In this document: one piece after another, positions 1-64,000 of the stretch
Layout: every line of letters begins with the position of its first letter
Numbering within the stretch: the first letter of the stretch is position 1
Assembly: GCF_017875645.1 (NCBI RefSeq)
Contig: NZ_JAGGMR010000001.1
Coordinates: 7,254,001 to 7,318,000, forward strand
Direction: 5' to 3'
From: Nocardia goodfellowii
GTDB lineage: Bacteria; Actinomycetota; Actinomycetes; Mycobacteriales; Mycobacteriaceae
Length of the DNA stretch: 64,000 bases
Made by a program: the position numbers and the translations under genes
Notes under the pieces: generated by a model
The model's input: the letters and a program-made list of their open reading frames with translations, nothing else
Databases searched by the model: none
What the model was told of the DNA's origin: nothing

Positions 1-1
1 G

Positions 2-73
2 GCGCTGCCGAAGGGTCCGATGCCCGCCGGGGCCAAGATGCGCGGCGTGCAGCGCACGATTCGCCGCCGCTGA
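2..73 (+). CDS. C-terminal end of a DUF4191 membrane protein (partial)
   Basis: Only the last 23 codons and the TGA stop are inside the window. The readable tail contains KGPMPAGAKMRGVQRT followed by a run of basic residues. This resembles the C-terminus of the actinobacterial DUF4191 family (Rv2219 type), which lies just upstream of the RDD protein and glnA1 in mycobacteria. The identification rests on this short tail plus synteny. No function is known for the family. Confidence 0.65.
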   Translation, partial: ALPKGPMPAGAKMRGVQRTIRRR

Positions 74-85
74 TTCTGTTCCACC

Positions 86-122
86 GAAGGCCCGCGTCCC
101 ACTGATCGGGACGCGGGCCTTC
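86..122 (+). terminator. Hairpin terminator after the DUF4191 gene
   Basis: A perfect 15-bp stem, GAAGGCCCGCGTCCC paired with its reverse complement around a 7-nt loop, lies 12 nt after the DUF4191 stop codon. There is no U-tract, which is common for actinobacterial intrinsic terminators. Confidence 0.8.
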
Positions 123-240
123 GTGTATCCGCGATAGCCACAAGACATATCGCCAGCTCCGCGCGTTCGCGGTCAGGCAGGCTGAAAAAAGTTCGGCCGC
201 TTGGGAACAACGCGTCGCAATATAACCCTTAAAGACATAT

Positions 241-257
241 GAGCGGTTATACCGCTC
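241..257. promoter_or_regulatory. Inverted repeat upstream of the hydrolase, possible operator
   Basis: GAGCGG-TTATA-CCGCTC is a perfect 6-bp inverted repeat around an AT-rich centre. It ends 12 nt before the ribosome binding site of the hydrolase. Its size fits an operator for a dimeric repressor, but no regulator gene is adjacent. Function is inferred from symmetry and position only. Confidence 0.4.
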
Positions 258-280
258 TATCGTTCGAGCAAGGAGAACCC

Positions 281-1147
281 ATGACCGCAGTGCAGCACCA
301 CACCGTGCAGATCCAGGGCCACAACGTCTTCTATCGCGAAGCGGGCGACCCGGCGAACCCGACCATCGTCCTGCTGCACGGCTTTCCGAGCAGCTCGGCG
401 ATGTTCCGCAACCTGCTGCGCGACCTGAGCGACAGCTACCACCTGATCGCGCCGGACCACCTCGGCTTCGGACAGTCCGCGATGCCGCCGGTGCACGAAT
501 TCGACTACAGCTTCGACAAACTCACCGAGATCACCGCCGAACTGCTCGACACCCTCGGCATCGACGAATTCGCCCTCTACCTTCAGGACTACGGTGCTCC
601 CATCGGACTGCGCATCGCCAGCAGAAATCCGGAGCGGGTCACCGCGATCATCACTCAGAGCGGCAACGCCTACCTCGAGGGCTTCACCCCCTTCTGGGAC
701 CTGCTGTTCGCACACGCCAAGGACCGCGCGGCCAACGAAGCCGAAGTCCGCGAACTGCTCGAACTCGACGCCACCATCTGGCAGTACCGGCACGGCGTCC
801 CGGCGGATCGGCTCGCGCTGATCAGCCCCGACACCTGGACGCTGGATCAGGCCTACCTGGATCGGCCCGGCAACAAGGAGATCCAGCTCCAACTGTTCTG
901 GGACTACCAGTTCAACCTCGACGGCTACCCCGAATTCCAGAAGTACTTCGCCGAACACCGGCCTCCCGTACTGATCACCTGGGGTGCGCACGACGAGATC
1001 TTCGGCGCGGACGGCGCCCGCGCCTACCTGCGCGACCTGCCCGACGCGGAACTGCATCTGCTCGACGCGGGCCACTTCGCGCTGGAGACCCATGGTCCCG
1101 AGATCGCGGGGCTCATCCGGGACTTTCTGGGTCGCGCACTGCGCTGA
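281..1147 (+). CDS. Alpha/beta hydrolase of the epoxide hydrolase / haloalkane dehalogenase type
   Basis: Predicted cytoplasmic alpha/beta-fold hydrolase of 288 residues. Visible motifs are HGFPSSSAMF (oxyanion region), DHLGFGQS, LQDYGAPIGL at the nucleophile elbow and DAGHFALET with the catalytic histidine. The residue at the nucleophile position is Asp rather than Ser. This is typical of epoxide hydrolases and haloalkane dehalogenases, which form an ester intermediate. The ATG at 281 was chosen because AAGGAG lies 5 nt before it; an upstream ATG at 239 runs through the inverted repeat. It is a single gene between two terminators. The substrate cannot be told from sequence. Confidence 0.85.
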   Translation: MTAVQHHTVQIQGHNVFYREAGDPANPTIVLLHGFPSSSAMFRNLLRDLSDSYHLIAPDHLGFGQSAMPPVHEFDYSFDKLTEITAELLDTLGIDEFALYLQDYGAPIGLRIASRNPERVTAIITQSGNAYLEGFTPFWDLLFAHAKDRAANEAEVRELLELDATIWQYRHGVPADRLALISPDTWTLDQAYLDRPGNKEIQLQLFWDYQFNLDGYPEFQKYFAEHRPPVLITWGAHDEIFGADGARAYLRDLPDAELHLLDAGHFALETHGPEIAGLIRDFLGRALR

Positions 1148-1156
1148 GCATGTGAA

Positions 1157-1190
1157 AAGGCCCGCACCCCATGCCGGTACTGCGGGCCTT
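1157..1190. terminator. Bidirectional terminator between the hydrolase and the RDD gene
   Basis: AAGGCCCGCA and TGCGGGCCTT form a 10-bp stem between two convergent genes, so the hairpin can serve both strands. Confidence 0.75.
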
Positions 1191-1205
1191 CTCTAAATGA
1201 ACAAC

Positions 1206-1736
1206 CTACCGAGCGCGCGCCAAACCTGTTCCGGTCGCGCGATCGTGCATACCGCGGCCATCGGCGTCGGTGAACAGCGCCGGAACCACGAACACCAGCA
1301 GCACTTGCCGGCCCAGCGCCCGCAGGAATCCGACCGGCGCGGGCGCGTCCACACGGATCACCCGGATCTTCAAGAAGTACTGCCCCGGCGTGAACCCGAA
1401 CAGCGTCACCGCGAGCACCCCGATCACGAACCAGACCCCCCAGGTCGGGGTGCTCAGCGCGTTGATCACCGCTTCCATTTCCGACGGCGGCGTCTGACCG
1501 GCCGGGACATTGAGGTCCGACACGATCTGCGCACCGTTCGGCCGGACGATCATCGCGGCGATACCGATCGACAGAATCCAGTCCACGAACAACGCCGCGA
1601 TCCGGCGCCCCATGCCCACCAGTGACCCGACACCGTCGCGCGGCAGACCCAAATGCTCGCCCGGAAACTCCGGGGTTGCCGGGTCGCCCGGCTCGGGAGA
1701 AGGTCCGGACAGCCAGGAGCCGGTCATGCGTGCCAT
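1206..1736 (-). CDS. RDD family membrane protein
   Basis: A 176-residue membrane protein with a Pro-rich N-terminal 40 residues. It then has the RDD signature GMGRRIAALFVDW (Arg near the start of the first span, Asp within it) and further hydrophobic segments around WFVIGVLAVTLFGF and VLLVFVVPALF. It corresponds to the RDD gene that precedes glnA1 in mycobacteria. The ATG at 1736 has no ribosome binding site but lies 7 nt after a TATTGT hexamer, so the message may be leaderless; an internal ATG at 1727 is the alternative. RDD proteins are of unclear function, and some are proposed to be ion transporters. Confidence 0.8.
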   Translation of the reverse strand: MARMTGSWLSGPSPEPGDPATPEFPGEHLGLPRDGVGSLVGMGRRIAALFVDWILSIGIAAMIVRPNGAQIVSDLNVPAGQTPPSEMEAVINALSTPTWGVWFVIGVLAVTLFGFTPGQYFLKIRVIRVDAPAPVGFLRALGRQVLLVFVVPALFTDADGRGMHDRATGTGLARAR

Positions 1737-1852
1737 GCACCCACAATAAGGGGCTGTCGAGCCCCCTCCTACGCCGGAGCCAGCAGGGCAGATGGCAGGA
1801 TTACGGTGCTGGTCTAGCCCGGGTGGCGATCCTCACCCGTTCAGCCGCACGT

Positions 1853-1890
1853 GTAACACTGGCGAAACACAGCCTTGACTGCCGGGAAAC
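1853..1890 (+). promoter_or_regulatory. GlnR operator with two complete a/b sites upstream of glnA1
   Basis: The sequence reads GTAAC-n6-GAAAC-n6-TTGAC-n6-GAAAC with exact 6-nt spacers. The published actinobacterial GlnR box is gTnAc-n6-GaAAc, so this is two adjacent full boxes in the usual tandem arrangement, ending 75 nt before the glnA1 start codon. TTGACT at 1875-1880 inside the second box could also serve as a -35 element; a -10 is not clear (TAGCGT at 1901-1906 is the best candidate). GlnR is the global nitrogen regulator, so nitrogen-dependent control of glnA1 is expected. Confidence 0.85.
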
Positions 1891-1965
1891 TTCGCATCCA
1901 TAGCGTCTGGCGCGACGAACCCATGCAATCGACACAGGCTGGGAACCGATCCGTAAGGAGAACAA

Positions 1966-3402
1966 GTGACGTTCAGCACGGCCGACGAGGTCATCAAGCA
2001 CATCAAGGAAGAGGATGTCGAATACGTCGACATCCGCTTCACCGATCTTCCCGGTGTGCAGCAGCACTTCTCCATCCCGGCCAAGGCGTTCACCGCCGAC
2101 CTCGCCGAGGAAGGACTCGCGTTCGACGGCTCCTCCGTCCGCGGCTTCCAGTCCATCGACGAGTCGGACATGCTGCTGCTCCCCGACTTCAGCACCGCGC
2201 GGATCGACCCGTTCCGCGCCGCCAAGACGCTGAACCTGAACTTCTTCGTGCACGACCCGTTCACCCGCGAGGCCTACTCCCGCGACCCGCGCAACATCGC
2301 GCGGAAGGCGGAGGAGTACCTGCGCTCGACCGGTATCGCCGACACCTGCTACTTCGGTGCCGAGGCGGAGTTCTACATCTTCGACTCCATCCGGTACGAC
2401 TCGGGCATGAACGGCGCCTTCTACGAGATCGAATCGATCTCGGGCTCCTGGAACACCGGTGCGGAGTTCAACCCGGACGGCACCCCGAACCGTGGCTACA
2501 AGGTTCGCAACAAGGGTGGTTACTTCCCGGTCGCCCCGTACGACCACTACGTCGACCTGCGCGACAAGATCTCGACCAACCTGCAGAACGCGGGCTTCGA
2601 GTTGGAGCGCGGCCATCACGAGGTCGGCACCGCCGGTCAGGCCGAGATCAACTACCGCTTCAACACCCTGCTGGGCGCCGCTGACGACCTGCAGCTGTTC
2701 AAGTACATCGTGAAGAACACCGCGTGGCAGGAAGGCAAGACTGTCACCTTCATGCCGAAGCCGCTCTTCGGCGACAACGGCTCGGGCATGCACGCCCACC
2801 AGTCGCTGTGGAAGGACGGCAAGCCGCTGTTCCACGACGAGTCCGGCTACGCGGGCCTGTCGGATCTGGCGCGGCACTACATCGGCGGCATCCTGCACCA
2901 CGCGCCGTCGCTGCTGGCGTTCACCAACCCGACCATCAACTCCTACCACCGCCTGGTGCCGGGCTACGAAGCCCCCATCAACCTGGTGTACTCGCAGCGC
3001 AACCGCTCGGCTGCCGTGCGTATCCCGGTGACCGGTTCCAACCCGAAGGCCAAGCGCATCGAGTTCCGCGCGCCGGACTCCTCGGGCAACCCGTACCTGG
3101 CGTTCTCCGCCATGCTGATGGCCGGCATCGACGGCATCAAGAAGAAGATCGAGCCGCTGGCCCCCGTCGACAAGGACCTCTACGAGCTCCCGCCGGAGGA
3201 AGCCAAGAACATCCCGCAGGCCCCCACCTCCCTGGCTTCGGTCATCGACCGGCTCGAGGAAGACCACGACTACCTCACCGAGGGCGGCGTGTTCACCGAG
3301 GACCTGATCGAGACCTGGATCGACATCAAGCGCACCCAGGAGATCGCTCCGGTCAACCTGCGTCCGCACCCGTACGAGTTCGAGCTCTACTTCGACGTGT
3401 AA
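1966..3402 (+). CDS. glnA: Glutamine synthetase type I (GlnA1)
   Basis: ATP-dependent synthesis of glutamine from glutamate and ammonium; a cytoplasmic dodecamer and the main ammonium-assimilating enzyme. At 478 residues it has the usual GSI-beta length. Motifs seen are [18 protein letters not shown], the ATP-binding region [12 protein letters not shown], and [16 protein letters not shown]. The adenylylation loop [10 protein letters not shown] puts the target tyrosine at residue 406, the same position as in M. tuberculosis GlnA1, and the modifying enzyme GlnE is encoded about 11 kb away. The GTG start at 1966 follows AAGGAG with a 5-nt gap. Transcription is probably controlled by GlnR through the operator at 1853-1890. 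It forms a single-gene unit with its own terminator. Confidence 0.98.
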
Positions 3403-3441
3403 AGGCCCGGCGCGGGTTTCGCTCCTGCGTTCGTGCTCGTG

Positions 3442-3470
3442 AAGCCCCAGCTGTCTGGCAGCTGGGGCTT
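3442..3470 (+). terminator. glnA1 terminator
   Basis: A perfect 12-bp stem (AAGCCCCAGCTG with CAGCTGGGGCTT, 5-nt loop) lies 40 nt after the glnA1 stop and is followed by TTGCCC. Confidence 0.85.
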
Positions 3471-3522
3471 TGCCCATTTCGGACAGCTGTGGAGACATCG
3501 ACCCGAATTGGGGGCGTTCGAG

Positions 3523-3695
3523 TAAGATGAGGGCGTCACGCAAGTGATGCCGAGCGGTGGGGACCGCCCCGTATAGACGATCCCCACCTGGTGAGCTCAG
3601 CTAGCCCGCACTCGGCGGACCGCTACGAGTACCCCGGCGGCTACGGCAGCTACCAGCAGCAGCAGGCCGTAGTCGACCGGGGCTTCTCGTTTTCT
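3523..3695 (+). ncRNA. Candidate structured small RNA or leader RNA
   Basis: The roughly 600 bases between glnA1 and the phosphatase hold no convincing conserved protein but show ordered structure. A good -10 hexamer TAAGAT sits at 3523-3528. An 8-bp hairpin (GGTGGGGA with TCCCCACC, 3556-3588) follows, with a C-rich loop. A longer hairpin (CCCCGG and CTACGG pairing with CCGTAG and CCGGGG, 3632-3682) is followed by CTTCTCGTTTT, like an intrinsic terminator. A weak open frame from GTG 3591 places four consecutive CAG (Gln) codons in the loop of the last hairpin. It could be an independent small RNA or an attenuator. I do not recognise a known RNA family. Confidence 0.4.
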
Positions 3696-3718
3696 CCGGC
3701 GATGTTTCGCCATGCTCA

Positions 3719-3777
3719 CCACCTCCAATCTGGGCGCAGTGTCTGGACCATGTCCACCGCCCCTCGATTGGAGGTGG
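3719..3777. repeat. Long compound inverted repeat
   Basis: Perfect 12-bp outer arms (CCACCTCCAATC with GATTGGAGGTGG) enclose nested inner arms GGGCG/CGCCC and GGAC/GTCC, so 59 nt can fold into one long interrupted hairpin. It lies in the non-coding gap after the candidate RNA. It may be the true 3' end of that transcript, a processing site, or a small non-autonomous repeat element. Confidence 0.6.
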
Positions 3778-4013
3778 CACCACCCTACCTTTCATAGCTG
3801 ACAGGAATGACCGGATTCGTAGCCAACGGTTGACTGTCGGCTCACTCGAAACCCCTTGGGTTGCTGGAGCTCCCGGTGCGGGTTTCCGGATCTATGCCGA
3901 AAAGGCAGTAATCAGTGCCGAATCGGCATATTTCGATAGGGTGCACTCGAGATCACACGGCTCGGTTCAGTCTGCTAAACGGCCCAATCTCGTTGAGCGG
4001 CAAGGAGATCCCA

Positions 4014-4058
4014 ATGACCGGCTGGTCGGTTCCGGTGAGCGGGGCTACGGCGGCGTAA
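4014..4058 (+). CDS. Possible 14-residue leader peptide before the phosphatase gene
   Basis: ATG at 4014 has an excellent ribosome binding site (AAGGAG at 4002-4007, 6-nt gap) and opens a frame of 14 codons (MTGWSVPVSGATAA) ending at TAA 4056-4058. It is out of frame with the phosphatase, whose own ATG at 4109 lacks a ribosome binding site. It may be a leader peptide that feeds ribosomes to the next start. Alternatively it marks a frameshift in the N-terminus of the phosphatase gene. Confidence 0.3.
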   Translation: MTGWSVPVSGATAA

Positions 4059-4108
4059 TCGCGAGAACCCTTGGCAGCCCGCTGGTTCGGCTCCTAACGT
4101 CCCGCGCC

Positions 4109-4987
4109 ATGAAGATTTCCCTAATTTCTCTGCTAGCCGCGCCGCTCACCGCTTTAGCGCTGCTCTCGGCGCCGACCGCTACCGCTGACGAGGAGGTGAC
4201 GACGCTCGCCAAGATCGAGCTGCAAGGCGCGGTCAATGTCCGTGACATCGGCGGCTACCGGACCTATGACGGCGCGAGAGTGAAGTCCAAGAAGGCTATT
4301 CGGGCGGATTCGCTGGAAAAGCTGACGGACTCCGATATTCAGGTGCTGGCCGGATACAACCTGAAGCAGGTCATCGATCTGCGGACGCAGCCCGAGATCC
4401 AGTTCAGCGGGCCGGACAAGTTGCCGAGCGGGGTGCCGCTGGTGGCGCGCCCGATCGATGACACCGGGTTGTTCACCACGATGCTGCAAGTCATCCAGTC
4501 GCGAGACCCGGTGAAGCAGGAGCAGATGCTCGGCGGCGGCAAGGCCGAGCAGTTCATGGGCGGGGTGTACAAGAGTTTCCTCACCGATGCCTCGCGCGCC
4601 GCGTTCGGCCAGACGATCAAGGATCTCGCCGCCACCGACCGCCCGACGCTGTACCACTGCACCGCGGGCAAGGACCGCACCGGTTGGCTCAGCTACGTAC
4701 TGCTGCGCGCGGTCGGTGTCCCGGAACGCACTGCGCGCCAGGATTACCTGCTGTCCAACCAGTACCGCGCCGCCGCCGACGCGAAACTCCGCGAACAGGT
4801 GAAGCAGGCGGGATACATGCAGAACCCGGATCTGCTCATCCCGCTGCAGGAAGTCCGCGACGCCTACCTCGACACCGCCATCCGCGAAATGGAGACCAAG
4901 TACGGCGACTTCGGCAAGTTCCTCACCCAGGGGCTGGGTCTGGACCCCGGCACCATCCTCCAACTGCGACGCAACCTCGTCAGCTGA
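4109..4987 (+). CDS. Secreted tyrosine phosphatase, Y_phosphatase3 (PtpB-like) family
   Basis: Predicted exported protein phosphatase of 292 residues. A signal peptide (MKISLISLL, hydrophobic core, cleavage near ATADE) is followed by the NVRDIGGYRT motif at residues 43-52. The catalytic loop HCTAGKDR has nucleophile Cys184 and phosphate-binding Arg190, the C-x5-R signature of tyrosine phosphatases. The GKDR form is seen in the MptpB/Y_phosphatase3 family, some of which also hydrolyse phosphoinositides. The start at 4109 is set by the signal peptide; the frame stays open upstream, and the 14-codon ORF at 4014 complicates initiation. It is convergent with the kinase gene. Confidence 0.8.
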   Translation: MKISLISLLAAPLTALALLSAPTATADEEVTTLAKIELQGAVNVRDIGGYRTYDGARVKSKKAIRADSLEKLTDSDIQVLAGYNLKQVIDLRTQPEIQFSGPDKLPSGVPLVARPIDDTGLFTTMLQVIQSRDPVKQEQMLGGGKAEQFMGGVYKSFLTDASRAAFGQTIKDLAATDRPTLYHCTAGKDRTGWLSYVLLRAVGVPERTARQDYLLSNQYRAAADAKLREQVKQAGYMQNPDLLIPLQEVRDAYLDTAIREMETKYGDFGKFLTQGLGLDPGTILQLRRNLVS

Positions 4988-5002
4988 ACTGTCCCGCAAA
5001 AC

Positions 5003-5041
5003 AACTCGACCCCCTCAGAGCCACTCTCGAGGGGTCGAGTT
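5003..5041. terminator. Bidirectional terminator between the phosphatase and the kinase
   Basis: AACTCGACCCC pairs with GGGGTCGAGTT (11 bp, 17-nt loop) and is followed by TTGTATT on the plus strand. It lies between convergent genes. Confidence 0.8.
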
Positions 5042-5069
5042 TTGTATTGACGGCCTCACGGGCGAGCGT

Positions 5070-6746
5070 CTATCCGAAGATGGAGATGAGAACGATCAGG
5101 AGCGCGGCGAGGATGATCGCGATGTAGCCCCATCGCGACCTATAAGCGGCCGTTGTCCGTTGCCGCGACGGCGGCCGGGATACCGCAGGCGAGCGAATCT
5201 CTTCGGCGGAGACCACGCGGGGAACTACTTTCATCCGCGGCACTCCAGTACCCAAAGGCCTTGATTCCTTCGGCAGTAACGCCTCCGAACCGAGAGGCGT
5301 ACTGGCGGACAGCTGGGCCGATGCCGGAATCAGATGAGGTCGCTTCTCCGGTGACAGCTCTTCATCGGAAGACTCGAACGCGACTGAAAACGCCAATTCT
5401 TCTGCAGCGAGTCCTATCCTGGCGGTTGGCGACTCGAATTCGTCCGTGGTTTGGAATTCATCCAGCGACCACCGCATGTCCGACCGACCGATCGAATTCG
5501 ACTCGTCGCTGGACGCACCCGCCTCAGTCGATGACGTCACAATGCTTGGCGGCAAACCGCCTGCGGCAGAGACCGTTTCATCGAATAACGGAACCCGCAG
5601 CGCACCGAACTCTTCCCTTGGTTGACTCGCGCCGACCCACACCGGCACGCTCGACTCCCCCGGCGACCGTCGCTCCGCAGACACTGCCGGAAACGTTGCG
5701 GCGGCGGACAGTTCCGCGGTAATCGGGATTCTGGTAGTGGGTGATTCGTCGTCTAAGCGCTGATTGCCTACTGGTAGAGCTCGCTGTGATGAGGGGGCAG
5801 GCAAATCTGAAGCAGCATTGCTGGGGTGCGAATCGGTGGCGGAGGGTCGCCATTCGCTGACCGGCGGAGCGACATCGGGTGCAGGGAATTCCGCGAGGGT
5901 GCGCGGGTGTTTAGTGCCGGTGAAGGCTTGGCGGATCGCGGCGATGAAATCTGTGCAGGTGGGATAACGGTCGGTGGGTTGTTTGGCCAAGGCGCGGGTC
6001 ATGACCTTGTCCAAGGTGGTGGGGAGGTCGGGGCGGAGGGTCGCGACGGGGTGCGGCGGGTCGTGGAGGTGGCCTTTGATCATGGCGGCGGGGTTGGTGG
6101 CGGCGTGCGGGAGGGTGCCGGTGAGCATGCGGAAGAGGGTGCAGGCCAGGGAGTATTGGTCGGAGCGGTGGTCGAGGGGGAGGCCGCGGAGTTGTTCGGG
6201 GGCGGCGTAGGCGAGGGTGGCAAGGACGGTCCCGGTGGGAGTGGGGCAGCCGGGTTCGTCGCGGAGGCGGGCGATACCGAAGTCGGTGAGCAGGGCGGCT
6301 TCGGGGCTGGTGCGGGTGGGGCGAGCCAGGAGGATGTTCGCGGGTTTCACGTCGCGGTGCAGGACGCCGGCGTGGTGGGCGTAGTCGAGGGCGGCGGCGG
6401 TGCTGCCGGCGAGGGCGATGACGCGCTCCGGTGGCAGGCTGTGCGGGGACACGACGGTGGCGTCGCGGCCGTCGACGTACTGCATCGCCATCCAGAGTCT
6501 GGCGTCGTCGATGCCGCTGTCGTATACCGCGACGATGCCCGGATGGTGCAGGCGGGCAACGACTTCCGCTTCATCTTCGAAGCGGGCGCGGATCTCCGGG
6601 TCGGCGGAGACATCGGGGTTGAGCAGTTTGAGGGCGACGGCCCGGGGCATGCCGGGGCGGCGGGCGAGGTAGACGGCCCCCATGCCGCCGCGCCCGAGTG
6701 CGCCTTCGATGCGGTAGCCGGCGAAGACATCTCCCCTGTCCAGCAT
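5070..6746 (-). CDS. Serine/threonine protein kinase with a C-terminal membrane anchor
   Basis: Hanks-type kinase of 558 residues. The kinase domain occupies roughly residues 10-275: Gly-rich loop LGRGGMGAVY (17-26), ATP-binding Lys40 in VALKLL, catalytic HRDVKPAN with Asp132, DFG in LLTDFGIARL, and YAAPEQL. The activation segment has several Thr. A Pro/Ser/Thr-rich linker of about 260 residues follows, and then one transmembrane helix (about 540-557) that ends the protein. Unlike PknA/PknB there is no extracellular sensor such as PASTA repeats, so the signal must come from inside, from the membrane or from partner proteins. ATG 6746 gives a normal N-terminus. The linker has slightly different codon use from the kinase domain. 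Confidence 0.95.
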   Translation of the reverse strand: MLDRGDVFAGYRIEGALGRGGMGAVYLARRPGMPRAVALKLLNPDVSADPEIRARFEDEAEVVARLHHPGIVAVYDSGIDDARLWMAMQYVDGRDATVVSPHSLPPERVIALAGSTAAALDYAHHAGVLHRDVKPANILLARPTRTSPEAALLTDFGIARLRDEPGCPTPTGTVLATLAYAAPEQLRGLPLDHRSDQYSLACTLFRMLTGTLPHAATNPAAMIKGHLHDPPHPVATLRPDLPTTLDKVMTRALAKQPTDRYPTCTDFIAAIRQAFTGTKHPRTLAEFPAPDVAPPVSEWRPSATDSHPSNAASDLPAPSSQRALPVGNQRLDDESPTTRIPITAELSAAATFPAVSAERRSPGESSVPVWVGASQPREEFGALRVPLFDETVSAAGGLPPSIVTSSTEAGASSDESNSIGRSDMRWSLDEFQTTDEFESPTARIGLAAEELAFSVAFESSDEELSPEKRPHLIPASAQLSASTPLGSEALLPKESRPLGTGVPRMKVVPRVVSAEEIRSPAVSRPPSRQRTTAAYRSRWGYIAIILAALLIVLISIFG

Positions 6747-6802
6747 CAGACCTCCCGATCGTCTGCCGAATGATAGCTACGACGGGCGGGATACGGGCCG
6801 GT

Positions 6803-7252
6803 TCAGTTGCTGTTGCGGCGGGCGATGGAGCCGAGGACGGTGAGATCCAGATCACCGGAGGCTTCGGTCCAGCCCATGGCGCGCAGATCCTGCGGTGTGT
6901 CGACACCGAGCGCGTCGTGCAGGCCGAAGGCGACGGAACGAGCGAATTCGACCAGCCCGTTCCAGGACAGCGGCCAGAACAGGATGCGATGCCAGTTGTC
7001 GATTTCGCGCCGCATGATGGGCTCTTCCCAACCCATATCCCGCAGTGAGTCGGCGGCGTCGAGCGAAATGGGCTGGGCGAGGAATTGATTGCCCGCCAGC
7101 TCGGCGGAGAGTTTGATGTCGTATTGCACGAACTGGACGTATCGGTTGCCGGGGGCGGCGATGATCAGGGTGGCCCGCGACGGCAGCTTCGAGAGGCATT
7201 GTGCCAGTTCCTGCACGAATTCTTCCCAATTCGTGGTCACCGGCTCGCTCAT
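6803..7252 (-). CDS. TY-Chap-like (YbjN-related) small protein
   Basis: A 149-residue soluble protein with the pattern of the TY-Chap domain (type III secretion chaperone / YbjN-like fold): NWEEFVQEL near the N-terminus, YVQFVQYD on a predicted strand, and LRDMGW repeated later as LRAMGW. Such domains are common in actinobacteria beside kinases and secretion genes, but their client is not known. ATG 7252 was chosen because GGGGGAAG precedes it closely; the frame is open further upstream without a better start. It may share a transcript with the downstream kinase gene (56-nt gap). Confidence 0.6.
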   Translation of the reverse strand: MSEPVTTNWEEFVQELAQCLSKLPSRATLIIAAPGNRYVQFVQYDIKLSAELAGNQFLAQPISLDAADSLRDMGWEEPIMRREIDNWHRILFWPLSWNGLVEFARSVAFGLHDALGVDTPQDLRAMGWTEASGDLDLTVLGSIARRNSN

Positions 7253-7499
7253 TCTTCCCCCGGGTGTCCGCACTGGCCCGATCATACGCCGCCGTGCCTG
7301 CGACACCAGCCCCAATCTCATTGGGAGACGGGTCGGTTCGGGCCGGTTATACCTGATCGCAATCACTCCGAGTGGCACGGCTCGAGCGGCGGCCACACGA
7401 CCGGTCTCGACAAGCCGACGTACGGCAGAGTGTGCTCGAGGGGGCACGAGTGTTGAAGAATGCAGGGATGTTCGTGACACCGCTCGAAATGAATGCCCG

Positions 7500-8999
7500 A
7501 TGAGCAGCAGGACCGAGCCGGTATCGGTGCCCGTTGATGACGTGGTCGCCGAGCGGCTGGCCGTGGCGATTCGGTGTGTCACCATCTCCGGCGACGTCAT
7601 GGGATCCGCATCGGAAAGCTTCGGAGCGCGCGGGGGCGGTGCACATCTCGATGCCGGAGGCGACATGGAATCGGCCGACACATCGGACGCCGAGTTCGCG
7701 AAACTCGCCGCACACCTGGAGCACTCCTTCCCGCGCGTGCACGCCGAACTGGAGTTGCAGACCTTCGGGCGCAGCAGGCTCTATCGCTGGGCGGGCACGG
7801 AACCCGAGAAGGTAGCCGCGGTGCTGCTCGCCCACCAGGACGTGGTGCCGGTGGACGACGCGGAACGCTGGACTCATCCCCCGTTCGCGGGGGTCGTCGA
7901 CGACGAGTTCATCTGGGGGCGGGGGGCGATCGACGACAAGAGTCGCGTGCTCGCGATCCTGGAAGCACTGGAGATGGCGCTGACCGCGGGGGTGCGGCCC
8001 ACGCGCACCATCTACCTGGCCTTCGGACACGACGAGGAGGTGTTCGGCGACCACGGCGCGGTGCTGATGGCGCGGCATCTGCGTGATCGGAACGTGCGGG
8101 CCGACCTGCTGCTCGACGAGGGCGGCGTGATCACCCAGGGGGTCGCGGACGGGGTGGACATCCCGGTGGCCACGATCATGGTCGGCGAGAAAGGCTATGT
8201 CACCGTGCGCCTTTCGGTGTGGGAGGCCGGCGGGCATTCCTCGATGCCCGGCCGTCAGACCGCGGTCGGCCGGTTGGCTCGCGCGGTCGCCCGGCTGCAA
8301 GACAATCCGATGCCGATGCGACTGATCCCGGTGATCGCCGACATGCTGGAACGGTTGCGGCACACCATGGCGGAGCCGCGGCGCAGCTTGCTCAAGTTGT
8401 CCGGGAAAAGCGTGGTCGCGCCGTTGATCACCCGCATCATGGCCGCCGGCCCGACTACCGAGGCGCTGGTGCGCACCACCACCGCGCCGACTGTCATCCG
8501 GGGCGGCGTCAAGGCCAATGTGCTGCCGCAGCGAGCCGAGGCGCTGGTGAATTTTCGTATCCTGCCGGGTGATTCGGTCGCGAAGGTGCTGGAGCACTGC
8601 CGGAAGGTGGTGCGCGACGACGGCGTCCATATCGAGATCATCGGCACCGCCTCCGAACCTTCCCTCGACCCTCGTGTCGGCCCCAGCTTCGACCTCGTCG
8701 CCCGCCTCGCCCAAGCCGTCGTCCCGGGCATCGCGGTGACCACCGGCCTCGTCCCCGGCGCCACCGATTCCCGCCACTACGACGACCTGGCCGTCACCCG
8801 CTGCAATTTCGCGCCGATCATGCTCACCCAAGCCGACATCGGGTCGATCCACGGCACCGACGAGCGCATATCCCGCCTGAACTATGCCCGGCTCATCGAG
8901 TTCAACCGGCTGCTCCTCACCGAACTCGCCCGAGACACCGGCCCGGCCCTCCACGTGCAGCAACCGCGCTCGATCCAGCCCGATAAGCCTGAGCAGTGA
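7500..8999 (+). CDS. M20 family metallopeptidase (carboxypeptidase S-like)
   Basis: Zinc-dependent amidohydrolase/peptidase of 499 residues. Metal-ligand motifs of M20 enzymes are present: AHQDVVPV (His and catalytic Asp), GRGAIDDKS (bridging Asp), GHDEEVFG (catalytic Glu and metal Glu) and the later VPGATDSRHY. The dimerisation domain begins near VGEKGYVTVRL and has GGHSSMPG. The length and the KANVLPQ motif fit the CPS1/PM20D1-like branch, which cleaves or forms N-acyl amino acids and peptides. The start is uncertain: ATG 7500 lacks a clear ribosome binding site but no better in-frame start is seen. The upstream region is shared with the divergent TY-Chap gene. Confidence 0.9.
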   Translation: MSSRTEPVSVPVDDVVAERLAVAIRCVTISGDVMGSASESFGARGGGAHLDAGGDMESADTSDAEFAKLAAHLEHSFPRVHAELELQTFGRSRLYRWAGTEPEKVAAVLLAHQDVVPVDDAERWTHPPFAGVVDDEFIWGRGAIDDKSRVLAILEALEMALTAGVRPTRTIYLAFGHDEEVFGDHGAVLMARHLRDRNVRADLLLDEGGVITQGVADGVDIPVATIMVGEKGYVTVRLSVWEAGGHSSMPGRQTAVGRLARAVARLQDNPMPMRLIPVIADMLERLRHTMAEPRRSLLKLSGKSVVAPLITRIMAAGPTTEALVRTTTAPTVIRGGVKANVLPQRAEALVNFRILPGDSVAKVLEHCRKVVRDDGVHIEIIGTASEPSLDPRVGPSFDLVARLAQAVVPGIAVTTGLVPGATDSRHYDDLAVTRCNFAPIMLTQADIGSIHGTDERISRLNYARLIEFNRLLLTELARDTGPALHVQQPRSIQPDKPEQ

Positions 9000-9453
9000 T
9001 CTGACGCAGCGCCGACTCGTCGGACCGGCCAGCGAGCGCTGATCGACCGCCTCCGATCGGAACCTATCGTGACCGATCCCCACAGCGAAGTCGTCTCCCC
9101 GTAGACCAGCAACTTCACTCACGCCGAAGTTGGGCACAATCTCGATTGCTCTTCCAGTGCCGTGTGACCTCGCTGATCGAATCTCGAGTGCCGAACATCC
9201 CGTTCAGCGTTCGCAGGGCAGGGGTGCTGCTCACGGCGCGGCACGCTGGTGCGACGCAGTCGCGGCGGGGGTTATAGCAGCCGTCGCCGATCTGCTGGTG
9301 GGCCGCAAGGACCGGCACGACCGCGCACCGGCGAACAGCGAGCAAGGTTCCCGTCCAGCGCCGGTTCTCCGCCGGTGACCGATGCCGAGCCGCTAGTTTG
9401 ATGACACGGGTGCGGCGTCGGCACCCACCGAGGACCTTCTGTAAGGAGTGCAC
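9000..9453. other. Intergenic region without a recognisable gene
   Basis: About 450 bases between the M20 peptidase and the lipase. Open frames here on both strands lack family resemblance, a good start site or consistent codon use. No strong hairpin or tandem repeat was seen. Only the AAGGAG ribosome binding site of the next gene (9443-9448) is clear. Confidence 0.5.
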
Positions 9454-10293
9454 GTGACCCGCACCGAGGATGGCAATTTCGAGGGCGTCGGTAGCCGGAT
9501 CGCTTGGCGCGCTTGGCTTCCCGATGGGCCGACGCGGGCGGTGGTGGTGCTGGTGCACGGAATCGCCGAGCATTCGGGGCGGTACGCGCACGTCGGTGCG
9601 CGGTTGGCGGATGCCGGTTTCGCGGTGTACGCGCTCGACCATGTGGGGCATGGAAAGTCCGAGGGCGGCAAGGCGAATATCGGGTCGATGTCGGGGTCGG
9701 CCGACAATGTCGAGGGCATGCTCGACCTCGCCGGCCGGGAACAGCCGGGTGTGCCGCGGTTTCTGCTGGGGCATTCGATGGGCAGCCTGATCGTGCTGTA
9801 TCTGGCTACTCGCGCGCCGTTGCAGGTGGACGGCATCGTGGTGTCCGCGCCGCCGCTGGACATCCCGGTCGGCAATCCGGTGCAGAAAATGCTTGCTCCG
9901 GTACTGAGCCGATTGACCCCGAATCTCGGTGTGCTGAAACTGGACTCGTCGATGATCAGCCGTGACCCGGCGGTTGTGGCGGCCTACGACGCCGACCCGC
10001 TGGTGTATCGCGGCAAGGTTCCCGCCCGCACCGGCACCGAAATCCTGCAGGCCACCGAGATCGTCAAGGGCCGTCTGGACAAACTGACCGTGCCGACGCT
10101 GGTGCTGCACGGCACCGCCGACTCGCTGGCCGCGCCGTCGAGTTCCGATCTGATCGAACGCGGCGCGGGCGCGGAGGATCTGACGGTGTTGCGCTACGAG
10201 GGCCTCTACCACGAGGTTTTCAACGAGCCGGAGCAGGACAAGGTGCTCGGCGATGTCGTGGACTGGCTGCAAGCCCATGTTACTCAGCAGTAG
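9454..10293 (+). CDS. Monoacylglycerol lipase (Rv0183-like alpha/beta hydrolase)
   Basis: Serine lipase of 279 residues that should release fatty acid from monoacylglycerols. Motifs: VLVHGIAEHSGRY with the HG oxyanion motif, the nucleophile elbow GHSMGS, VLHGTADSLAAP with the acid residue, and YEGLYHEVFNE with the catalytic His. The length equals that of M. tuberculosis Rv0183, which also matches in the EHSGRY and GHGKSEG motifs. GTG 9454 was chosen because AAGGAG at 9443-9448 leaves a 5-nt gap; the alternative GTG at 9448 overlaps that site. Confidence 0.9.
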   Translation: MTRTEDGNFEGVGSRIAWRAWLPDGPTRAVVVLVHGIAEHSGRYAHVGARLADAGFAVYALDHVGHGKSEGGKANIGSMSGSADNVEGMLDLAGREQPGVPRFLLGHSMGSLIVLYLATRAPLQVDGIVVSAPPLDIPVGNPVQKMLAPVLSRLTPNLGVLKLDSSMISRDPAVVAAYDADPLVYRGKVPARTGTEILQATEIVKGRLDKLTVPTLVLHGTADSLAAPSSSDLIERGAGAEDLTVLRYEGLYHEVFNEPEQDKVLGDVVDWLQAHVTQQ

Positions 10294-10302
10294 ACTCCGG
10301 TC

Positions 10303-10752
10303 ATGAACAACAAGGTCGCCTTCATCCGCGCCATGTGGCACAGCTCCATCGTCGGAAAGGCTCTCGAGGGCTTCACCGCGGAATACCGCGATCTCGGCTT
10401 CGACCCGGCCGCGATCGACGTGTTCGAGGTGCCGGGGGCCTTCGAGATCCCGCTGCACGCCAAGCGCCTCGCCCAGTCCGGCCGCTACTCGGCGATCGTG
10501 GCTTCGGCGCTGGTCGTCGACGGCGGCATCTACCGGCACGATTTCGTCGCGTCCGCGGTGATCGACGGCCTGATGCGGGTGCAACTCGACTCCGACGTGC
10601 CGGTGTTCTCGGTGGTGCTGACTCCGCATCATTTCCACGAGCACAGCGAGCACGTGAACTACTACACCGAACATTTCGTGACGAAGGGCGCGGAGGCGGC
10701 CCGCGCGCTGGCGACCACACTGAACTCCTTGCGCGCCTTGCCCGTTGACTGA
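10303..10752 (+). CDS. ribH: 6,7-dimethyl-8-ribityllumazine synthase, type II (RibH2-like)
   Basis: Condenses 5-amino-6-ribitylaminouracil with dihydroxybutanone phosphate, the penultimate step of riboflavin synthesis. The 149-residue protein has RAMWHSSIVGKA at the first substrate loop, VPGAFEIPLHAKRLA, VVDGGIYRHDFVASAVIDG and LTPHHFHEHSEH. The RHDFVA and HHFHEH motifs resemble the decameric type II (Brucella RibH2) group more than classical icosahedral RibH. No other riboflavin gene is nearby, so it may be a second copy or a stand-alone gene. It lies 10 nt after the lipase and overlaps the next gene by 8 nt, suggesting an operon. Confidence 0.9.
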   Translation: MNNKVAFIRAMWHSSIVGKALEGFTAEYRDLGFDPAAIDVFEVPGAFEIPLHAKRLAQSGRYSAIVASALVVDGGIYRHDFVASAVIDGLMRVQLDSDVPVFSVVLTPHHFHEHSEHVNYYTEHFVTKGAEAARALATTLNSLRALPVD

Positions 10753-11161
10753 GGCGGAGTCCGGCCGGCATCGGATCGCGGTCCTCGCGGTGCTGGCCGT
10801 TTTCTGCGCGGTGATGTGGGCGGCCTGGCTCGGCTGGGACAACGACTACTACTACGCCGATGGCGTCGAGCAGGGGCCGTATCGTCCGGTGCAGGTAATC
10901 GGTTGCGGCGCTTGCGTTGTCCTCGCGAGCATCGCCGCGTTCCTGTATCTGCGCCGCCCGACCGCGATCCCGGCGGTTGCCGCCGCCGCGGTGCTCGGCT
11001 TCGCGGTGCCGTGGGCGGGCAACGCCGCACAGGATTCCACCGGCCTGTGGGCGGTGGGCCTGATGTTCCTGCTCATCGGCGGCGGGCTGGGCCTGGTTTC
11101 GGTACTGGCTGTGGTCCAGTTGATTCGAACCATGGTGCGCTCGGTCCGAAACAAGCGCTAG
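10745..11161 (+). CDS. Small integral membrane protein, unknown function
   Basis: A 138-residue protein with predicted membrane spans around 10-29, 50-69, 73-90 and 100-125 and a basic C-terminus (SVRNKR). The TTG start at 10745 overlaps the end of ribH by 8 nt, implying translational coupling. A polar loop with NDYYYADG lies between spans one and two. No family is recognised. Confidence 0.7.
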   Translation: MTEAESGRHRIAVLAVLAVFCAVMWAAWLGWDNDYYYADGVEQGPYRPVQVIGCGACVVLASIAAFLYLRRPTAIPAVAAAAVLGFAVPWAGNAAQDSTGLWAVGLMFLLIGGGLGLVSVLAVVQLIRTMVRSVRNKR

Positions 11162-11167
11162 CGGAAC

Positions 11168-12607
11168 CTATTCGAACTTGGTCAGGCAGGCCCGCTCACC
11201 ATCGAGCACGCCGTGGCGGAAGGCCTCCAGCCGCTGATAGCCGCTCTTGACGATCTTGCCGTCCACATCGGCGGCGGCGAGTCCGTCGGCCAGCAAGCCG
11301 GAGACCGCTTCGTCGAGGTCCTTGGCGGACAGACGCGGATCGCTGTTGGGCGCACTGAGTTTCGTGGTGAAGGCCCCGCTCAAGCAGACGGTGCGCAGCC
11401 CGGCGGTTTCCGCGCCGGTAAGCCCTAGTCGGCGATCATGCTGCACCGCGAGCATGTAGCGGGAGATGAAGACGATGAAAGCGTTGTAGTCGCCGTCCAC
11501 GTCGGCGGACAGAACGTCCTCCGCGTTCTGCTTCTCGCCTCGTTCGGCCAGTGCGACGACGTCGGTACCTATGGTATTCGAACTGGGACAGTACGAAACC
11601 GGCTCGGTGGGACTGACTTTCGCGCAATCGCGCACCACGCCCCGGTAGTCGAACACCGGCGGCTTCGACACCGGGAAGGCCTTGGACAGGGCTTGCGCGA
11701 CGCTGGCCAGCGACTCCCGGTCGATCGGGAGCTGTCTCTGCTCCTCGTCCTCGAACTCGAAGGAGGTGGGCAGGCTGCCGCGCCGCTTGTTCAGCTCGGA
11801 CCGGTTGATCTGCTTGCACGCACTCGCACCGTCGGTATAGCCGAGCTGTACCGCGGTCACGCGTTCGAACGCGGAGCCGTGCATGTTCTGCTTGCTGCCA
11901 GGGTCGGTGTCGCGCACCGCGATGGTGGCCCCGAGCACACCGTCGAGGCCGTCGGTCAGGTTCATGGTGAAATGCGGCGAATCGCCCTCGGCCACATGGC
12001 GGAGGAAGACACCGGCAAGGCAGTCGGCCTGCTGCTCCTGCACCAGGGTGTTGGTGAAGAATCCCGCGATTTTGGCTTGGCCCTGGATGGCGTGCCCGTA
12101 TTCGTGAGCCAGCACCATGACGATGGCCAGCGAGTTGTATTTCTGCTCCAGGAGGGGGAACAAGATTCCTCGGTCCCAGCCGATGGTGTGGTCGAGGCCG
12201 CAGTAGGCCGCGTTCACCAGTTGGTAAGTCGAAGATCTACAGAAGGTGGGCGAACTTTGCTTGGCGGCCTTGGCATCCCAGGAAACGTATGCGGTGACCG
12301 GCTGGAAGATTCCGGGGAAGGTCTTGGCGTACTCGGATTTCCAGAACGCTTCGATATCGGCGATGGCGTTGAGTGCGAGTTTGTCGACCGCTCCCCCGTC
12401 GCTGTTCTCCGCCCGCAGCGCGGTGTCCGGGACGCCTTCGCGTGGGCCACTCGGACCCTCCGCTTTCGCGGCGCCCGCCAGCACCCACGGATTCCCGGAG
12501 TCCGAAACCCCTTTTCCCGTAGCGTTATTCACTACCTCCGCGCATCCGGACAGTGCGGCCCCCACCGCCAGCACCACCGCGACCACGCCGAAACGCCAGA
12601 GTCTCAT
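11168..12607 (-). CDS. Neutral zinc metallopeptidase lipoprotein
   Basis: Extracytoplasmic lipoprotein of 479 residues. The signal sequence ends in lipobox LSGC (Cys22). The catalytic motif HEYGH is at residues 168-172, with a downstream glutamate in QEQQADC (about 191), as in the neutral zinc metallopeptidase (YpfJ) family. CRSSTYQLVNAAYCGLDHTI upstream and LRHVAEGD downstream also fit. The C-terminal half is longer than in YpfJ proteins and has paired cysteines, probably disulfides. It is convergent with the small membrane protein (6-nt gap). The substrate is unknown; a role in envelope protein turnover is an inference. Confidence 0.9.
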   Translation of the reverse strand: MRLWRFGVVAVVLAVGAALSGCAEVVNNATGKGVSDSGNPWVLAGAAKAEGPSGPREGVPDTALRAENSDGGAVDKLALNAIADIEAFWKSEYAKTFPGIFQPVTAYVSWDAKAAKQSSPTFCRSSTYQLVNAAYCGLDHTIGWDRGILFPLLEQKYNSLAIVMVLAHEYGHAIQGQAKIAGFFTNTLVQEQQADCLAGVFLRHVAEGDSPHFTMNLTDGLDGVLGATIAVRDTDPGSKQNMHGSAFERVTAVQLGYTDGASACKQINRSELNKRRGSLPTSFEFEDEEQRQLPIDRESLASVAQALSKAFPVSKPPVFDYRGVVRDCAKVSPTEPVSYCPSSNTIGTDVVALAERGEKQNAEDVLSADVDGDYNAFIVFISRYMLAVQHDRRLGLTGAETAGLRTVCLSGAFTTKLSAPNSDPRLSAKDLDEAVSGLLADGLAAADVDGKIVKSGYQRLEAFRHGVLDGERACLTKFE

Positions 12608-12705
12608 GTGACGTACCTCCCGGTTACACCGCAGAGCTGTTCCCGGGCCACCCGCCGAGCGTTCTCATCGTAATCGCCGGAACCCGAAGCAGGGCGGTGA
12701 ACCGG

Positions 12706-13650
12706 TCAGGCGTTCATGCGCAGATGGGCCAGCAGCGCGCGGTGGTCCGAACCGGGGATGGACAGGGATCGGAGGTCCTCGGCGGTGCCGTCGGCGACCA
12801 GGATGTGGTCGATGCCCAGAACCGGACCCCAGCGCTCGCTGTCCGGCCAGGTGAGCATGGGCCCGGCGCCGACGAGATCGGCGGCCGAATCGTAGCGCCC
12901 GGCCACCAGGGCGCGGAAGGCGGCGTGGTCGCGGGTGGCGTTGAAGTCCGCGCCGACGATCGCGGGTCCGGTTCGGGCATCGAGGATTTCGCGGATCCGC
13001 GGCATTTCCCAGCTCCACGCCGCGAAGTTCAGGTTCGGCGGGATCGGGTGCAGGGCGAACACCGCGATATCGCCGCGCTCGGGATGCTCCATGGTCGCGC
13101 CGAGGTTGTTGATCTGGAAGCCGTCGAACCGCTGGGTGTCGCGCAACGGATACCGGCTGTAGATGCCGGTACCGCCGCCGCCGGGGCCGGGAATCAGGAA
13201 CTGGTGCGGCAGCTCGTCGCTGATTCCCGCCGCCGCGAAGCGATCGACCGCCTCCTGCGTCAGCTCGTCCACCGTCAGCAGGTCGACCCGCTCGTCGCGC
13301 ACTGTGCGCACCACAGCGCCGATGTCGGCACCGCCGAAGAGGATATTCGATTGCAGCACAGTTATTCTCGGCCCCGAGGCGGCGTGTCCGTTCGGCACGA
13401 AGATCGGCAGCTGCGTCCACAACGCCACCGCCACCACAACTCCCGCGAACGCCGCGCTCCGCCAGCCCCGTGCGATCAATACCAGCACCAAACCCAGCAG
13501 CGCACCGACCATCAGATATGACGCCCCCGAGGCCCCCAGTACGAACAGCTCCCAGCGCCACGATCCCAAGTGCAGCACTACCCCGGCGATTCCCGCGAGC
13601 ACGGCGGCCCACCCCACCCCGAGCAGCGCCCGGTCCAACCATTTACGCAT
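12706..13650 (-). CDS. Membrane-anchored endonuclease/exonuclease/phosphatase family protein
   Basis: A 314-residue protein with two or three N-terminal membrane helices (about 8-30, 38-60 and 66-84) followed by an EEP domain. Visible elements are ITVLQSNILFGGAD (Asn), LLTVDELT (metal-binding Glu), GTGIYSRYPL, HPIPP, VGADFNATRDH (GxxN) and the final SDHRALLA (catalytic Asp-His). EEP enzymes cleave phosphodiesters in nucleic acids, sphingomyelin or phosphoinositides; the anchored actinobacterial forms are mostly uncharacterised. The active site is predicted outside the cell. Confidence 0.85.
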   Translation of the reverse strand: MRKWLDRALLGVGWAAVLAGIAGVVLHLGSWRWELFVLGASGASYLMVGALLGLVLVLIARGWRSAAFAGVVVAVALWTQLPIFVPNGHAASGPRITVLQSNILFGGADIGAVVRTVRDERVDLLTVDELTQEAVDRFAAAGISDELPHQFLIPGPGGGGTGIYSRYPLRDTQRFDGFQINNLGATMEHPERGDIAVFALHPIPPNLNFAAWSWEMPRIREILDARTGPAIVGADFNATRDHAAFRALVAGRYDSAADLVGAGPMLTWPDSERWGPVLGIDHILVADGTAEDLRSLSIPGSDHRALLAHLRMNA

Positions 13651-13717
13651 CCCTGCACCCTATGCGGCCGAGATGGACCAGCCGCGCGGCCCTTGTGCGG
13701 ATTCGGTGTAGAACCGC

Positions 13718-14326
13718 TCAGGACGCCGTCGTGCGCGGTCCCGGCACCACGGCATAGCCCGAGGGCTGTTGCAGCACAAGGAGATCCGCGTGCGGCCGGG
13801 ACGGATCCTCCGCGAAGTGCGCGCGCTCCTCCGCGGTCCACTCGTCCCAGAACGCCGCCAGCGCGTCCCCGTCCCGCTGCCGCCCGCGCGCCCAGGCCTC
13901 CTCGGCCGCGCACTCCATCCACAACAGCCGCGCCAGCTGCGGCCGCAAGCTTCGCCGCCCGGCTCCGACCCCCTCGACCAGCACCACCGGCTCCGCCAGC
14001 AACGCCCGCTCGCCGCCGAATTCGCACCGCTCCCAGTCATAGGCCCGATAGAAGGCCGTGTGTCCCCACTTGAACGGCGTCAGCACCTGTTCCCGCAACC
14101 GATCGGTCCATTGGAAGAACTCGCTGTGCGTAGCCAGGTCGTCCAAGTGCAGCACCGGAGCACCGCCGAGCGCCTCGGCCAGCCGTGCGGCGAATGTGCT
14201 CTTACCGGCCCCCGCGTGCCCGTCCACCCCCACCAAGCGGACCCGCCCACACGACGGCGGCAACGCCCGCAATGTCTGCGCGAGCTCACTCAGCTCAGAG
14301 TTTTCCTTGGGTAGGAGGGGATCCAT
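13718..14326 (-). CDS. Uridine kinase-like P-loop protein
   Basis: A 202-residue P-loop kinase with Walker A GHAGAGKSTFA, LHLDDLATHS after it and VVLVEGVGAG in place of the uridine kinase EG motif. Short actinobacterial proteins of this type are usually annotated as uridine kinase or (d)CMP kinase-like, with substrate unproven. ATG 14326 was chosen; the open frame extends 18 codons upstream without a better site. It lies 102 nt downstream of glnE on the same strand. Confidence 0.75.
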   Translation of the reverse strand: MDPLLPKENSELSELAQTLRALPPSCGRVRLVGVDGHAGAGKSTFAARLAEALGGAPVLHLDDLATHSEFFQWTDRLREQVLTPFKWGHTAFYRAYDWERCEFGGERALLAEPVVLVEGVGAGRRSLRPQLARLLWMECAAEEAWARGRQRDGDALAAFWDEWTAEERAHFAEDPSRPHADLLVLQQPSGYAVVPGPRTTAS

Positions 14327-14428
14327 ACCGGCCACTCTAGGTGTGCGACTCCGATTGGCCGAACCGCGACGCGGCCCCAATCCCGTCGCGCCACGCGGGC
14401 CCCGCGCGTCGCTTCGCGGCCTGACCGG

Positions 14429-17400
14429 CTACTCGCCGCCGAAGACGCGTTCCACCACCGCTTTCGCGCGGCGGGTGACGCGCATGTAGTTGTCGAGGAA
14501 CTCGCTGCCGTCATCGTTCGGCCAGCCCGCGACGCGCGCGACCGCGGAGAGCAGCCGGCCCGGGGCCGGAAGCTGATCGGCGGGTTTGCCGCGGACCAGG
14601 ACCAGGGCATTGCGCGCCTTGGTAGCGGTCAGCCAGGCGTCGCGCAGCAGGGCCACGTCGGCGGGCTCCAGCAGTTCGGCTTCCTCGATGACCTCGAGGC
14701 AGTCCAGCGTGGACGTGTTGTGCAAGCCCGGGATCTGGTGGGCGTGCCGGAGCTGGAGCAGCTGAACGGTCCACTCGATGTCGGCGAGACCGCCGCGGCC
14801 GAGTTTGGTGTGCGTGGCCGGGTTGGCGCCGCGCGGCAGCCGTTCGGCATCGATGCGGGCCTTGATCCGGCGGATTTCGCGGACCGCTTCCGCCGAGACG
14901 CCGCCCACCGGGTAGCGGACCTTGTCGATGGTGCGCAGGAATCGAACGCCGAGCGCGTCGTCGCCGGCGACCTGGTGCGCACGCAGCAGGGCCTGCATCT
15001 CCCAGGGCTGAGCCCACTGCTCGTAGTAGGCGGCATAGGCGGCGAGCGTGCGGACCAGAGCACCGTTGCGGCCCTCCGGGCGCAGCCCCGCGTCCACGTG
15101 CAGCGGCGGGTCGGTGCTCGGCGCGCCCAACAGCCGCTGCACCTTCTCGGCGACCGAGATGGACCACTTCACGGCTTTGGTCTCGTCGACGCCGGGCCGC
15201 GGATCGCAGACGAACAGGACGTCGGCGTCGGAACCGTAGCCGAGTTCCATGCCGCCGAGGCGGCCCATGCCGATCACCGCGAAGTCGGCGGGCGCGGGTT
15301 CGCCGAGTTCGGCTTCGCTGGCCCGGATCACCGCCAGCAGCGCGGCTTCCAGCGTGGCGACCCATACCGCGGACAACGCCCGGCACACCTGCCGCACATC
15401 GAGCATGCCGAGCAGGTCGGCCGAAGCGACGCGGGCCAATTCGTGGCGACGCAGCGAACGGGCCGCCGCGACAGCGCGTTTGGAGTCGTCGTAGCGAGCG
15501 GCGGCGGTGAGAATGCCGCGCGCGACATCTTCGGGCTGCTGACTCAACAGCAGCGGACCGCTGGGCCCGTCGGCGTACATGCGGATCGTGTCGGGCGCGT
15601 TGATCAGCAGGTCGGGCAGGTACTCCGAGGACCCGAGCACGATCATCAGGCGCTGCGCGATCGCGCCTTCGTCGCGCAGTTCCCGCAGGAACCAGATCTG
15701 GTCGTCGAGCCCTTCCGACACCCGCCGGTAGGCGAGCAGGCCGGCGTCGGGATTCGGTGTCTCCCCGAGCCATTCGAGCAATGTCGGCAGTAGCAGCGCC
15801 TGGATCCGGCCCTTGCGCGACACCCCGCCGGTGAGCGCTTTCAGATGTCCGAGCGCGTGCTCCGGGGAGGTGTAACCGAGCGCCTTCAACTGGCGGACCG
15901 CGGCGCTCGGACTCAGTCGCAGCGCGTCCGAATCCAGCCGGGCCACCGAGTCCAGCAGCGGCCGGTAGAAGAGCTTGGCGTGTAATCGCCTGACCCGCAC
16001 GGCATTCCGCCGGATCTCGGCGCCGAGCACGCCGACCGCGTCCTGGCGGCCGTCGGGCCGGATATGCGCGGCGCGCGCCAGCCAGCGCATGCCTTCCTCG
16101 TCGTCGGCGGCGGGCAGCGTATGCGTGCGCTTCAAGCGCTGCAACTGCAAGCGGTGCTCGAGCAGCCGCAGGAACTCATAGGACGCGGTGAGGTTCGCGG
16201 CGTCGTCGCGACCGACGTACCCACCGGCCGCCAGCGCCGTCAACGCCTCGACGGTGCCCTGCACGTGCAGCGTGTCGTCGACCCGCCCGTGCACCAATTG
16301 CAGGAGCTGGACCGCGAATTCGACGTCACGCAGGCTGCCGTGCCCGAGCTTCAGTTCCCGTTCCCGCAGGTCGGCGGGCACCAGATCTTCCACTCGCCGC
16401 CGCATCGCCTGCACGTCGGCGACGAAATCCGCACGCTCGGAGGCATTCCAGACCATCGGCATCAACGCGTCGCGATAGGCCAGGCCGAGATCCAGGTCGC
16501 CGGTCATCGGCCGGTTCTTCAGCAGCGCCTGGAATTCCCAGGTCCGCGCCCACCGCTTGTAGTACGCGACATGCGATTCCAGCGTCCGGACCAGCGCGCC
16601 CGCTTTGCCTTCGGGCCGCAGCGCCGCGTCGACCTCGAAGAAGGCCTGGCTGCCCACGCTCATCATCTCCGCGGCCAGCCGGGTAGCGGTGGCGTCGGCG
16701 GGTTCGGCGACGAACACCACGTCGACATCGCTGACATAATTCAGTTCGCACGCGCCGCTCTTGCCCATGGCGATCACCGCCAGGCGCACCGGGCACGGGC
16801 CGTCCTTGCAGACGCGCGCCACCGCGACCGACAGCGCCGCCGTCAACGCCGCGTCGGCCAGGGCCGTGAGGTGTTTGCCCACCACCTGATACGGCAGCAC
16901 CGGCTCGTTCTCCACGGTGGCCGCCAAGTCCAGCGCTGCCAGGAACATCAACTGATCGCGGTAGCGCCGGCGCAGCAACGACACCGTCTCCGGCCCGGTG
17001 ATCCCGGCGCGGTACAGCATCGGGCCCGCGTGCGGCCCCTCCTCCGGCACCGCCTCGACCGCGGCGAGCAGATCGGCGATCAACTCGTCCCGGTCCGGCA
17101 AGTTCTTGCGCCGCAGCAACTTCCACGCCGACGGCTCCGCCACCAGATGATCGGCGAACGCGCTCGACGAGCCGATCAGCGCGAACAGCCTGCCGCGCAA
17201 CGAGGTATCGGTGCGCAGCAGCGAATCGAGTTCGGCCCAGTCACCATCCAGCGCCTCACGCAACCGGATCAGTGTGCACAGCGCCAGGTCGGCGTCGGGC
17301 GCCCGCGACAGCGCCCACAGCACCGGGATGCTGTCGACATTGTCCCAAGCCAGCTCACGCAACGACTCGGCGGCGTTCGGCTCGAGCAACCCGAGCCGGC

Positions 17401-17443
17401 CGACACCGGGGACAGCTGAGCGCGCAGTCGGGGGCCGAACCAT
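14429..17443 (-). CDS. glnE: Bifunctional glutamine synthetase adenylyltransferase/deadenylase (GlnE)
   Basis: Adenylylates the target tyrosine of GlnA (Tyr406 of GlnA1 here) when nitrogen is plentiful and removes AMP when it is scarce. The 1004-residue protein is close to the 994 of M. tuberculosis. Both nucleotidyltransferase domains are intact: [12 protein letters not shown] in the N-terminal deadenylase half and [13 protein letters not shown] in the C-terminal adenylylase half, each with the following RPEGKAG or RPEGRNG motif. GRLGLLEP near the N-terminus matches mycobacterial GlnE. ATG 17443 is used although no strong ribosome binding site is seen; the frame is open to 17503 and TTG 17452 is an alternative. 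It lies 81 nt downstream of glnA2, so co-transcription is likely. Confidence 0.97.
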
Positions 17444-17524
17444 AGTTCCCAACTTAGTTGTCTCGACAACGCTTTCCAGCGCGGGGCACGGAAAGACACG
17501 CAAACGGTACTTTGCGGGCCAGGA

Positions 17525-18865
17525 CTACAAACCGAGGTATTCCTTGAGCTCGTACGGCGTGACCTGGCTGCGGTAATCGGCCCATTCCCGGCGCTTGTTG
17601 CGCAGGAAGAAGTCGAACACATGCTCGCCCAACGTCTCCGCCACCAGCTCGGAACGCTCCATCGCCTGCAGCGCCTCGTCCAGGGTGCCCGGCAGTTCCC
17701 GGAAGCCCATCGCGCGGCGCTCCGCCGTGGTCAGCGACCAGACGTCGTCCTCGGCCTCCGGCGGGAGCGTGTACCCCTTCTCGATACCGCGCAGACCGGC
17801 CGCGAGCAGCACCGCGAAGGTCAGGTACGGGTTGCAGGCCGAATCGGGGCTGCGGATCTCGACGCGGCGCGAGGAGGACTTGTTCGGCGTGTACATCGGC
17901 ACGCGCACCAGCGCGGAACGGTTCGACCGGCCCCACGAGGCGGCGGTCGGGGCCTCGCCACCGTGGATCAGGCGCTTGTAGGAGTTCACCCACTGGTTGG
18001 TGATCGCCGAGATCTCCGGGGCGTGCTCCAGGATGCCCGCGATGAACGCGCGGGCGGTGCCGGAGAGGTTGTCCGGATCGTCGGGATCGGCGAAGGCGTT
18101 GGCCTCACCCTCGAACAGGCTCATGTGGGTGTGCATCGCCGAGCCGGGGTACTCCGCGAACGGCTTGGGCATGAAGGTGGCCCGCACGCCCTCGTCGATG
18201 GCCACTTCCTTGATCAGGTAGCGGAAGGTCATCACGTTGTCGGCCATGGACAGCGCGTCGGCGTAGCGCAGGTCGATCTCCTGCTGGCCCGGGGCGCCCT
18301 CGTGGTGGCTGAACTCCACCGAGATACCCATGGACTCCAGCGCGTCGATCGCGTGCCGGCGGAAGTTCGGCGCGGAATCGTGTACGGCCTGATCGAAGAA
18401 GCCGCCGCGGTCGGCCGGGACGGGCTTGGAGCCGTCCTGCGGGCTGTTCTCCAGCAGGAAGAATTCGATCTCCGGGTGCACGTAGCAGCTGAACCCGACA
18501 TCGCCGGCCTTGTTGAGCTGACGGCGCAGCACGTGGCGCGGGTCGGCCCAGGACGGCGAGCCGTCGGGCATGGTGATGTCGCAGAACATGCGCGCCGAGT
18601 GCTGATGGCCCTTGGAAGTCGCCCACGGCAGCACCTGGAACGTCGACGGATCCGGCCGCGCGACCATGTCGGCCTCCGACACGCGGGCGAAGCCCTCGAT
18701 GGCCGAGCCATCGAACCCGATGCCCTCCTCGAACGCCCCCTCGAGCTCGGCCGGAGCGATCGCGACGGACTTCAGATAACCCAAGACGTCGGTGAACCAG
18801 AGCCGCACGAAGCGGATGTCCCGTTCTTCGAGCGTCCGCAGCACGAATTCCTTCTGGCGATCCAT
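17525..18865 (-). CDS. glnA2: Glutamine synthetase type I, GlnA2 paralogue
   Basis: Second GSI-type enzyme, 446 residues, exactly the length of M. tuberculosis GlnA2. It begins MDRQKEFVLRTLEER and keeps the GS motifs FDGSAIEGFARV, HPEIEFFLLE, SAMHTHMSLF and APTAASWGRSNRSALVRVP. The tyrosine adenylylation loop of GlnA1 is replaced by GYTLPPEAEDD. GlnA2 proteins are not essential in mycobacteria and may act as weak synthetases or as gamma-glutamyl ligases on other amines. The start at 18865 follows the family N-terminus. It sits immediately upstream of glnE, as in mycobacteria. Confidence 0.96.
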   Translation of the reverse strand: MDRQKEFVLRTLEERDIRFVRLWFTDVLGYLKSVAIAPAELEGAFEEGIGFDGSAIEGFARVSEADMVARPDPSTFQVLPWATSKGHQHSARMFCDITMPDGSPSWADPRHVLRRQLNKAGDVGFSCYVHPEIEFFLLENSPQDGSKPVPADRGGFFDQAVHDSAPNFRRHAIDALESMGISVEFSHHEGAPGQQEIDLRYADALSMADNVMTFRYLIKEVAIDEGVRATFMPKPFAEYPGSAMHTHMSLFEGEANAFADPDDPDNLSGTARAFIAGILEHAPEISAITNQWVNSYKRLIHGGEAPTAASWGRSNRSALVRVPMYTPNKSSSRRVEIRSPDSACNPYLTFAVLLAAGLRGIEKGYTLPPEAEDDVWSLTTAERRAMGFRELPGTLDEALQAMERSELVAETLGEHVFDFFLRNKRREWADYRSQVTPYELKEYLGL

Positions 18866-18947
18866 GTCCGCGAGCGTAGGCACCTGGCGTTAAATCCGTG
18901 TTACGTCAGCGCTGAAGATTGCGAACGGCGTGGTTTTGCCGGAAAGG

Positions 18948-18985
18948 CGAGATCCCACCGGCGTGTCCGCGACGGTGGGATCTCG
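18948..18985 (-). terminator. Terminator of the esterase gene
   Basis: CGAGATCCCACC and GGTGGGATCTCG form a perfect 12-bp stem 18 nt beyond the stop codon of the minus-strand esterase at 19003. Confidence 0.8.
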
Positions 18986-19002
18986 GGTCAGATCAGGCGA
19001 TG

Positions 19003-19887
19003 TCAGGGCCGTGGATAGGCCTGGAACAACTGCCACATACGGTTCATCATCTCGGTGCGTCGCGCGCCGGTCGGCCACTGATGGCTACCGCCGTTGTAGA
19101 CCCGCCACAGCGTCTGGGTTCCGGCATCGCAGCTCCAGCGGTTGGAGTCCTTGACGTCGGTGCCGCCGTCGTTCTGCTCGTTACCGCACGGGCGGTTCTC
19201 CCAGTTCCAGTACATGAGGTGGCCGTAGGCGACGGGCTCGAGCACCGTGGTGTCGCCGGCCGAGGCGAAGACGCCCCAGGAGATCGCGCGCGACGGATTG
19301 CAGCCGGTCGGCGGCGGCGCGGGCGCGTACACCGCGCCCGAGGCGAAGAAGCCCGCCTGGACACACCCGGCGCGCGAAGCCATCTGGCCGCCGTTGGAGT
19401 GCCCGGAGAGGTGAATGCGCCGTGGGTCCACGCAGTACTTGGCGCGGACGTTCGCCACCACCTTCATGATGTGCGCGACGTCGGTGTCATCGGCGTGCCA
19501 GCCCCAGCCCGGTTGCCCGTTGTCCTGGGTCTCACCGTCTTTGCTGCCGCGCGGGTAGACGACGATCGCCTTCTTCTGGTCGACGAACCCGTTCCAGCCC
19601 GTCTCCGAGGCGTGGCGCTCGGGGCTGGAGTGGCCGCCGTGGATCGCGACCAGCAGCGGCGCGCCGGCCGCGGAGATCCCGGCGGGCACGTGGATGCGGT
19701 AGTACCGGCCGTCGAGAGTGACCTTGTCGTCGTTGACCGGCGTCGTCGAGCACGCGGCGGCCATCCCTTCCGGATCTTCGAAGGTCTCTTCGTCGGCCGC
19801 GGCGGGGCCGGCGGTTATCGCGAGTGCGAGGGCCGCGCCGGTCGCGGCCAGTAGCGCGGATAGTCGAGTGGTGAAGGAGGACGTCAC
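19003..19887 (-). CDS. Secreted PHB depolymerase-like esterase
   Basis: Exported alpha/beta hydrolase of 294 residues with a signal peptide (cleavage near GPAAADE, about residue 32). It has VAIHGGHSS as oxyanion region, nucleophile elbow GHSNGGQM, and C-terminal GGSHQWP carrying the catalytic His. This set is typical of esterase family CE1 / PHB depolymerase type 2 (LpqC-like). Several Cys in the mature part suggest disulfides. Natural substrates may be polyesters or esterified polysaccharides. It is a monocistronic gene with its own terminator. Confidence 0.85.
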   Translation of the reverse strand: MTSSFTTRLSALLAATGAALALAITAGPAAADEETFEDPEGMAAACSTTPVNDDKVTLDGRYYRIHVPAGISAAGAPLLVAIHGGHSSPERHASETGWNGFVDQKKAIVVYPRGSKDGETQDNGQPGWGWHADDTDVAHIMKVVANVRAKYCVDPRRIHLSGHSNGGQMASRAGCVQAGFFASGAVYAPAPPPTGCNPSRAISWGVFASAGDTTVLEPVAYGHLMYWNWENRPCGNEQNDGGTDVKDSNRWSCDAGTQTLWRVYNGGSHQWPTGARRTEMMNRMWQLFQAYPRP

Positions 19888-20089
19888 AGAAACTCCTTGT
19901 GTGCGAACAGGTTTGCGCTCCGAACGCTACTCAGACAGCGCCGTCCGCCGAGGCGGATTTCGGCATCGTTAGGCGACTGAACAGTGCGTCTCGGCCGACC
20001 CGTGAGGGGTTCGCACGCCGGCTTGTGACTTCGTAACGGGATCGGCTTACCCTCTGGTATGCCACAGCATAATCAGCTATGCGATAGTT

Positions 20090-21625
20090 TCAGCTCGACT
20101 GACCACAGGTGAGTTGACTGCCCGGTTCCGTCAAGTCCGTCAGATAGGCGATGACCGCGCTGTCCAGGCATTCGTCCCCGGCGACCAGGGCCGCAGTGTG
20201 ACGGGTGCCCTGAAAGGTGATCAGCGACGCCCCCAGCTGCTGAGCCAGTTCGACACCGGCCTGATAAGGGGTGGCCGGGTCCTCGGTGGTGGACACGACG
20301 ACCACCTTCGGCAGGCCCCGCACCGAGATCCGGTGCGGTTCGGAGCTGTTCGGCACCGGCCAGAACGCGCACAGTTCCAGGGCGGCCGCGCCGGTGCCCT
20401 TGCCGTCGTCGAGAAACGGTGCGGCCTTGCGGTATTCGGCGTCCTGGCGGGAGGCGACGGCCGGATCGGTGATGCGCGGATCGTCGACGCAGCGGATGGC
20501 GTTGAAGGCGTCCTGGGTGTTCACGTAGGAACCGTCGTCCTTGCGGCCGTCGTACATATCGGCCAACTGCAACAGAGTGTCGCCGCGACCCGCTCGCAGT
20601 TCGGCCAGGCCCGTAAACAGCACGCGCCACAGCGAGTCGGAGTACAGCGCCTGCTGGACGCCGGTGATGGCGTCGCCGTAGGAGAGTCCGCGCGCGTCGG
20701 TGGTGGCGGCGGGCTTGTCGCGCAACGGTTCCACCAGGTCGCGGAAACGGGCGACGGCCTGCGCGGGGTCGGCGCCGAGGGGGCAGTCGGGCTGTTTCGC
20801 GCAGTCGGCGCTGAAGGCGTCGAAGGCTTTCTGGAAACCGGCGGCCTGCCGCAGCGATTCCTCGACCGGGTCCTGGGAGGAATCGATGGCGCCGTCCAGA
20901 ACTAGCGCGCGCACGCGGTCGGGGTATTTCTCGGCATAGGCCGAACCAAGTTTGGTGCCGTACGAGTAACCGAGATAGTTGAGCTTCGGGTCGCCGAGCA
21001 CCGCGCGGATGATATCCATGTCCTGCACCACTTCCCGGGTGCCGACATGCGAAAGCACTTCCGCCCCGGTCCGTTCCACGCACTTGCCGACGTATTCCCT
21101 GTTCTCCGCCTCTTGTTCGGCGATACCCTCCGGCGTGTTGTCCACCGGCGGCTCGGCGCGCTCGGCGTCCGCTTCCCTGGGGTTCAGGCAGGCGATCGAC
21201 GGTGTCGAAGAACCCACACCCCGCGGATCGAACCCGACCCGATCGAACCGTTCCGCCAGCGGCGACCCGCCCGCCAAGCTCACGATCGAGAGCCCGGACA
21301 CGCCGGGACCACCCGGATTCAGCAGCAGCGACCCGATCTTTTTGCCGGAAGCCGGGATTCGAGACAACGCGATCTGGGCGGTCGCCCCCTCGGGTTTCGC
21401 GTAGTCCACGGGCACGGTGACCTTCGCGCATTCGGCGGCGGGCGGCAGCCGTTCGCCGCTGATGTCGGCGCACGACCCCCACCGCACCGTTTGCGCGTAA
21501 AACTTCTCCAGCGCCACCGGAGTCGCCGGCATCGGCGCACTGGGCTTCGCGTCCTCCTGTGCCGAGCACCCGCTCGCGATCGATGCCAGCACCGCCATAC
21601 CCAGCACGCCCCGTCGCAAGCCCAT
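20090..21625 (-). CDS. Hip1/CaeA-type alpha/beta hydrolase lipoprotein (tripeptidyl aminopeptidase family)
   Basis: Surface lipoprotein serine hydrolase of 511 residues; lipobox IASGC (Cys20). Motifs: NPGGPGVSG oxyanion loop, GFDPRGVGSS, nucleophile elbow GYSYGTKLG (Ser221), the C-terminal TAP-like domain with VVVVSTTEDPATP (acid) and TRHTAAL (His). It corresponds to Rv2223c/Rv2224c, which in M. tuberculosis also sit just before panB. Rv2224c (Hip1/CaeA) is a cell-envelope serine protease that cleaves GroEL2. The start at 21625 gives a standard lipoprotein signal; the frame runs on 90 codons upstream but overlaps the panB promoter region. It is divergent from panB. Confidence 0.93.
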   Translation of the reverse strand: MGLRRGVLGMAVLASIASGCSAQEDAKPSAPMPATPVALEKFYAQTVRWGSCADISGERLPPAAECAKVTVPVDYAKPEGATAQIALSRIPASGKKIGSLLLNPGGPGVSGLSIVSLAGGSPLAERFDRVGFDPRGVGSSTPSIACLNPREADAERAEPPVDNTPEGIAEQEAENREYVGKCVERTGAEVLSHVGTREVVQDMDIIRAVLGDPKLNYLGYSYGTKLGSAYAEKYPDRVRALVLDGAIDSSQDPVEESLRQAAGFQKAFDAFSADCAKQPDCPLGADPAQAVARFRDLVEPLRDKPAATTDARGLSYGDAITGVQQALYSDSLWRVLFTGLAELRAGRGDTLLQLADMYDGRKDDGSYVNTQDAFNAIRCVDDPRITDPAVASRQDAEYRKAAPFLDDGKGTGAAALELCAFWPVPNSSEPHRISVRGLPKVVVVSTTEDPATPYQAGVELAQQLGASLITFQGTRHTAALVAGDECLDSAVIAYLTDLTEPGSQLTCGQSS

Positions 21626-21811
21626 GGGCACGATCCTGCCAGTACCACCGGACTCAGCCGTCCCCGGGCAAACCGGGGTACCCGGGCGGTGTGATCGATC
21701 GCACCGGAGAGGACTCTTATTCACCGTTGGACGACGGTGGCAGACTGGAGGAGTCAGAAGACCCGGGGACCCGGCATGGGCCTCGAGGCGACACCCAACG
21801 AAGGGACGATG

Positions 21812-22666
21812 ATGTCCGTATCCGATTCGGAAACCCCTGCCTACGGCGCGGCTCCGGCCGAACCGAAGAAGCGGCGCAAGACCCGCGTCACCCATCTACA
21901 GCAGATGAAGGCCGACGGCGAGAAGTGGGCCATGCTCACCGCCTACGACTACTCCTCGGCTCGTCTCTTCGAAGAAGCCGGCATTCCCGTGCTGCTGGTC
22001 GGCGACTCGGCGGCCAACGTGGTCTATGGCTACGACACCACCGTGCCGATCACCGTCGACGAGCTGATCCCGCTGGTCCGCGGCGTGGTCCGGGGCGCGC
22101 CGAACGCACTGGTGGTGGCCGATCTGCCGTTCGGCACCTACGAGGCCTCCCCCGCGCAGGCGCTGGCCACCGCGACCCGGTTCATGAAAGAGGGCCAGGC
22201 GCACGCGGTGAAGCTGGAGGGTGGCGAGCGCGTGGCCGAGCAGATCGCGCTGATCACCGCGGCCGGCATCCCGGTCATGGCGCACGTCGGATTCACTCCG
22301 CAGAGCGTGAACACGCTCGGTGGTTTCCGGGTGCAGGGCCGGGGCGACGCCGCCGAACAGCTCATCCACGACGCGATGGCCGTCCAGGAGGCGGGCGCGT
22401 TCGCCGTGGTGATGGAGATGGTGCCCGCCGAGATCGCCGGTCAGGTCACGCACAAGCTGACCATTCCGACCGTCGGCATCGGCGCCGGCCCGGATTGCGA
22501 CGCCCAGGTGCTGGTCTGGCAGGACATGGCCGGTTACACCAGCGGTAAGACGGCGAAGTTCGTCAAGCGGTTCGCCAGCATCGGCCTGGATCTGCGGACG
22601 GCCGCCGCCAACTACGCCGACGAGGTCCGCCGCGGGACCTTCCCCGGCCCGGAGCACAGCTTCTGA
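21812..22666 (+). CDS. panB: 3-methyl-2-oxobutanoate hydroxymethyltransferase (PanB)
   Basis: First committed step of pantothenate synthesis: transfers a hydroxymethyl group from methylene-tetrahydrofolate to alpha-ketoisovalerate, with a Mg ion. The 284-residue protein has [33 protein letters not shown] (metal-binding Asp), [26 protein letters not shown] and VVMEMVPAE (general base Glu), all diagnostic. Tandem ATGs occur at 21809 and 21812; the second has the better 5-nt gap to AAGGGA. It is followed by a strong terminator. The position next to the Hip1-like gene matches mycobacteria. Confidence 0.98.
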
Positions 22667-22681
22667 GCCCAGTCGGCCAGG

Positions 22682-22724
22682 GGGACATGACCGTGCCGTC
22701 TATCACGGTCATGTCCCTTTTCTC
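22682..22724 (+). terminator. panB intrinsic terminator
   Basis: A 14-bp perfect stem (GGGACATGACCGTG with CACGGTCATGTCCC, 8-nt loop) followed by TTTTCTC. This is the most canonical terminator in the window. Confidence 0.95.
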
Positions 22725-22813
22725 ATCGATACCCACCGGGTTCCACCGGAGCGGCCGCAGCGAGCAGTGGCAGACTCGTGGGCGATAAACCGACACGAGT
22801 TACGAGGTATCGA

Positions 22814-23254
22814 ATGCCGCAGAGCCGTTGGATTTCACGCAGCACCCTGCTGGTGGCGGGATTGTGCACCGCCGCTGCGCTGACCGCCTGCACCACCACG
22901 GGCGACCCGCAGTCAGCCGGGACCTCCGCGCCCACCACCTCCTCGGCGCAGGGATCGAAGACGACGGCCGCGCCGACCACCACGCTGGAGATCTCCGATG
23001 CGAGCGCCACGCAGTTGTGTGAGCTGATCAAGCCGGAGTTGTCCAACTGGCGGGTGCAGGGGCCGACGCTCGGCAAGATCGGGTTGAACGCGCTGGTGCA
23101 CCAGTGGGGCCTGCAGCAGGGCGGCATCAACGGCCATATCCTGCACGACAAGTCGATCCTCGACACGGTCACCACGAAGTCCTGTCCCGATGTCCGCCAG
23201 CAGGCCATCGAGGCTTTGGAACTGCCGAATCTCGCCGCGGGGATCGCCTTCTGA
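22814..23254 (+). CDS. Small lipoprotein, unknown function
   Basis: A 146-residue predicted lipoprotein: basic N-terminus, hydrophobic stretch, lipobox LTAC with Cys26, then a Thr/Ser/Ala-rich linker and a compact domain (about 65-146) with CELIKPEL and KSCPDVR, two cysteines likely bonded. The start at ATG 22814 follows GAGG; an upstream GTG at 22778 is less likely. Its stop overlaps the start of the iminopeptidase gene by one base (TGATG), so the two are probably translated together. No family recognised. Confidence 0.75.
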   Translation: MPQSRWISRSTLLVAGLCTAAALTACTTTGDPQSAGTSAPTTSSAQGSKTTAAPTTTLEISDASATQLCELIKPELSNWRVQGPTLGKIGLNALVHQWGLQQGGINGHILHDKSILDTVTTKSCPDVRQQAIEALELPNLAAGIAF

Positions 23255-24222
23255 TGACGCGGCGCACCCTCTACCCCGCGATCGAGCCTTTCGACACCGG
23301 CATGCTCGATGTCGACGACGGGCAGTCCATCTACTGGGAGGTCAGCGGCAACCCCGCGGGAAAGCCGGTGGTGTTCCTGCACGGCGGCCCCGGCGGCGGC
23401 ACCGAACCCAACTACCGCCGCTTCTTCGACCCGGCCGCCTACCGCATCGTGCTGTTCGATCAGCGCGGATGCGGCCGCAGCACACCGCATATCGCCGACG
23501 GCGCGGGCTTGGAGAACAACACCACGCCGCACCTGATCGCCGATATCGAGGCGCTGCGAACGCATTTGGGAATCGACCGCTGGCAGGTGTTCGGCGGATC
23601 GTGGGGTTCCACCCTCGCCCTCGCCTACGCGCAACAGCATTCCGAGCGGGTCACCGAACTGGTGCTGCGTGGCATATTCCTGTTGCGGCGCAAGGAGATC
23701 GACTGGTACTACAACGGGGCCGCGGGCAATCTGTACCCGGACCTGTGGGAGAAGTTTCTCGCTCCGGTGCCCGCCGAGGAACGCGCCGGCGATCTGGTCG
23801 AGGTCTACCACCGGCTGCTGCACTCCCCCGACCCCGAGGTCGCGACCGCCGCCGCCATCGCCTGGACCACTTGGGAAGGTGCGACCGCGTCCCTGCTGCC
23901 GAACCCGGATCGGGTCGCCGAGTTCGGTGACCCCCGGTTCGCGCTCGCCTTCGCGCGTATCGAGAACCACTATTTCCGGCACGGCGGTTTCCTCGACGAG
24001 GGCCAACTACTGCGCGACATCGCTAAGATCACGCATATCCCAGTGGTGATCGTGCAGGGCCGCTACGACGTCGTCTGCCCGGCGGTCAGTGCGTGGGACC
24101 TGCACCGCGCCTGGCCCGGTTCGGTACTGCACATCGTCGACGACGCGGGGCACGCCTCGAACGAACCCGGCATCGTCGACCGATTGGTCGAGGCGACAGA
24201 CGGCTTCGCGAAAGTGAGTTGA
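23254..24222 (+). CDS. pip: Proline iminopeptidase
   Basis: Removes N-terminal proline from peptides (S33 family). At 322 residues it has the normal length. Motifs: YPAIEPFDTG, WEVSGNPAGKPVVFLHGGPGGG (first 20 residues at about 30-49), FDQRGCGRSTPH, nucleophile elbow GGSWGSTLAL, VVIVQGRYDVVCP with the acid Asp, and DDAGHAS with the catalytic His. ATG 23254 overlaps the lipoprotein stop. Predicted cytoplasmic. Confidence 0.95.
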   Translation: MTRRTLYPAIEPFDTGMLDVDDGQSIYWEVSGNPAGKPVVFLHGGPGGGTEPNYRRFFDPAAYRIVLFDQRGCGRSTPHIADGAGLENNTTPHLIADIEALRTHLGIDRWQVFGGSWGSTLALAYAQQHSERVTELVLRGIFLLRRKEIDWYYNGAAGNLYPDLWEKFLAPVPAEERAGDLVEVYHRLLHSPDPEVATAAAIAWTTWEGATASLLPNPDRVAEFGDPRFALAFARIENHYFRHGGFLDEGQLLRDIAKITHIPVVIVQGRYDVVCPAVSAWDLHRAWPGSVLHIVDDAGHASNEPGIVDRLVEATDGFAKVS

Positions 24223-24226
24223 GCGC

Positions 24227-25219
24227 ATGGAGGTCAGCGCCGGTACGGCATTCATCGCGGCCCTGTCCAGCGATATCGACCGGCTGCTGGCCGCCGAACC
24301 CGAAGTCCGTTCCGACGCGGACGATTCGGTGCACCAGATGCGGGTGGCCACTCGCCGCCTGCGCAGCGTGCTGCGCTCCTACCGCATGCTGCTGCCCCGC
24401 GATCAGGCCGACGAGATCCGGCAAGAACTCAAGTGGCTCGCGAGCCTGCTCGGCGTGGCCCGCGACGCCGAGGTCCGGGCCGACCGCTTCGCGAAGCTGC
24501 TGGCCGAGCATGCCGAGGCGTTCACCGGCACCGCCGAAATCGACACTGTCACAGGGAAAACGGTGGACGCTCCGGCTGAGTCCGCCAGCGATGACAGCAC
24601 CCGCGTCGCCGCGCCCATCGCCACCGCCGACGACCTCGCGGAGATCACCGCGCGCCTGGTGACCGCCGAACACGCCCGCTACGACGGCGCCCACGCCCAA
24701 ATCCTCGCCGCCCTCGACAGCGACCGCTACCGCACCTTGCGAAACACGTTGTCCAGCTGGAAATCCGAGCTTCCGCTGCGCCCCTCCCGCGCCGCCGTCC
24801 CCGCCGCCGACTTCTTCCGCGTGGTCCTGCGACGCGACCACGAACGCATCGAAGCCTTCCTCCGCGCCGAACCCAGCACGGCCCCGGACGACCGCATCGA
24901 AATGCTGCACGACATCCGTAAAAGCGCCAAACGCCTGCGCTACTCCTGCGAAGCCGCCGCCGAGGTGCTGGGCGAGGAAGCCACCGGCCTGGGACACCAC
25001 GCCAAGCACCTGCAATCTGTCCTCGGCGATCACCGCGACGCCATCGAATCGCATGCGGCGATCGTCGCCCGCGCCGCCGAAGCCGAAGCGGCAGGCGAGA
25101 ACTCGGCGCTCTATCACCTACTGGCGGCAGCCGAAGACCGGGCGGCGCACGATGAACTCGAGCGGTACCCGGCGGCCGCCGAGGCTTTGATCACCCGAAC
25201 GTCACAACCGGCCTCTTAG
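24227..25219 (+). CDS. CHAD domain protein
   Basis: A 330-residue helical protein with the CHAD signature: conserved histidines and basic residues in VHQMRVATRRLRSVLRSY near the N-terminus and again in MLHDIRKSAKRLRYSCE in the second half. CHAD domains bind inorganic polyphosphate through such basic surfaces. In M. tuberculosis the gene after panB (Rv2226) carries a CYTH triphosphatase domain before CHAD; that domain is absent here. Only 4 nt separate it from pip, so it lies at the end of a lipoprotein-pip-CHAD operon. Confidence 0.85.
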   Translation: MEVSAGTAFIAALSSDIDRLLAAEPEVRSDADDSVHQMRVATRRLRSVLRSYRMLLPRDQADEIRQELKWLASLLGVARDAEVRADRFAKLLAEHAEAFTGTAEIDTVTGKTVDAPAESASDDSTRVAAPIATADDLAEITARLVTAEHARYDGAHAQILAALDSDRYRTLRNTLSSWKSELPLRPSRAAVPAADFFRVVLRRDHERIEAFLRAEPSTAPDDRIEMLHDIRKSAKRLRYSCEAAAEVLGEEATGLGHHAKHLQSVLGDHRDAIESHAAIVARAAEAEAAGENSALYHLLAAAEDRAAHDELERYPAAAEALITRTSQPAS

Positions 25220-25320
25220 CGCGCCCAACAGCCGTCTGCGCAGCCGCTTAGGTATCCGGTGTGTCGTCTCTGGCGTTCGAGACCAACGGGTTGCCGCGAC
25301 CTTCCGCCACGGTGTCGCAG

Positions 25321-25848
25321 CTAGCCGATGCCGAGGATGCGTGTGGTCAACGCCAGGACGCCGTCCCGATGGCGTTGCCGAGAGATCATGTCGGTGAATT
25401 CCGGACGCATGCCGGCAAAGATCGCCATGGTGAGAAATTCCGCGTCGGCGTCCGGGTCGACCTGCGAGATCAACTCCGTGAGCAGTGCACGCCAGGGCGC
25501 CCAGGTTTCCGCTTGACAGCCATCGGGCAGGATGCGCACCAGCGGTTGCAATTCGACGACGGTGAGGTCGAACACCGCGCTCACGAACGCCAGTATCCGC
25601 TCACCCACCGGCACGGACGCATTCCCGGCCAGTTCGCGCACGGTTGCCCAGGCCCGGCTGGTCCGGTCGTCGAACAGCGCGCGGACGAGTCCTTCGCGAT
25701 CGGTGAATCGGCGGAACAGGGTGCCTTTGCCGACGCCGGCGGCTGCCGCGATGTCGTCCATGGAGACGTTGTCGAGCTTGTCCTCGCAGATCAGGCGCCC
25801 GGCGACGGCGAGGATGGTGGCCCGATTGCGTTCGGCGTCGGCGCGCAT
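25321..25848 (-). CDS. TetR family transcriptional regulator
   Basis: A 175-residue repressor. The helix-turn-helix lies in residues about 10-50: RATILAVAGRLICEDK, then MDDIAAAAGVGKGTLFRRF. The C-terminal ligand-binding part ends with TTRILGIG and resembles the TetR_C_33 (SBD) group. ATG 25848 starts a normal TetR N-terminus; the frame is open upstream through the operator region, but starts there would overlap the divergent promoter. It is divergent from the oxidoreductase gene, and the twin operators in between suggest control of both genes. Confidence 0.9.
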   Translation of the reverse strand: MRADAERNRATILAVAGRLICEDKLDNVSMDDIAAAAGVGKGTLFRRFTDREGLVRALFDDRTSRAWATVRELAGNASVPVGERILAFVSAVFDLTVVELQPLVRILPDGCQAETWAPWRALLTELISQVDPDADAEFLTMAIFAGMRPEFTDMISRQRHRDGVLALTTRILGIG

Positions 25849-25864
25849 GCCGGGAATCCTCCTC

Positions 25865-25923
25865 TTGACAAAGACGGACTGTCGGTCCGTATCATATCGC
25901 CTATTAATCGGACCGTTAGTCCG
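25865..25923. promoter_or_regulatory. Divergent promoter with two TetR-type operators
   Basis: Two inverted repeats of the same sequence: ACGGAC-TGTCG-GTCCGT (25874-25890) and CGGAC-CGTTA-GTCCG (25909-25923), centres 34 bp apart. The first lies between a TTGACA -35 (25865-25870) and a TATCAT -10 (25890-25895) reading toward the oxidoreductase, spacing 19. A repressor bound there would block transcription. The regulator is presumably the adjacent TetR protein (inference). Confidence 0.8.
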
Positions 25924-25942
25924 TTTTGAGAGGTGGAGTCCC

Positions 25943-26893
25943 ATGCGTGCAGTCCGCTACCACGAGTACGGTGCCCCGGAGGTCCTGCGGGCCGAGGAAG
26001 TCGACGATCCCACGCCGGGCGCGGACGAGGTCCTCGTCCAGACGACGGCGACCGGAGTCAACTACTTCGAGGTGCAGGTACGTGCCGGAGTGGTTCCCGA
26101 CCCGCTCGGCCAACCATTGCCGCACACACCGGGTATCGAAGTAGCCGGGACAGTGGTCGCGGTCGGCCCCGGTGTCGACTCCGGCCGGATCGGCGAGCGG
26201 GTCGTCGGCACCGTCGCTTCCGGCAGCTACGCCGAGCTGGTGGTCGTCCCGGCAGCGGCCGCCATCCCGCTCGACGAGCGCCTGGGCGAGCATCAGGCGC
26301 TCGCGTTGCTCGGGCAGGGCGCGACAGCGGTAGGAGTAATCGAAGCGGCGGACATCGCACCCGGGGATACGGTTCTGGTCGAGGCGGCGGGCGGCGGAAT
26401 CGGAACCCTGCTGGTCCAGTTGGCCAAACGGGCAGGCGCCCGGGTCGTAGCCGGTGCGAGCGGAACCGCGAAGCGGCAGTTGGCCGCCGACCTCGGCGCC
26501 GACGTGACCGTGGATTACACCCGACCGGGCTGGACCGAGGCGGTGGGTCCGGTGTCGGTTGTGCTCGAGACAGTGGGCGGGCAGACGGCCCGCGAGGCTT
26601 ACAGCCTGCTCGCCGGGTCCCGGGCGCGGATGGTGATTTTCGGCTCGGCCAGTGGTGTGCCGGTCGAGATCACCTCGCAGCAGCTGCTTCCGGTCGGTGC
26701 CGCACTGATTCCGTTCAGCCTCGGCTATCGCCCGGAACGCTGGTCCGAGTTCGCTCGCCGAGCCGAGGAGTTGACCGTGCGGGGTGAACTCACGCCGGTC
26801 ATCGGGACGGTCCTGCCGCTGGCCGAGGCGGCAGCCGCGCATCGCGCGTTCGAGACCCGCACGGCGATCGGCAAGACCATCCTCACTGCCTGA
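25943..26893 (+). CDS. Zinc-type quinone oxidoreductase (NADPH:quinone reductase / MDR family)
   Basis: Medium-chain dehydrogenase/reductase of 316 residues. The GroES-like N-terminal domain has GVNYFEVQVRAG and HTPGIEVAGTVVAVGPGV. The Rossmann domain has AAGGGIGTLLVQLAK, which replaces the GxGxxG loop in the quinone reductase group. The catalytic zinc ligands of alcohol dehydrogenases are absent, so it belongs to the zinc-free QOR branch that reduces quinones or enones with NADPH. ATG 25943 has GAGGTGGAG upstream. Expression is probably relieved by a ligand of the adjacent TetR regulator. Confidence 0.9.
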   Translation: MRAVRYHEYGAPEVLRAEEVDDPTPGADEVLVQTTATGVNYFEVQVRAGVVPDPLGQPLPHTPGIEVAGTVVAVGPGVDSGRIGERVVGTVASGSYAELVVVPAAAAIPLDERLGEHQALALLGQGATAVGVIEAADIAPGDTVLVEAAGGGIGTLLVQLAKRAGARVVAGASGTAKRQLAADLGADVTVDYTRPGWTEAVGPVSVVLETVGGQTAREAYSLLAGSRARMVIFGSASGVPVEITSQQLLPVGAALIPFSLGYRPERWSEFARRAEELTVRGELTPVIGTVLPLAEAAAAHRAFETRTAIGKTILTA

Positions 26894-26956
26894 CCCGCGA
26901 AACGACATCCGTTGCCCGCCAAGCGATCTGTGGTGCGACAGCCCGCGATCGACCGT

Positions 26957-28462
26957 TCAGGCCGGGTAGGTGAAGGCGATCTTGCGGGTAGTGGGGTCGG
27001 CGGAGGTCAGGAGGACGCGCACCGTGCTGCCCTCTGGGGGTTGGCCGGCGCAGGGGCCGAGGACGGGTGGGTCGGCGATGAAGATCTCGGCGGGACGGTT
27101 GCCGTTGGCTTCGCGGATCACCACCGCCTCGAAGGCCTGGCCTACGCGCTCGGACAGGAGGGTCGACTCGGTGAGGTCGATGCAGGCGCGTTCAATCTTG
27201 TTCGCCATGGCGTCGGTCCGGCGGAGTGTGCTCACCACGTCGGCGAGACCGTCGCGAACCCACTGCGGCACTTCGGTTCTCGCGGAGCGGGCGAGGCAGA
27301 TCTCGGTCGCGAATCGGTCACCGAGGCGACGCAGCGGGGCGGTGACATGCGCGTATGGGGCACCGATAGCGCTGTGCTGCAACAGGTCTGGTCGTCGGGT
27401 ATCCGCATCGGCGGACTCGGAGCTCACCTGTCCGTTCGCACGGGCCGTCTCCTGCGTCGTGCCGGTGTCGCCGTTCAGCACCGTGTAGCCCGCGCCGCGC
27501 AACAAGCCGGTGGCCTCGGACATGAGTACCAGTGCCGCAGGCGTATTCGGATCCAGCATGGCCAGCATCCGCCCGACCGACTGGTCCGCGGGCCAGTCCA
27601 CACCCACCGCGGCCGCGGTGCGGCGCATTGCCGCGATGGCGGATTCCGCCGGTGGCGGCATGGTCCGGAGCAGGGCGATCACCTCACCGGATTCCTTGCC
27701 CGCCAGCATGATCCGAGCGGCGATCATCCCGGTCAGCAGCGATATCTGTTCATTCCAGTCGTCGGCGGCGGTGCGGGGTTCCACGATGAGTTGCCAATGC
27801 CCGTCGGTCCCCTCGTGCCGGATGATGCTCTGCGACGGCAAGCGCAGGCCGATCGCCCCGCGCGCCAGACCGGCTTCGATGCGCCGCCGACCGAATTCCG
27901 GCAGGGCCGCGATCGACGGGTGCAGGCGGCCCGCGTCGGCGTCGGCTTGGACGCCCGCGTAGTCCAGGCGGGCGCGGGAGCGGATCAGCGCCCGCTCGAC
28001 CGCGTATGTCAAAGGCTCCCCGGCGCCGTCACATTCGATGGTCCACAGCACGGCGGGGCGGGTCTGGTCGGGCAGCAGGCTGGCCGAGCCCTCGGACAGC
28101 TCCGGCGGATGCAGCGGCACGGTGCCGTCGGGTAGGTAGAAGGTTTGCCCCCGCGCACCCGATTCGCGCGCGAGAGCGCCGGCGGGGTCGATCACCGCGG
28201 CTACGTCGGCGATCGCATAGTGCACGATGAAGCCGGTGCCGGTGCGTTCCAGATGAACCGCTTGATCGAGGTCCATGGCGCCGGGCGGGTCGATCGTCAC
28301 GAATTCGAGATCGGTGCGATCGATCCGAAAGCCCGCGAACGCGTCGGACGCGTCGCGGGCTTCCGCGGTGGCCTCGGCGGGATACGCCGAGGCCAAACCG
28401 AATTCGGATCTGATGGCTCCGAAATCAACCGGAGCCGAGACAATCCGCTGGTGCAGTTCCAC
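26957..28462 (-). CDS. RNB-domain ribonuclease (RNase II family)
   Basis: Predicted 3'-5' exoribonuclease of 501 residues. The catalytic cluster is in TIDPPGAMDLDQAVH (Asp58, Asp64 and Asp66 coordinate Mg), followed by YAIADVAAVIDP, FYLPDGTVPLHPPELSEG and the C-terminal YAHVTAPLRRLGDRF, all typical of RNB. Cold-shock and S1 domains flanking RNB in E. coli RNase II are not recognisable, so it is the compact form common in actinobacteria. It is convergent with the oxidoreductase. A Cys-Gly segment near the C-terminus resembles a reduced S1-like end. Confidence 0.93.
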   Translation of the reverse strand: MELHQRIVSAPVDFGAIRSEFGLASAYPAEATAEARDASDAFAGFRIDRTDLEFVTIDPPGAMDLDQAVHLERTGTGFIVHYAIADVAAVIDPAGALARESGARGQTFYLPDGTVPLHPPELSEGSASLLPDQTRPAVLWTIECDGAGEPLTYAVERALIRSRARLDYAGVQADADAGRLHPSIAALPEFGRRRIEAGLARGAIGLRLPSQSIIRHEGTDGHWQLIVEPRTAADDWNEQISLLTGMIAARIMLAGKESGEVIALLRTMPPPAESAIAAMRRTAAAVGVDWPADQSVGRMLAMLDPNTPAALVLMSEATGLLRGAGYTVLNGDTGTTQETARANGQVSSESADADTRRPDLLQHSAIGAPYAHVTAPLRRLGDRFATEICLARSARTEVPQWVRDGLADVVSTLRRTDAMANKIERACIDLTESTLLSERVGQAFEAVVIREANGNRPAEIFIADPPVLGPCAGQPPEGSTVRVLLTSADPTTRKIAFTYPA

Positions 28463-28482
28463 AGTGTGAGAGCCGCTCGCTA

Positions 28483-28815
28483 CTACTGCAGCGCCAGCAT
28501 GGTGCCGTTCAGCTCATTGAGCGGACCGAACACGGTGAAGGTGACCCGGCCGTTCGGTACCGCGGCGGACACCTCGGCCGCGGCGTCGAGCGCCTGGCCG
28601 AAGGACGCCGCCGACGGATGCGGCAGACCGGCGAGGGCCAGTCCGACGTTGGACTGACTGACCCACTGGGTATCCGCAGGGCTGAGGTCGACCCGCAACC
28701 CACCCGGCAGCGGGGTCACCGCGACCGCGTTGGCGGACCCGGCGCCCAGCACTGCGAAAACCGATGCGGCCCCGGCGATAAGCGCGCCGGCGACCAGTGA
28801 ACGAACTACCCGCAT
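28483..28815 (-). CDS. Small secreted protein, unknown function
   Basis: A 110-residue exported protein: signal peptide with cleavage near GSANAVAV (about residue 30) followed by about 80 residues without cysteine. The mature part contains LRVDLSPADTQWVSQSNVG and ends GTMLALQ. Similar small secreted proteins of unknown role occur in Nocardia and Rhodococcus. It lies 20 nt upstream of the RNB gene on the same strand. Confidence 0.7.
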   Translation of the reverse strand: MRVVRSLVAGALIAGAASVFAVLGAGSANAVAVTPLPGGLRVDLSPADTQWVSQSNVGLALAGLPHPSAASFGQALDAAAEVSAAVPNGRVTFTVFGPLNELNGTMLALQ

Positions 28816-29064
28816 ATGTTTTGAGACCTGCTTCCTGCACTCGGAGAATGAAAAGCACCCGTCAGACCACCCCGCAAACGGGTCTTACCAACGGCGACCA
28901 CTCTATGACGTCGATCACTCGAATGGCCAGCCACCGCCGAAACGCCGTGCCGGACCGGCCAAACGGGCCCCGACTGTTAGGGTTCCCCGGCAATGCGCGC
29001 GTTACTCGGCGCGCAGTGCTCGCAAAGTGTCCGTGTACGTCGACAATTGGGAGAAAACGCAGTC

Positions 29065-29157
29065 ATGTCAACGATCCTCTTCGATTACCTGATGCCGGTG
29101 CTCGGTCCGGACCAGGCCGCGTACTGGGCCTCGGTCTTCATGAGCAACCCGACCTGA
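29065..29157 (+). CDS. 30-residue mini-protein with its own terminator
   Basis: A 31-codon frame starting MSTILFDYLMPVLGP and ending FMSNPT. A GGGAG motif lies about 10 nt upstream and a strong terminator 26 nt downstream, so it looks like a complete small transcription unit. The peptide is hydrophobic and could be one short amphipathic or membrane helix. Codon choice is GC-rich at third positions like neighbouring genes (ATC, CTC, GTG, CCG), which supports translation. No family recognised. It is too small for standard gene calling. Confidence 0.55.
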   Translation: MSTILFDYLMPVLGPDQAAYWASVFMSNPT

Positions 29158-29182
29158 CCTCACGGTTTCCGTCCATGCGGTG

Positions 29183-29213
29183 GCCGCCTCCCGTTAACCG
29201 CACGGGAGGCGGC
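29183..29213 (+). terminator. Terminator after the mini-protein
   Basis: GCCGCCTCCCG and CGGGAGGCGGC form an 11-bp perfect stem with a 9-nt loop, followed by TTTCG. Confidence 0.8.
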
Positions 29214-29243
29214 TTTCGCCGGATGCCGCTAGCATCCCGCAGC

Positions 29244-29630
29244 GTGACCAGAACTACCGCCGCCATCGCGGCCAGCACCACCGTTTTCGCCGCTCTGCTG
29301 CTCGCGGGCTGTGGCGGCGAGGACAAGGCGGCCGAGCCCGCCGCGTCGGCCTCCAGTGCCGCCGGGGCCTCCGCCGCTCAGATCATCGACAGTGCCCGCG
29401 CCGGTACCTTCGTGGTCAGTTACAAGTCCGCTTTCCCGAAGCTCGCGACGGGCCGCACCGATGCCCAAATCGCCGAAATCCTCACCGAGACGTGCAAAGA
29501 CGTAAAGGCCGCCAAGTCCGAGGACGCGATCGTGGGCCATATCGTCGAGCTGGCCAAGAATGGTTCGGTCGAGGCTTCGAAGGAAGAGGCGCAGTCGGTC
29601 TATCAAATGGCCAAGATCATGTGCGGCTGA
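29244..29630 (+). CDS. Small DUF732-like lipoprotein
   Basis: A 128-residue lipoprotein: Thr/Ala-rich signal, lipobox LAGC with Cys23, an Ala/Ser linker, then about 80 residues starting FVVSYKSAFPKLATGRTDAQ with Cys in ETCKDVK and the final MCG. The Asp-x-x-Ile pattern and paired Cys resemble the DUF732 family of small exported actinobacterial proteins. GTG 29244 lies 9 nt after a TAGCAT hexamer (29229-29234), so the message may be leaderless; ATG 29223 is the alternative. Confidence 0.7.
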   Translation: MTRTTAAIAASTTVFAALLLAGCGGEDKAAEPAASASSAAGASAAQIIDSARAGTFVVSYKSAFPKLATGRTDAQIAEILTETCKDVKAAKSEDAIVGHIVELAKNGSVEASKEEAQSVYQMAKIMCG

Positions 29631-29647
29631 TTTCGGCCGCAGCGCGA

Positions 29648-29681
29648 AAACGCCGGTGCTGTTCGGACAGCGCCGGCGTTT
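29648..29681. terminator. Bidirectional terminator between the lipoprotein and rnpB
   Basis: AAACGCCGGTGCTGT and ACAGCGCCGGCGTTT pair over 15 bp with one G-U, tetraloop TCGG. It lies between a plus-strand gene and the 3' end of rnpB on the minus strand. Confidence 0.85.
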
Positions 29682-29691
29682 CTCGTACTGC

Positions 29692-30106
<415 letters not shown>

Positions 30107-30112
30107 GTGCCC

Positions 30113-30142
30113 AGCGTAGCCGGTGTGTAGCGGCCGACCCAA
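30113..30142 (-). promoter_or_regulatory. Probable rnpB promoter
   Basis: On the minus strand TTGGGT (-35, 30142-30137) and TACGCT (-10, 30118-30113) are separated by 18 nt. The -10 ends 7 nt before the inferred 5' end of the RNase P RNA. Confidence 0.65.
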
Positions 30143-30186
30143 CCACGCCGCGTGAGCGGCGGCCGAGCACAGTACGGTAATGGCCC

Positions 30187-31074
30187 ATGGAACGTCTCGA
30201 GGTCAGTTTCCCGTCGGGTAACGAGCATTGCGCCGGCTGGCTGTATCCTCCCGCAGGCGTCCCCAAGCCCCGCCCGCTCGTGGTGATGGGGCACGGTCTG
30301 GGGGGCACACGGGATATGGGGCTGGACCGCTACGCCCGGCGTTTCGCCGCCGCGGGCATGGCGGTGCTGGTCTTCGACTACCGGCACTTCGGCGCCAGCG
30401 CCGGTACACCGCGGCAGGTGATCAGCATTGCCAAGCAGCGCGAGGACTGGCGTAACGCCATCGCCTACGCGCGCACCCTGCGCGGCATCGACAAGACGCG
30501 AATCGCGTTGTGGGGCACGTCATTCGGTGGGGGGCACGTACTCTCGGTGGCGCCCGAGGACGACTATCTGGCCGCTGTCGTCGCCCAGGTGCCGTTCACC
30601 AGCGGACTGGCCTCCGGGCTGGCGAAGGGACCGATCAGCCTGACCAAAGTCGCCACTCTCGCGACCACCGACCTGCTGCTCGGCCCGATCCGCAGAAAGC
30701 CGATTCGGGTGAAGCTGGCGGGGCGCAAGCGCTCGGCCGCGCTGATGTCGGCGTCGGACGTGCCGGAGGGACACGGCCGGCTGGCCGAGGAGAGCCTGAC
30801 TTATGAACCGAAAGTCGCGGCGCGGTTCGCGTTTTCGGCATTGTTCGACTCGCCGGGCCGGCGCACCAAGGGTTTGAAGGTGCCGGTGTTCTACGCCGTC
30901 GCCGACCACGATTCGATCGCTCCGGCCAAGCCGACCTTGAAGGCGGCCGAGCGCACGAAACACGCGGTGGTGAAACGATATCCGGTGGGGCACTTCGACG
31001 TGTATTTCGACGATGTCTTCGAACAGGCGGTATACGACCAGACGGAATTCCTGGTTTCGGTGCTGCGGCCCTGA
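30187..31074 (+). CDS. Alpha/beta hydrolase (dienelactone hydrolase / acetyl xylan esterase-like)
   Basis: Serine hydrolase of 295 residues without a signal peptide. Motifs: VVMGHGLGGTRDMG, FDYRHFGASAG, nucleophile elbow GTSFGGGH, FYAVADHDSIAP (acid) and YPVGHFDVYFDD (catalytic His). The GLGGTRDMGLDRYARRF opening is typical of a group annotated as alpha/beta hydrolase or X-Pro dipeptidyl-peptidase-like in actinobacteria. It is divergent from rnpB, with only about 80 nt for both promoters. Substrate unknown. Confidence 0.85.
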   Translation: MERLEVSFPSGNEHCAGWLYPPAGVPKPRPLVVMGHGLGGTRDMGLDRYARRFAAAGMAVLVFDYRHFGASAGTPRQVISIAKQREDWRNAIAYARTLRGIDKTRIALWGTSFGGGHVLSVAPEDDYLAAVVAQVPFTSGLASGLAKGPISLTKVATLATTDLLLGPIRRKPIRVKLAGRKRSAALMSASDVPEGHGRLAEESLTYEPKVAARFAFSALFDSPGRRTKGLKVPVFYAVADHDSIAPAKPTLKAAERTKHAVVKRYPVGHFDVYFDDVFEQAVYDQTEFLVSVLRP

Positions 31075-31216
31075 TCGCGGGTCAGCGGCGTGCGGTATCG
31101 TTGATCGACAATCTCTGCCGGGTGTGCACGCACCCCTGTCGATGGCTCGATGCGCCGCGAAGCATCATTGATATGAATTGTGTTCTCTCCCTGGGGAAGG
31201 GCTTTCCCACTCCGCT

Positions 31217-31735
31217 GTGACGGCCGCGCGGGTCCGTACCCGCCCCGAACTACGCCGCCAGCGCCGCCAACGCGCGCACGGCTGCTGGAACCACATCCTC
31301 GCCGCACCGCTGTGGCCCAAGCACGGCGTCAATCTGGGCACTCTGCTGCGCACCTGCGACGCGGTCGGGGCCTGCCTGGTGGTGCCGCGCAAACCGTGGG
31401 TGCCCGATGCGCTCGAGCACGGCAACACCCTGCGTAAGCGCCAGTGCGTGCATTGGGTCGACGGACGGGTGGACCGCTGGCTGCAACGTCAGCGATCCGG
31501 CGGCTCGGCGATCGTCGGGGTCGAGCTCACCGACGAATCCATCCGGCTCGCCGACCTGCCACCCGCCCGGAAACGCACCATCATGGTGCTGGGTCACGAG
31601 TCCGACGGGATTCCGCCGGAGGGGCTCGAATATCTCGATGTGGCAGTGGAGATCCCGATGGTCGGCACCGGGCACAGTCTCAATGTCGCGGTGGCCGGGT
31701 CGCTCGTCCTCTACAAACTCGCGGGGCTGTGTTAG
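31217..31735 (+). CDS. TrmH/SpoU family RNA 2'-O-methyltransferase
   Basis: SPOUT-fold methyltransferase of 172 residues using S-adenosylmethionine. The three SpoU motifs are present: VNLGTLLRTCDAVGA (motif 1, catalytic Arg), VLGHESDGIPPEGL (motif 2) and IPMVGTGHSLNVAVAGSLVLY (motif 3, Ser-Leu-Asn; first 20 residues given in the family pattern). The target could be tRNA or rRNA ribose. The N-terminus is very Arg-rich, useful for RNA binding. GTG 31217 is chosen; GTG 31178 is in the same frame but gives an odd N-terminus. Confidence 0.9.
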   Translation: MTAARVRTRPELRRQRRQRAHGCWNHILAAPLWPKHGVNLGTLLRTCDAVGACLVVPRKPWVPDALEHGNTLRKRQCVHWVDGRVDRWLQRQRSGGSAIVGVELTDESIRLADLPPARKRTIMVLGHESDGIPPEGLEYLDVAVEIPMVGTGHSLNVAVAGSLVLYKLAGLC

Positions 31736-31738
31736 ATA

Positions 31739-31777
31739 CGCTTGTGGCCGGAACCCGGCTGGTCCCGGCCACAAGCG
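31739..31777. terminator. Bidirectional terminator after the methyltransferase
   Basis: CGCTTGTGGCCGG and CCGGCCACAAGCG form a perfect 13-bp stem with a 13-nt loop between convergent genes. Confidence 0.85.
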
Positions 31778-31783
31778 AAGAGA

Positions 31784-32041
31784 CTAGTCCGGCCAGGTGC
31801 CGGTGACGGATTTGTATCCGGTCGCACCAGCCCGGTTCAGGGCGGCCCGGACCAGCCCGAAAATGGCGCCCTGCAACGCCGCGGCAGCCAGAACCTCTTG
31901 CCAGCCATGGTCTTTCGCGGTGGCGTCCGGCGCTTCGTCTTCTCCGGTCAGTAGTCCCCACACTTTGCTGAACACCGCGCCCGCGAGTAACCCGCCCAGC
32001 ACACTGATCAGCATTTCCAGGGGCTTGTACAAAGTACGCAT
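31784..32041 (-). CDS. DUF4235 small membrane protein
   Basis: An 85-residue protein with a hydrophobic segment GGLLAGAVFSKVWGLL near the N-terminus and a second in LQGAIFGLVRAALNRAG; the WQEVLAAAALQGA motif marks DUF4235. The family occurs in actinobacteria next to stress-response membrane proteins. ATG 32041 has GGAGG 5 nt upstream and overlaps the stop of the previous gene, so it is the last gene of a three-gene translationally coupled operon. Confidence 0.8.
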   Translation of the reverse strand: MRTLYKPLEMLISVLGGLLAGAVFSKVWGLLTGEDEAPDATAKDHGWQEVLAAAALQGAIFGLVRAALNRAGATGYKSVTGTWPD

Positions 32042-32325
32042 CATCGCCTCCGCAGTCGACGCCAAAGAACTACGCCCGCAAGAACTCCCGCGAGTCCGAG
32101 TGCCGGAACGGCTTTGCTCTTCCGGCCGGCCGGCGCGTTCGCCTCCGCGCGCTGCACCAGATCCCGGGCCTTGGTGCGCACGCGATCCACCGCGTCCGTC
32201 GCCGTGTAGGCGGCCTGTACCGCCCCGTCATCCGCACGGTGCTTCACCTCGGCCGCTTTATCCCGGGTGGCTCCGGCGAACCCGGGTAGCCGATCGATGT
32301 CGGCTGTCGATTTTCGTGGGCTCAT
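32041..32325 (-). CDS. Small DUF3618-like protein with C-terminal membrane anchor
   Basis: A 94-residue protein: charged helical region with DRVRTKARDLVQ, a short linker, then one membrane helix (about 72-89, ALGLAGVLAGVVLW) and an Arg-rich end RRLRRR. The layout matches DUF3618-type proteins, small tail-anchored actinobacterial proteins. Its start overlaps the stop of the YihY gene by 4 nt, and its stop overlaps the DUF4235 start. Confidence 0.65.
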   Translation of the reverse strand: MSPRKSTADIDRLPGFAGATRDKAAEVKHRADDGAVQAAYTATDAVDRVRTKARDLVQRAEANAPAGRKSKAVPALGLAGVLAGVVLWRRLRRR

Positions 32326-33365
32326 ACGCCTCTCCTCTTCGTCATGGATTCTTTTGGGCGGTCGGAACCTCTTGGCTCGTCCAAGGATTCTCTCGATGCG
32401 TCGGAATCGTCGGTCGCCTCCTGCCGCGGCGGCAGGAACGGCTCCTCATCGGGCGGCATACCTTCCTCGATCCGCCGCCCCCGCGCCAGTTCCGCGTCGA
32501 ACTCCGCACCGAGCAGCACCGCGATATTCGAGATCCACAGCCAGACCAGGAACACCGCGACACCACCGAGGGAGCCGTAGGTTTTGTTGTATGACCCGAA
32601 ATTAGCGACGTAGACGGCGAATCCGGCCGAGGCCGCGATCCACACCACGACCGCGAGCACGCTGCCCGGACTGAGCCAGCGGAACCCGGGTTGCTTCGCG
32701 TTCGGTGCCACCCAATACAGCATGGCGAACGCCAGACTGATCAAAATCGCCAGCACCGGCCATTTGACAATGTCCCAGGCCATCACACCGGCCGACCCGA
32801 CACCGAGCCACTGACCCACCCGATCCGCGATACCGCCGGTGGCGACCACCCCCACAGCGCAGACCGCGAGCAACACCACCATGAGCGCGGTCAGGCCCAC
32901 GCGGACCGGCACCGTCTTCCAGATCGGCCGTCCTTCGTCGACGTCGTAGACCGCGTTCGCGGCCCGCATGAACGCGCCGATGTAGCCGGAGGCCGTCCAC
33001 AGTGCGGTCAGGAGACCGATGATGGCGAGCGGGCCCGCGATCTGTTGCGAGCCCTGCAGTTCCTTGATGGCGTCGACCAGCAGCGCGGTGGCACTGCCCG
33101 CACCCATATCCTCGACGGTCTGGATCAGCGTCTGGGTCTGCGAATCACCCAGCAAACCGAGCAGGGCGGTACAGACGATGATCGCGGGGAAGATCGACAG
33201 CATCGAGTAATAGGTGAGCGCCGCTGCCCAGTCCATCAGATTGTCGTCTTGGAATTCGGCGACGGTGCGTCGCAATACGCCCCACCAGGACCGCCACTTC
33301 AACTGGGTCGGGCCCACCGACCAATCTGTCGTGGGCCTCTGTTTGTGAGCCAAGCCGCGCATCAC
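32322..33365 (-). CDS. YihY/BrkB family membrane protein
   Basis: A 347-residue integral membrane protein with six predicted spans. The YihY motif DWAAALTYYSMLSIFPAII is seen at about 44-63, followed by LTALWTASGYIGAF, and the last spans contain YGSLGGVAVFLVWLWISN. The C-terminal 60 residues are acidic and cytoplasmic. YihY proteins are widespread; a transport role has been proposed but not proven, and the old name ribonuclease BN is wrong for them. It is the first gene of the YihY - small anchor - DUF4235 operon. Confidence 0.92.
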   Translation of the reverse strand: MMRGLAHKQRPTTDWSVGPTQLKWRSWWGVLRRTVAEFQDDNLMDWAAALTYYSMLSIFPAIIVCTALLGLLGDSQTQTLIQTVEDMGAGSATALLVDAIKELQGSQQIAGPLAIIGLLTALWTASGYIGAFMRAANAVYDVDEGRPIWKTVPVRVGLTALMVVLLAVCAVGVVATGGIADRVGQWLGVGSAGVMAWDIVKWPVLAILISLAFAMLYWVAPNAKQPGFRWLSPGSVLAVVVWIAASAGFAVYVANFGSYNKTYGSLGGVAVFLVWLWISNIAVLLGAEFDAELARGRRIEEGMPPDEEPFLPPRQEATDDSDASRESLDEPRGSDRPKESMTKRRGV

Positions 33366-33425
33366 GTCACCTCCCGATCGAAGGCCGCAATACCCGTCGC
33401 TACCTGCCCCAAACTCTCACGCAGA

Positions 33426-34214
33426 TCACCCCTTTGGCCGCGGCCCGGAAGGCCTCGCCGACAGCAGTACGGTCGCGGCGAGTGCCAGCAGTAGCGACGC
33501 CGCGAGGATCTGCACGATCGGCAGGTCGTAATCCGGAGTCAGCACCGCGGTCACGTTGAGCATGGCGTGAAACAAGATCGCCGCGAACACACCGCGTCCG
33601 GTGTTGTTGTGCAGCCACACGATGAGCACACGGGCAGCTACCGTCCCGGTGAACCAGCCTGCGATCCAAGCGAATCCGTGGCCTACCTGCATGAGCGGCA
33701 CCAGATGCCAGAGCGCCCAATAGATCCCGAGCCCGATGCCGGTCCAAGTCGTTCCCCAGCGTTGCCGCAAGGGATCGGTGGCATAGGCGGTCCAGCCCAA
33801 TTCCTCACAGGCCGCGGCGAACAACGTCGCGACGACCACGAGCGGTACCGCCACCAGCGAGATCGGGATCCGCGTGCCGACCTCGCCCAGCCCCCACGCG
33901 ATTCCGTATGCACCTGCCGCCACCAGGACCGGCAAGCCCGCCGCGGCGAGATACCACACCTTGCGAGGTGCGGCCGAATAGTCGAATGCCCGACTCAACA
34001 ACCCGAGAACGCCACCCCGGCCTGCTTCCTGATAGACCAGGATGGCCGCGGCAACCACCGGCACCAGGAACATCACCGCACTGGCGGGCAGGCGCAACGC
34101 GCCGATCCGCACACTGTCGACCACAGCGCCCACTACGAAGAACGGCAGCGAAATCGCGGTGACCACAACCAGGAACAGCAGCGGGCGCCGCTCCGGATAG
34201 AGCTGAGATTTCAT
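33426..34214 (-). CDS. CPBP family intramembrane metalloprotease
   Basis: A 262-residue membrane protein with about eight spans. The catalytic CPBP/Abi motif is visible as ACEELGWTAYATDPLRQR (EE...R), followed by the second motif histidine in IYWALWHLVPL and the third in ILFHAMLNV. These positions equal the Rce1-type CAAX protease active site. Actinobacterial members are mostly uncharacterised; some take part in bacteriocin immunity. The start at 34214 is the first Met after a poorly coding upstream stretch. Confidence 0.88.
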   Translation of the reverse strand: MKSQLYPERRPLLFLVVVTAISLPFFVVGAVVDSVRIGALRLPASAVMFLVPVVAAAILVYQEAGRGGVLGLLSRAFDYSAAPRKVWYLAAAGLPVLVAAGAYGIAWGLGEVGTRIPISLVAVPLVVVATLFAAACEELGWTAYATDPLRQRWGTTWTGIGLGIYWALWHLVPLMQVGHGFAWIAGWFTGTVAARVLIVWLHNNTGRGVFAAILFHAMLNVTAVLTPDYDLPIVQILAASLLLALAATVLLSARPSGPRPKG

Positions 34215-34271
34215 CACGCCAGCTTGCCGCAACCATTCGCGCGAGACTGTGGTGCCAGGACCGCTACACAA

Positions 34272-34307
34272 GTCACCGCCGCACACGATCTTGGATGCGG
34301 CGGTGAC
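34272..34307 (-). terminator. Terminator of the serine protease gene
   Basis: GTCACCGCCGCA and TGCGGCGGTGAC form a perfect 12-bp stem 11 nt downstream of the protease stop. Confidence 0.8.
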
Positions 34308-34317
34308 CTGGGTGCGG

Positions 34318-35022
34318 TTACACCGGGCGGAAACCGGCTCCCGGGCCGCCCATTTCGTCCACGGCCGCCAGGATCTGATCGATCGGCGCGAAGTACGCCG
34401 GCGAGTGGATCGGGTTGGCGGCGGTGGCACACGGGATGTCGAAGCCGATGCCCGCGAGGCCGGTAAGGCGGCCGAGGTTCATGCCGACCAAACGGTCGCC
34501 CACGGTGACCGGGCCGCCGGAATCGCCCGGCTTGGAGCAGGCCTGGTTGAGTGTGGTGATCGGGTCGAGGCTGCCCCAGACCAGACCGCAACCCGGGCCG
34601 CTGCTGCGGCCGTTCGAGCAGACGGTGCTGCCCGGCGCCGGACGCGCCCCGATGCCGCTGATGGTGGTCGCGCCGACCGTGCGCACGGGAGTGACGCGCT
34701 CCTTGTCGAAGACCAGGACCGCGAAATCCAGACCCGCCCCGTTGTCGGAGTAGGCGACGAGGCCGACCGCACCCGCCCGCAACTGCGTCTCCGAGCCGAC
34801 CAGCGAACCGGTGGGCGCGCAATGGCCGGCGGTCAGACCGACCAGCCGTCCGGCGTTGTCGTAGCCGATGGCGGCCAGCGAACACGCGCGATTGTTTTCG
34901 AAGACCAGCCCCGAGCTCCCGCCCAGCACCACACTCCCCGGATCGGCTTGCGCGGCACCGGCCAGAGCAGCGCCCACACCCGCGATGACGGCAGCAACGG
35001 CCGCCGCGCCTCTGAACTTCAC
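34318..35022 (-). CDS. Secreted S1-type serine protease (chymotrypsin fold)
   Basis: Exported protease of 234 residues; signal peptide with cleavage near AGAAQAD (about residue 26). The catalytic triad is complete: His67 in LTAGHC, Asp99 in GLDFAVL and Ser168 in PGDSGGP. Three Cys pairs are likely disulfides (RACSLA with AGHC; STVCSNGRSSGPGCG; QACSKPG with IPCATA). It resembles streptogrisin-like and Nocardia trypsin-like proteases without a prodomain. GTG 35022 follows AGAAAGAG. Monocistronic with a terminator on both sides. Confidence 0.92.
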   Translation of the reverse strand: MKFRGAAAVAAVIAGVGAALAGAAQADPGSVVLGGSSGLVFENNRACSLAAIGYDNAGRLVGLTAGHCAPTGSLVGSETQLRAGAVGLVAYSDNGAGLDFAVLVFDKERVTPVRTVGATTISGIGARPAPGSTVCSNGRSSGPGCGLVWGSLDPITTLNQACSKPGDSGGPVTVGDRLVGMNLGRLTGLAGIGFDIPCATAANPIHSPAYFAPIDQILAAVDEMGGPGAGFRPV

Positions 35023-35047
35023 GTAGAACTCTTTCTCTAGAAACACC

Positions 35048-35078
35048 GGCAGGCGTCCGATTTCTCGATCCGCCTGCC
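35048..35078 (-). terminator. Terminator downstream of the RNase H/CobC gene
   Basis: GGCAGGCG and CGCCTGCC form an 8-bp stem; on the minus strand it is followed by GGTGTTT. Confidence 0.6.
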
Positions 35079-35162
35079 ACACCCACACATCATGGAGCAC
35101 CACTCCGACAGGGGTTCGCTCCGCACTGCCTCTCGGTCACGCGCGACCCCGGACAGCGACCG

Positions 35163-36449
35163 TCAGGCGAGATAGGAAGTGTCGTTGACCAAGCGGACGG
35201 AGGCGCCGCCGTCGGGGTAGAACTCGGCGATGGACAGCGAGGCCAAATCCAGATGCAGGCGATAGAGCAGCGACGGTCCGACACCGAGCGCCAATTGCAG
35301 CAGCGTCTTGATCGGGGTGACGTGGCTGACGACCACGATGTTCTGTCCGGGGTACGCCGCCACCAAGTCCCGGCGGACGGCTTCGACACGCTCGCGGACC
35401 AAGTCGAAGCTCTCCCCGCCCGGTGGGGTCACCGAGGTATCACCGAGCCAGCGGGCATGCCGTTCCGGATCCTGTTGCGACGCTTCGGAAAACGTGAGCC
35501 CTTCCCAGTCACCGAAATCGGTTTCGATCAGTCCGTCCAGGACGCGCACCGGGACATCCAACGCGGCCGCGGCCGCCTCGGCGGTTTCGCGGGCCCGCCC
35601 GAGCGGCGAGCTGACCACGGCGGCGATACCACCTTTGGCCGCAAGCATTTTCGCGGCTCGCGCGGCCTGCTCCCGGCCCAACGCGGTCAGCGGCGGATTG
35701 CCGCGACCCGAATACCTGCGCTGCACCGAGAGTTCCGTCTGCCCGTGCCGCAACAGCAGCATCCGGGTGGGGCGGCCGACGGCTCCGGTCCAACCGGGGC
35801 TGGCAGTCGCCGGTTCGGGTGGGTTCACGGCCATTTCGAGTTCGTCGGGATCGGGTGCGTTCACGCCCGTGTCGAGTTCGTCCGGTACAGATGGCGAAAC
35901 ACGGTCGGCCACTGCCGGTTTCGACTCGACCGCCTCGACTGGGCTCGGCGCTGCGGCCGGTGTGCGTCCGGACACCCGGTACTCGTCAGCTGAACCGCTG
36001 TGCCCGGCAGCGCGTGCCGCGTGCACCTCATCGATCAGTGGCGCGTCATCCATAGCCTGGTTGGCCAGCCGGTCGGCATACGAATTCTCGGCCCGCGGAA
36101 TCCATTGAAAGCTCACCCGCTCGAAACCGGCCACCAACCGCCGAGCCCGATCAGCCAGCGGAATCATGGCCGCGTGCTTGACCTTCCAACGCCCGGCCAT
36201 CTGCTCCACGACCAGCTTGGAGTCCATCCGCACCTCCACGGTGCGCGCCCCCAATTCGGCCGCGGCTTCCAAACCCGCGATCAGCCCGCGATACTCGGCG
36301 ACATTGTTCGTTGCGACGCCCAGGCTTTCGCGCCGCTCGGCCAGCACAGTCACATGATCGGCGGCGAAAACAACAGCCCCGTAACCCGCCGGCCCAGGAT
36401 TGCCGCGCGACCCGCCGTCGGCCTCCACGATCACATGCGCGTTGTTCAC
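35163..36449 (-). CDS. Bifunctional RNase HI / CobC-type phosphatase
   Basis: A 428-residue fusion. The N-terminal RNase HI domain (about 1-140) has VEADGGSRGNPGPAGYG (catalytic Asp), NVAEYRGLIAGLEAA (Glu), MDSKLVVEQM (Asp) and ENSYADRLAN (Asp). An acidic Pro-rich linker (about 145-220) follows. The C-terminal histidine phosphatase domain has LLLRHGQTELS (phosphohistidine), SSPLGRARETA and VVSHVTPIKTLL. The M. tuberculosis counterpart Rv2228c (364 residues) has RNase HI and alpha-ribazole phosphatase activity; the extra length here is the linker. GTG 36449 has GAGGAGG 4 nt upstream. Confidence 0.95.
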   Translation of the reverse strand: MNNAHVIVEADGGSRGNPGPAGYGAVVFAADHVTVLAERRESLGVATNNVAEYRGLIAGLEAAAELGARTVEVRMDSKLVVEQMAGRWKVKHAAMIPLADRARRLVAGFERVSFQWIPRAENSYADRLANQAMDDAPLIDEVHAARAAGHSGSADEYRVSGRTPAAAPSPVEAVESKPAVADRVSPSVPDELDTGVNAPDPDELEMAVNPPEPATASPGWTGAVGRPTRMLLLRHGQTELSVQRRYSGRGNPPLTALGREQAARAAKMLAAKGGIAAVVSSPLGRARETAEAAAAALDVPVRVLDGLIETDFGDWEGLTFSEASQQDPERHARWLGDTSVTPPGGESFDLVRERVEAVRRDLVAAYPGQNIVVVSHVTPIKTLLQLALGVGPSLLYRLHLDLASLSIAEFYPDGGASVRLVNDTSYLA

Positions 36450-36654
36450 CAAGCCTCCTCGCCGTCCCATACACCTACCGATGTCGACCCCAGTAGAGCC
36501 AACCACAGTCGCCACCACCGACCCGGCACCCACTCCTCGGCCGCGTATCGGACGCTCTCCAGGGCCCGCAGTCACCGGCCGAGCGGCCGCATGAAAAGCC
36601 GCACTACCCACCGCAGGTCTGCTGCTTGCGCGCGCTCGGCCCAAGGTTTCGTTG

Positions 36655-36955
36655 GGCGCGGATCGGGTCAGGGCCGGATTCCTCGGTACACACCGTAATC
36701 GCGCCGCACTCCCGGCAATCGGACGCAGGCTAGAGGCCGGATCTCTCGGTCGGCACCATAATCACGCCGCACGTTACTCGCCGGGCAATCGGCCAAGGCA
36801 CGGGTCAGACTCGAATGCATCTGTCTGCACCACAATCGCAGCGTGCTCCGGCAGTCGGCCCGAAGCGCGGGTCAGATCAGGGGCTGGATTCGTTACGTTC
36901 GTACGCCCCATGATCACGCCGCACTCCCGGCAATCCAGCGGAGGCCCGGGTCAGG
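36655..36955. repeat. Degenerate tandem copies of the 3' end of the zinc-ribbon gene
   Basis: Between the zinc-ribbon gene and the RNase H/CobC gene, about 300 bases contain four decayed copies (about 36665-36725, 36727-36795, 36799-36862 and 36870-36935) of the last 60-65 bases of the zinc-ribbon gene (36946-37010). Each keeps the order: CCGGATTC-like segment, CACCATGATCGCGCCGCACT-like core, CCGGCAATC-like end. On the minus strand the outermost copy still encodes CRECGAITV against CPECGAIMV in the gene. Other copies have frameshifts or substitutions. They lie after the stop codon and are not translated in frame. Confidence 0.8.
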
Positions 36956-37693
36956 TCAGAGGCCGGATTCCTTCGTACGCACCATGATCGCGCCGCACTC
37001 CGGGCAGCGAACCACCGATTCGGGGGCGGCCTTGGCGATGCGGGCGATCTCGCCGCGGTCCAGTTCGATGCGGCAGGCGCCGCATTTGCGGGCCTGCAAG
37101 AGGGCCGCGCCGACGCCGTTCTGGATGCGCTGCTTGTCGTAGACGGTCAGGAGTTCGGCCGGGAACAGCTGCACCAGTGCGGTTCGGTCCTGGTCGCAAC
37201 GGGCTTGCGCCACATCGAGGTCCGCGAGCGCCTCGTCACGCAGGCGCTGGGCGTCGGACAGTTCCTGTTCGGTCTTGCTGAGGCGCGCGCCGGCGTGGTC
37301 ATGGTCCGACGCCGAGGCTTCACGGCGCTCCATCACCTCGAGCAGTTCGTCCTCCAGCACCGAACGACGCCGCTCGAGGCTGCCCAGCTCGTGCTGGATC
37401 TCCGAAAGCTGCTTAGCGGCAACGTTTCCCGAGCTCAGCATGGCCCGGTCGCGTTCCTCCCGCTTACGGACGGCGTCGACCTCGCCTTCCAGCTTGCGGA
37501 TATCCCGGTCGAGATCGTCGATCTGGATTTCCACCGCCACCGCGGCGTCCTTGTGCTTGTTCCGCTCCGCCTCCAGCCGCGCCACCTCCTGCTGCTCGGG
37601 CAGAACGGTGCGCCGATGCGCGATCCGCGTCAGCTCGGCGTCGACAGCGGCGAGCTGGAGGAGCTTGGCCTGGACCGGTGGTTCGACATTCAA
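36956..37693 (-). CDS. Coiled-coil C4-type zinc-ribbon protein (Rv2229c-like)
   Basis: A 245-residue protein: a long antiparallel coiled coil (about 5-190) rich in Glu/Arg/Leu, with IAHRRTVLPEQQEVARLE near the start, and a C-terminal zinc ribbon KCGACRIEL and RCPECGAIMV with four Cys. Homologues related to CdsZ (Cj0706-like) fold into a long hairpin plus zinc ribbon; a cell-division or tRNA/RNA-related role has been discussed, but none is settled. The start TTG 37693 aligns with the mycobacterial N-terminus and has AGGAG 10 nt before. It is the gene upstream of RNase H/CobC, as in M. tuberculosis. Confidence 0.9.
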   Translation of the reverse strand: MNVEPPVQAKLLQLAAVDAELTRIAHRRTVLPEQQEVARLEAERNKHKDAAVAVEIQIDDLDRDIRKLEGEVDAVRKREERDRAMLSSGNVAAKQLSEIQHELGSLERRRSVLEDELLEVMERREASASDHDHAGARLSKTEQELSDAQRLRDEALADLDVAQARCDQDRTALVQLFPAELLTVYDKQRIQNGVGAALLQARKCGACRIELDRGEIARIAKAAPESVVRCPECGAIMVRTKESGL

Positions 37694-37981
37694 CGCGGGG
37701 AAACTCCTGAACGCTATGGACGGGTGGGCGGCATCCGGACGCCGCAGGCGGCGAATGCCAAGGCTCCACGGTACCCCGGTGCGAACGGGTTGACGGCCAT
37801 TGCCCGTGCCCAGCCCGGCCACCCCCGCCCCCGACCAAGCGGCGATCAGCTGCGGGAATGCGTCCGATGCCGGTCAGCGGCCGGATTTCGGTTTACGATC
37901 AGCACTGGATCGACTTCTAGGGGGTTAACCGTGGCCTGGTCGCACTGCGCTGACCACAGCGCCCGCAACAGCTGACGTTAC

Positions 37982-38037
37982 GCACCCGCTTCGGCCGAAA
38001 TACTGGAACCGGGTGCGGGGCGGGTGCGTCATATAGT
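37982..38037 (+). promoter_or_regulatory. Promoter region of the ESX accessory cassette
   Basis: TATAGT at 38032-38037 is a good -10 hexamer 39 nt before the DUF3558 start codon. Just upstream GCACCCG (37982-37988) is inverted relative to two direct copies of CGGGTGC (38010-38016 and 38021-38027), so a regulator could bind over the -35 region. No -35 consensus is clear. The remainder of 37694-38075 shows no convincing gene. Confidence 0.5.
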
Positions 38038-38075
38038 TACGGAGGGGAACAATCAACGCCTACGCCAGGAGAGAC

Positions 38076-38627
38076 ATGCGTATCGCCTACGTCCTACGGA
38101 CCGTACTGGCTGGAGCCGCTGTGGTGGGGCTGGCTGTTGGGTGCGGGTCGGGGAAGTCTGTGGAGGGGACGGCCCAGCCGACCACCCGGGACATCGACAA
38201 GATCGAAGTGTGGAACCCGTGCACACAGCTGACTGACGAAGCTCTGCGGTCCGCGCGGGTAGATCCGACCACAAAGAGCGTTATCACCGACGCTGCGCAG
38301 GGGCCGACTTCATGGCGCGCCTGCCAATGGCAGGCGACCGAGCTCCCGTATTTCGTGTCAGTGTTGTCGACCAGTCACACCCAGGATGAGTCCCGCGCGA
38401 ATCCGAAACTGAAGAATTTCCGTGACGTCACAATCGGACCTCGGAAAGCCCTGATCTACCAGGAGAAATCCGAACCAAGTGCCGATGGATGTTACGTCAG
38501 CCTTCCTGCCGAGCAGGGCATGGTCGAGGTAAGAACCGGCAAGCGGCAGACGAAGCCGATAGCGGCGGATCCGTGTGACCTCGCGGTCGGCCATGCAAAG
38601 AATCTCGAACCATATCTACCGAAGTAA
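38076..38627 (+). CDS. DUF3558 lipoprotein
   Basis: A 183-residue lipoprotein; lipobox AVGC with Cys23, then VEGTAQPTT and the DUF3558 opening IEVWNPCTQLTDEALRSA. Further conserved Cys occur in WRACQWQA, DGCYVSL and DPCDLAV, giving two likely disulfides. DUF3558 proteins are surface lipoproteins of actinobacteria often found beside type VII secretion substrates. AGGAGAG precedes the ATG. First gene of a four-gene unit with the two WXG/PPE-like proteins and EspG. AT content is higher than in the flanking core genes. Confidence 0.9.
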   Translation: MRIAYVLRTVLAGAAVVGLAVGCGSGKSVEGTAQPTTRDIDKIEVWNPCTQLTDEALRSARVDPTTKSVITDAAQGPTSWRACQWQATELPYFVSVLSTSHTQDESRANPKLKNFRDVTIGPRKALIYQEKSEPSADGCYVSLPAEQGMVEVRTGKRQTKPIAADPCDLAVGHAKNLEPYLPK

Positions 38628-38677
38628 CTAGTTGTGAGCCTACGCTGCCTTGGCTCAACCCAATGGGAGGGAAACCA

Positions 38678-39067
38678 GTGGGAGATACAGATCTCCAGAG
38701 CCAGAAGAACAACTGGCAGACACTAAAGACACAGGGCCTCGCGGGCGAATTCAAAATGGACAGCGATATAGGGGAGGCATTGAGAAAACGCTGTGAAACC
38801 TTTGCGACCGCGCTCGAGCAGCTCAAGGACAAGGCTAAGGCACTCGATCACCTTTCGGGTTACGGCACCCTCCCCTCTGCCATCGCATTGCAGGGAAAGT
38901 TCGAGCAGAAAGCTGCCGGACAAGACTCCGCCGTGAAGCGGATCGAGCAGCACATCGAAGTCGTCGCGTTGATGCACGACGCGTACGCTGCCGCGATCGG
39001 CAAGATCACTCAGGCAGATCAATCCGCCGCGTTGGCCACAAAGCAGCAGACCGAAGAGGTGAAGTAA
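38678..39067 (+). CDS. Small helical protein, probable type VII secretion partner
   Basis: A 129-residue all-helical protein without signal peptide, with LRKRCETFATALEQLKDKAKALDHLSGYG in two pieces (KRCETFATALEQL and KDKAKALDHLSGYG) and a Gln/Lys-rich end. The size, helix content and one-base overlap with the PPE-like gene (TAATG) suggest it is the WXG100/PE-like partner of that substrate; the strict W-x-G motif is not present. GTG 38678 has GGAGGGA before it. Confidence 0.65.
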   Translation: MGDTDLQSQKNNWQTLKTQGLAGEFKMDSDIGEALRKRCETFATALEQLKDKAKALDHLSGYGTLPSAIALQGKFEQKAAGQDSAVKRIEQHIEVVALMHDAYAAAIGKITQADQSAALATKQQTEEVK

Positions 39068-40419
39068 TGATTCCCTTCATCGCCGCTGGCGCCGCGATTG
39101 CGGGGATCACCGGCATCGGTGTCGGTATAGACGGCCACCAACAGTCGGACAGCCAGAACGACGGCGAACGAGGCGAACGTTCCAAAGCCAACCAGGAGTG
39201 GAGTGGCGACCGGAGCATCATCAATAACGAGTACAGCAAGCTGACGGGCACCTACAACGTTCCGGACAACATCAAGGTGCTCGTCGGCGATGCGAACGAG
39301 GCGTTCAAGACCTGGGATCATCAAAAAATTTGGGATGCACTCAACAATGAGAAGGGTGTTAAGTCATCCGACATCAATGCTGGTGCTGACGGCTGGCGCA
39401 ACCTTGTAACTGGCACCAACGAGGCGGTCGCGGCATTCAAGCAAGGCGTCGAAAAGGACATCAACGAGAAGTGGGCGGGTAAGGCGGCGAATGCCGCCAT
39501 GGAAAGCACCAAGACCTACATCACCGAAACCGAAAAGCTGTCAACCGCGTTCCAACAGGTCGCCAATAGTATCGATCTCTTCCAGGGCTATATCGTCCAA
39601 GCTCAGCAGTCCGTCACACAGCCGAAAGAAGTCTCTACTGTCGGCGAGATCGTCGGCCACATTCCCGGCAACGGCGTGCTGAAGCTAGAAAAGCACCGCG
39701 CGAACGAGGCCGCCGCCAACGCCCAGGACATCATGGAGTCCATTTACAAGCCGGGCGCGCAGAAGGTCGATGGACAGACTCCGAAGCTCCCGGAGCCGTA
39801 CAGCACGGTCACCCAAAACCCTAACCAGGGCCCCTCAGGCGGTCCCACGGGTGGCCCAACCGCAGGTCCCACAGGCGGCCCAACCGGCGGCCCCACGGGC
39901 AGCCCGACCGGCACCCCGACCGGTTCGCCTGTCGGCACCCCCACCACCCCGGCGAACACCGAGTCCCCGACAAGCCCGCAGTCGACAGGCGTCCCGACCA
40001 CCGGCGTCCCGACCACCGGTGTCCCGACGACCGGCGTCCCCACCACTCCGGCCACGACCAACGTGCCGAGTTCGAACGTCCCCACTACCGCCGTCCCCAG
40101 GACCGGCACCCCTGGCTCGGGTGTCCCGAGGAGCGGGACCGGTACTCCATCGACCACCGCGACACCGGGCACTCCCAGAACGGTGTCCGCTGTCCCTGGC
40201 ACCAATACGGGCGCCGGGTCCGGCGCCAATAGCAAGGGCACCGGGTCCGCTGCTGGGCGCAATGGCATGCCGGGCATGGGTGGCATGGGTAATCGGGGCG
40301 GGCAAGGGCAGGACGACGACGAGCACAAGATCCCGGACTATCTGATTCAGGACCGCGAGACCGAGTTGCTCGGCATACAGCCGCGCGTGCTCCCGCCCGG
40401 CGGCGTTATCGGCGGCTGA
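39067..40419 (+). CDS. PPE-like type VII secretion substrate with Pro/Thr/Gly-rich tail
   Basis: A 450-residue protein. The N-terminal 20 residues are hydrophobic (MIPFIAAGAAIAGITGIGVG). A helical domain follows (about 45-225) with NEKWAGKAANAAMESTKTYI, which resembles the W-x-G helix hairpin of PPE/WXG100 proteins. Residues about 250-400 are low complexity, built of GPTGG, GTPTG and GVPTT repeats. The end, HKIPDYLI ... ELLGIQPRVLPPGGVIGG, matches the conserved C-terminal tail of many actinobacterial PPE-like proteins. Export by an ESX system is inferred from this and from the EspG gene that follows 32 nt later. Confidence 0.75.
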   Translation: MIPFIAAGAAIAGITGIGVGIDGHQQSDSQNDGERGERSKANQEWSGDRSIINNEYSKLTGTYNVPDNIKVLVGDANEAFKTWDHQKIWDALNNEKGVKSSDINAGADGWRNLVTGTNEAVAAFKQGVEKDINEKWAGKAANAAMESTKTYITETEKLSTAFQQVANSIDLFQGYIVQAQQSVTQPKEVSTVGEIVGHIPGNGVLKLEKHRANEAAANAQDIMESIYKPGAQKVDGQTPKLPEPYSTVTQNPNQGPSGGPTGGPTAGPTGGPTGGPTGSPTGTPTGSPVGTPTTPANTESPTSPQSTGVPTTGVPTTGVPTTGVPTTPATTNVPSSNVPTTAVPRTGTPGSGVPRSGTGTPSTTATPGTPRTVSAVPGTNTGAGSGANSKGTGSAAGRNGMPGMGGMGNRGGQGQDDDEHKIPDYLIQDRETELLGIQPRVLPPGGVIGG

Positions 40420-40451
40420 GTCAGATCACTGCGAAGGTTCGAGAACTACAC

Positions 40452-41216
40452 ATGAGTGAACTACGTTGGCAGCTGGACGGACTCGCGTTCGACGTGCTGC
40501 TGGAGTCGGTGGGCCGCGACCGCTGGCCGTACCCGTTGAGTTTCCAGCCACCGTTCATGGAATGCCACGACGATTGGGAGTACGCCCGCAAACTGGCGGC
40601 CGGGCGGGTGCAGGCGGTGTTCGGCGAACGGCTGTATCAGGCGATGGTTGTGCTGCTGGAGCCGCAGGTTCGCATCGAGATCCACGGCTTCTACGGTCCG
40701 GAGCTGTCGCAGGTGGTGCGGCTGCACGCGGGCATCGTGGGCCGGGACGCGGTGCTGGCCGTGCAGCAACCGGGGCCCGATCCCCAGCACGGCCGTGATG
40801 TCGTGCTGACGATGGGTAGCGCGCACCTGCTGACCTCGGAGATCGTCGCGAAATTGCCGCGCTGCCAAGCGGGTTCGCATCCGCCGTTCGGCGCGCGCCG
40901 TTCCGATCTGGCGGAGACGGACTACACCGGCTATTCGATGCGCCCCTCTCCCGGCCAGCAACTGAACCGGTTCTTCCGGCGCCCGCGCACGAGTCTCGGC
41001 GAGATCACCGTCTACCCGAGCATCGCCTACGACGCCCGCCCGACCCGGGACGGTCACGCTTTCCACTGGCTGGATTATCCGGACGACGGCCGCTATCTGC
41101 TGGTCAACCACAACGACAACGATCTCAGCGTCACGCCGGGCCCGACCGAGGAGTTGCTGCGCCAATTGCAGTACCGCATCGAAGCCTGTCAGCGCTCCCG
41201 CACCAACGCCTGGTAG
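40452..41216 (+). CDS. EspG family ESX secretion chaperone
   Basis: A 254-residue cytoplasmic protein of the EspG family, which binds the tip of PPE proteins and keeps them soluble before ESX export. Features: opening WQLDGLAFDVLLESVGRDRW, PYPLSFQP, a central helix RVQAVFGERLYQAMVVL, strand VRIEIHGFYG, and the C-terminal pattern GEITVYPSIAYDARPTRDG before a last helix LLRQLQYRIEAC. Together with the PPE-like gene it supports a dedicated substrate-chaperone pair. No ESX core components (EccA-E, MycP) are in the window. Confidence 0.85.
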   Translation: MSELRWQLDGLAFDVLLESVGRDRWPYPLSFQPPFMECHDDWEYARKLAAGRVQAVFGERLYQAMVVLLEPQVRIEIHGFYGPELSQVVRLHAGIVGRDAVLAVQQPGPDPQHGRDVVLTMGSAHLLTSEIVAKLPRCQAGSHPPFGARRSDLAETDYTGYSMRPSPGQQLNRFFRRPRTSLGEITVYPSIAYDARPTRDGHAFHWLDYPDDGRYLLVNHNDNDLSVTPGPTEELLRQLQYRIEACQRSRTNAW

Positions 41217-41222
41217 CGCCGA

Positions 41223-41867
41223 TCAGTCGGGCTTGCGGACCTTGATGGCGTCGCGGGAGATGTAGACATCCCACTCCCCGGGCACCGCGATGACGGCATT
41301 GGCGTAGGCCGAACGCACGAACGGATCTGTCCACCAGTCACCTTCGCGCATATCGTCGAAGAAGTCCTGGTCGCTGCCGTTGAGGAAGATGTGGCGCTGG
41401 GTGGTCGGCTCGCCGTCGGTGCGCTGACCGTAGAGTCGGCTCACTTTGTACCCGGAGTGGAAGCCGAGGGCGTTGACCCAGGGTTCCAGTTCCACGATAT
41501 TGGCCTGCATCGCCCACTGGTCGCCTTGGACGAGGTACTTCTCCCGCCGGTCCGGTTCGTCGTCCTGACCGTAGAGGGTGAGGTCGACTTCGAGCTGATG
41601 CTCTTGTCCGGGAACTTCGTTCACCACCACATGCGCGGCTTTGATCTCTCCGCTCAATCCGAGGTAGGTCTGCATGAGCGTGGCGAACCACAGCAGCACC
41701 ACCGCGACCACGAGCAGCACCAGGCCGACCGACCCGCGGCCGAGCAGCATCCGCATGCCGCCGACCCGGCGCACCTTGACCAGCGCGGACACCAGTAGCG
41801 CCAGGCCCAGCACGATGAGCAGGATCATCGTGATCTGCACGACCCCGAAGTCCACAGAGAAGTTCAT
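41223..41867 (-). CDS. Conserved membrane protein, unknown function
   Basis: A 214-residue protein with two membrane helices (about 8-32 and 44-66) and an extracytoplasmic C-terminal domain of about 145 residues rich in acidic and aromatic residues (KYLVQGDQWAMQANIVELE, WVNALGFHSGYKVSRLYGQR). Similar proteins in Nocardia, Rhodococcus and mycobacteria are sometimes named multidrug transporter or cation efflux without evidence. Ends 6 nt from the convergent espG gene. Confidence 0.75.
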   Translation of the reverse strand: MNFSVDFGVVQITMILLIVLGLALLVSALVKVRRVGGMRMLLGRGSVGLVLLVVAVVLLWFATLMQTYLGLSGEIKAAHVVVNEVPGQEHQLEVDLTLYGQDDEPDRREKYLVQGDQWAMQANIVELEPWVNALGFHSGYKVSRLYGQRTDGEPTTQRHIFLNGSDQDFFDDMREGDWWTDPFVRSAYANAVIAVPGEWDVYISRDAIKVRKPD

Positions 41868-41999
41868 GCGCTGGTTATACCCCCATCCGAGCGGTCAATT
41901 CCCCCGATCGCGGTAAGGCGAACTCGCCAGCGCCACTTGATACTTCATGCGACTGACGTTCGGGGGTTTCAACCGGGGCCAACGGGACATTCGAAGATC

Positions 42000-42890
42000 G
42001 TGTTCGACAGATTCACGCTGGAACGCGTCACGGTCGGCGAGGTCACCCTACGCGTGCGGCACGGTGGCCACGGCTCGCCGCTGTTGCTCTTACACGGTCA
42101 CCCGCGGACACACACCACCTGGCACCGCGTCGCCCCGCTGCTCGCGCGGCACCGCACCGTCATCTGTCCCGATCTGCGCGGCTATGGCGAATCCACCGTC
42201 GTCCCTACGACGCCCGACCACGCGCCCTACTCGAAACGCGCGATGGCCGCCGACATGCTCGCCCTCATGCGGCACTTCGGACACGAACGTTTCGCTGTCG
42301 CGGGGCACGATCGCGGCAGCTACGTCGCACTCCGCCTGGCCCTGGACCATTCGGACGCGGTCACCGCGCTGACCGTGATGGACTCGGTCCCGATCGCCGA
42401 GGCTCTTGCCCGCTGCGACGCCAGATTCGCACAGGCTTGGTACCACTGGTTCTTCTTCGCCCAGCCCGAAACCCCCGAACGCGTCATCAACGCCGATCCG
42501 GACGCTTGGTACGCCTCACCGCACAACACCCCGGAAGCGATGGGTGACAAGAACTACGCCGACTTCCATCGCGCCATCCACGACCCATCGACGGTGCGCG
42601 CCATGCTCGAGGACTATCGCGCCGGTCTCGGCATAGACCGCGCCCACGATGACGCCGATCGAGCCGCGGGTCGTCGCGTCACCTGCCCCGCCCAGGTCCT
42701 GTGGAGTACCAAGGACGACCTGGAGTACCTCTACGGCGACGTCCTCGACGTCTGGCGTCCCTGGGCCACTTCCTTGGTCGGCACCCCTATCCCCTCCGCT
42801 CATCACATGGCCGAGGAAGCGCCTAGCGAAGTGGCGGAAGCTATTTCAGGATTTCTGAATTCCATCGCATCGGTACCGCGGAGCACCTAG
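42000..42890 (+). CDS. Haloacetate dehalogenase-like alpha/beta hydrolase
   Basis: A 296-residue alpha/beta hydrolase close to fluoroacetate dehalogenases. The match includes HGHPRTHTTWHRVAPLLA, CPDLRGYGES, the nucleophile elbow GHDRGSY with Asp, LDHSDAVTALTVMDSVP, the cap motif WYHWFFFAQPETPERVI, DYRAGLGIDRAHDDAD and SAHHMAEEAP with the catalytic His. Asp as nucleophile and the WYHWFF cap fit dehalogenation of haloacetates or hydrolysis of related esters. GTG 42000 gives the normal family length; the frame is open to 41937. Confidence 0.88.
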   Translation: MFDRFTLERVTVGEVTLRVRHGGHGSPLLLLHGHPRTHTTWHRVAPLLARHRTVICPDLRGYGESTVVPTTPDHAPYSKRAMAADMLALMRHFGHERFAVAGHDRGSYVALRLALDHSDAVTALTVMDSVPIAEALARCDARFAQAWYHWFFFAQPETPERVINADPDAWYASPHNTPEAMGDKNYADFHRAIHDPSTVRAMLEDYRAGLGIDRAHDDADRAAGRRVTCPAQVLWSTKDDLEYLYGDVLDVWRPWATSLVGTPIPSAHHMAEEAPSEVAEAISGFLNSIASVPRST

Positions 42891-43083
42891 CGCGGTGGAC
42901 TTTCGCGTACACCAGGCGCGGCTACACTTTTCAGCGCGACACGCTGACGCATGCCGCTCCCTCCGATAGCGCCTGCGGGCTCAGACGGTCATCGCAACAC
43001 CTCATCGAGCGCTTCCGATGCGTCGGGCAGCGGACGGACCCGGACACGATGGTGGCTGTCCGCGCCTTTGCCCGCTACTTCCC

Positions 43084-44205
43084 TCAGTCGCCCGCGCTGA
43101 CCGTCCACGGATCGGTGCGCAGCGTACTGACCCGGGTTTCCAACCCCGGTAACGCATTCCGCACGATCGCCTCGGCCTGACCGCACCAGGGGAACTCGGT
43201 GGCCCAGTGGGCGGCATCGACGAGGGCCGGTCCGCCCGCGCGCAGGTGTTCGTCGGCGGGGTGATGACGCAGATCGGAGGTGACGTACGCGTCGACACCG
43301 AGTGCTGCGACCTTGCCCAGGTAGGAGTCTCCCGCACCACCGCACACGGCGACGGTCTGGATCATTCGCTCCGGGTCACCGGCCGCACGGACGCCCCACA
43401 CGGTCTGCGGCAGTGCGGCGCCAACCCGAGCGGTGAAGTCCCGCAACGTCTCCGGTTGCGGGAGTGTGCCGACGCGGCCGATACCGAGCCCCGAGGGCAG
43501 GGCCGCCCGTTCGGTGACGTGATAAGCGGGCTCCTCGTATGGATGCGCGGCACGCAGGGCGGCCAGCACGGCGGCGCGAGCCGAGGGTGACGCGATGACC
43601 TCTATTCGATCTTCTTCCACGTGCTCCAGGTCGCCGACCGATCCGATCGCCGGGTTCGCCCCCGCGAGTGGCCGGAACTGTCCGAGACTTGCTGTCCGCG
43701 AAGCACATTCGCGGTAGTCACCTTGGCCGCCGGCACCGGCGTCGAACAGCGCCGACAGCACCTGATCGGTATGCGTGCGGGGCACTTGGATGACCCAACT
43801 GTCCACGGCGGCGGTCGGTTTCGGATCCAACGGACCGGTCACAGTGAGTCCGAGGGCTGCCGCGAGGGCATCCGATACGCCCGGATCGGCGGAGTCGGCG
43901 TTGGTGTGTGCCGAGAACAGTCCGCATCCCGAGCGGATAAGCCGGTGCAGCAGTGCGCCTTTCGTCGTGTTCGCGGCCACCGAGTCCACACCGCGCAACA
44001 ACAGCGGGTGGTGCACCACCAACGCCTGGGCTCGCCAGCCGATCGCCTCGTCGACCACGTCGGCGGTGGCGTCCACCGCGAACAGCACCCGGGTCACCTC
44101 GTCCTCGGGGTCCCCGCACACCAACCCGACCGAATCCCACGCCTCCGCCAGCTTCGGCGGATACGCCGCATCCAGTACCTCGATGAGTTCCGCCAGCGTC
44201 GTCAC
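43084..44205 (-). CDS. NIF3-like dinuclear metal-centre protein
   Basis: A 373-residue protein of the NIF3/DUF34 family (Rv2230c type). Metal ligands: [10 protein letters not shown] (two His) and [10 protein letters not shown] (His, Asp), and near the C-terminus [12 protein letters not shown]. The inserted PII-like middle domain is present (about 130-240). The protein forms a toroidal hexamer with a di-metal site; a GTP cyclohydrolase or metal-insertase function has been suggested, not settled. In mycobacteria it is directly upstream of the zinc-ribbon gene; here about 5 kb of other genes lie between them. Confidence 0.95.
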
Positions 44206-44414
44206 CGTTCACCTTTCGTCGATTCGCTTACACCCCGACAGCTCCGAGCCGTTCCACCGGTAGCTACTAGCGCAACATCAGCCAGTCGGCACCGAACTCG
44301 AACCCTGCCATATCAGCCGCGCTACCCAACCGGTCAACCCTCGCTCAGGTGCCGATCGGCACGACCGGCTGCGCAGCACCCCGGGTGCAGCGAAACCGCA
44401 TCGCGTTCCGCTGT

Positions 44415-45473
44415 TCACAGACCCGCCGTCCGAATCGCCATGATTAGCCGATCCACCTCGGCACTGCCTCGCACGGCAACCCGGAGATGATCCGAGCCGA
44501 GTCCGGGAAAGGTGTCGGCGCGGCGGACAGCGATCCCTTGGGCTGCCAGATGCTTTCTCAGCAGCTCGCCATCGGTGACACGCAGCAGCAGGAACGGGCC
44601 GTGGGCCGGGGTGTGCACCGCTATCCCGGCCTCGGTCAGCCGATCGATCATGGAAGCACGCTCCACCGCGATTACCGCCGCCCGGCGCTGCGCTTCGTCC
44701 ACCGCACCGGGTTCGGCGGTGGCGACGATCGCCTCCAATTGCAGTGTCCCGAGCGGCCAATGCGCGCGACCATGATTCAACCGTGCCAAAACCTCGGGCG
44801 CGCCGAGGAAATACCCGCAGCGCAACCCCGCCAGTGCCCACGTCTTGGTCAGGCTGCGCAGCACCAGGACGTCGGGAGCTCGCAGGCTCGCCAGCGATTC
44901 CGGTTCCCCGACAATCGCATCGGTGAACGCTTCGTCGACGACCACGATGCGGCCCGGGCGGCGCAGTGCGTGAATCGCCGCCGCGGGATGCAGCACCGAG
45001 GTCGGATTGGTGGGGTTGCCGAGCACAACGAGATCGGCGTCGTCGAGAACCACCGCCGACTCCAGCCGGTACGGCGGAGCCAGCAGCACCCGATGCACCG
45101 GCACCCCCGCCTCGCGCAACGCCAGCTCCGGCTCGGTGAACGACGGATGCACCACGGCCGCCGAGCGCGACGCCAGCTTCGGCAGCATCGCGAATCCCTC
45201 GGCGGCGCCGGCCAGCAGCAGCACCTCGTCCGGATCGCGACCGTGCCGAGCCGCCACGGCGATCCGCGCGGCGGCGTCCTCGGCGGCGCTCGGATACCGG
45301 CCCAGCGCGTCCAGCCGGGCGGCCAACCGCTCCCGCAACCAGGGTGGCGGGGCGCTGCCCTGCACGTTTACGGCGAAATCGAGCATGCCCGGCATGGCGT
45401 CCACGTCACCGTGGTGACGCAACCGCAGGTGATCGACGCTCTCTTCGGGCACGGATTCACCGTAGTAGGTCAC
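44415..45473 (-). CDS. cobC: Pyridoxal-phosphate aminotransferase, CobC/CobD-like (threonine-phosphate decarboxylase type)
   Basis: A 352-residue fold-type I PLP enzyme. Seen are LDFAVNVQGSAPPPWLRE, GNPTNPTSVLHP, VVDEAFTDAI (cofactor Asp) and the PLP lysine in LTKTWALAGLRCGY. It matches Rv2231c, annotated cobC, the L-threonine-O-3-phosphate decarboxylase of the cobalamin aminopropanol branch; histidinol-phosphate aminotransferase is the close alternative. GTG 45473 overlaps the stop of the upstream small gene in a GTGA, with GAGGAG as ribosome binding site. The cobD gene lies 2 kb away. Confidence 0.9.
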   Translation of the reverse strand: MTYYGESVPEESVDHLRLRHHGDVDAMPGMLDFAVNVQGSAPPPWLRERLAARLDALGRYPSAAEDAAARIAVAARHGRDPDEVLLLAGAAEGFAMLPKLASRSAAVVHPSFTEPELALREAGVPVHRVLLAPPYRLESAVVLDDADLVVLGNPTNPTSVLHPAAAIHALRRPGRIVVVDEAFTDAIVGEPESLASLRAPDVLVLRSLTKTWALAGLRCGYFLGAPEVLARLNHGRAHWPLGTLQLEAIVATAEPGAVDEAQRRAAVIAVERASMIDRLTEAGIAVHTPAHGPFLLLRVTDGELLRKHLAAQGIAVRRADTFPGLGSDHLRVAVRGSAEVDRLIMAIRTAGL

Positions 45474-45661
45474 TCCTCGGGGAGCGGAATCAATTCGAGG
45501 TGCTCGGGGGCGGTGGCGCAGCCGCGACCGGCCATCAAGGTCACCGCGTCACCGCGCGCGATCAGCCATTCACCGCACACACAGCGGAGATAGCGAACGG
45601 AACGGTGCGAGGACACGTGCATCGGTGAGGGCCAGGAGCAGGACGGGCACGTGGGGGACAT
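45470..45661 (-). CDS. Small zinc-ribbon-like protein coupled to cobC
   Basis: A 63-residue protein beginning MSPTCPSCSWPSP and containing YLRCVCGEWLIARGD: CxxC and CxC motifs suggest a small zinc ribbon. It ends in HLELIPLPEE, and its last codons form the ribosome binding site of cobC, whose start overlaps its stop by 4 nt. That coupling is the main reason to call it a gene. No function known. Confidence 0.65.
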   Translation of the reverse strand: MSPTCPSCSWPSPMHVSSHRSVRYLRCVCGEWLIARGDAVTLMAGRGCATAPEHLELIPLPEE

Positions 45662-45869
45662 GGGTGCCAAGCCTGAGTAACGACCGCTCGGAATGCAATC
45701 ATCGCGGCGGCGTGGCGCGGCACCGATGCATCCGCAGCCGCGACACGCGGTGACACACCGGAGAAGTGGCGCGATGGCCGGCCGCGATCGCTCAGCGGGA
45801 GCGCTCGGTGGTGGCCGGAGGCACAACGAGGCACCCCGGGGTGGGCGCGGCAGGCGCCGACCCGACACA

Positions 45870-46358
45870 ATGGCTGTCGTGGGTGAGCTGCACATATCGT
45901 TCGTCTGTACCGGCAACATCTGTCGTTCGCCGATGGCGGAGAAGATGTTCGCGCACCATCTGCGCCGGGCCGGGCTGGACGACCGGGTGCGGGTGAGCAG
46001 CGCGGGCACCGGTTCCTGGCACGTCGGTGACGACGCCGACCCGCGCACCACCGCCACCCTGCGTCGCCACGGCTACCCGGTCGGCCATGTCGCCGCCGTA
46101 CTCGGTCCCGATCATCTGTCGGCCGACCTGCTCGTCGCGCTCGATCGCACCCATGAACGCGCGCTCGCGCACCTCGGCGTCCCGTCCGAGCAGCGGGCGC
46201 TGCTGCGCGGTTTCGATCCCGACGCCGACAGCCCCGACGTGGCCGACCCCTACTACGGCGACACCACCGATTTCGAAATGGTTCGTACCCAAATCGAAGC
46301 GGCCGTCCCGGGTCTGCTCGACTGGGTGCGCGCCGAACTTCCCGACGGGCCCCGCTGA
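45870..46358 (+). CDS. ptpA: Low-molecular-weight protein tyrosine phosphatase
   Basis: Cytoplasmic or exported LMW-PTP of 162 residues, the Rv2234 (PtpA) orthologue. The P-loop VCTGNICRSPMAE carries nucleophile Cys13 and Arg19; the general acid Asp is in VADPYYGD near residue 125, followed by the two tyrosines typical of the family. ATG 45870 gives the usual N-terminus; no ribosome binding site is seen, so a leaderless message is possible. Its stop overlaps the SURF1 start (TGATG). Confidence 0.96.
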   Translation: MAVVGELHISFVCTGNICRSPMAEKMFAHHLRRAGLDDRVRVSSAGTGSWHVGDDADPRTTATLRRHGYPVGHVAAVLGPDHLSADLLVALDRTHERALAHLGVPSEQRALLRGFDPDADSPDVADPYYGDTTDFEMVRTQIEAAVPGLLDWVRAELPDGPR

Positions 46359-47248
46359 TGCGCAAACTCACCTTCCTACTGCGCCCCAGCTGGGTCATCC
46401 TGGGCGTGATCGTCGCCGCCTTCGCCTACCTGTGCTTCACCGTGCTCGCCCCGTGGCAGCTCGGCAAGAACACCGCCACCGAACACCGCAACCAGTTGAT
46501 CGCCGACTCGGTGCGCGCCGATCCGGTCGACATCACCACCGTCCTGACCCAGCAGGACGGCCACACCGAATGGCGGCGCGTCACCGCCGAGGGCAGTTAC
46601 GTCCCCGACTCCACGGTCTTGGTGCGCTTGCGTCATCTCGACGGCGCGCCCGCCTACGCCGTCCTCGCCGCCTTCAAACTGACCGACGGCCACATCCTGC
46701 TCGTCGACCGCGGGATGATCGCCGGTCTGAACGGCACCTCCGCCCCGCCCCCGATCCCCGCCGCACCCTCGGGACCGCAGCGCCTCGAGGGCCGCGTGCG
46801 CACGTCCGAGGGCGTAACCCCGGGCAGAGATCCACTTACCCAAGACGGCTACCGCCAGGTCTATTCGATCGACGTCACCCAGGAAGCCACCGTCCTCGCC
46901 CAGCCCATCACGCCCATCCCCACCGGCGAAGACCGCGGCGGTTACCTCCAGCTCTCCGAGAACCAGCCCGGCGCATTCACCCCCACCCCGCTCCCCCAAC
47001 TCGATGCGGGCCCCTACCTCTCCTACGGCCTGCAATGGCTCGCCTTCGGCCTGATGGCTCCCCTCGGCCTCGGCTACTTCGTCTACGCCGAACTGCGCGA
47101 ACGCCGCAGGGAACGCGCCCCCTCACCTGAGCCGACGACAAGCCCCACTGATCCTGCGGAATCCGAAACTTCGCCCCGCGCAAGCGATCCCGGCCCAGCG
47201 AAGCCTACGACCGAAGCTCGCCTAGCCGACCGCTACGGCCGTCGCTGA
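46358..47248 (+). CDS. SURF1 family cytochrome oxidase biogenesis protein
   Basis: A 296-residue membrane protein with two spans (about 11-33 and 222-246) around an extracytoplasmic domain, the SURF1/Shy1 layout. Motifs: FTVLAPWQLGKN near the first span, EWRRVTAEGSYVPD, VLVRLRHLDG, ILLVDRG and the final SYGLQWLAFGLMAPLGLGYF. SURF1 assists haem A insertion and assembly of the aa3 oxidase. The C-terminal 50 residues are a polar Pro/Ser/Thr tail. Same order ptpA-SURF1 as Rv2234-Rv2235. Convergent with cobD. Confidence 0.93.
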   Translation: MRKLTFLLRPSWVILGVIVAAFAYLCFTVLAPWQLGKNTATEHRNQLIADSVRADPVDITTVLTQQDGHTEWRRVTAEGSYVPDSTVLVRLRHLDGAPAYAVLAAFKLTDGHILLVDRGMIAGLNGTSAPPPIPAAPSGPQRLEGRVRTSEGVTPGRDPLTQDGYRQVYSIDVTQEATVLAQPITPIPTGEDRGGYLQLSENQPGAFTPTPLPQLDAGPYLSYGLQWLAFGLMAPLGLGYFVYAELRERRRERAPSPEPTTSPTDPAESETSPRASDPGPAKPTTEARLADRYGRR

Positions 47249-47357
47249 TCAATTCGCGAAGACTGATCTGCCGCCCCGGCCCTCGCCGGGTGGAGTTGCA
47301 GCGGCAGTTAGCCGGCCGAAAATTCGGACCGGCAGCTCGAGTCCGATACCTCCGCTG

Positions 47358-48278
47358 TCAGCCGGTGCGAAGCAGCGCCGCTGCGGCCGCGCTGAGGGCG
47401 GCGGCGAGTTGGACGGCTTCCGAGAGGCGGACGGCGCGGCGGAGGTCGGGGACATGTGGGGGTGGGCCTGCGCCGAGGGTGGGGCGGAGTTCGGTGCCGT
47501 AGCGGTATTGGGTGCGGCCGCCGAGTTGGATGCCGAGGGCGCCGGCCATGGTGGCTTCGGCGACGCCGGCGTTGGGGCTGGGGTGTTTGGCGGCGTCGCG
47601 TTGCCAGGCGCGGATGGCGTCGCGGGGGCTGCCGCCGACGATCGGAGCCAGCGCCGCGGTGAGGACTCCGGCGACGCGGGCGGGCAGCAGGTTGGCGACG
47701 TCGTCGGTGCGGGCGGCGGCCCAGCCGAAGGCGCGGTAGCGGTCGTTGCGGTAGCCGATCATCGCGTCGAGGGTGTTGACGGCGCGATAGCCGAGCAGGC
47801 CGGGGACACCGGCGAGCGCGCCCCAGACCAGCGGGGCGACGGTCGCGTCCGAGGTGTTCTCGGCGATGGATTCCAGTGCGGCGCGGGCTAATCCGTCGGC
47901 GTCGAGCACCGCGGGGTCGCGGCCGCACAGGGAGGGCAGCAGCGCGCGGGCACCGTCGATATCGCCGGATTCGAGCCGATCGGCCATGTCCCGACCGGTG
48001 CGCGCGAGGCTCCGCCCGCCCAGTACCGTCCACGTCGCGAGCGCCGTCGCCACTATCCCGCCGCGCCGCAGCGCATACCCGAGCCCGACGATCGTCCCCA
48101 CCGCGACAGCCTCGTGCACCACCCCATTGAGCCGCCGATCGGCATAGGTCACCGACTCCAAAGCGCTTGCCGCCGAACCGAACCCGGCCACCGGATGCCA
48201 GCGTTGCGGATCCCCCAGCGCACGATCCAACGCGAATCCGAGCACCAGCCCGGCCGCGGTCACAGTTCCCCTACGCAC
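47358..48278 (-). CDS. cobD: Adenosylcobinamide-phosphate synthase (CobD/CbiB)
   Basis: Integral membrane enzyme that attaches aminopropanol (or its phosphate) to adenosylcobyric acid in cobalamin synthesis. The 306-residue protein has LGFALDRALGDPQRWHPVAGFG (first 20 residues at about 12-31), RDMADRLESGDIDGARALL, SIAENTSDATVAPLVW and AGVAEATMAGALGIQLGG, all CbiB hallmarks. It equals Rv2236c, which sits at the same place relative to ptpA and SURF1. Pairs functionally with the CobC-like enzyme. Confidence 0.96.
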   Translation of the reverse strand: MRRGTVTAAGLVLGFALDRALGDPQRWHPVAGFGSAASALESVTYADRRLNGVVHEAVAVGTIVGLGYALRRGGIVATALATWTVLGGRSLARTGRDMADRLESGDIDGARALLPSLCGRDPAVLDADGLARAALESIAENTSDATVAPLVWGALAGVPGLLGYRAVNTLDAMIGYRNDRYRAFGWAAARTDDVANLLPARVAGVLTAALAPIVGGSPRDAIRAWQRDAAKHPSPNAGVAEATMAGALGIQLGGRTQYRYGTELRPTLGAGPPPHVPDLRRAVRLSEAVQLAAALSAAAAALLRTG

Positions 48279-48472
48279 CTGCCGAGGGTAACGACCACCG
48301 CTCCCCTGGCCCCTCCCAACCCCCGAAGCTCTCGCCGACTATTCCTGTCGGCCCCCGACCCGATCGCACCTGCTCCATCGGCATAGTGCCGCCGATGACG
48401 ATCGCGGCGAAGTTGCCAAAGACCGACCGGTTGGTTGAGATGAAAGGTAGCTACGGCCGCCAGAAGACGGGA

Positions 48473-48499
48473 TGTCACACTTCCGGGCCGTGCGTCGTC
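48473..48499 (+). promoter_or_regulatory. ECF41-type promoter upstream of the sigma factor gene
   Basis: TGTCACA at 48473-48479 and CGTC at 48496-48499 (16-nt spacer; a second CGTC starts at 48493). These are the -35 and -10 elements reported for ECF41 sigma factors, located about 65-90 nt before the sigma gene start, so autoregulation is likely. The 48279-48561 gap contains no gene. Confidence 0.7.
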
Positions 48500-48561
48500 A
48501 TCTCGATGACGATGAACACGACAGGCCCGCCGGGGCCGACCGACCGAACGGCGAGGAACCA

Positions 48562-49506
48562 GTGAGTACCGAGGCACCGACTCCCGAACCGATCGACGCC
48601 GCCCAGTTGGCGCGGCAGTTCGAGGAGCATCGCCCTTATCTGCGGCGGCTGGCCTACAGCACGCTGGGCAGCCTCACCGACGCCGACGACGTGGTGCAGG
48701 AGGCGTGGTTGCGGCTGCACCGCCAGCACGAGGCGGGCAAGGCGGGCGAGATCGACAGCCTGCGGGCCTGGCTCACCACCGTCACCGGACGGCTCGCCCT
48801 CGACTACCTGGGGTCGGCCCGGGTCCGCCGCGAGCAGTACGTCGGTGAGTGGCTGCCGGAGCCCGAGGTCACCACCTGGGACGACCCGGTCGACCGGCTC
48901 TCGCAGGACGAGCGGGTCACCACCGCGCTGCTGGTGGTGCTGGAATCGCTCTCTCCCGCCGAGCGCACCGCGTTCGTGCTGCAGGACGTGTTCGGCATGA
49001 GCGGCCCGGAGGTCGCCGAAGTGGTGGGCCGCACCCCGGCCGCGGTGCGGCAGTTGGCATCTCGTGCTCGCAAGCACGTAGAGAACGGCACCCCGCGCTT
49101 CCCCGCCTCACCGGATGAGCAGGAGAAGGTGGTGTCGGCGTTCGCGCTGGCCTGGCGCTCCGGCGATCTGAGTGCCTTACTCGGAGTATTGGATTCGAAG
49201 GTCAGCCTCACCGCCGACGGCGGCGGCAAGGTGCCCGCCATCCGCAAGCCGGTGCAGGGCGCGGAACTGGTGGCGAAGCTGCTGCTCGGCTGGTATCACG
49301 CACCGTCCGCGCACGGTGCGTGGGGCCGCGCGGTGCTGGTCAACGGCCACCCCGGTCTGGTCGTCTTCGACGGGAACCACACCGGCGTCTTCTCTTTCAC
49401 CGTCGATGCCGGGCGCATCGTGGCCATCGACGTCGTCCGCAACCCCGACAAGTTGCACGATCTCCCCACCGAAGGCGATCCCAACTTCTTCCTGCGCGGC
49501 GAGTAG
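48562..49506 (+). CDS. ECF41 (SigJ-like) sigma factor with SnoaL-type C-terminal domain
   Basis: A 314-residue extracytoplasmic-function sigma factor. Sigma region 2 (about 25-95) has DADDVVQEAWLRL and region 4 (about 130-185) has LSPAERTAFVLQDVFGM. It is followed by a SnoaL-like domain (about 195-310). The three ECF41 hallmarks are present: WLPEP in the linker, DGGGK in the C-terminal domain and NPDKL near the end. In this family the C-terminal domain regulates activity directly, and there is no anti-sigma gene. GTG 48562 follows GAGGAA. The usual partner (a carboxymuconolactone decarboxylase or oxidoreductase gene) is not adjacent. Confidence 0.95.
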   Translation: MSTEAPTPEPIDAAQLARQFEEHRPYLRRLAYSTLGSLTDADDVVQEAWLRLHRQHEAGKAGEIDSLRAWLTTVTGRLALDYLGSARVRREQYVGEWLPEPEVTTWDDPVDRLSQDERVTTALLVVLESLSPAERTAFVLQDVFGMSGPEVAEVVGRTPAAVRQLASRARKHVENGTPRFPASPDEQEKVVSAFALAWRSGDLSALLGVLDSKVSLTADGGGKVPAIRKPVQGAELVAKLLLGWYHAPSAHGAWGRAVLVNGHPGLVVFDGNHTGVFSFTVDAGRIVAIDVVRNPDKLHDLPTEGDPNFFLRGE

Positions 49507-49552
49507 GTCTCGAAACCCCCTGGCCCAGGGAACAATTCGGGCTTCCCGCGGG

Positions 49553-49587
49553 ATCAGCGGGCGCTGCCGCCGGCGGCGCCCGCTGAT
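49553..49587 (+). terminator. Terminator of the sigma factor gene
   Basis: ATCAGCGGGCGC and GCGCCCGCTGAT form a perfect 12-bp stem, followed by TCTGTT. Confidence 0.85.
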
Positions 49588-49658
49588 TCTGTTGATTCGA
49601 CAGGTAGCGGCGGTTTGTCTACCATCGCGGCGAATCATCAACCAACGATCGGGGATTC

Positions 49659-50264
49659 ATGCAACAGCAGCAGCCGGTGGGACAGCAGAGTTATCCGGAG
49701 CAGTCTGCACCGCGACCCGACACCGCGCTGCTGATCGAGACGACCTTCCGCTGCGACAGCGCCACCGCCACCCGCCTGAGCCGCGCCGCCGCGCTGATCG
49801 CCTGGCGTCTGCCGGTTCGCTGGGGCCTGCTGCTCGTGCTCCCCGTCTTCCTGTTGACCCGCAACACCATCCACTGGCTCGCTCGAGGCGGCAGTACCAC
49901 ACCCGGTGAAATCGCCGGCGCGGCCTTTGCCGTGCTGGCGGTCGAACTGGTCGCCGTCGGCGTCCTCACCGCGGTCCGGATGAACCGGCCGACGGCGAAT
50001 ATCAAGGCATACAGCTTCTCCGGCGCCCGCATGTCCGCGCAATACACCCGGGACGCGATGGAGCTGAACCTGGTCACCCAATCGCTCACGCACCGTTACC
50101 GCGATATCCGCAAGGTCATCACCGCCGACGACGTGGTGTACCTCCAGCCGGTCAACACCAACGGCTACGTCTTGCCGCGCGAACTGGTTCCCGACACCGC
50201 GCTCACCCTGCTCCGGAGCGCCCAGAACTGGTCACCCGCCGATCCCTTCCCGTCCGGTAGCTGA
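49659..50264 (+). CDS. YcxB-like membrane protein
   Basis: A 201-residue protein with a Gln/Pro-rich N-terminus, two membrane helices (about 53-70 and 85-108) and a C-terminal cytoplasmic domain. That domain has the pattern YSFSGARMSAQY, LTHRYRDIRKVITADDVVYL and YVLPRELVPD, typical of YcxB-like proteins. Function unknown. Ends 2 nt from the convergent dehydrogenase. Confidence 0.75.
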   Translation: MQQQQPVGQQSYPEQSAPRPDTALLIETTFRCDSATATRLSRAAALIAWRLPVRWGLLLVLPVFLLTRNTIHWLARGGSTTPGEIAGAAFAVLAVELVAVGVLTAVRMNRPTANIKAYSFSGARMSAQYTRDAMELNLVTQSLTHRYRDIRKVITADDVVYLQPVNTNGYVLPRELVPDTALTLLRSAQNWSPADPFPSGS

Positions 50265-50266
50265 AC

Positions 50267-51184
50267 TCAGGCCTGCCCGAACTCGAAGTCCGCCACGTCA
50301 GCCAGATCCGACAGCGTCATCAACCGGTGCAATGGCCGCACACCCGCGCCGCAATTCCTCACCCGCCGGACCGCCTCGGCTGCCAGCAGGGCGGTAGCAC
50401 GCGACTGATTGCGGCCGCGCGCCCACCGAGCGGGCCCGGATCCGGGACGTGCCAGCACCAACCACTGATCGGTGCCCGGGAAGTGCAGGCCTCGCGGCAT
50501 GTGGGCCGCACCTGGTAACCAGGTCAATGCCGCCAGTCCGGTCGTGGCGAGGCGGGAGTCGACGGCGAAGTAGGTGTGTACCGGCACGCCGAGTTCGCGG
50601 GTCAGTGTGTGCTGATCGGAGAAGTCGGCCCGGTACATCCGCCGCCGCCCGTGGCCCGGTAGCCGGAATGTCTTGGGACGGCTGAAGTTTCGGATGTTCC
50701 CGTCGTCGGCGTGGAATTCGCGACCGAGCAGGCCGTAGGTCCATGCCGTCGCGGCCGCGCCGTGCCGTTCACCGGCGCCGAGCAGTACCGCCAGGTCGAT
50801 CGGCCCGCTCGTTTGCGCGTGCACCGCCACGGCCAGCAGATTCGTCAGCCCGGGAGCGAGCCCCACATCGACGATCACGGGGCCCGCTCGTTCGGTATCA
50901 CGTAGTCGCGCAACATATTCCGCATTCGCGGTGATATCGATGAAAGCAGCGCCCGCAGCACCCGCCAACCGCGCCGGCTGGATGTCCTCGGTTCCGGCGG
51001 CATTGACGACAACGTCGACCTTCCCGAGCGCGGATCGGTAGGACTGCGGGTCATTCAGATCCAGCACGAGATCGGCGCGTTCCGGATCACGCCCGGCCAC
51101 CACGACGGTGTCCCCGGCGGCCCGTAAACGAGGGACCAGGTGCCGACCCACCGCCCCGTACCCGCCCAGCACCAGCACCCTCAT
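50267..51184 (-). CDS. Saccharopine dehydrogenase-like NAD(P)-binding protein
   Basis: A 305-residue protein with an N-terminal Rossmann fold: VLVLGGYGAVGRHLVPRL, AGRDPERADLVLDLND, DVVVNAAGTED. The Rossmann part and DVGLAPGLTNLLA are like the saccharopine dehydrogenase NADP-binding family. The reaction is unknown. It is divergent from a TetR gene with an operator between, so it is likely that regulator's target. Confidence 0.8.
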   Translation of the reverse strand: MRVLVLGGYGAVGRHLVPRLRAAGDTVVVAGRDPERADLVLDLNDPQSYRSALGKVDVVVNAAGTEDIQPARLAGAAGAAFIDITANAEYVARLRDTERAGPVIVDVGLAPGLTNLLAVAVHAQTSGPIDLAVLLGAGERHGAAATAWTYGLLGREFHADDGNIRNFSRPKTFRLPGHGRRRMYRADFSDQHTLTRELGVPVHTYFAVDSRLATTGLAALTWLPGAAHMPRGLHFPGTDQWLVLARPGSGPARWARGRNQSRATALLAAEAVRRVRNCGAGVRPLHRLMTLSDLADVADFEFGQA

Positions 51185-51207
51185 CGATTCACCCTTCGCT
51201 AGAGCAG

Positions 51208-51244
51208 CACTCCAGTGAGAGTTTCACTGAAGTGCCACTCCAGT
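51208..51244. promoter_or_regulatory. Operator in the TetR / dehydrogenase divergent region
   Basis: CAGTGA-GAGTT-TCACTG (51213-51229) is a perfect 6-bp inverted repeat, overlapped by a direct repeat CACTCCAGT at 51208-51216 and 51236-51244. Probably bound by the adjacent TetR protein. Confidence 0.65.
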
Positions 51245-51261
51245 CAAGTAGCATCTGCGCC

Positions 51262-51879
51262 ATGACAGGGAAAGGAACCGGCGTCCGCGCGGCCCGGACG
51301 ACGGCCAATCGCGCCCGAATGCTCACGGCGGCACGCGACCTGTTCGCCCGCCGCGGCTACACGGCCACAACCATGAAGGCCATCGCCGAGGAAGCGGGCA
51401 TGGCGGTGCAAACGCTCTACTTCACCTTCGCTACGAAGCGCGCCATCCTGTCCGAACTGCTGGACATCGAAATCGCCGGCGACACCGAACCGATCGCCAC
51501 CATGGAGCGTCCCTGGTTCGCCGCCGCCGTCGCGGCCACACCGGCCGAGCAGATCAAGCTCCAAGTCGAGGCGGCGGCAACGATTCTCGGGCGCGTCAGC
51601 CCGCTGCTGGAGGTCATCCGTTCGGCCGCCGCGACCGACCACGAACTCGCCGAGCTCTGGCAGACCAACCTCGCGCAGCGGCACCTCGTGCAGCAACGTC
51701 TCGCCGAGGCCTTGGCCGCGAAAACCCCATTGCGTACCGATGTCGAGACCGCCGCCGACATCGGCTCGGCCGTGCTCGCCCCCGAGACCTATCACCTGCT
51801 TGTCCACGAACGCGGATGGTCGCCCGCGAAATGGACCTCCTGGGCTATCGACGCCCTTACCCGGCAACTGCTGCCGTGA
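51262..51879 (+). CDS. TetR family transcriptional regulator
   Basis: A 205-residue regulator with the N-terminal HTH (about 14-58): ARMLTAARDLFARRGYTATT, MKAIAEEAGMAVQTLYFTF. The C-terminal part has LLEVIRSAAATDHELAELW. ATG 51262 gives a normal N-terminus. The operator at 51208-51244 lies immediately upstream, so autoregulation and control of the divergent dehydrogenase are expected. Confidence 0.9.
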   Translation: MTGKGTGVRAARTTANRARMLTAARDLFARRGYTATTMKAIAEEAGMAVQTLYFTFATKRAILSELLDIEIAGDTEPIATMERPWFAAAVAATPAEQIKLQVEAAATILGRVSPLLEVIRSAAATDHELAELWQTNLAQRHLVQQRLAEALAAKTPLRTDVETAADIGSAVLAPETYHLLVHERGWSPAKWTSWAIDALTRQLLP

Positions 51880-51883
51880 GTGT

Positions 51884-52267
51884 TCAGCCGGCGTCGAGCA
51901 CGCTGGCGGGCACCCCATAGGGCAGGAAACGGACGCGCCGCCGATCATCGGTGTTGTCGCGATGGGCACGCAGTGCTTCCAGCTCGCTCGGGAAGACCTG
52001 GTCGACCCGCGCCGCGCCGTCATCGTCGAGGGTGTAGATCACCCAGGCCCCGCTGCCGGTCTCCCCGGTGGTCGGCCCCTCCGGTTTCGGCGCGCTCGGG
52101 CGCTCCGGCTGGACGAACTGGCCGAGCAGCGAGGCCAGCGTGTTGAAGCTGGTGCGGTCGATGTACTGACTGGCCTGTTCGAGCTTGTCCCGGAATTCTC
52201 CGCCTACCTCGCGCAGCGCGCGTTCGAAGTCTTCCGGATCGATCCCGAACGGTCCATTGTTTGCCAT
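51884..52267 (-). CDS. Conserved actinobacterial protein, unknown function
   Basis: A 127-residue protein. N-terminal half: ALREVGGEFRDKLEQASQYI amphipathic helix and ASLLGQFV; a short Pro-rich linker; C-terminal half WVIYTLDDDGAARVDQVFPS and VRFLPYGVPASVLDAG. The second half looks like a small beta domain often seen alone in Nocardia and Rhodococcus. ATG 52267 chosen. Convergent with the TetR gene. Confidence 0.7.
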   Translation of the reverse strand: MANNGPFGIDPEDFERALREVGGEFRDKLEQASQYIDRTSFNTLASLLGQFVQPERPSAPKPEGPTTGETGSGAWVIYTLDDDGAARVDQVFPSELEALRAHRDNTDDRRRVRFLPYGVPASVLDAG

Positions 52268-52363
52268 GCCCTCAGTGTCCTCGCGCATCGCGGATTTCGC
52301 CACGTCGCTCGATCCCGGCGGTCCGACAGGCCGCGAAATGGGGGAATTCGGGTGCGGCACGCC

Positions 52364-53131
52364 TCAGATCTCGACCTCGCGTCCGAGCGGCGGAATCCGC
52401 AACTGCGCTGCGCGGCCCGCGTATCCGAAGGTGCGGGCCAAGTAGTCGAGGGTTTCGCTGAAGTGCGCCCAGCCCTCGGCGTGCACCGGCACGATCACGG
52501 CATCGCCCAGCTTCGCCGCGGCCTGTACCGCGGTGCGCGCGTTCAAGGTGAGGTCGGTATCACCGAAGCGGCCCGGATTAGCCGCACCGACGAACAGAAT
52601 CGCGATATCGATCCGGCCGATCCGCTCGGCGATCTCGCCGACCAGCTCGACCGAGGCGTTGTCTCCGGACACGTATACCGTCGGCTCCCCGTCCGCCCGC
52701 AGCACGAAACCGGTGACGATACCGGTGACCGGTTCGCAGCCTTCGGGGCCGTGCAGCGCCGGTACCGCCGTCACGGTCACCGGACCGATCGTCGCGGTCT
52801 CCCATTTGGTCATGCCGCGCACACCGTCGATCCGCTCGGCGGCATCCGGCGTGGACAGGACGGTCCCCGCCGAACGCAGCAGTTCCCGGCCGGAATTGTC
52901 GAGGTTGTCCGCGTGCTGGTCATGCGACAGCAGCACCACGTCGATGGGGCCGAGCTGCTGCACCGGCACCGCGGGACCGGTGAGTTTGTGCAAGGTGACC
53001 GGGCCGGGGTAGTCGCCCGGCTCGTCGAAAGTGGGGTCGGTGAGCCAGGTCAGCCCGCCGTACCGGAAGCGCAGCGTGGGGCCGCCGATGTGCAGGGCTT
53101 GCAGGCTGGTGCGTTCGATCGTCTCGGTCAT
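52364..53131 (-). CDS. MBL-fold metal-dependent hydrolase (UlaG-like)
   Basis: A 255-residue metallo-beta-lactamase fold protein. The metal motif is LLSHDQHADNLD (HxxHxDH variant SHDQHADN), with later HGPEGCEPVTG, VSGDNASVEL (metal Asp) and VPVHAEGWAHF. TWLTDPTFDEPGDYP at the N-terminus fits the UlaG/RomA-like branch, which includes lactonases and N-acyl-phosphatidylethanolamine phospholipase D-like enzymes. ATG 53131 chosen. Divergent from the AraC regulator, which may control it. Confidence 0.85.
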   Translation of the reverse strand: MTETIERTSLQALHIGGPTLRFRYGGLTWLTDPTFDEPGDYPGPVTLHKLTGPAVPVQQLGPIDVVLLSHDQHADNLDNSGRELLRSAGTVLSTPDAAERIDGVRGMTKWETATIGPVTVTAVPALHGPEGCEPVTGIVTGFVLRADGEPTVYVSGDNASVELVGEIAERIGRIDIAILFVGAANPGRFGDTDLTLNARTAVQAAAKLGDAVIVPVHAEGWAHFSETLDYLARTFGYAGRAAQLRIPPLGREVEI

Positions 53132-53202
53132 GAGAACGATCCTGCGCGGCGGCGCGGCCACGGAACAGTGGCCCGCGAGTCACGCTACGCTAAGATCGGG
53201 CC

Positions 53203-54159
53203 ATGCATTCCGTGGCCGTTCTCGCCTTCGACGGCATCAGCCCGTTCCACCTGTCCGTGCCCACCTTGGTGTTCGGTCGCGTCGGCGCCGGTGATCCGAG
53301 CGGCCCCTACGAAGTTCAGGTGTGCGCCGAGAACCCCGGAAATCTCAGCACCCCAGCCGGTTTCGATATCCACGTGCAACACGGCCTGGAGATCTTCGAG
53401 CACGCGGACACTATTGTCATCCCGAGCTGGATCCCCGGCGCGGGCATCTCCCCCGGCTTGCACACCGCGCTCAATCGGGCCCACGCCAACGGTGCCCGCG
53501 TCGTCGGCCTGTGCCTCGGCGCCTGGGCCGTGGCGGCCAGCGGCTTGGCCGACGGACGCGAGATCACCACCCACTGGGCCTCCGCGGACGAGCTGGCCCG
53601 CGCCTACCCCGCGATCGAGGTCCGCGCCGACACACTCTGGTCCGATCTGGGCGACCTCATCACCTCCGCGGGCGTCGCCGCCGCCCTGGACTGCTGCCTG
53701 CACCTGGTCCGGCACGACCTGGGCAGCCGCGCCGCCACCGAACTCGCGCGCGCCCTGGTCACCGCACCGCACCGCAGCGGCTCGCAGGCCCAGTACATCC
53801 CCGTCGCCGTCCCCGACGCCGCCGACGACGATCCCATCGAACACGCGATGCTCTGGGCCCGAACGCATCTCGGCGATCCGATCGATCTGGACAGCTGGGC
53901 CGCCGTCGCCGTGCTGTCGCGCCGCACCTTCACTCGCCACTTTCGCGATCGCACCGGCACCAGCCCACAACAGTGGCTGCTGCTACAGCGCACCGACCGC
54001 GCCCGCCTGTTGCTGGAGACCACCGACGACACCGTAGACCGCATCGCCGCCGATACCGGTTTCGGCACCGCCGTCAGCCTGCGGCACCACTTCCACCGCA
54101 TCCTCGGCACCAGCCCCGCCGCCCATCGCGCCCTGTTCCGCCGCACCTCGGTGGCCTGA
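53203..54159 (+). CDS. GlxA-like AraC family regulator with DJ-1/PfpI domain
   Basis: A 318-residue regulator: an N-terminal DJ-1/PfpI (GATase1-like) domain (about 1-175) with IPSWIPGAGIS and VVGLCLGAWAVAASG containing the elbow Cys, and a C-terminal AraC HTH (about 215-315) with VAVLSRRTFTRHFRDRTGTS and IAADTGFGTAVSLRHHFHR. This layout is that of GlxA/FtrA. The inducer is unknown. Divergent from the MBL hydrolase (71-nt gap). Confidence 0.93.
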   Translation: MHSVAVLAFDGISPFHLSVPTLVFGRVGAGDPSGPYEVQVCAENPGNLSTPAGFDIHVQHGLEIFEHADTIVIPSWIPGAGISPGLHTALNRAHANGARVVGLCLGAWAVAASGLADGREITTHWASADELARAYPAIEVRADTLWSDLGDLITSAGVAAALDCCLHLVRHDLGSRAATELARALVTAPHRSGSQAQYIPVAVPDAADDDPIEHAMLWARTHLGDPIDLDSWAAVAVLSRRTFTRHFRDRTGTSPQQWLLLQRTDRARLLLETTDDTVDRIAADTGFGTAVSLRHHFHRILGTSPAAHRALFRRTSVA

Positions 54160-54190
54160 CCGCAGTCCGCGGCACGATAGGTTGCCAAGC

Positions 54191-54706
54191 ATGATGATCG
54201 AGATCGGCGGAGTGGCGCCGGAGATTGACGACCAGGCGTGGCTGGCCCCGACCGCGACCGTGATCGGGCGGGTGCGCCTGGCCGCCGAGGTGAGCATTTG
54301 GTACAACGCGGTGTTGCGCGGCGATCTGGAGGACATCAGCGTCGGAGCCAAGACCAACATTCAGGACGGCTGCGTGCTGCACGCCGATCCCGGGATGCCG
54401 CTGACCGTCGGCGCGGGAGTTTCGGTGGGGCACAACGCGATTCTGCACGGGTGCACGATCGGTGACGACGTGCTGGTCGGCATGGGCGCGACGGTGCTGA
54501 ACGGCGCGGTGATCGGGGCGGGCAGCCTGATCGCGGCCAACGCCCTGATCCCGGAGGGCGCGCAGATTCCGCCGGGCTCGCTGGTGGCCGGCGTTCCCGG
54601 CAAAGTTCGCCGCGAGTTGACCGAACCCGAGCTCGATCGCATCCGGCTCAACTGCGCGGTCTACCTGCACAACATGGCGAGCCACCGGGACGCAAAGGTC
54701 TTGTGA
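54191..54706 (+). CDS. Gamma-carbonic anhydrase family protein
   Basis: A 171-residue left-handed beta-helix protein with hexapeptide repeats. The metal-binding histidines of the gamma class are in GCVLHADPG and VGHNAILHGC. The YrdA/PaaY-type sequence (GDLEDISVGAKTNIQDG) is clear. Members may be carbonic anhydrases or unassigned. Tandem ATGs at 54191 and 54194 leave a one-codon uncertainty. Confidence 0.92.
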   Translation: MMIEIGGVAPEIDDQAWLAPTATVIGRVRLAAEVSIWYNAVLRGDLEDISVGAKTNIQDGCVLHADPGMPLTVGAGVSVGHNAILHGCTIGDDVLVGMGATVLNGAVIGAGSLIAANALIPEGAQIPPGSLVAGVPGKVRRELTEPELDRIRLNCAVYLHNMASHRDAKVL

Positions 54707-54865
54707 AGATTGGTGTGAGACAGCCCACACTGATCAATCGTCCAGTAAGAACCACTGATAACATTTTGCCTGCGTGCCCGGCGTCCCGGGGGCTCTTGCC
54801 GAGACGTTGAACCGTCCGCCCCGGGGACATATCTGGGCGAGGCGTGTATGGCAGGAGGTATCACG

Positions 54866-55096
54866 GTGGCGTACGGGGAACCGGTCGTTATGCACCGATC
54901 GAAGACGCGGTCCACGGGGGCGGCGGTCGCCGCGAGTGGCGGGCTGCGCAAACTCAGCGTGGCCGATATCGCGGCGCAGCCCGGAGGAATCGAAGCTCTC
55001 CAGCGCCGTGTGCACGAATTGCGTTCCAGCGGCATCGATTTCGCGGCCAACGCGATCGAGCAGGAGATGGCCGCCTTCGATTTACCGCGCGGTTAG
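54866..55096 (+). CDS. Small conserved protein, unknown function
   Basis: A 76-residue protein with a basic N-terminus (VMHRSKTRST), then LRKLSVADIAAQPGGIEAL and a helix QRRVHELRSSGIDFAANAIEQ. GTG 54866 has AGGAGG 7 nt upstream, a strong initiation site. The helical C-terminal half could mediate dimerisation. No family recognised. Confidence 0.65.
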   Translation: MAYGEPVVMHRSKTRSTGAAVAASGGLRKLSVADIAAQPGGIEALQRRVHELRSSGIDFAANAIEQEMAAFDLPRG

Positions 55097-55196
55097 GGCG
55101 ATAGCGGACGCACGATCGACGGTGCCGGTGAAATAATGAATGCCCCGCACCAGCACCGTCGCTGCGGCACACCATCCGGCCACTGACTGGAGCCCC

Positions 55197-55817
55197 ATGC
55201 CGAACGTCCCGTCCATCCTGCAGCGCATCCTCGAAAAGCCCGTGACCGACGGCGAGAAGCTGCTGGAAAGCGCCCTGTCGGCATTCCTGGACTTCGGGAT
55301 CAAGCGCACCAGCATGGGCGAGGTCGCGCGCCGGGCCGGCATCAGCCCCGCCACGCTGTACCGGCGCTTCGAATCGAAGAACGATCTGGTCGAAGCGGTC
55401 GGCGTGCGCGAAGCGCAACGCTTCGTCGCCGAGATCGACAAGCGCGTCCAGGGCATCGAGGGCGGTCCCGACGAGCAACTGGTGGAGATCTTCGTCGCGT
55501 TCATCGCGGCCATCGCGGGCAACAAACTCCTGCGCCGCCTGGTAACCACCGAACCCGATCTGATCCTGCCCCGCCTCACCACCGACGCCGGCCCCATCCT
55601 CGCCGTCGGCCGCACCTACCTGGCCACGAAACTGCGCGAATTGCGCCCCGCGGACGGGGATTTCGACGCCGACCTGGTCGCCGAGGTGATGGCCCGGCTC
55701 GCGCACTCCCTGGCGCTGACGCCCGACGGCCTCATCCCCCTGTCCGACCCCGCGGCCGGGCGCGAATTCGCGCGCCGCACTCTGCTTCCCATGGTCGGCG
55801 TGCACGTCACCGCCTGA
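55197..55817 (+). CDS. TetR family transcriptional regulator
   Basis: A 206-residue regulator; HTH in about 20-65 with KLLESALSAFLDFGIKRTSM, GEVARRAGISPATLYRRF. The C-terminal domain contains KLLRRLVTTEPDLILPRLTT, like the TetR_C group of mycobacterial lipid-gene regulators. ATG 55197 follows GGAG. Convergent with the methylase gene (6-nt gap). Target unknown. Confidence 0.88.
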   Translation: MPNVPSILQRILEKPVTDGEKLLESALSAFLDFGIKRTSMGEVARRAGISPATLYRRFESKNDLVEAVGVREAQRFVAEIDKRVQGIEGGPDEQLVEIFVAFIAAIAGNKLLRRLVTTEPDLILPRLTTDAGPILAVGRTYLATKLRELRPADGDFDADLVAEVMARLAHSLALTPDGLIPLSDPAAGREFARRTLLPMVGVHVTA

Positions 55818-55823
55818 CGCCCG

Positions 55824-57893
55824 TCAGCCCGCGAAGGCGAAGTCGACCCGTTCGTCGAGCGTGCGCTGCGCCTCCGCGTCCAGCGGGCGGCCGTCCACGA
55901 ATTCGCCTACCAGGCCGATGATGTCGGACGACGCCCGCGAGCCGGGATCCGGCACCGGCAACCGCGAGACATACTGGGTGATCCAGCGCCGCCGCCCCGA
56001 GTACAACCGGTTGCCGCACACCGCATCGTAGAACCGCAGACCCAATCCCGAATTGGCCACGCCCATCAGCAGATACGCGATTCGCTCGGCACCGATATCG
56101 GCAAGGGACATCCAGTAGCAGTCCCCGTTCACCACAGCCCCGGACCGATCGAACGCGAAACGGGGCCGCACACTGATATCCGGAAACACCAGCTTCGGCA
56201 CTTGCCACAAATGCGGCCGCTGCGGCACCCAGATCTCGAACCACTCCCGGCCGCCCTCGATCACATACTTCCGACCCGCCAGCAAGGCCCGATGTCTTCG
56301 CAAATACGTCGCAGCCCTGGGGAATTCGCGCAAATCCACTGGAATGCGGCGTGACTGGGTGGTGTCGTACGGATACAGCACCCGGGTATCGCGCGCCCGA
56401 GCGATCCGCCACGGCTCCAGATCATGATGCGTGATCAAATCGAACAGCAACTCCGGCTCCGGACACGGATCCACCTGCCGCCACCGATCAGAAATGAACA
56501 CCCGATCCGCCGTCGTCTTGATCCCCACCCGAATTCGCGCCACCTCCCCGAACGTCTTCCACGTCCCCGCCTCAACTCCTACCAGCCATTCCTCCAACGC
56601 GGGCCGCGACATCCGCCACACCCCAGCACCCTGCGCCGCCGACGGGATCTCCGCGACAGCCGAATCACCCAGCCCGCCGCCGGAATTCAGATGCCGACGG
56701 TCGGTCGAAATCTGAACGGCAGCGGCAGCACCATTAGCCGGTTTACATAGGTGAGGACACGAGGCTGGTTCGCCATGAGCCGGGACAAGAGCAGCAGGCG
56801 GCACCACCGGAACTAGAGATTCCGGAGTGGATGTGTCGGGAGGCACGGCCGGAATTGCAGGCCCAGGGGTGGACGTGCCGGAAGGCACCGCCGAAACTAC
56901 AGGCCCCGCGGTGAATGAGCCGGAAGGCACCATCGGAACTACAGAACCCGGAGTGATTGTGCCGGGAAGCAACGCCGGAAGGTGACAGGGCACGGCGGCG
57001 CGGCAGGAAGTTCCGGCAGGAGAACCATGTGGTGACCGGTCGGTGGATGGTTGGTCCGCTGAGGGTTTCGCGACAGCGGAGAACGAGTCGCCTGTCGACA
57101 ACGTCCCTACCTCGACGACGAAAGTTCGCCCGTTGTGTCCGACCAGGCTGCCATAGTTCTGTGCGAGCGCTTCGAAAAGGTCGTGCCCGCCAGCGCTTTC
57201 GGGGACGTCGACCTGGTACGCCGACGCGTATCGGCATTCATCCACCACCACATCACGTCTGGCGATGGTGATCGCCGGTAGTACCGCTGCCTCGAAAAGT
57301 TTGGTGTCACCCAGGTCGTAGAGCTCTACCGGGGCCAGTTCGCGGCGCAGTATCGCGCGAATGTTGGCACCTGCCCTGGTCGTGAGAAAGCGGTTCGCGC
57401 AAAGTAATCCGAGCACTCCACCGGAGGTGAGCAGGCGCGGCGCGACCGCCACGAAGGGGTGAGTGAGGTCGATTCGGCCCGCCAGTCCGAACTTTTTGCT
57501 GAGCAGCCGCGCGGTGGCGCCGCCCAGCTGCTGCGTCCGCACGTACGGCGGGTTGGTGATGATCGCGTCGAAGGCCCCGTCCGGTAGGTGCGCTTCGGCG
57601 ACGAGGAAATCGCCGCTGTGCCAGTCGATTTCGTCGTCGGCTCGGGAACGGGCCAGTTCGACCGCTGCGGGGTCGAGGTCGTACCCGGTCAGCTCCAGCC
57701 GCACGCCGGGTAACCGCTCGGCCGCTTCCCGGCGCACCGCCAGGAGCAACTCCCCGTCCCCGCATGCCGGATCCAGTACCCGCAGCACGTCACCGGGCGG
57801 CACATGCGCCAGCAACCGAGTCGCCAGAAAACGCGCCAGCGCGGGCGGCGTGTAATGCCGCCCATGCCGTTTGCGCTCCCGCGCCGCGCTCAT
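55824..57893 (-). CDS. Orphan N6-adenine DNA methyltransferase (Eco57I-like)
   Basis: A 689-residue class I methyltransferase. SAM motif I is VLDPACGDGELL (Asp41), motif IV NPPY at residues 114-117, and the N-terminal HYTPPALARFLATRLL motif is typical of Eco57I/TaqI-type enzymes. Residues about 285-375 are a low-complexity Pro/Ser/Thr/Val insert holding a 14-residue tandem repeat. The rest (about 440-689) is a target-recognition-like domain with VRIGIK-like IRVGIKTTADRVFIS and WVPQRPHLWQVPKLVFPDIS. No restriction endonuclease, BREX or DISARM partner is nearby. ATG 57893 chosen; an upstream ATG at 57944 is possible. Confidence 0.85.
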   Translation of the reverse strand: MSAARERKRHGRHYTPPALARFLATRLLAHVPPGDVLRVLDPACGDGELLLAVRREAAERLPGVRLELTGYDLDPAAVELARSRADDEIDWHSGDFLVAEAHLPDGAFDAIITNPPYVRTQQLGGATARLLSKKFGLAGRIDLTHPFVAVAPRLLTSGGVLGLLCANRFLTTRAGANIRAILRRELAPVELYDLGDTKLFEAAVLPAITIARRDVVVDECRYASAYQVDVPESAGGHDLFEALAQNYGSLVGHNGRTFVVEVGTLSTGDSFSAVAKPSADQPSTDRSPHGSPAGTSCRAAVPCHLPALLPGTITPGSVVPMVPSGSFTAGPVVSAVPSGTSTPGPAIPAVPPDTSTPESLVPVVPPAALVPAHGEPASCPHLCKPANGAAAAVQISTDRRHLNSGGGLGDSAVAEIPSAAQGAGVWRMSRPALEEWLVGVEAGTWKTFGEVARIRVGIKTTADRVFISDRWRQVDPCPEPELLFDLITHHDLEPWRIARARDTRVLYPYDTTQSRRIPVDLREFPRAATYLRRHRALLAGRKYVIEGGREWFEIWVPQRPHLWQVPKLVFPDISVRPRFAFDRSGAVVNGDCYWMSLADIGAERIAYLLMGVANSGLGLRFYDAVCGNRLYSGRRRWITQYVSRLPVPDPGSRASSDIIGLVGEFVDGRPLDAEAQRTLDERVDFAFAG
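56809..56976 (-). repeat. Four tandem 42-bp repeats inside the methylase gene
   Basis: Units 56809-56850, 56851-56892, 56893-56934 and 56935-56976 are exactly 42 bp each, similar but not identical. On the coding strand each encodes 14 residues of the type GTSTPGPAIPAVPP. The unit length is a multiple of three, so gain or loss of units keeps the frame. Confidence 0.9.
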
Positions 57894-58104
57894 GGGTGGG
57901 ATTGTGCCCCAGGGACGCGGGTGCGCACTTCCGATATCAATCATCCGGAGACACGATCCGCGGGATATCCGACGGCGAGCGATACGCACGCACGATCCGC
58001 GGCGCGAGTTCGTGGCGGATGCAGTCGGCGTCTCCGCGGACCGAAAGTGTTCTGCCCGTTGCTATTCACGACTGCCGTCCCTCCTCGCGGTCCCGGAACA
58101 AGCG

Positions 58105-58134
58105 TCGGCGCGCCCGTTGAACCGGGCGCGCCGA
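58105..58134 (-). terminator. Terminator of the repeat-protein locus
   Basis: TCGGCGCGCCC and GGGCGCGCCGA form a perfect 11-bp stem with an 8-nt loop, 16 nt after the stop of the small membrane protein. It closes the three-gene unit that starts at 63978. The 57894-58104 stretch has no gene. Confidence 0.8.
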
Positions 58135-58149
58135 AGCCGTCGACAGTGA

Positions 58150-58416
58150 TCAGCGGGTGTGCGTACCGGTACCGCGGCCACGGGTGACCATCGCACCGAC
58201 CGCGGTCACGATCGCGCCGACCACACCACCACCGGCGACTTGACCGAGCACCTGGCCGAAGTCCAGGCCGCTGCTGGTCGCCGCTTGGATGATGGCGCCG
58301 GTGATGCCACCGCCGACGGCGCCGAGAGCGCTGTTGCCGGCCATACCGAGGTTGCTCCTGGCGCCGGCGAGGTTACCGCCGATCAGTCCAGCGAGAAGTC
58401 CAAGAATCCATTCCAT
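58150..58416 (-). CDS. Small Gly/Ala-rich membrane protein
   Basis: An 88-residue protein with three hydrophobic segments rich in Gly and Ala: ILGLLAGLIGGNLAG, SALGAVGGGITGAIIQAA and GGGVVGAIVTAVGAMV. The GxxxG spacing suggests tightly packed helices (glycine-zipper-like), and the C-terminus is basic. GGAGG precedes the ATG. It lies 32 nt after the LGFP gene on the same strand, so it is probably part of the repeat-protein operon. Function unknown; membrane assembly is an inference. Confidence 0.75.
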   Translation of the reverse strand: MEWILGLLAGLIGGNLAGARSNLGMAGNSALGAVGGGITGAIIQAATSSGLDFGQVLGQVAGGGVVGAIVTAVGAMVTRGRGTGTHTR

Positions 58417-58448
58417 TGCTGTGCCCTCCTACTCAGTGGGTGAAGCGG

Positions 58449-59711
58449 CTAGTGCTTCGGATCGGAGTCGCTCTTGTCTTCCCGGCTGCGCTGATTCGCG
58501 CCGACGGCGTTGTTCTCGTAGGTGACGGACATCCCGACATCGGCGGCCTTGTCGTCGACGAACCCGTGCCGTCCGGTGGTCATCGGCGCGTCCTGCTCGC
58601 GTTCCACCATGCGCGGCGGAGTCGGCGGCTTGGGCGCTTCGTAGGCCGGACGCGTCGTGGTCCACGGCTGGGTCCTGGGCACATTGGGCGCGTTCGGGCC
58701 CTTGAACTCCGTCCTCGGGGCGGTGTACCGGGGCGGCTCCGGCGCCCGCGTCGTGGTGGTGGTCCGGGGAGCCACCGGCCGCGTCGCCACCGGGTGATCC
58801 ACCCGGGTGTTGGTCGCCGGACGGCGACCCATCAGACCGAGCAGCGCACCGACGACCGCGGTGATGGCCAGACCGATCGGGACACCCCACCACCGGTTGA
58901 TGCCCGAAGACGACGACGTGTCCGTGTCGACGGTCGGAGCGGCCACGTCGGGCGCCGGGTTGGGCATGTTGGGTGCGGGCGGAGCCGGCGGCACGGCCGG
59001 GGCCTGCATATTCGGCGCCTCGGCCTTGAACCCGGGCAGGGTCGCGGCCAGATCGGCCGGCACGGTGGTGGTGCCGTTCGCCTCGGACCACTGGATCTCG
59101 GTACCAGCGGGACCGGCGAACATGCCGGTCATCACGCCGTTGACATCGGTCATGTCCGCGGTCGGATAACCGAACGGGCCCGCCACCCCACCGCTCGCAC
59201 GCCAGGCATCGAGGACCCTGCCCTCCACTACGTGCGAACCGTTCTGCGGGCTCCAATAGATCGCCGCGCCGCCTTCTTTGGCGAAGTTGTTGAACCGGCC
59301 GACACTGTCGCCGGTGCCGCTCTCGTCATTGGTCGGGAAGCCCAGCGAACCCTCCGGACCGCCCATCGCCTGATACTTCGCCAGGATGTCGCCGTACATC
59401 ACCTTCGCGCCGGTGTCGGCCGAGTAGTAGATGTTGCAGCCCTGGTAGGCCCGCATGGCGCCACCGGCTACCTCGCTGGCCGCGCCGGTGGGCTGGCCAC
59501 AGAAGGACCCGGCGCCGCCGAAATCGGAGTAGCGGGCGTCGATCTGCTGGTTGATCTCCTCCGACACCTGGGCGTGGGCGAACGGCGCCGCACCGAGCAT
59601 CGCGCCCGAACTGAGCAGCACCATGCTGCCGAGCGCGAACCCGCGGGCACGCCAATCCTTCCGAGCACCGAGAACCATTGTCGCGGGGGCGAACTGAGTG
59701 AAATCTGACAT
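58449..59711 (-). CDS. LGFP-repeat envelope protein with a membrane span and cytoplasmic tail
   Basis: A 420-residue exported protein. Signal peptide with cleavage after AHA (residue 47). LGFP-type repeats occur in residues about 105-215: LAKYQAMGGPEGSLGFPT and VLDAWRASGGVAGPFGYPT, each followed by an aromatic segment such as GAAIYWSPQNGSHVV. LGFP repeats in corynebacterial Cmt/PS1 proteins are thought to bind the cell wall. A Pro/Ala linker (230-265) leads to one membrane helix (274-294, WWGVPIGLAITAVVGALLGL) and a basic Pro/Thr/Arg tail of about 125 residues inside the cell. ATG 59711 has AAGGAG 7 nt upstream. It follows the giant repeat gene by about 100 nt. Confidence 0.9.
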   Translation of the reverse strand: MSDFTQFAPATMVLGARKDWRARGFALGSMVLLSSGAMLGAAPFAHAQVSEEINQQIDARYSDFGGAGSFCGQPTGAASEVAGGAMRAYQGCNIYYSADTGAKVMYGDILAKYQAMGGPEGSLGFPTNDESGTGDSVGRFNNFAKEGGAAIYWSPQNGSHVVEGRVLDAWRASGGVAGPFGYPTADMTDVNGVMTGMFAGPAGTEIQWSEANGTTTVPADLAATLPGFKAEAPNMQAPAVPPAPPAPNMPNPAPDVAAPTVDTDTSSSSGINRWWGVPIGLAITAVVGALLGLMGRRPATNTRVDHPVATRPVAPRTTTTTRAPEPPRYTAPRTEFKGPNAPNVPRTQPWTTTRPAYEAPKPPTPPRMVEREQDAPMTTGRHGFVDDKAADVGMSVTYENNAVGANQRSREDKSDSDPKH

Positions 59712-59814
59712 CACCAAACTCCTTTGTCAGGGTTACGGATGTGCCTTCTGGTCGGTCTTGCCGCGGGCGGTGGCCTTCCGGAATCCGGTGGATGGGCGCC
59801 ACCCGCAGGGATCG

Positions 59815-62800
59815 TCAGTGACGCCGGCGATGATCCCGATCGGCGTCGTCACGACCGCGTTCCTGCTGCTCCGAACGCGGATCCTGGACGAGTTCCTCAC
59901 TCGGCAGGACATCGGACGCCTTGCCGAGGATGCCGCCGCTGGGATGCTCGCCGGTGCGACGCTCGATGAACTCCACGTCGCCCGGTTCACCGGTTTCGCG
60001 AACCACCGGCCGCACATCCCTCGCCGGGCCCTGGTCCTCGTGCACCACCGTGGTGACCCGTTCGGCCGACTTCTCCACGTATTTGTGCACCAGCACCGGC
60101 TTTTCGACGACAACCTCAACGATCTTTTCCACCGGCTTTTCGACGATCCGCTCGGCCAGCACGTCGACCGGCTTCTCGACGACTTTCTCGACGAGACGCG
60201 GGACCTGGACGGTCTTCTCGAGTACCTTCTCGACCGGCTTCTCGATGGTCTTTTCCACGATCTTGGGCCGCTCGACCACCTTTTCGACGACCTTGTCGAC
60301 GGGGCGGTCGATGGTGCGCTCGATGATGTTCGGCTTCTCCACCATCCGCTCCACCACCTTGTCCACCGGACGGTCAACGGTCTTCTCGATGATGTTCGGC
60401 TGTTCCACAACCTTTTCCACCACCTGATCGACCTGACGGTTCACCGTCTTCTCGACCACGTTGGGATTGGTGACGACCTTCTCCACGACGTGGTCGACCT
60501 TCTTGTCGACCGTCTTCTCCACGACATTGGGATTGGTGACCACCTTCTCCACGATTTGGTCGACATCGCGGTTCACCGTCTTCTCGACGACGTTCGGGCT
60601 CGTGACAACGGTTTCCACCACCTGGTCGACGTCGCGGTTCACCGTCTTCTCGACGATGTTCGGGTTGGTGACCACCTTCTCGACCACCTGATCGACATCG
60701 CGGTTCACCGTCTTCTCCACCACGTTCGGGTTGGTGACCACCTTCTCCACCACCTGATCGACCTGACGATTCACCGTCTTCTCGACGATGTTGGGCTTCT
60801 CCACCATGCGCTCGACGACCTTGTCGACGGGACGCTCGACAGTGCGCTCGATGATGTTCGGCTTCTCCACCATCCGCTCCACCACCTTGTCCACCGGACG
60901 ATCGATGGTCTTCTCGATGATGTTGGGCTTCTCCACCACCTTCTCGACCACCTTGTCCACCGGCCGCTCGACCGTCTTCTCGACAATGTTCGGCTTTTCC
61001 ATCACCCGCTCGACCACCTTGTCCACCGGACGATCGACGGTGCGTTCGATGATGTTCGGCTTCTCCACCACCTTCTCGACCACCTTGTCCACCGGACGCT
61101 CGACCGTCTTCTCGACAATGTTCGGCTTCTCGACGACGCGCTCCACCACCTTGTCCACCGGACGGTCAACGGTCTTCTCGATGATGTTCGGCTTCTCGAC
61201 TACTCGCTCCACCACCTGATCGACGTCGCGGTTCACCGTCTTCTCGATCACGTTCGGGTTGGTGACAACCTTCTCCACCACTTGATCGACCTGACGATTC
61301 ACCGTCTTCTCGACGATGTTCGGGTGCGTGACGACCTTCTCCACGACGTGGTCGACCGGACGGTCGATGGTCTTCTCGATGATGTTGGGCTTGTCCACCA
61401 TGCGCTCGACAACCTTGTCGACCGGGCGGTCAACGGTCCGCTCGACAATGTTGGGCTTCTCCACCACCTTCTCGACCACCTTGTCCACCGGACGGTCGAT
61501 CGTCTTCTCGATGATGTTGGGCTTCTCCACCACCCGTTCGACAATGCGGTCGACGACCTTGTCGATGGTGCGCTCGATGATGTTCGGCTTCTCCACCACC
61601 TTCTCGACCACCTTGTCCACGGGACGGTCGACGACCTTCTCCACCACGTTCAGCTTCTCGACGACCTTCTGCACCATGCGCTCGACGGGCCGATCGATCA
61701 CCTTCTCGATGATGTTCGGCTTCTCGACGAAACGTTCCACCACCTTGTCGACCGGGCGCTCGACCACCTTCTCGATAATGTGCGGCTTCTCCACAACGCG
61801 CTCGACGACCTTGTCCACCGGGCGCTCGACGGTCTTCTCGACGATGTTCGGCTTCTCGATCACGCTCTCCACGACACGGTCGACGACCTTCTCGACCGGC
61901 CGCTGCACGATGTTCTCGACCACGACCTCGCGCGGCACTTCGACGTTCTTGATCACCGGCTTCTCGACCATGAGCTCGACGGTCTTGGTCACCGGCTTCT
62001 CCACCGTCTTGTAGACGATGCGCTCCACCGGGACCTCGATGATCTTTTCGACTACCTTCTCGACCGGCTTCTCCACCACTCGCTCGATGATCTTCTCGAC
62101 CGGCTTCTCGACGACCCGCTCCACGAACTTCTGCACGGGCACCTCGACGACCTGGTCGACCACGTTGACAACGGGCTTCTCCACCCGGCGCTCGATGGTG
62201 ACCGGTTTGTCGACCACGTTGTCCTTGATGTCGACCATCAGCTTCTCCACCAGTCGCTGCACCTCGACCGGGCGGTTCTGCACGTTGTCGACGACGTTGA
62301 CCACCAGCTTCTCGACCAGGCGCTGCACCTCGACGGGCTTATTCGAAATCTTGTCGACGATGCTGACCACCGGCTGTTCGATGTGCCGCTCCAGCCGGAT
62401 CGGCTTGTCGGTGACCTGGTCGGTCATCGTGACGGTCGGCTTCTCGATGTGGCGGGTGATGCTGACCGGCTTGTCGATGACCTTGTCGGTCACCGTCACC
62501 ACCGGCTTCTCGATCCGGCGACCCACCGTCACCGGCTTGTCGATGACCTGGTCCTGCACGGTGACCACGGGCTTCTCGATCCGGCGACCCACGGTCGTCG
62601 GCTTGTCGACCACCTGATCGGTCACCGTCACGTTCGGCTTCTCGATCCGCCGTGGCACCGAAACCGGCTTGTTCACCACCTGATCGGTGACGGTGACGAC
62701 CGGCTTCTCGATCCGGCGGGTGGCGGTCATCGGCTTGTCGACAACCTGGTCCTGTACCGAAACGCGCGGCTGCTCGGTCGTGCGGGTCACCTTGACCGGC

Positions 62801-63978
62801 TTCTCGATCACCTGATCGGTCACGGTGACGATCGGCTTCTCGATCCGGCGCGTCAGCGAAACCGGCTTGTCCACAACTTGATCGGTCACGGTGACGACCG
62901 GCTTCTCGATCCGGCGGCCGACCGTCATCGGCTTGTCCACGACCTGGTCCTGCACGGAAACGCGCGGCTTCTCGATATTGCGGAGCACGTTGACCGGCTT
63001 GTCCACCACCTGATCGGTGACCGTCACGACCGGCTTCTCGATCCGGCGGCCGACCGTCATCGGCTTGTCCACCACCTGATCGGTCACCGTCACGACCGGC
63101 TTCTCGATCCGGCGCGACAGCGAAACCGGTTTGTCCACCACCTGATCGGTGACCGTCACGATCGGCTTCTCGATCCGCCGACCGACCGTCATCGGCTTGT
63201 CCACCACCTGGTCGGTCACCGTCACGATCGGCTTCTCGATCCGGCGCGACAGCGAAATCGGTTTGTCCACCACCTGATCGGTGACGGTCACCCGCGGGCG
63301 CTCGGTCGTGCGAGTCACCTTGACCGGCTTGTCGATGACCTCATCGGTCACCGTGACGCGCGGCCGCTCAGTGGTGCGCGTGACCCGCACGGGCTTGTCG
63401 ATCACCTGGTCGGTGACGGTCACCCGCGGCTTCTCGATGGTGCGCGTCAGGTTCACCGGGCGGTCGATCACCTTGTCCGTCACCGTCACGACCGGCTTCT
63501 CGGTCGTCCGGGTCACGTTGACCGGCTTGTCGATCACCTTGTCCGTCACCGTGACCACGGGCTTCTCGGTCGTGCGCGTCACGGTGACCGGCTTGTCGAC
63601 GACCCGATCGGTCACCTTCACCACGGGCTTCTCGACCCGGCGGGTAACCGAGACCGGCTTGTCCACCACCTGATCGGTCACGGTGACGTTCGGCTTCTCC
63701 ACCACCCGGCTGACCTTGACCGGCTTGTCGCGGACCTCATCGGTCACGGTGACCACGGGGCGCTCCACCATGCGGGATACACGGGCCGGCTTGTCCACGA
63801 TCTGATCGACGGTGTCGACGACCAACCGTTCGATCACCCGCTCCATCTGCACCGGCTTGTCGATGACCTGCTCCACCGGGTGCTCGACCAATCGCTCCAC
63901 GGTGTAGGGACGGTCCACCACCTTGTCGGCTACATGCACGGGTTCCTCGAGCGGCTTACGGTCTTGTCTGTTGGCCAT
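59815..63978 (-). CDS. 1387-residue protein of 51 tandem 22-residue repeats, alveolin/articulin-like
   Basis: Complete gene: GGAGG (63983-63987) lies 4 nt before ATG 63978. Residues 40-611 are 26 units of family A, typical halves EKPVVTVTDQVV and DKPVSLSRRI. Residues 612-717 are an irregular region with EVPVQKFVERVVEKPVEKII and EKIIEVPVERIV. Residues 718-1267 are 25 units of family B, halves DRPVDKVVERVVEKP and NIIEKTV. An acidic then basic tail (1310-1387) ends RDHRRRH. There is no signal peptide, no membrane span, no Cys or Trp and hardly any aromatics, so it is probably cytoplasmic. Alternating Val/Ile with charged residues between K/R-P turns predicts short beta strands, as in alveolin (EKIVEVP) and articulin (VPV) repeats. 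A filament or solenoid scaffold is inferred. No bacterial family is recognised. Confidence 0.9.
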   Translation of the reverse strand: MANRQDRKPLEEPVHVADKVVDRPYTVERLVEHPVEQVIDKPVQMERVIERLVVDTVDQIVDKPARVSRMVERPVVTVTDEVRDKPVKVSRVVEKPNVTVTDQVVDKPVSVTRRVEKPVVKVTDRVVDKPVTVTRTTEKPVVTVTDKVIDKPVNVTRTTEKPVVTVTDKVIDRPVNLTRTIEKPRVTVTDQVIDKPVRVTRTTERPRVTVTDEVIDKPVKVTRTTERPRVTVTDQVVDKPISLSRRIEKPIVTVTDQVVDKPMTVGRRIEKPIVTVTDQVVDKPVSLSRRIEKPVVTVTDQVVDKPMTVGRRIEKPVVTVTDQVVDKPVNVLRNIEKPRVSVQDQVVDKPMTVGRRIEKPVVTVTDQVVDKPVSLTRRIEKPIVTVTDQVIEKPVKVTRTTEQPRVSVQDQVVDKPMTATRRIEKPVVTVTDQVVNKPVSVPRRIEKPNVTVTDQVVDKPTTVGRRIEKPVVTVQDQVIDKPVTVGRRIEKPVVTVTDKVIDKPVSITRHIEKPTVTMTDQVTDKPIRLERHIEQPVVSIVDKISNKPVEVQRLVEKLVVNVVDNVQNRPVEVQRLVEKLMVDIKDNVVDKPVTIERRVEKPVVNVVDQVVEVPVQKFVERVVEKPVEKIIERVVEKPVEKVVEKIIEVPVERIVYKTVEKPVTKTVELMVEKPVIKNVEVPREVVVENIVQRPVEKVVDRVVESVIEKPNIVEKTVERPVDKVVERVVEKPHIIEKVVERPVDKVVERFVEKPNIIEKVIDRPVERMVQKVVEKLNVVEKVVDRPVDKVVEKVVEKPNIIERTIDKVVDRIVERVVEKPNIIEKTIDRPVDKVVEKVVEKPNIVERTVDRPVDKVVERMVDKPNIIEKTIDRPVDHVVEKVVTHPNIVEKTVNRQVDQVVEKVVTNPNVIEKTVNRDVDQVVERVVEKPNIIEKTVDRPVDKVVERVVEKPNIVEKTVERPVDKVVEKVVEKPNIIERTVDRPVDKVVERVMEKPNIVEKTVERPVDKVVEKVVEKPNIIEKTIDRPVDKVVERMVEKPNIIERTVERPVDKVVERMVEKPNIVEKTVNRQVDQVVEKVVTNPNVVEKTVNRDVDQVVEKVVTNPNIVEKTVNRDVDQVVETVVTSPNVVEKTVNRDVDQIVEKVVTNPNVVEKTVDKKVDHVVEKVVTNPNVVEKTVNRQVDQVVEKVVEQPNIIEKTVDRPVDKVVERMVEKPNIIERTIDRPVDKVVEKVVERPKIVEKTIEKPVEKVLEKTVQVPRLVEKVVEKPVDVLAERIVEKPVEKIVEVVVEKPVLVHKYVEKSAERVTTVVHEDQGPARDVRPVVRETGEPGDVEFIERRTGEHPSGGILGKASDVLPSEELVQDPRSEQQERGRDDADRDHRRRH
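60178..61827 (-). repeat. 66-bp tandem array B (25 units)
   Basis: Twenty-five consecutive 22-codon units, residues 718-1267 of the giant protein. Two subtypes alternate: the common type with DRPVDK or ERPVDK and VVEKPNI, and an NRDVDQ or NRQVDQ type with VVTNPN, which appears in two clusters (units 8-10 and 17-22). Neighbouring units are very similar at the DNA level, indicating recent duplication or conversion. Confidence 0.95.
62146..63861 (-). repeat. 66-bp tandem array A (26 units)
   Basis: Twenty-six consecutive 22-codon units, residues 40-611. Divergence is larger at both ends, and units in the middle are nearly identical, alternating between an SLSRRI type and an MTVGRRI type (units 10-13), so a 132-bp pair is a higher-order unit. 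Confidence 0.95.
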
Positions 63979-64000
63979 GATGCCTCCATTGATCAGTGTG

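Follow-up and report, generated by a model that had tools for sequence, protein, structure and literature searches.

The window, i.e. the whole 64,000-nucleotide stretch of Nocardia goodfellowii DNA analysed here, encodes a giant protein built of two arrays ("arms") of 22-residue units joined by a hinge, and the sizes of these arms are matched within its family: the N-terminal arm (N-arm) has one unit more than the C-terminal arm (C-arm) in 21 of the 24 proteins with both arms counted. Because the unit numbers are matched and the unit types covary in antiparallel register, we conclude that one-to-one pairing of the two arms, within a hairpin or in an antiparallel dimer, is most likely. On a wider reading, which we consider somewhat probable, the protein would be a paired-arm cytosolic rod, tethered by an LGFP-repeat protein and forming an epiplastin- or alveolin-like membrane skeleton coupled to the mycolate wall. 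The gene and its parts are arranged as follows:

59815..63978, minus strand: repeat-protein gene, 1387 amino acids from the ATG (open reading frame, codon GC, family relatives)
62131..63846, minus strand: N-arm, 26 units of 22 residues (residues 45-616), consensus VTRRIEKPVVTVTDQVVDKPVT (in-phase cutting)
61867..62130, minus strand: hinge, 88 residues (617-704) with 12-residue alveolin-like repeats (EKIIEVP, EKPVEK) (lag analysis, counting)
60217..61866, minus strand: C-arm, 25 units of 22 residues (residues 705-1254), consensus KVVEKPNIVEKTVDRPVDKVVE (in-phase cutting)
59815..60216, minus strand: C-terminal cap with 12-residue repeats, then a charged tail that has TGxHP close to its end (alignments)

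The minus frame was taken as the coding frame because of its codon-position GC (0.685/0.276/0.899), which is mirrored on the plus strand, and reading of the sequence reveals a GGAGG stretch just 5' of the ATG. The plus-strand frame opposite the repeat gene is likewise open. The sequence-only reading had described a complete 1387-residue frame with two long, phased arrays of 51 repeats in total, joined by a region with EKIIEVP and EKPVEK motifs, in a protein devoid of Cys and Trp. This description holds throughout: self-identity at lag 22 is 0.60 over the entire protein (at most 0.16 at any lag of 5-119 in 200 shuffles), in-phase cutting gives 26 + 25 = 51 units, both motifs are present in residues 617-704 with a 12-residue spacing, and the composition (V 26%, E 11%, K 10%) includes neither Cys nor Trp. 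Mean unit identity to the consensus is 74% in the first array and 78% in the second, with 26 units cut per array, so that the last one of the second array already belongs to the cap. The period of 12 residues is found in the hinge and the cap, the arms having the period of 22, and in residues 590-720 lags 36, 12, 60 and 24 stand out in lag identity. In the N-arm, hinge and C-arm, respectively, the V+I fraction is 0.32, 0.41 and 0.36, the A+G fraction is 0.012, 0 and 0.002, and acid-base dyads number 56, 13 and 105; the whole protein has two VPV motifs. No hydrophobic N-terminus is visible on inspection, and a PDB sequence search yielded no more than weak matches to OspA and Pumilio.

Seven of the 150 Nocardia genomes and 16 of the 59 Gordonia genomes contain a relative of the repeat protein, as do some Mycobacterium MAGs, and the strong relatives found are those from Mycobacteriales; two weak same-genus matches (G022 and G056) were rejected, as they showed no frame with the family motifs. 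Among the counted proteins, N-arms of 8, 9, 10, 11, 13, 14, 16 and 26 units occur, and N-arm size has changed at least seven times along the family tree (paralogue excluded), a tree in which only 6 of 20 inner branches are well supported; this Fitch count used the N-arm number alone, with G476 absent and the C-arm of G403 coded as N-1. The divergent paralogue G503 also obeys the count rule (9 and 8 units, with a hinge of 88 residues). The three exceptions are a protein from a Mycobacterium MAG (L043, 10/7) and two from Gordonia, namely G476 (13/13, the C-arm being read as 13.05 via a cap mark offset by one residue and taken as 13) and G403 (13/~13, with a masked stretch). Outside the 24-protein count stand the split or cut members (G162, G356, L050, L054, L056 and L059) and a short paralogue of the window genome, with 3 and 2 units by eye. 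The hinge has 88 residues in 13 of the counted proteins, 104 in seven and 124 in four; among these 24, the long variants (11 proteins) are confined to Gordonia.

The second line of evidence for pairing comes from the types of units. In the window protein, the unit types of the N- and C-arm covary in an antiparallel, hairpin register: the N-arm units that carry Thr at position 4 (5, 6, 8, 9 and 17) are exactly those whose i+j=27 partner in the C-arm has Asn at this position. This register has the most strong state associations among the 26 scanned, and their number at i+j=27 was matched by none of 20000 permutations of unit order and by none of 49 rotations or flips. As part of the membrane-skeleton reading we tentatively suggest a unit-by-unit code, in which RTTE units might be the pairing partners of VTNPN units. 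The covariation is clear only in two related giants (G000 and G503); in L044 the permutation p is 0.01-0.02, and in most other members, which have fewer and more uniform units, permutation revealed none. Other measures gave different pictures: mean r2 put parallel shifts above the hairpin register in the register scan, the first principal component of unit types favoured a parallel shift and did not support the hairpin, and per-unit substitutions between G000 and G503 did not clearly indicate a register.

Modelling with AlphaFold2 yielded no confident fold: the hinge with its flanks (18 rows) was assigned no secondary structure at a mean pLDDT of 36.9, and seven C-arm units (48 in-register rows) gave strands of about 8 and about 6 residues alone at a mean pLDDT of 35.7. 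The earlier proposal of a scaffold or filament protein stands in part: the operon (see below) and the paired arms favour a scaffold, and the two models, at a mean pLDDT of 36-37, speak neither for nor against strand-rich order. Values as low as these, and the patchy occurrence of the family in Nocardia, would also suit a disordered protein or low-complexity filler in which the number of repeats drifts neutrally. We regard this as very unlikely, as drift would not hold two arrays of different consensus matched across eight sizes, and sequence identity to the first row of alignment A1 is 45-88% among the relatives it contains. The arms of the window protein have a hydrophobic period near 4 residues, with the strongest harmonic at 98 degrees in both (82 being nearly equal in the C-arm), and not at 160-180; after correction for the choice of harmonic the signal is weak (0.15 and 0.09). 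This harmonic, like the Pfam match to Apolipoprotein (PF01442, 35.5 bits, E 1e-8), would be expected of an amphipathic lipid-surface binder, akin to apolipoprotein or perilipin, that coats membranes or lipid bodies. Such a function appears distinctly unlikely, given that the cut-off of PF01442 is 90 bits, that Apolipoprotein is unlisted in all five relatives scanned, that a sequence rich in V/I with two prolines in every 22 residues is ill suited to long helices, and that independent lipid-binding units would not predict matched arms.

The proposed link to the envelope comes from the genes that follow the repeat gene:

58449..59717, minus strand: LGFP-repeat protein; a single membrane span is predicted behind its LGFP repeats (Pfam LGFP)
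58830..58886, minus strand: predicted membrane span of the LGFP protein, then an Arg-containing tail (hydropathy)
58467..58520, minus strand: tail motif YENNAVGANQRSREDKSD, on which the repeat protein may dock (motif comparison)
58150..58416, minus strand: hydrophobic Gly-rich protein of 88 residues, encoded by the operon's third gene (gene order in relatives)
58107..58132, minus strand: GC-rich inverted repeat 3' of the third gene, possible terminator (direct reading)

The order repeat gene, LGFP gene, small Gly-rich gene is present in all seven Nocardia that carry the repeat gene. The LGFP protein scores 101.6 bits against PF08310 (cut-off 22); its start is listed as TTG, and an ATG two codons inward stands after AAAGGAG. 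According to the positive-inside rule, its Arg-containing tail is predicted to be cytosolic. No Pfam match was found for the Gly-rich protein. A DNA pattern for the tail motif (Y-x-NNA-x-GA), including the Ile variant of G046, occurs in 7 of 150 Nocardia genomes, exactly the repeat-gene carriers, and in none of the 143 others, in a count uncorrected for kinship. The motif is also absent from seven LGFP proteins with a span and a small gene in genomes without the repeat gene. Like other LGFP proteins of mycolate bacteria, the partner has LGFP repeats, well above the cut-off; in addition it has a predicted membrane span and carries a conserved tail motif, which co-occurs with the repeat gene. 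Variants of the motif are kept in the Mycobacterium-type and Gordonia clade A partners, where, as in Nocardia, the LGFP gene neighbours the repeat gene; the Gordonia partner at L158 scores 96.9 bits for LGFP. No LGFP gene lies beside the repeat gene in any of the eight Gordonia loci L159-L166, and LGFP matches are absent or weak in seven of eight Gordonia genomes searched. As most Gordonia that carry the repeat gene have no adjoining LGFP gene, the LGFP tether is not universal.

The lack of this partner next to the gene in Gordonia clade B, together with the strong variation in arm length from species to species, could be explained if the arms pair but form a free cytosolic ruler, spacer or adaptor solenoid (e.g. 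in envelope synthesis) and not a skeleton; matched arms suit any rod. We consider this rather unlikely, because the co-occurrence of the tail motif and the LGFP neighbour in Nocardia, Mycobacterium-type loci and Gordonia clade A point to the membrane. In the tethered skeleton that we favour, the repeat protein would be a cytosolic rod or ribbon whose arms pair unit by unit in antiparallel orientation, with the 88-residue hinge forming the turn if it is a hairpin, or the centre if it is an antiparallel dimer. The LGFP protein would tie it to the envelope, with LGFP repeats outside, a single span across the membrane and the tail motif (Y-x-NNA-x-G) docked on the rod; rods lying side by side or end to end would build the skeleton, and arm length would set its mesh size or reach, tuned between species. 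As far as sequence comparison goes, the evolutionary evidence shows the matched unit numbers, the covariation in the giant, the operon and the tail-motif co-occurrence; for the repeat protein we infer direct binding, membrane location, assembly and a mechanical role. It is possible, though we put it forward with some doubt, that mycolate bacteria own a membrane skeleton of antiparallel, length-matched rods under the plasma membrane, bolted by LGFP proteins to the wall, with arm length as a tunable ruler.

We know of no solved structure of epiplastin or alveolin filaments, nor of an established mode of pairing for their repeats. A bacterial family with arms matched through eight sizes provides a pairing rule that can be tested directly, as well as a simple system for structural work and, if our interpretation is true, an epiplastin-like system with a pairing rule readable from sequence. 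Should the LGFP link hold, it would mean a mechanical coupling from the cytosol to the outer wall in mycolate bacteria; titles and abstract openings retrieved in a literature search do not mention such coupling, which is no proof of its being unpublished. New here are the matched arm numbers, the antiparallel covariation in the giant, and the LGFP/Gly-rich operon with its co-occurring tail motif. Bacterial epiplastin-like "articulins" are already known in Caulobacter, which to our knowledge has no mycolate wall.

These "articulins" are already in print (PMC6212826, PMC4303705); the parts of these papers that describe them report numerous VPV and VYV modules, unlike the two VPV motifs of the window protein, and say nothing of matched arms or an LGFP partner. 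Epiplastins are characterized, in the relevant part of PMC6212826, as V/I-rich and A/G-poor with many acid-base dyads, and the window protein likewise has an acid-base-dyad domain with high V+I and low A+G. Epiplastins are further marked by a prediction of beta-strand or coil, helix being absent, and by their place in a membrane skeleton, the epiplast; alveolins form cortical filaments beneath the alveolar sacs. With epiplastins, alveolins and articulins (PF12314) it shares V/I/E/K/P-rich, A/G-poor dyad repeats and the 12-residue repeats of the hinge, the monomer fold being unconfident in both. Alveolin domains, as outlined in part of PMC12465100, are disordered in AlphaFold models when alone and form a twisted beta-ribbon once two of them partner, which in PfIMC1e happens inside a single chain; this is reminiscent of the arm pairing that we propose. 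In contrast to protist alveolins, the repeat protein is bacterial, has two matched 22-residue arrays and a transmembrane LGFP partner, and is known from sequence alone.

The IMCp profile (cut-off 21.1 bits) is passed by L030 (29.6), L043 (25.5) and L158 (44.1), four of five A1 members match it at E<=10, and the best E-value in A1 is 7e-13. Even with E<=10 allowed, hmmscan does not list IMCp for the window protein, whose segment 61531-62406 scores 20.1 bits, and the six-frame search gives 26.3 bits as a sum over neighbours; L046 is below the cut-off and the short paralogue is unlisted. The "alveolin-like" label given to the repeats earlier is favoured by the epiplastin make-up and the IMCp matches of relatives, but not by the hmmscan of the window protein itself, nor by the period of the arms (22 versus 12 residues). 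True descent, by transfer from a protist to a bacterium or with the bacterial family as the source of the eukaryotic one, would agree with relatives exceeding the cut-off while two reversed and five shuffled segments remain unmatched, and with IMCp-bearing proteins, one from Chromera, among the matches listed. Nonetheless, precomputed IMCp annotations also exist for an OmpA family protein, helix-hairpin-helix proteins and a fungal PH-domain protein, and 4 of 14 control genomes match it, one above the cut-off. Repeat segments score above the thresholds of other, unrelated families too, as did one reversed control for T4_Rnl2_C, so family matches of such segments prove little. Considering also the difference in period and the restriction of the strong relatives found to Mycobacteriales, we regard descent as highly improbable, and kinship with alveolins is unproven. 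As for other identities, MIP-T3, phasin and Apolipoprotein were rejected, the matches being mostly below cut-off or erratic across relatives, and DUF445, whose cut-off is passed in L043, L046 and L158, was dismissed as a probable effect of composition.

Searches of protein sequences, with the window protein or alignment A3 as query, scored only candidates sharing most words, so that their lists are not a census, and no mycolate-bacterium name appears among the 120 of 283 and 120 of 685 matches listed; genome searches recover close relatives in mycolate bacteria where these listings name none. VEKPVEKIVE-type repeats are shared with several other bacterial proteins (P0001, P0002, P0121 and L057). 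Unlike the repeat protein, P0001 and P0002 have ends that are OmpA-like by eye, and L057 has an N-terminal membrane anchor and an end that is helix-hairpin-helix-like by eye. Among the matches listed, the weaker loci (L057 onward) are spread over many phyla.

The repeat gene claimed in the sequence-only reading is real, the GC content by codon position marking the minus strand as coding and the long plus-strand frame as its mirror, and the count of 51 repeats proved exact (26 + 25 in-phase units of 22 residues). The consensus sequences of the two arrays differ and their proline spacing (12 and 10 residues) is the same. The protein and its partner genes are organized as follows:

59815-63978, minus strand: 1387-residue repeat protein
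residues 45-616 of it: N-arm, 26 in-phase units
next: hinge, 88 residues, built with 12-residue repeats
residues 705-1254: C-arm, 25 units, followed by a cap and a charged tail
58449-59717, minus strand: LGFP protein (Pfam PF08310)
58150-58416, minus strand: small Gly-rich protein, 88 residues

Counting units from the fixed first N-unit to the hinge and from the hinge to the fixed last C-unit reveals that N = C + 1 in 21 of the 24 proteins counted. The other three are L043 from a MAG (10/7), G476 (13/13) and G403 (13/about 13, with a masked stretch in the sequence).

Repeat units in the N-arm and C-arm (N/C) of the proteins with N = C + 1
Nocardia giants, window protein and G503: 26/25
G090: 11/10; G046: 10/9
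G085, G091, G499: 8/7 each
Mycobacterium L044: 10/9
Gordonia G115: 16/15; G291: 13/12; G416: 14/13
G178, G435, G362, G272, G399, G407, G421, G478, G282: 14/13 each
Paralogue of G503: 9/8

With the paralogue left out, N-arm size has changed at least 7 times on the gene tree, which groups the Mycobacterium pair and keeps each of two Gordonia clades together, with many weak branches (good support for 6 of the 20 inner ones). Because we know of no mutation mechanism that adds equal numbers of units to two arrays of different sequence, the natural reading of these counts is that selection acting through pairing would keep the arms equal in length.

The unit types covary between the arms of both giants. 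In the window protein N-arm units 5, 6, 8, 9 and 17 are of the RTTE kind, with unit 7 a half type (RTIE), and the VTNPN-kind C-arm units, numbered as 27 minus their own number, are likewise 5, 6, 8, 9 and 17, with variants at 7 (VTSPN) and 18 (VTHPN). In G503 RTTE stands at unit 7, opposite a partner with Asn, and partners 9 and 17 lack Asn. This antiparallel register (i + j = 27) is the full overlap of the two arms around the hinge. The unit types were spotted by eye before the association tests were run. Of the 26 registers scanned, parallel and antiparallel, i + j = 27 gives the largest number of strong associations (10 vs 5 for the next-best in the window protein, 14 vs 8 in G503); by mean r2 some parallel shifts with smaller overlap outrank it, and the unsupervised first component of the unit types did not pick it. 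On the 25 pairs alone, its 8 strong associations were matched by none of 20000 unit-order permutations, which reached its mean r2 once and its best single r 249 times, and none of 49 rotations and flips reached its association level. Among the smaller members, covariation was found in L044 (p 0.01-0.02), in L043 (also p 0.01-0.02, but with a unit count that misfits the register) and in G178 (p 0.01, by mean r2 only); the others tested had no significant covariation. Taken with the matched lengths, this points to physical pairing of the arms, for which the register would be the same in a one-chain hairpin and in a full antiparallel dimer.

AlphaFold2 models of segments of the repeat protein came out at low confidence, which does not refute pairing, since single alveolin domains are reported likewise to lack a confident model and to form a beta-ribbon once two pair (excerpts of PMC12465100). 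The weak C-arm model contains strands. The strongest hydrophobic harmonic of the window protein's arms is at 98 degrees (82 close behind in the C-arm), not 160-180, which favours a helix or a 4-residue pattern weakly after correction.

As to the likeness to eukaryotic alveolins suggested by the sequence-only reading, the composition fits the description of epiplastins in the excerpts of PMC6212826; descent is unproven. Relatives match IMCp (Pfam PF12314) above the cut-off, and none of 2 reversed and 5 shuffled segments does, which indicates that residue order counts, not composition alone. A genuine segment from the Nocardia locus L028 also passes the MIP-T3 and DUF7774 cut-offs, one reversed segment passes T4_Rnl2_C, and IMCp is assigned, among the matches listed, also to OmpA family, helix-hairpin-helix and fungal proteins; thus, an IMCp match is no proof of descent. 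We file the protein as one working like an epiplastin, with a proposed skeleton function, rather than place it in the alveolin family. Epiplastin-like proteins from bacteria have been described in print before (Caulobacter articulins, discussed in the excerpts of PMC6212826 and PMC4303705). Bacterial VEK-repeat proteins with helix-hairpin-helix ends (P0121, others listed, and L057, L058 and L060) suggest a separate epiplastin-like group; some of these proteins carry a membrane anchor at the N-terminus, and the ends correspond to PF14520 in many listed matches and were recognized by eye in L057, L058 and L060.

In the window the repeat gene is followed on the same strand by the LGFP gene, the small gene and a GC-rich inverted repeat. 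Both genes lie 3' of the repeat gene in all 7 Nocardia carriers. In the Mycobacterium-type loci L043, L044, L050, L056 and L059 the LGFP gene is next in 5/5 and the small gene present in 4/5 (not found at L056). The loci of Gordonia clade A (G115, G291, G416 and G. hirsuta L119) also have the LGFP gene after the repeat gene, and the search there for the small gene came up empty. For 15 of the 16 LGFP proteins encoded at these loci, a span is predicted after the LGFP repeats, with a tail of 118-218 residues beyond it; that of L059 has no span above the hydropathy threshold used. Each of the 16 tails has a version of YENNAVGANQRSxxDKSD (e.g. YRNNAVG in L050, YVNNALG in L158, YANNALG in L119), a motif absent from the 7/7 inspected Nocardia with the LGFP and small genes and without the repeat gene. 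As raw genome counts uncorrected for relatedness, a DNA pattern for Y-[E/A/D]-NNA-x-GA, Ile included, matched 7/150 Nocardia genomes, exactly the 7 carriers, and the reversed control pattern 0/150. This co-occurrence suggests that the LGFP tail docks on the repeat protein, which would place the latter at the membrane.

The other Gordonia with the repeat gene have no adjoining LGFP gene at the loci inspected (0/8, L159-L166). In a search of 8 Gordonia genomes, a strong LGFP match came from G. hirsuta alone, as did the sole match to the pattern without Ile, a pattern that also missed the Mycobacterium-type L043 and L044, where Asn or Asp replaces the last Ala of the motif. Near the repeat gene of Gordonia loci without an LGFP neighbour (L046-L049, L051, L052, L055) we noted by eye NUDIX- and YceI-like genes. 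At Nocardia loci L113-L118 and L120 the LGFP and small Gly-rich pair occurs in the absence of the repeat gene, and the cytosolic tails are of other kinds, the gene order differing in L118 and L120; the pair may be a more widespread membrane-wall module whose tails are exchangeable.

The family is present in 7/150 Nocardia and 16/59 Gordonia genomes (E<=1e-30). A draw of 401 genomes from the taxonomic family yielded 16 carriers in 2 of 31 genera (E<=1e-20), so other genera are rare carriers at best; further members occur, among the named records of the matches listed, in the Mycobacterium-type MAGs L043, L044, L050 and L056. Also among the matches listed, L054 and L059, contigs binned as Bifidobacterium breve, carry a mycolate-type repeat gene in mycolate-looking DNA, one of them with the LGFP gene; these bins are likely errors. 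Paralogues are found in the window genome (8.0 Mb, 2 contigs), a short one adjoining thiC, and in G503 (628 codons).

Just upstream of the window, on the same strand, L026:7748-12015 encodes a carboxyltransferase, a beta-ketoacyl synthase and an acyl transferase, which we take to be the make-up of a mycolic-acid FAS-II cluster; by eye, the neighbours at Nocardia loci L028-L031 are different from those of the window locus. An Eco57I-type DNA methyltransferase gene (55824-57989) contains a 42-bp tandem repeat array (56800-56980) that encodes a Ser/Pro/Val-rich insert in the middle of the enzyme.
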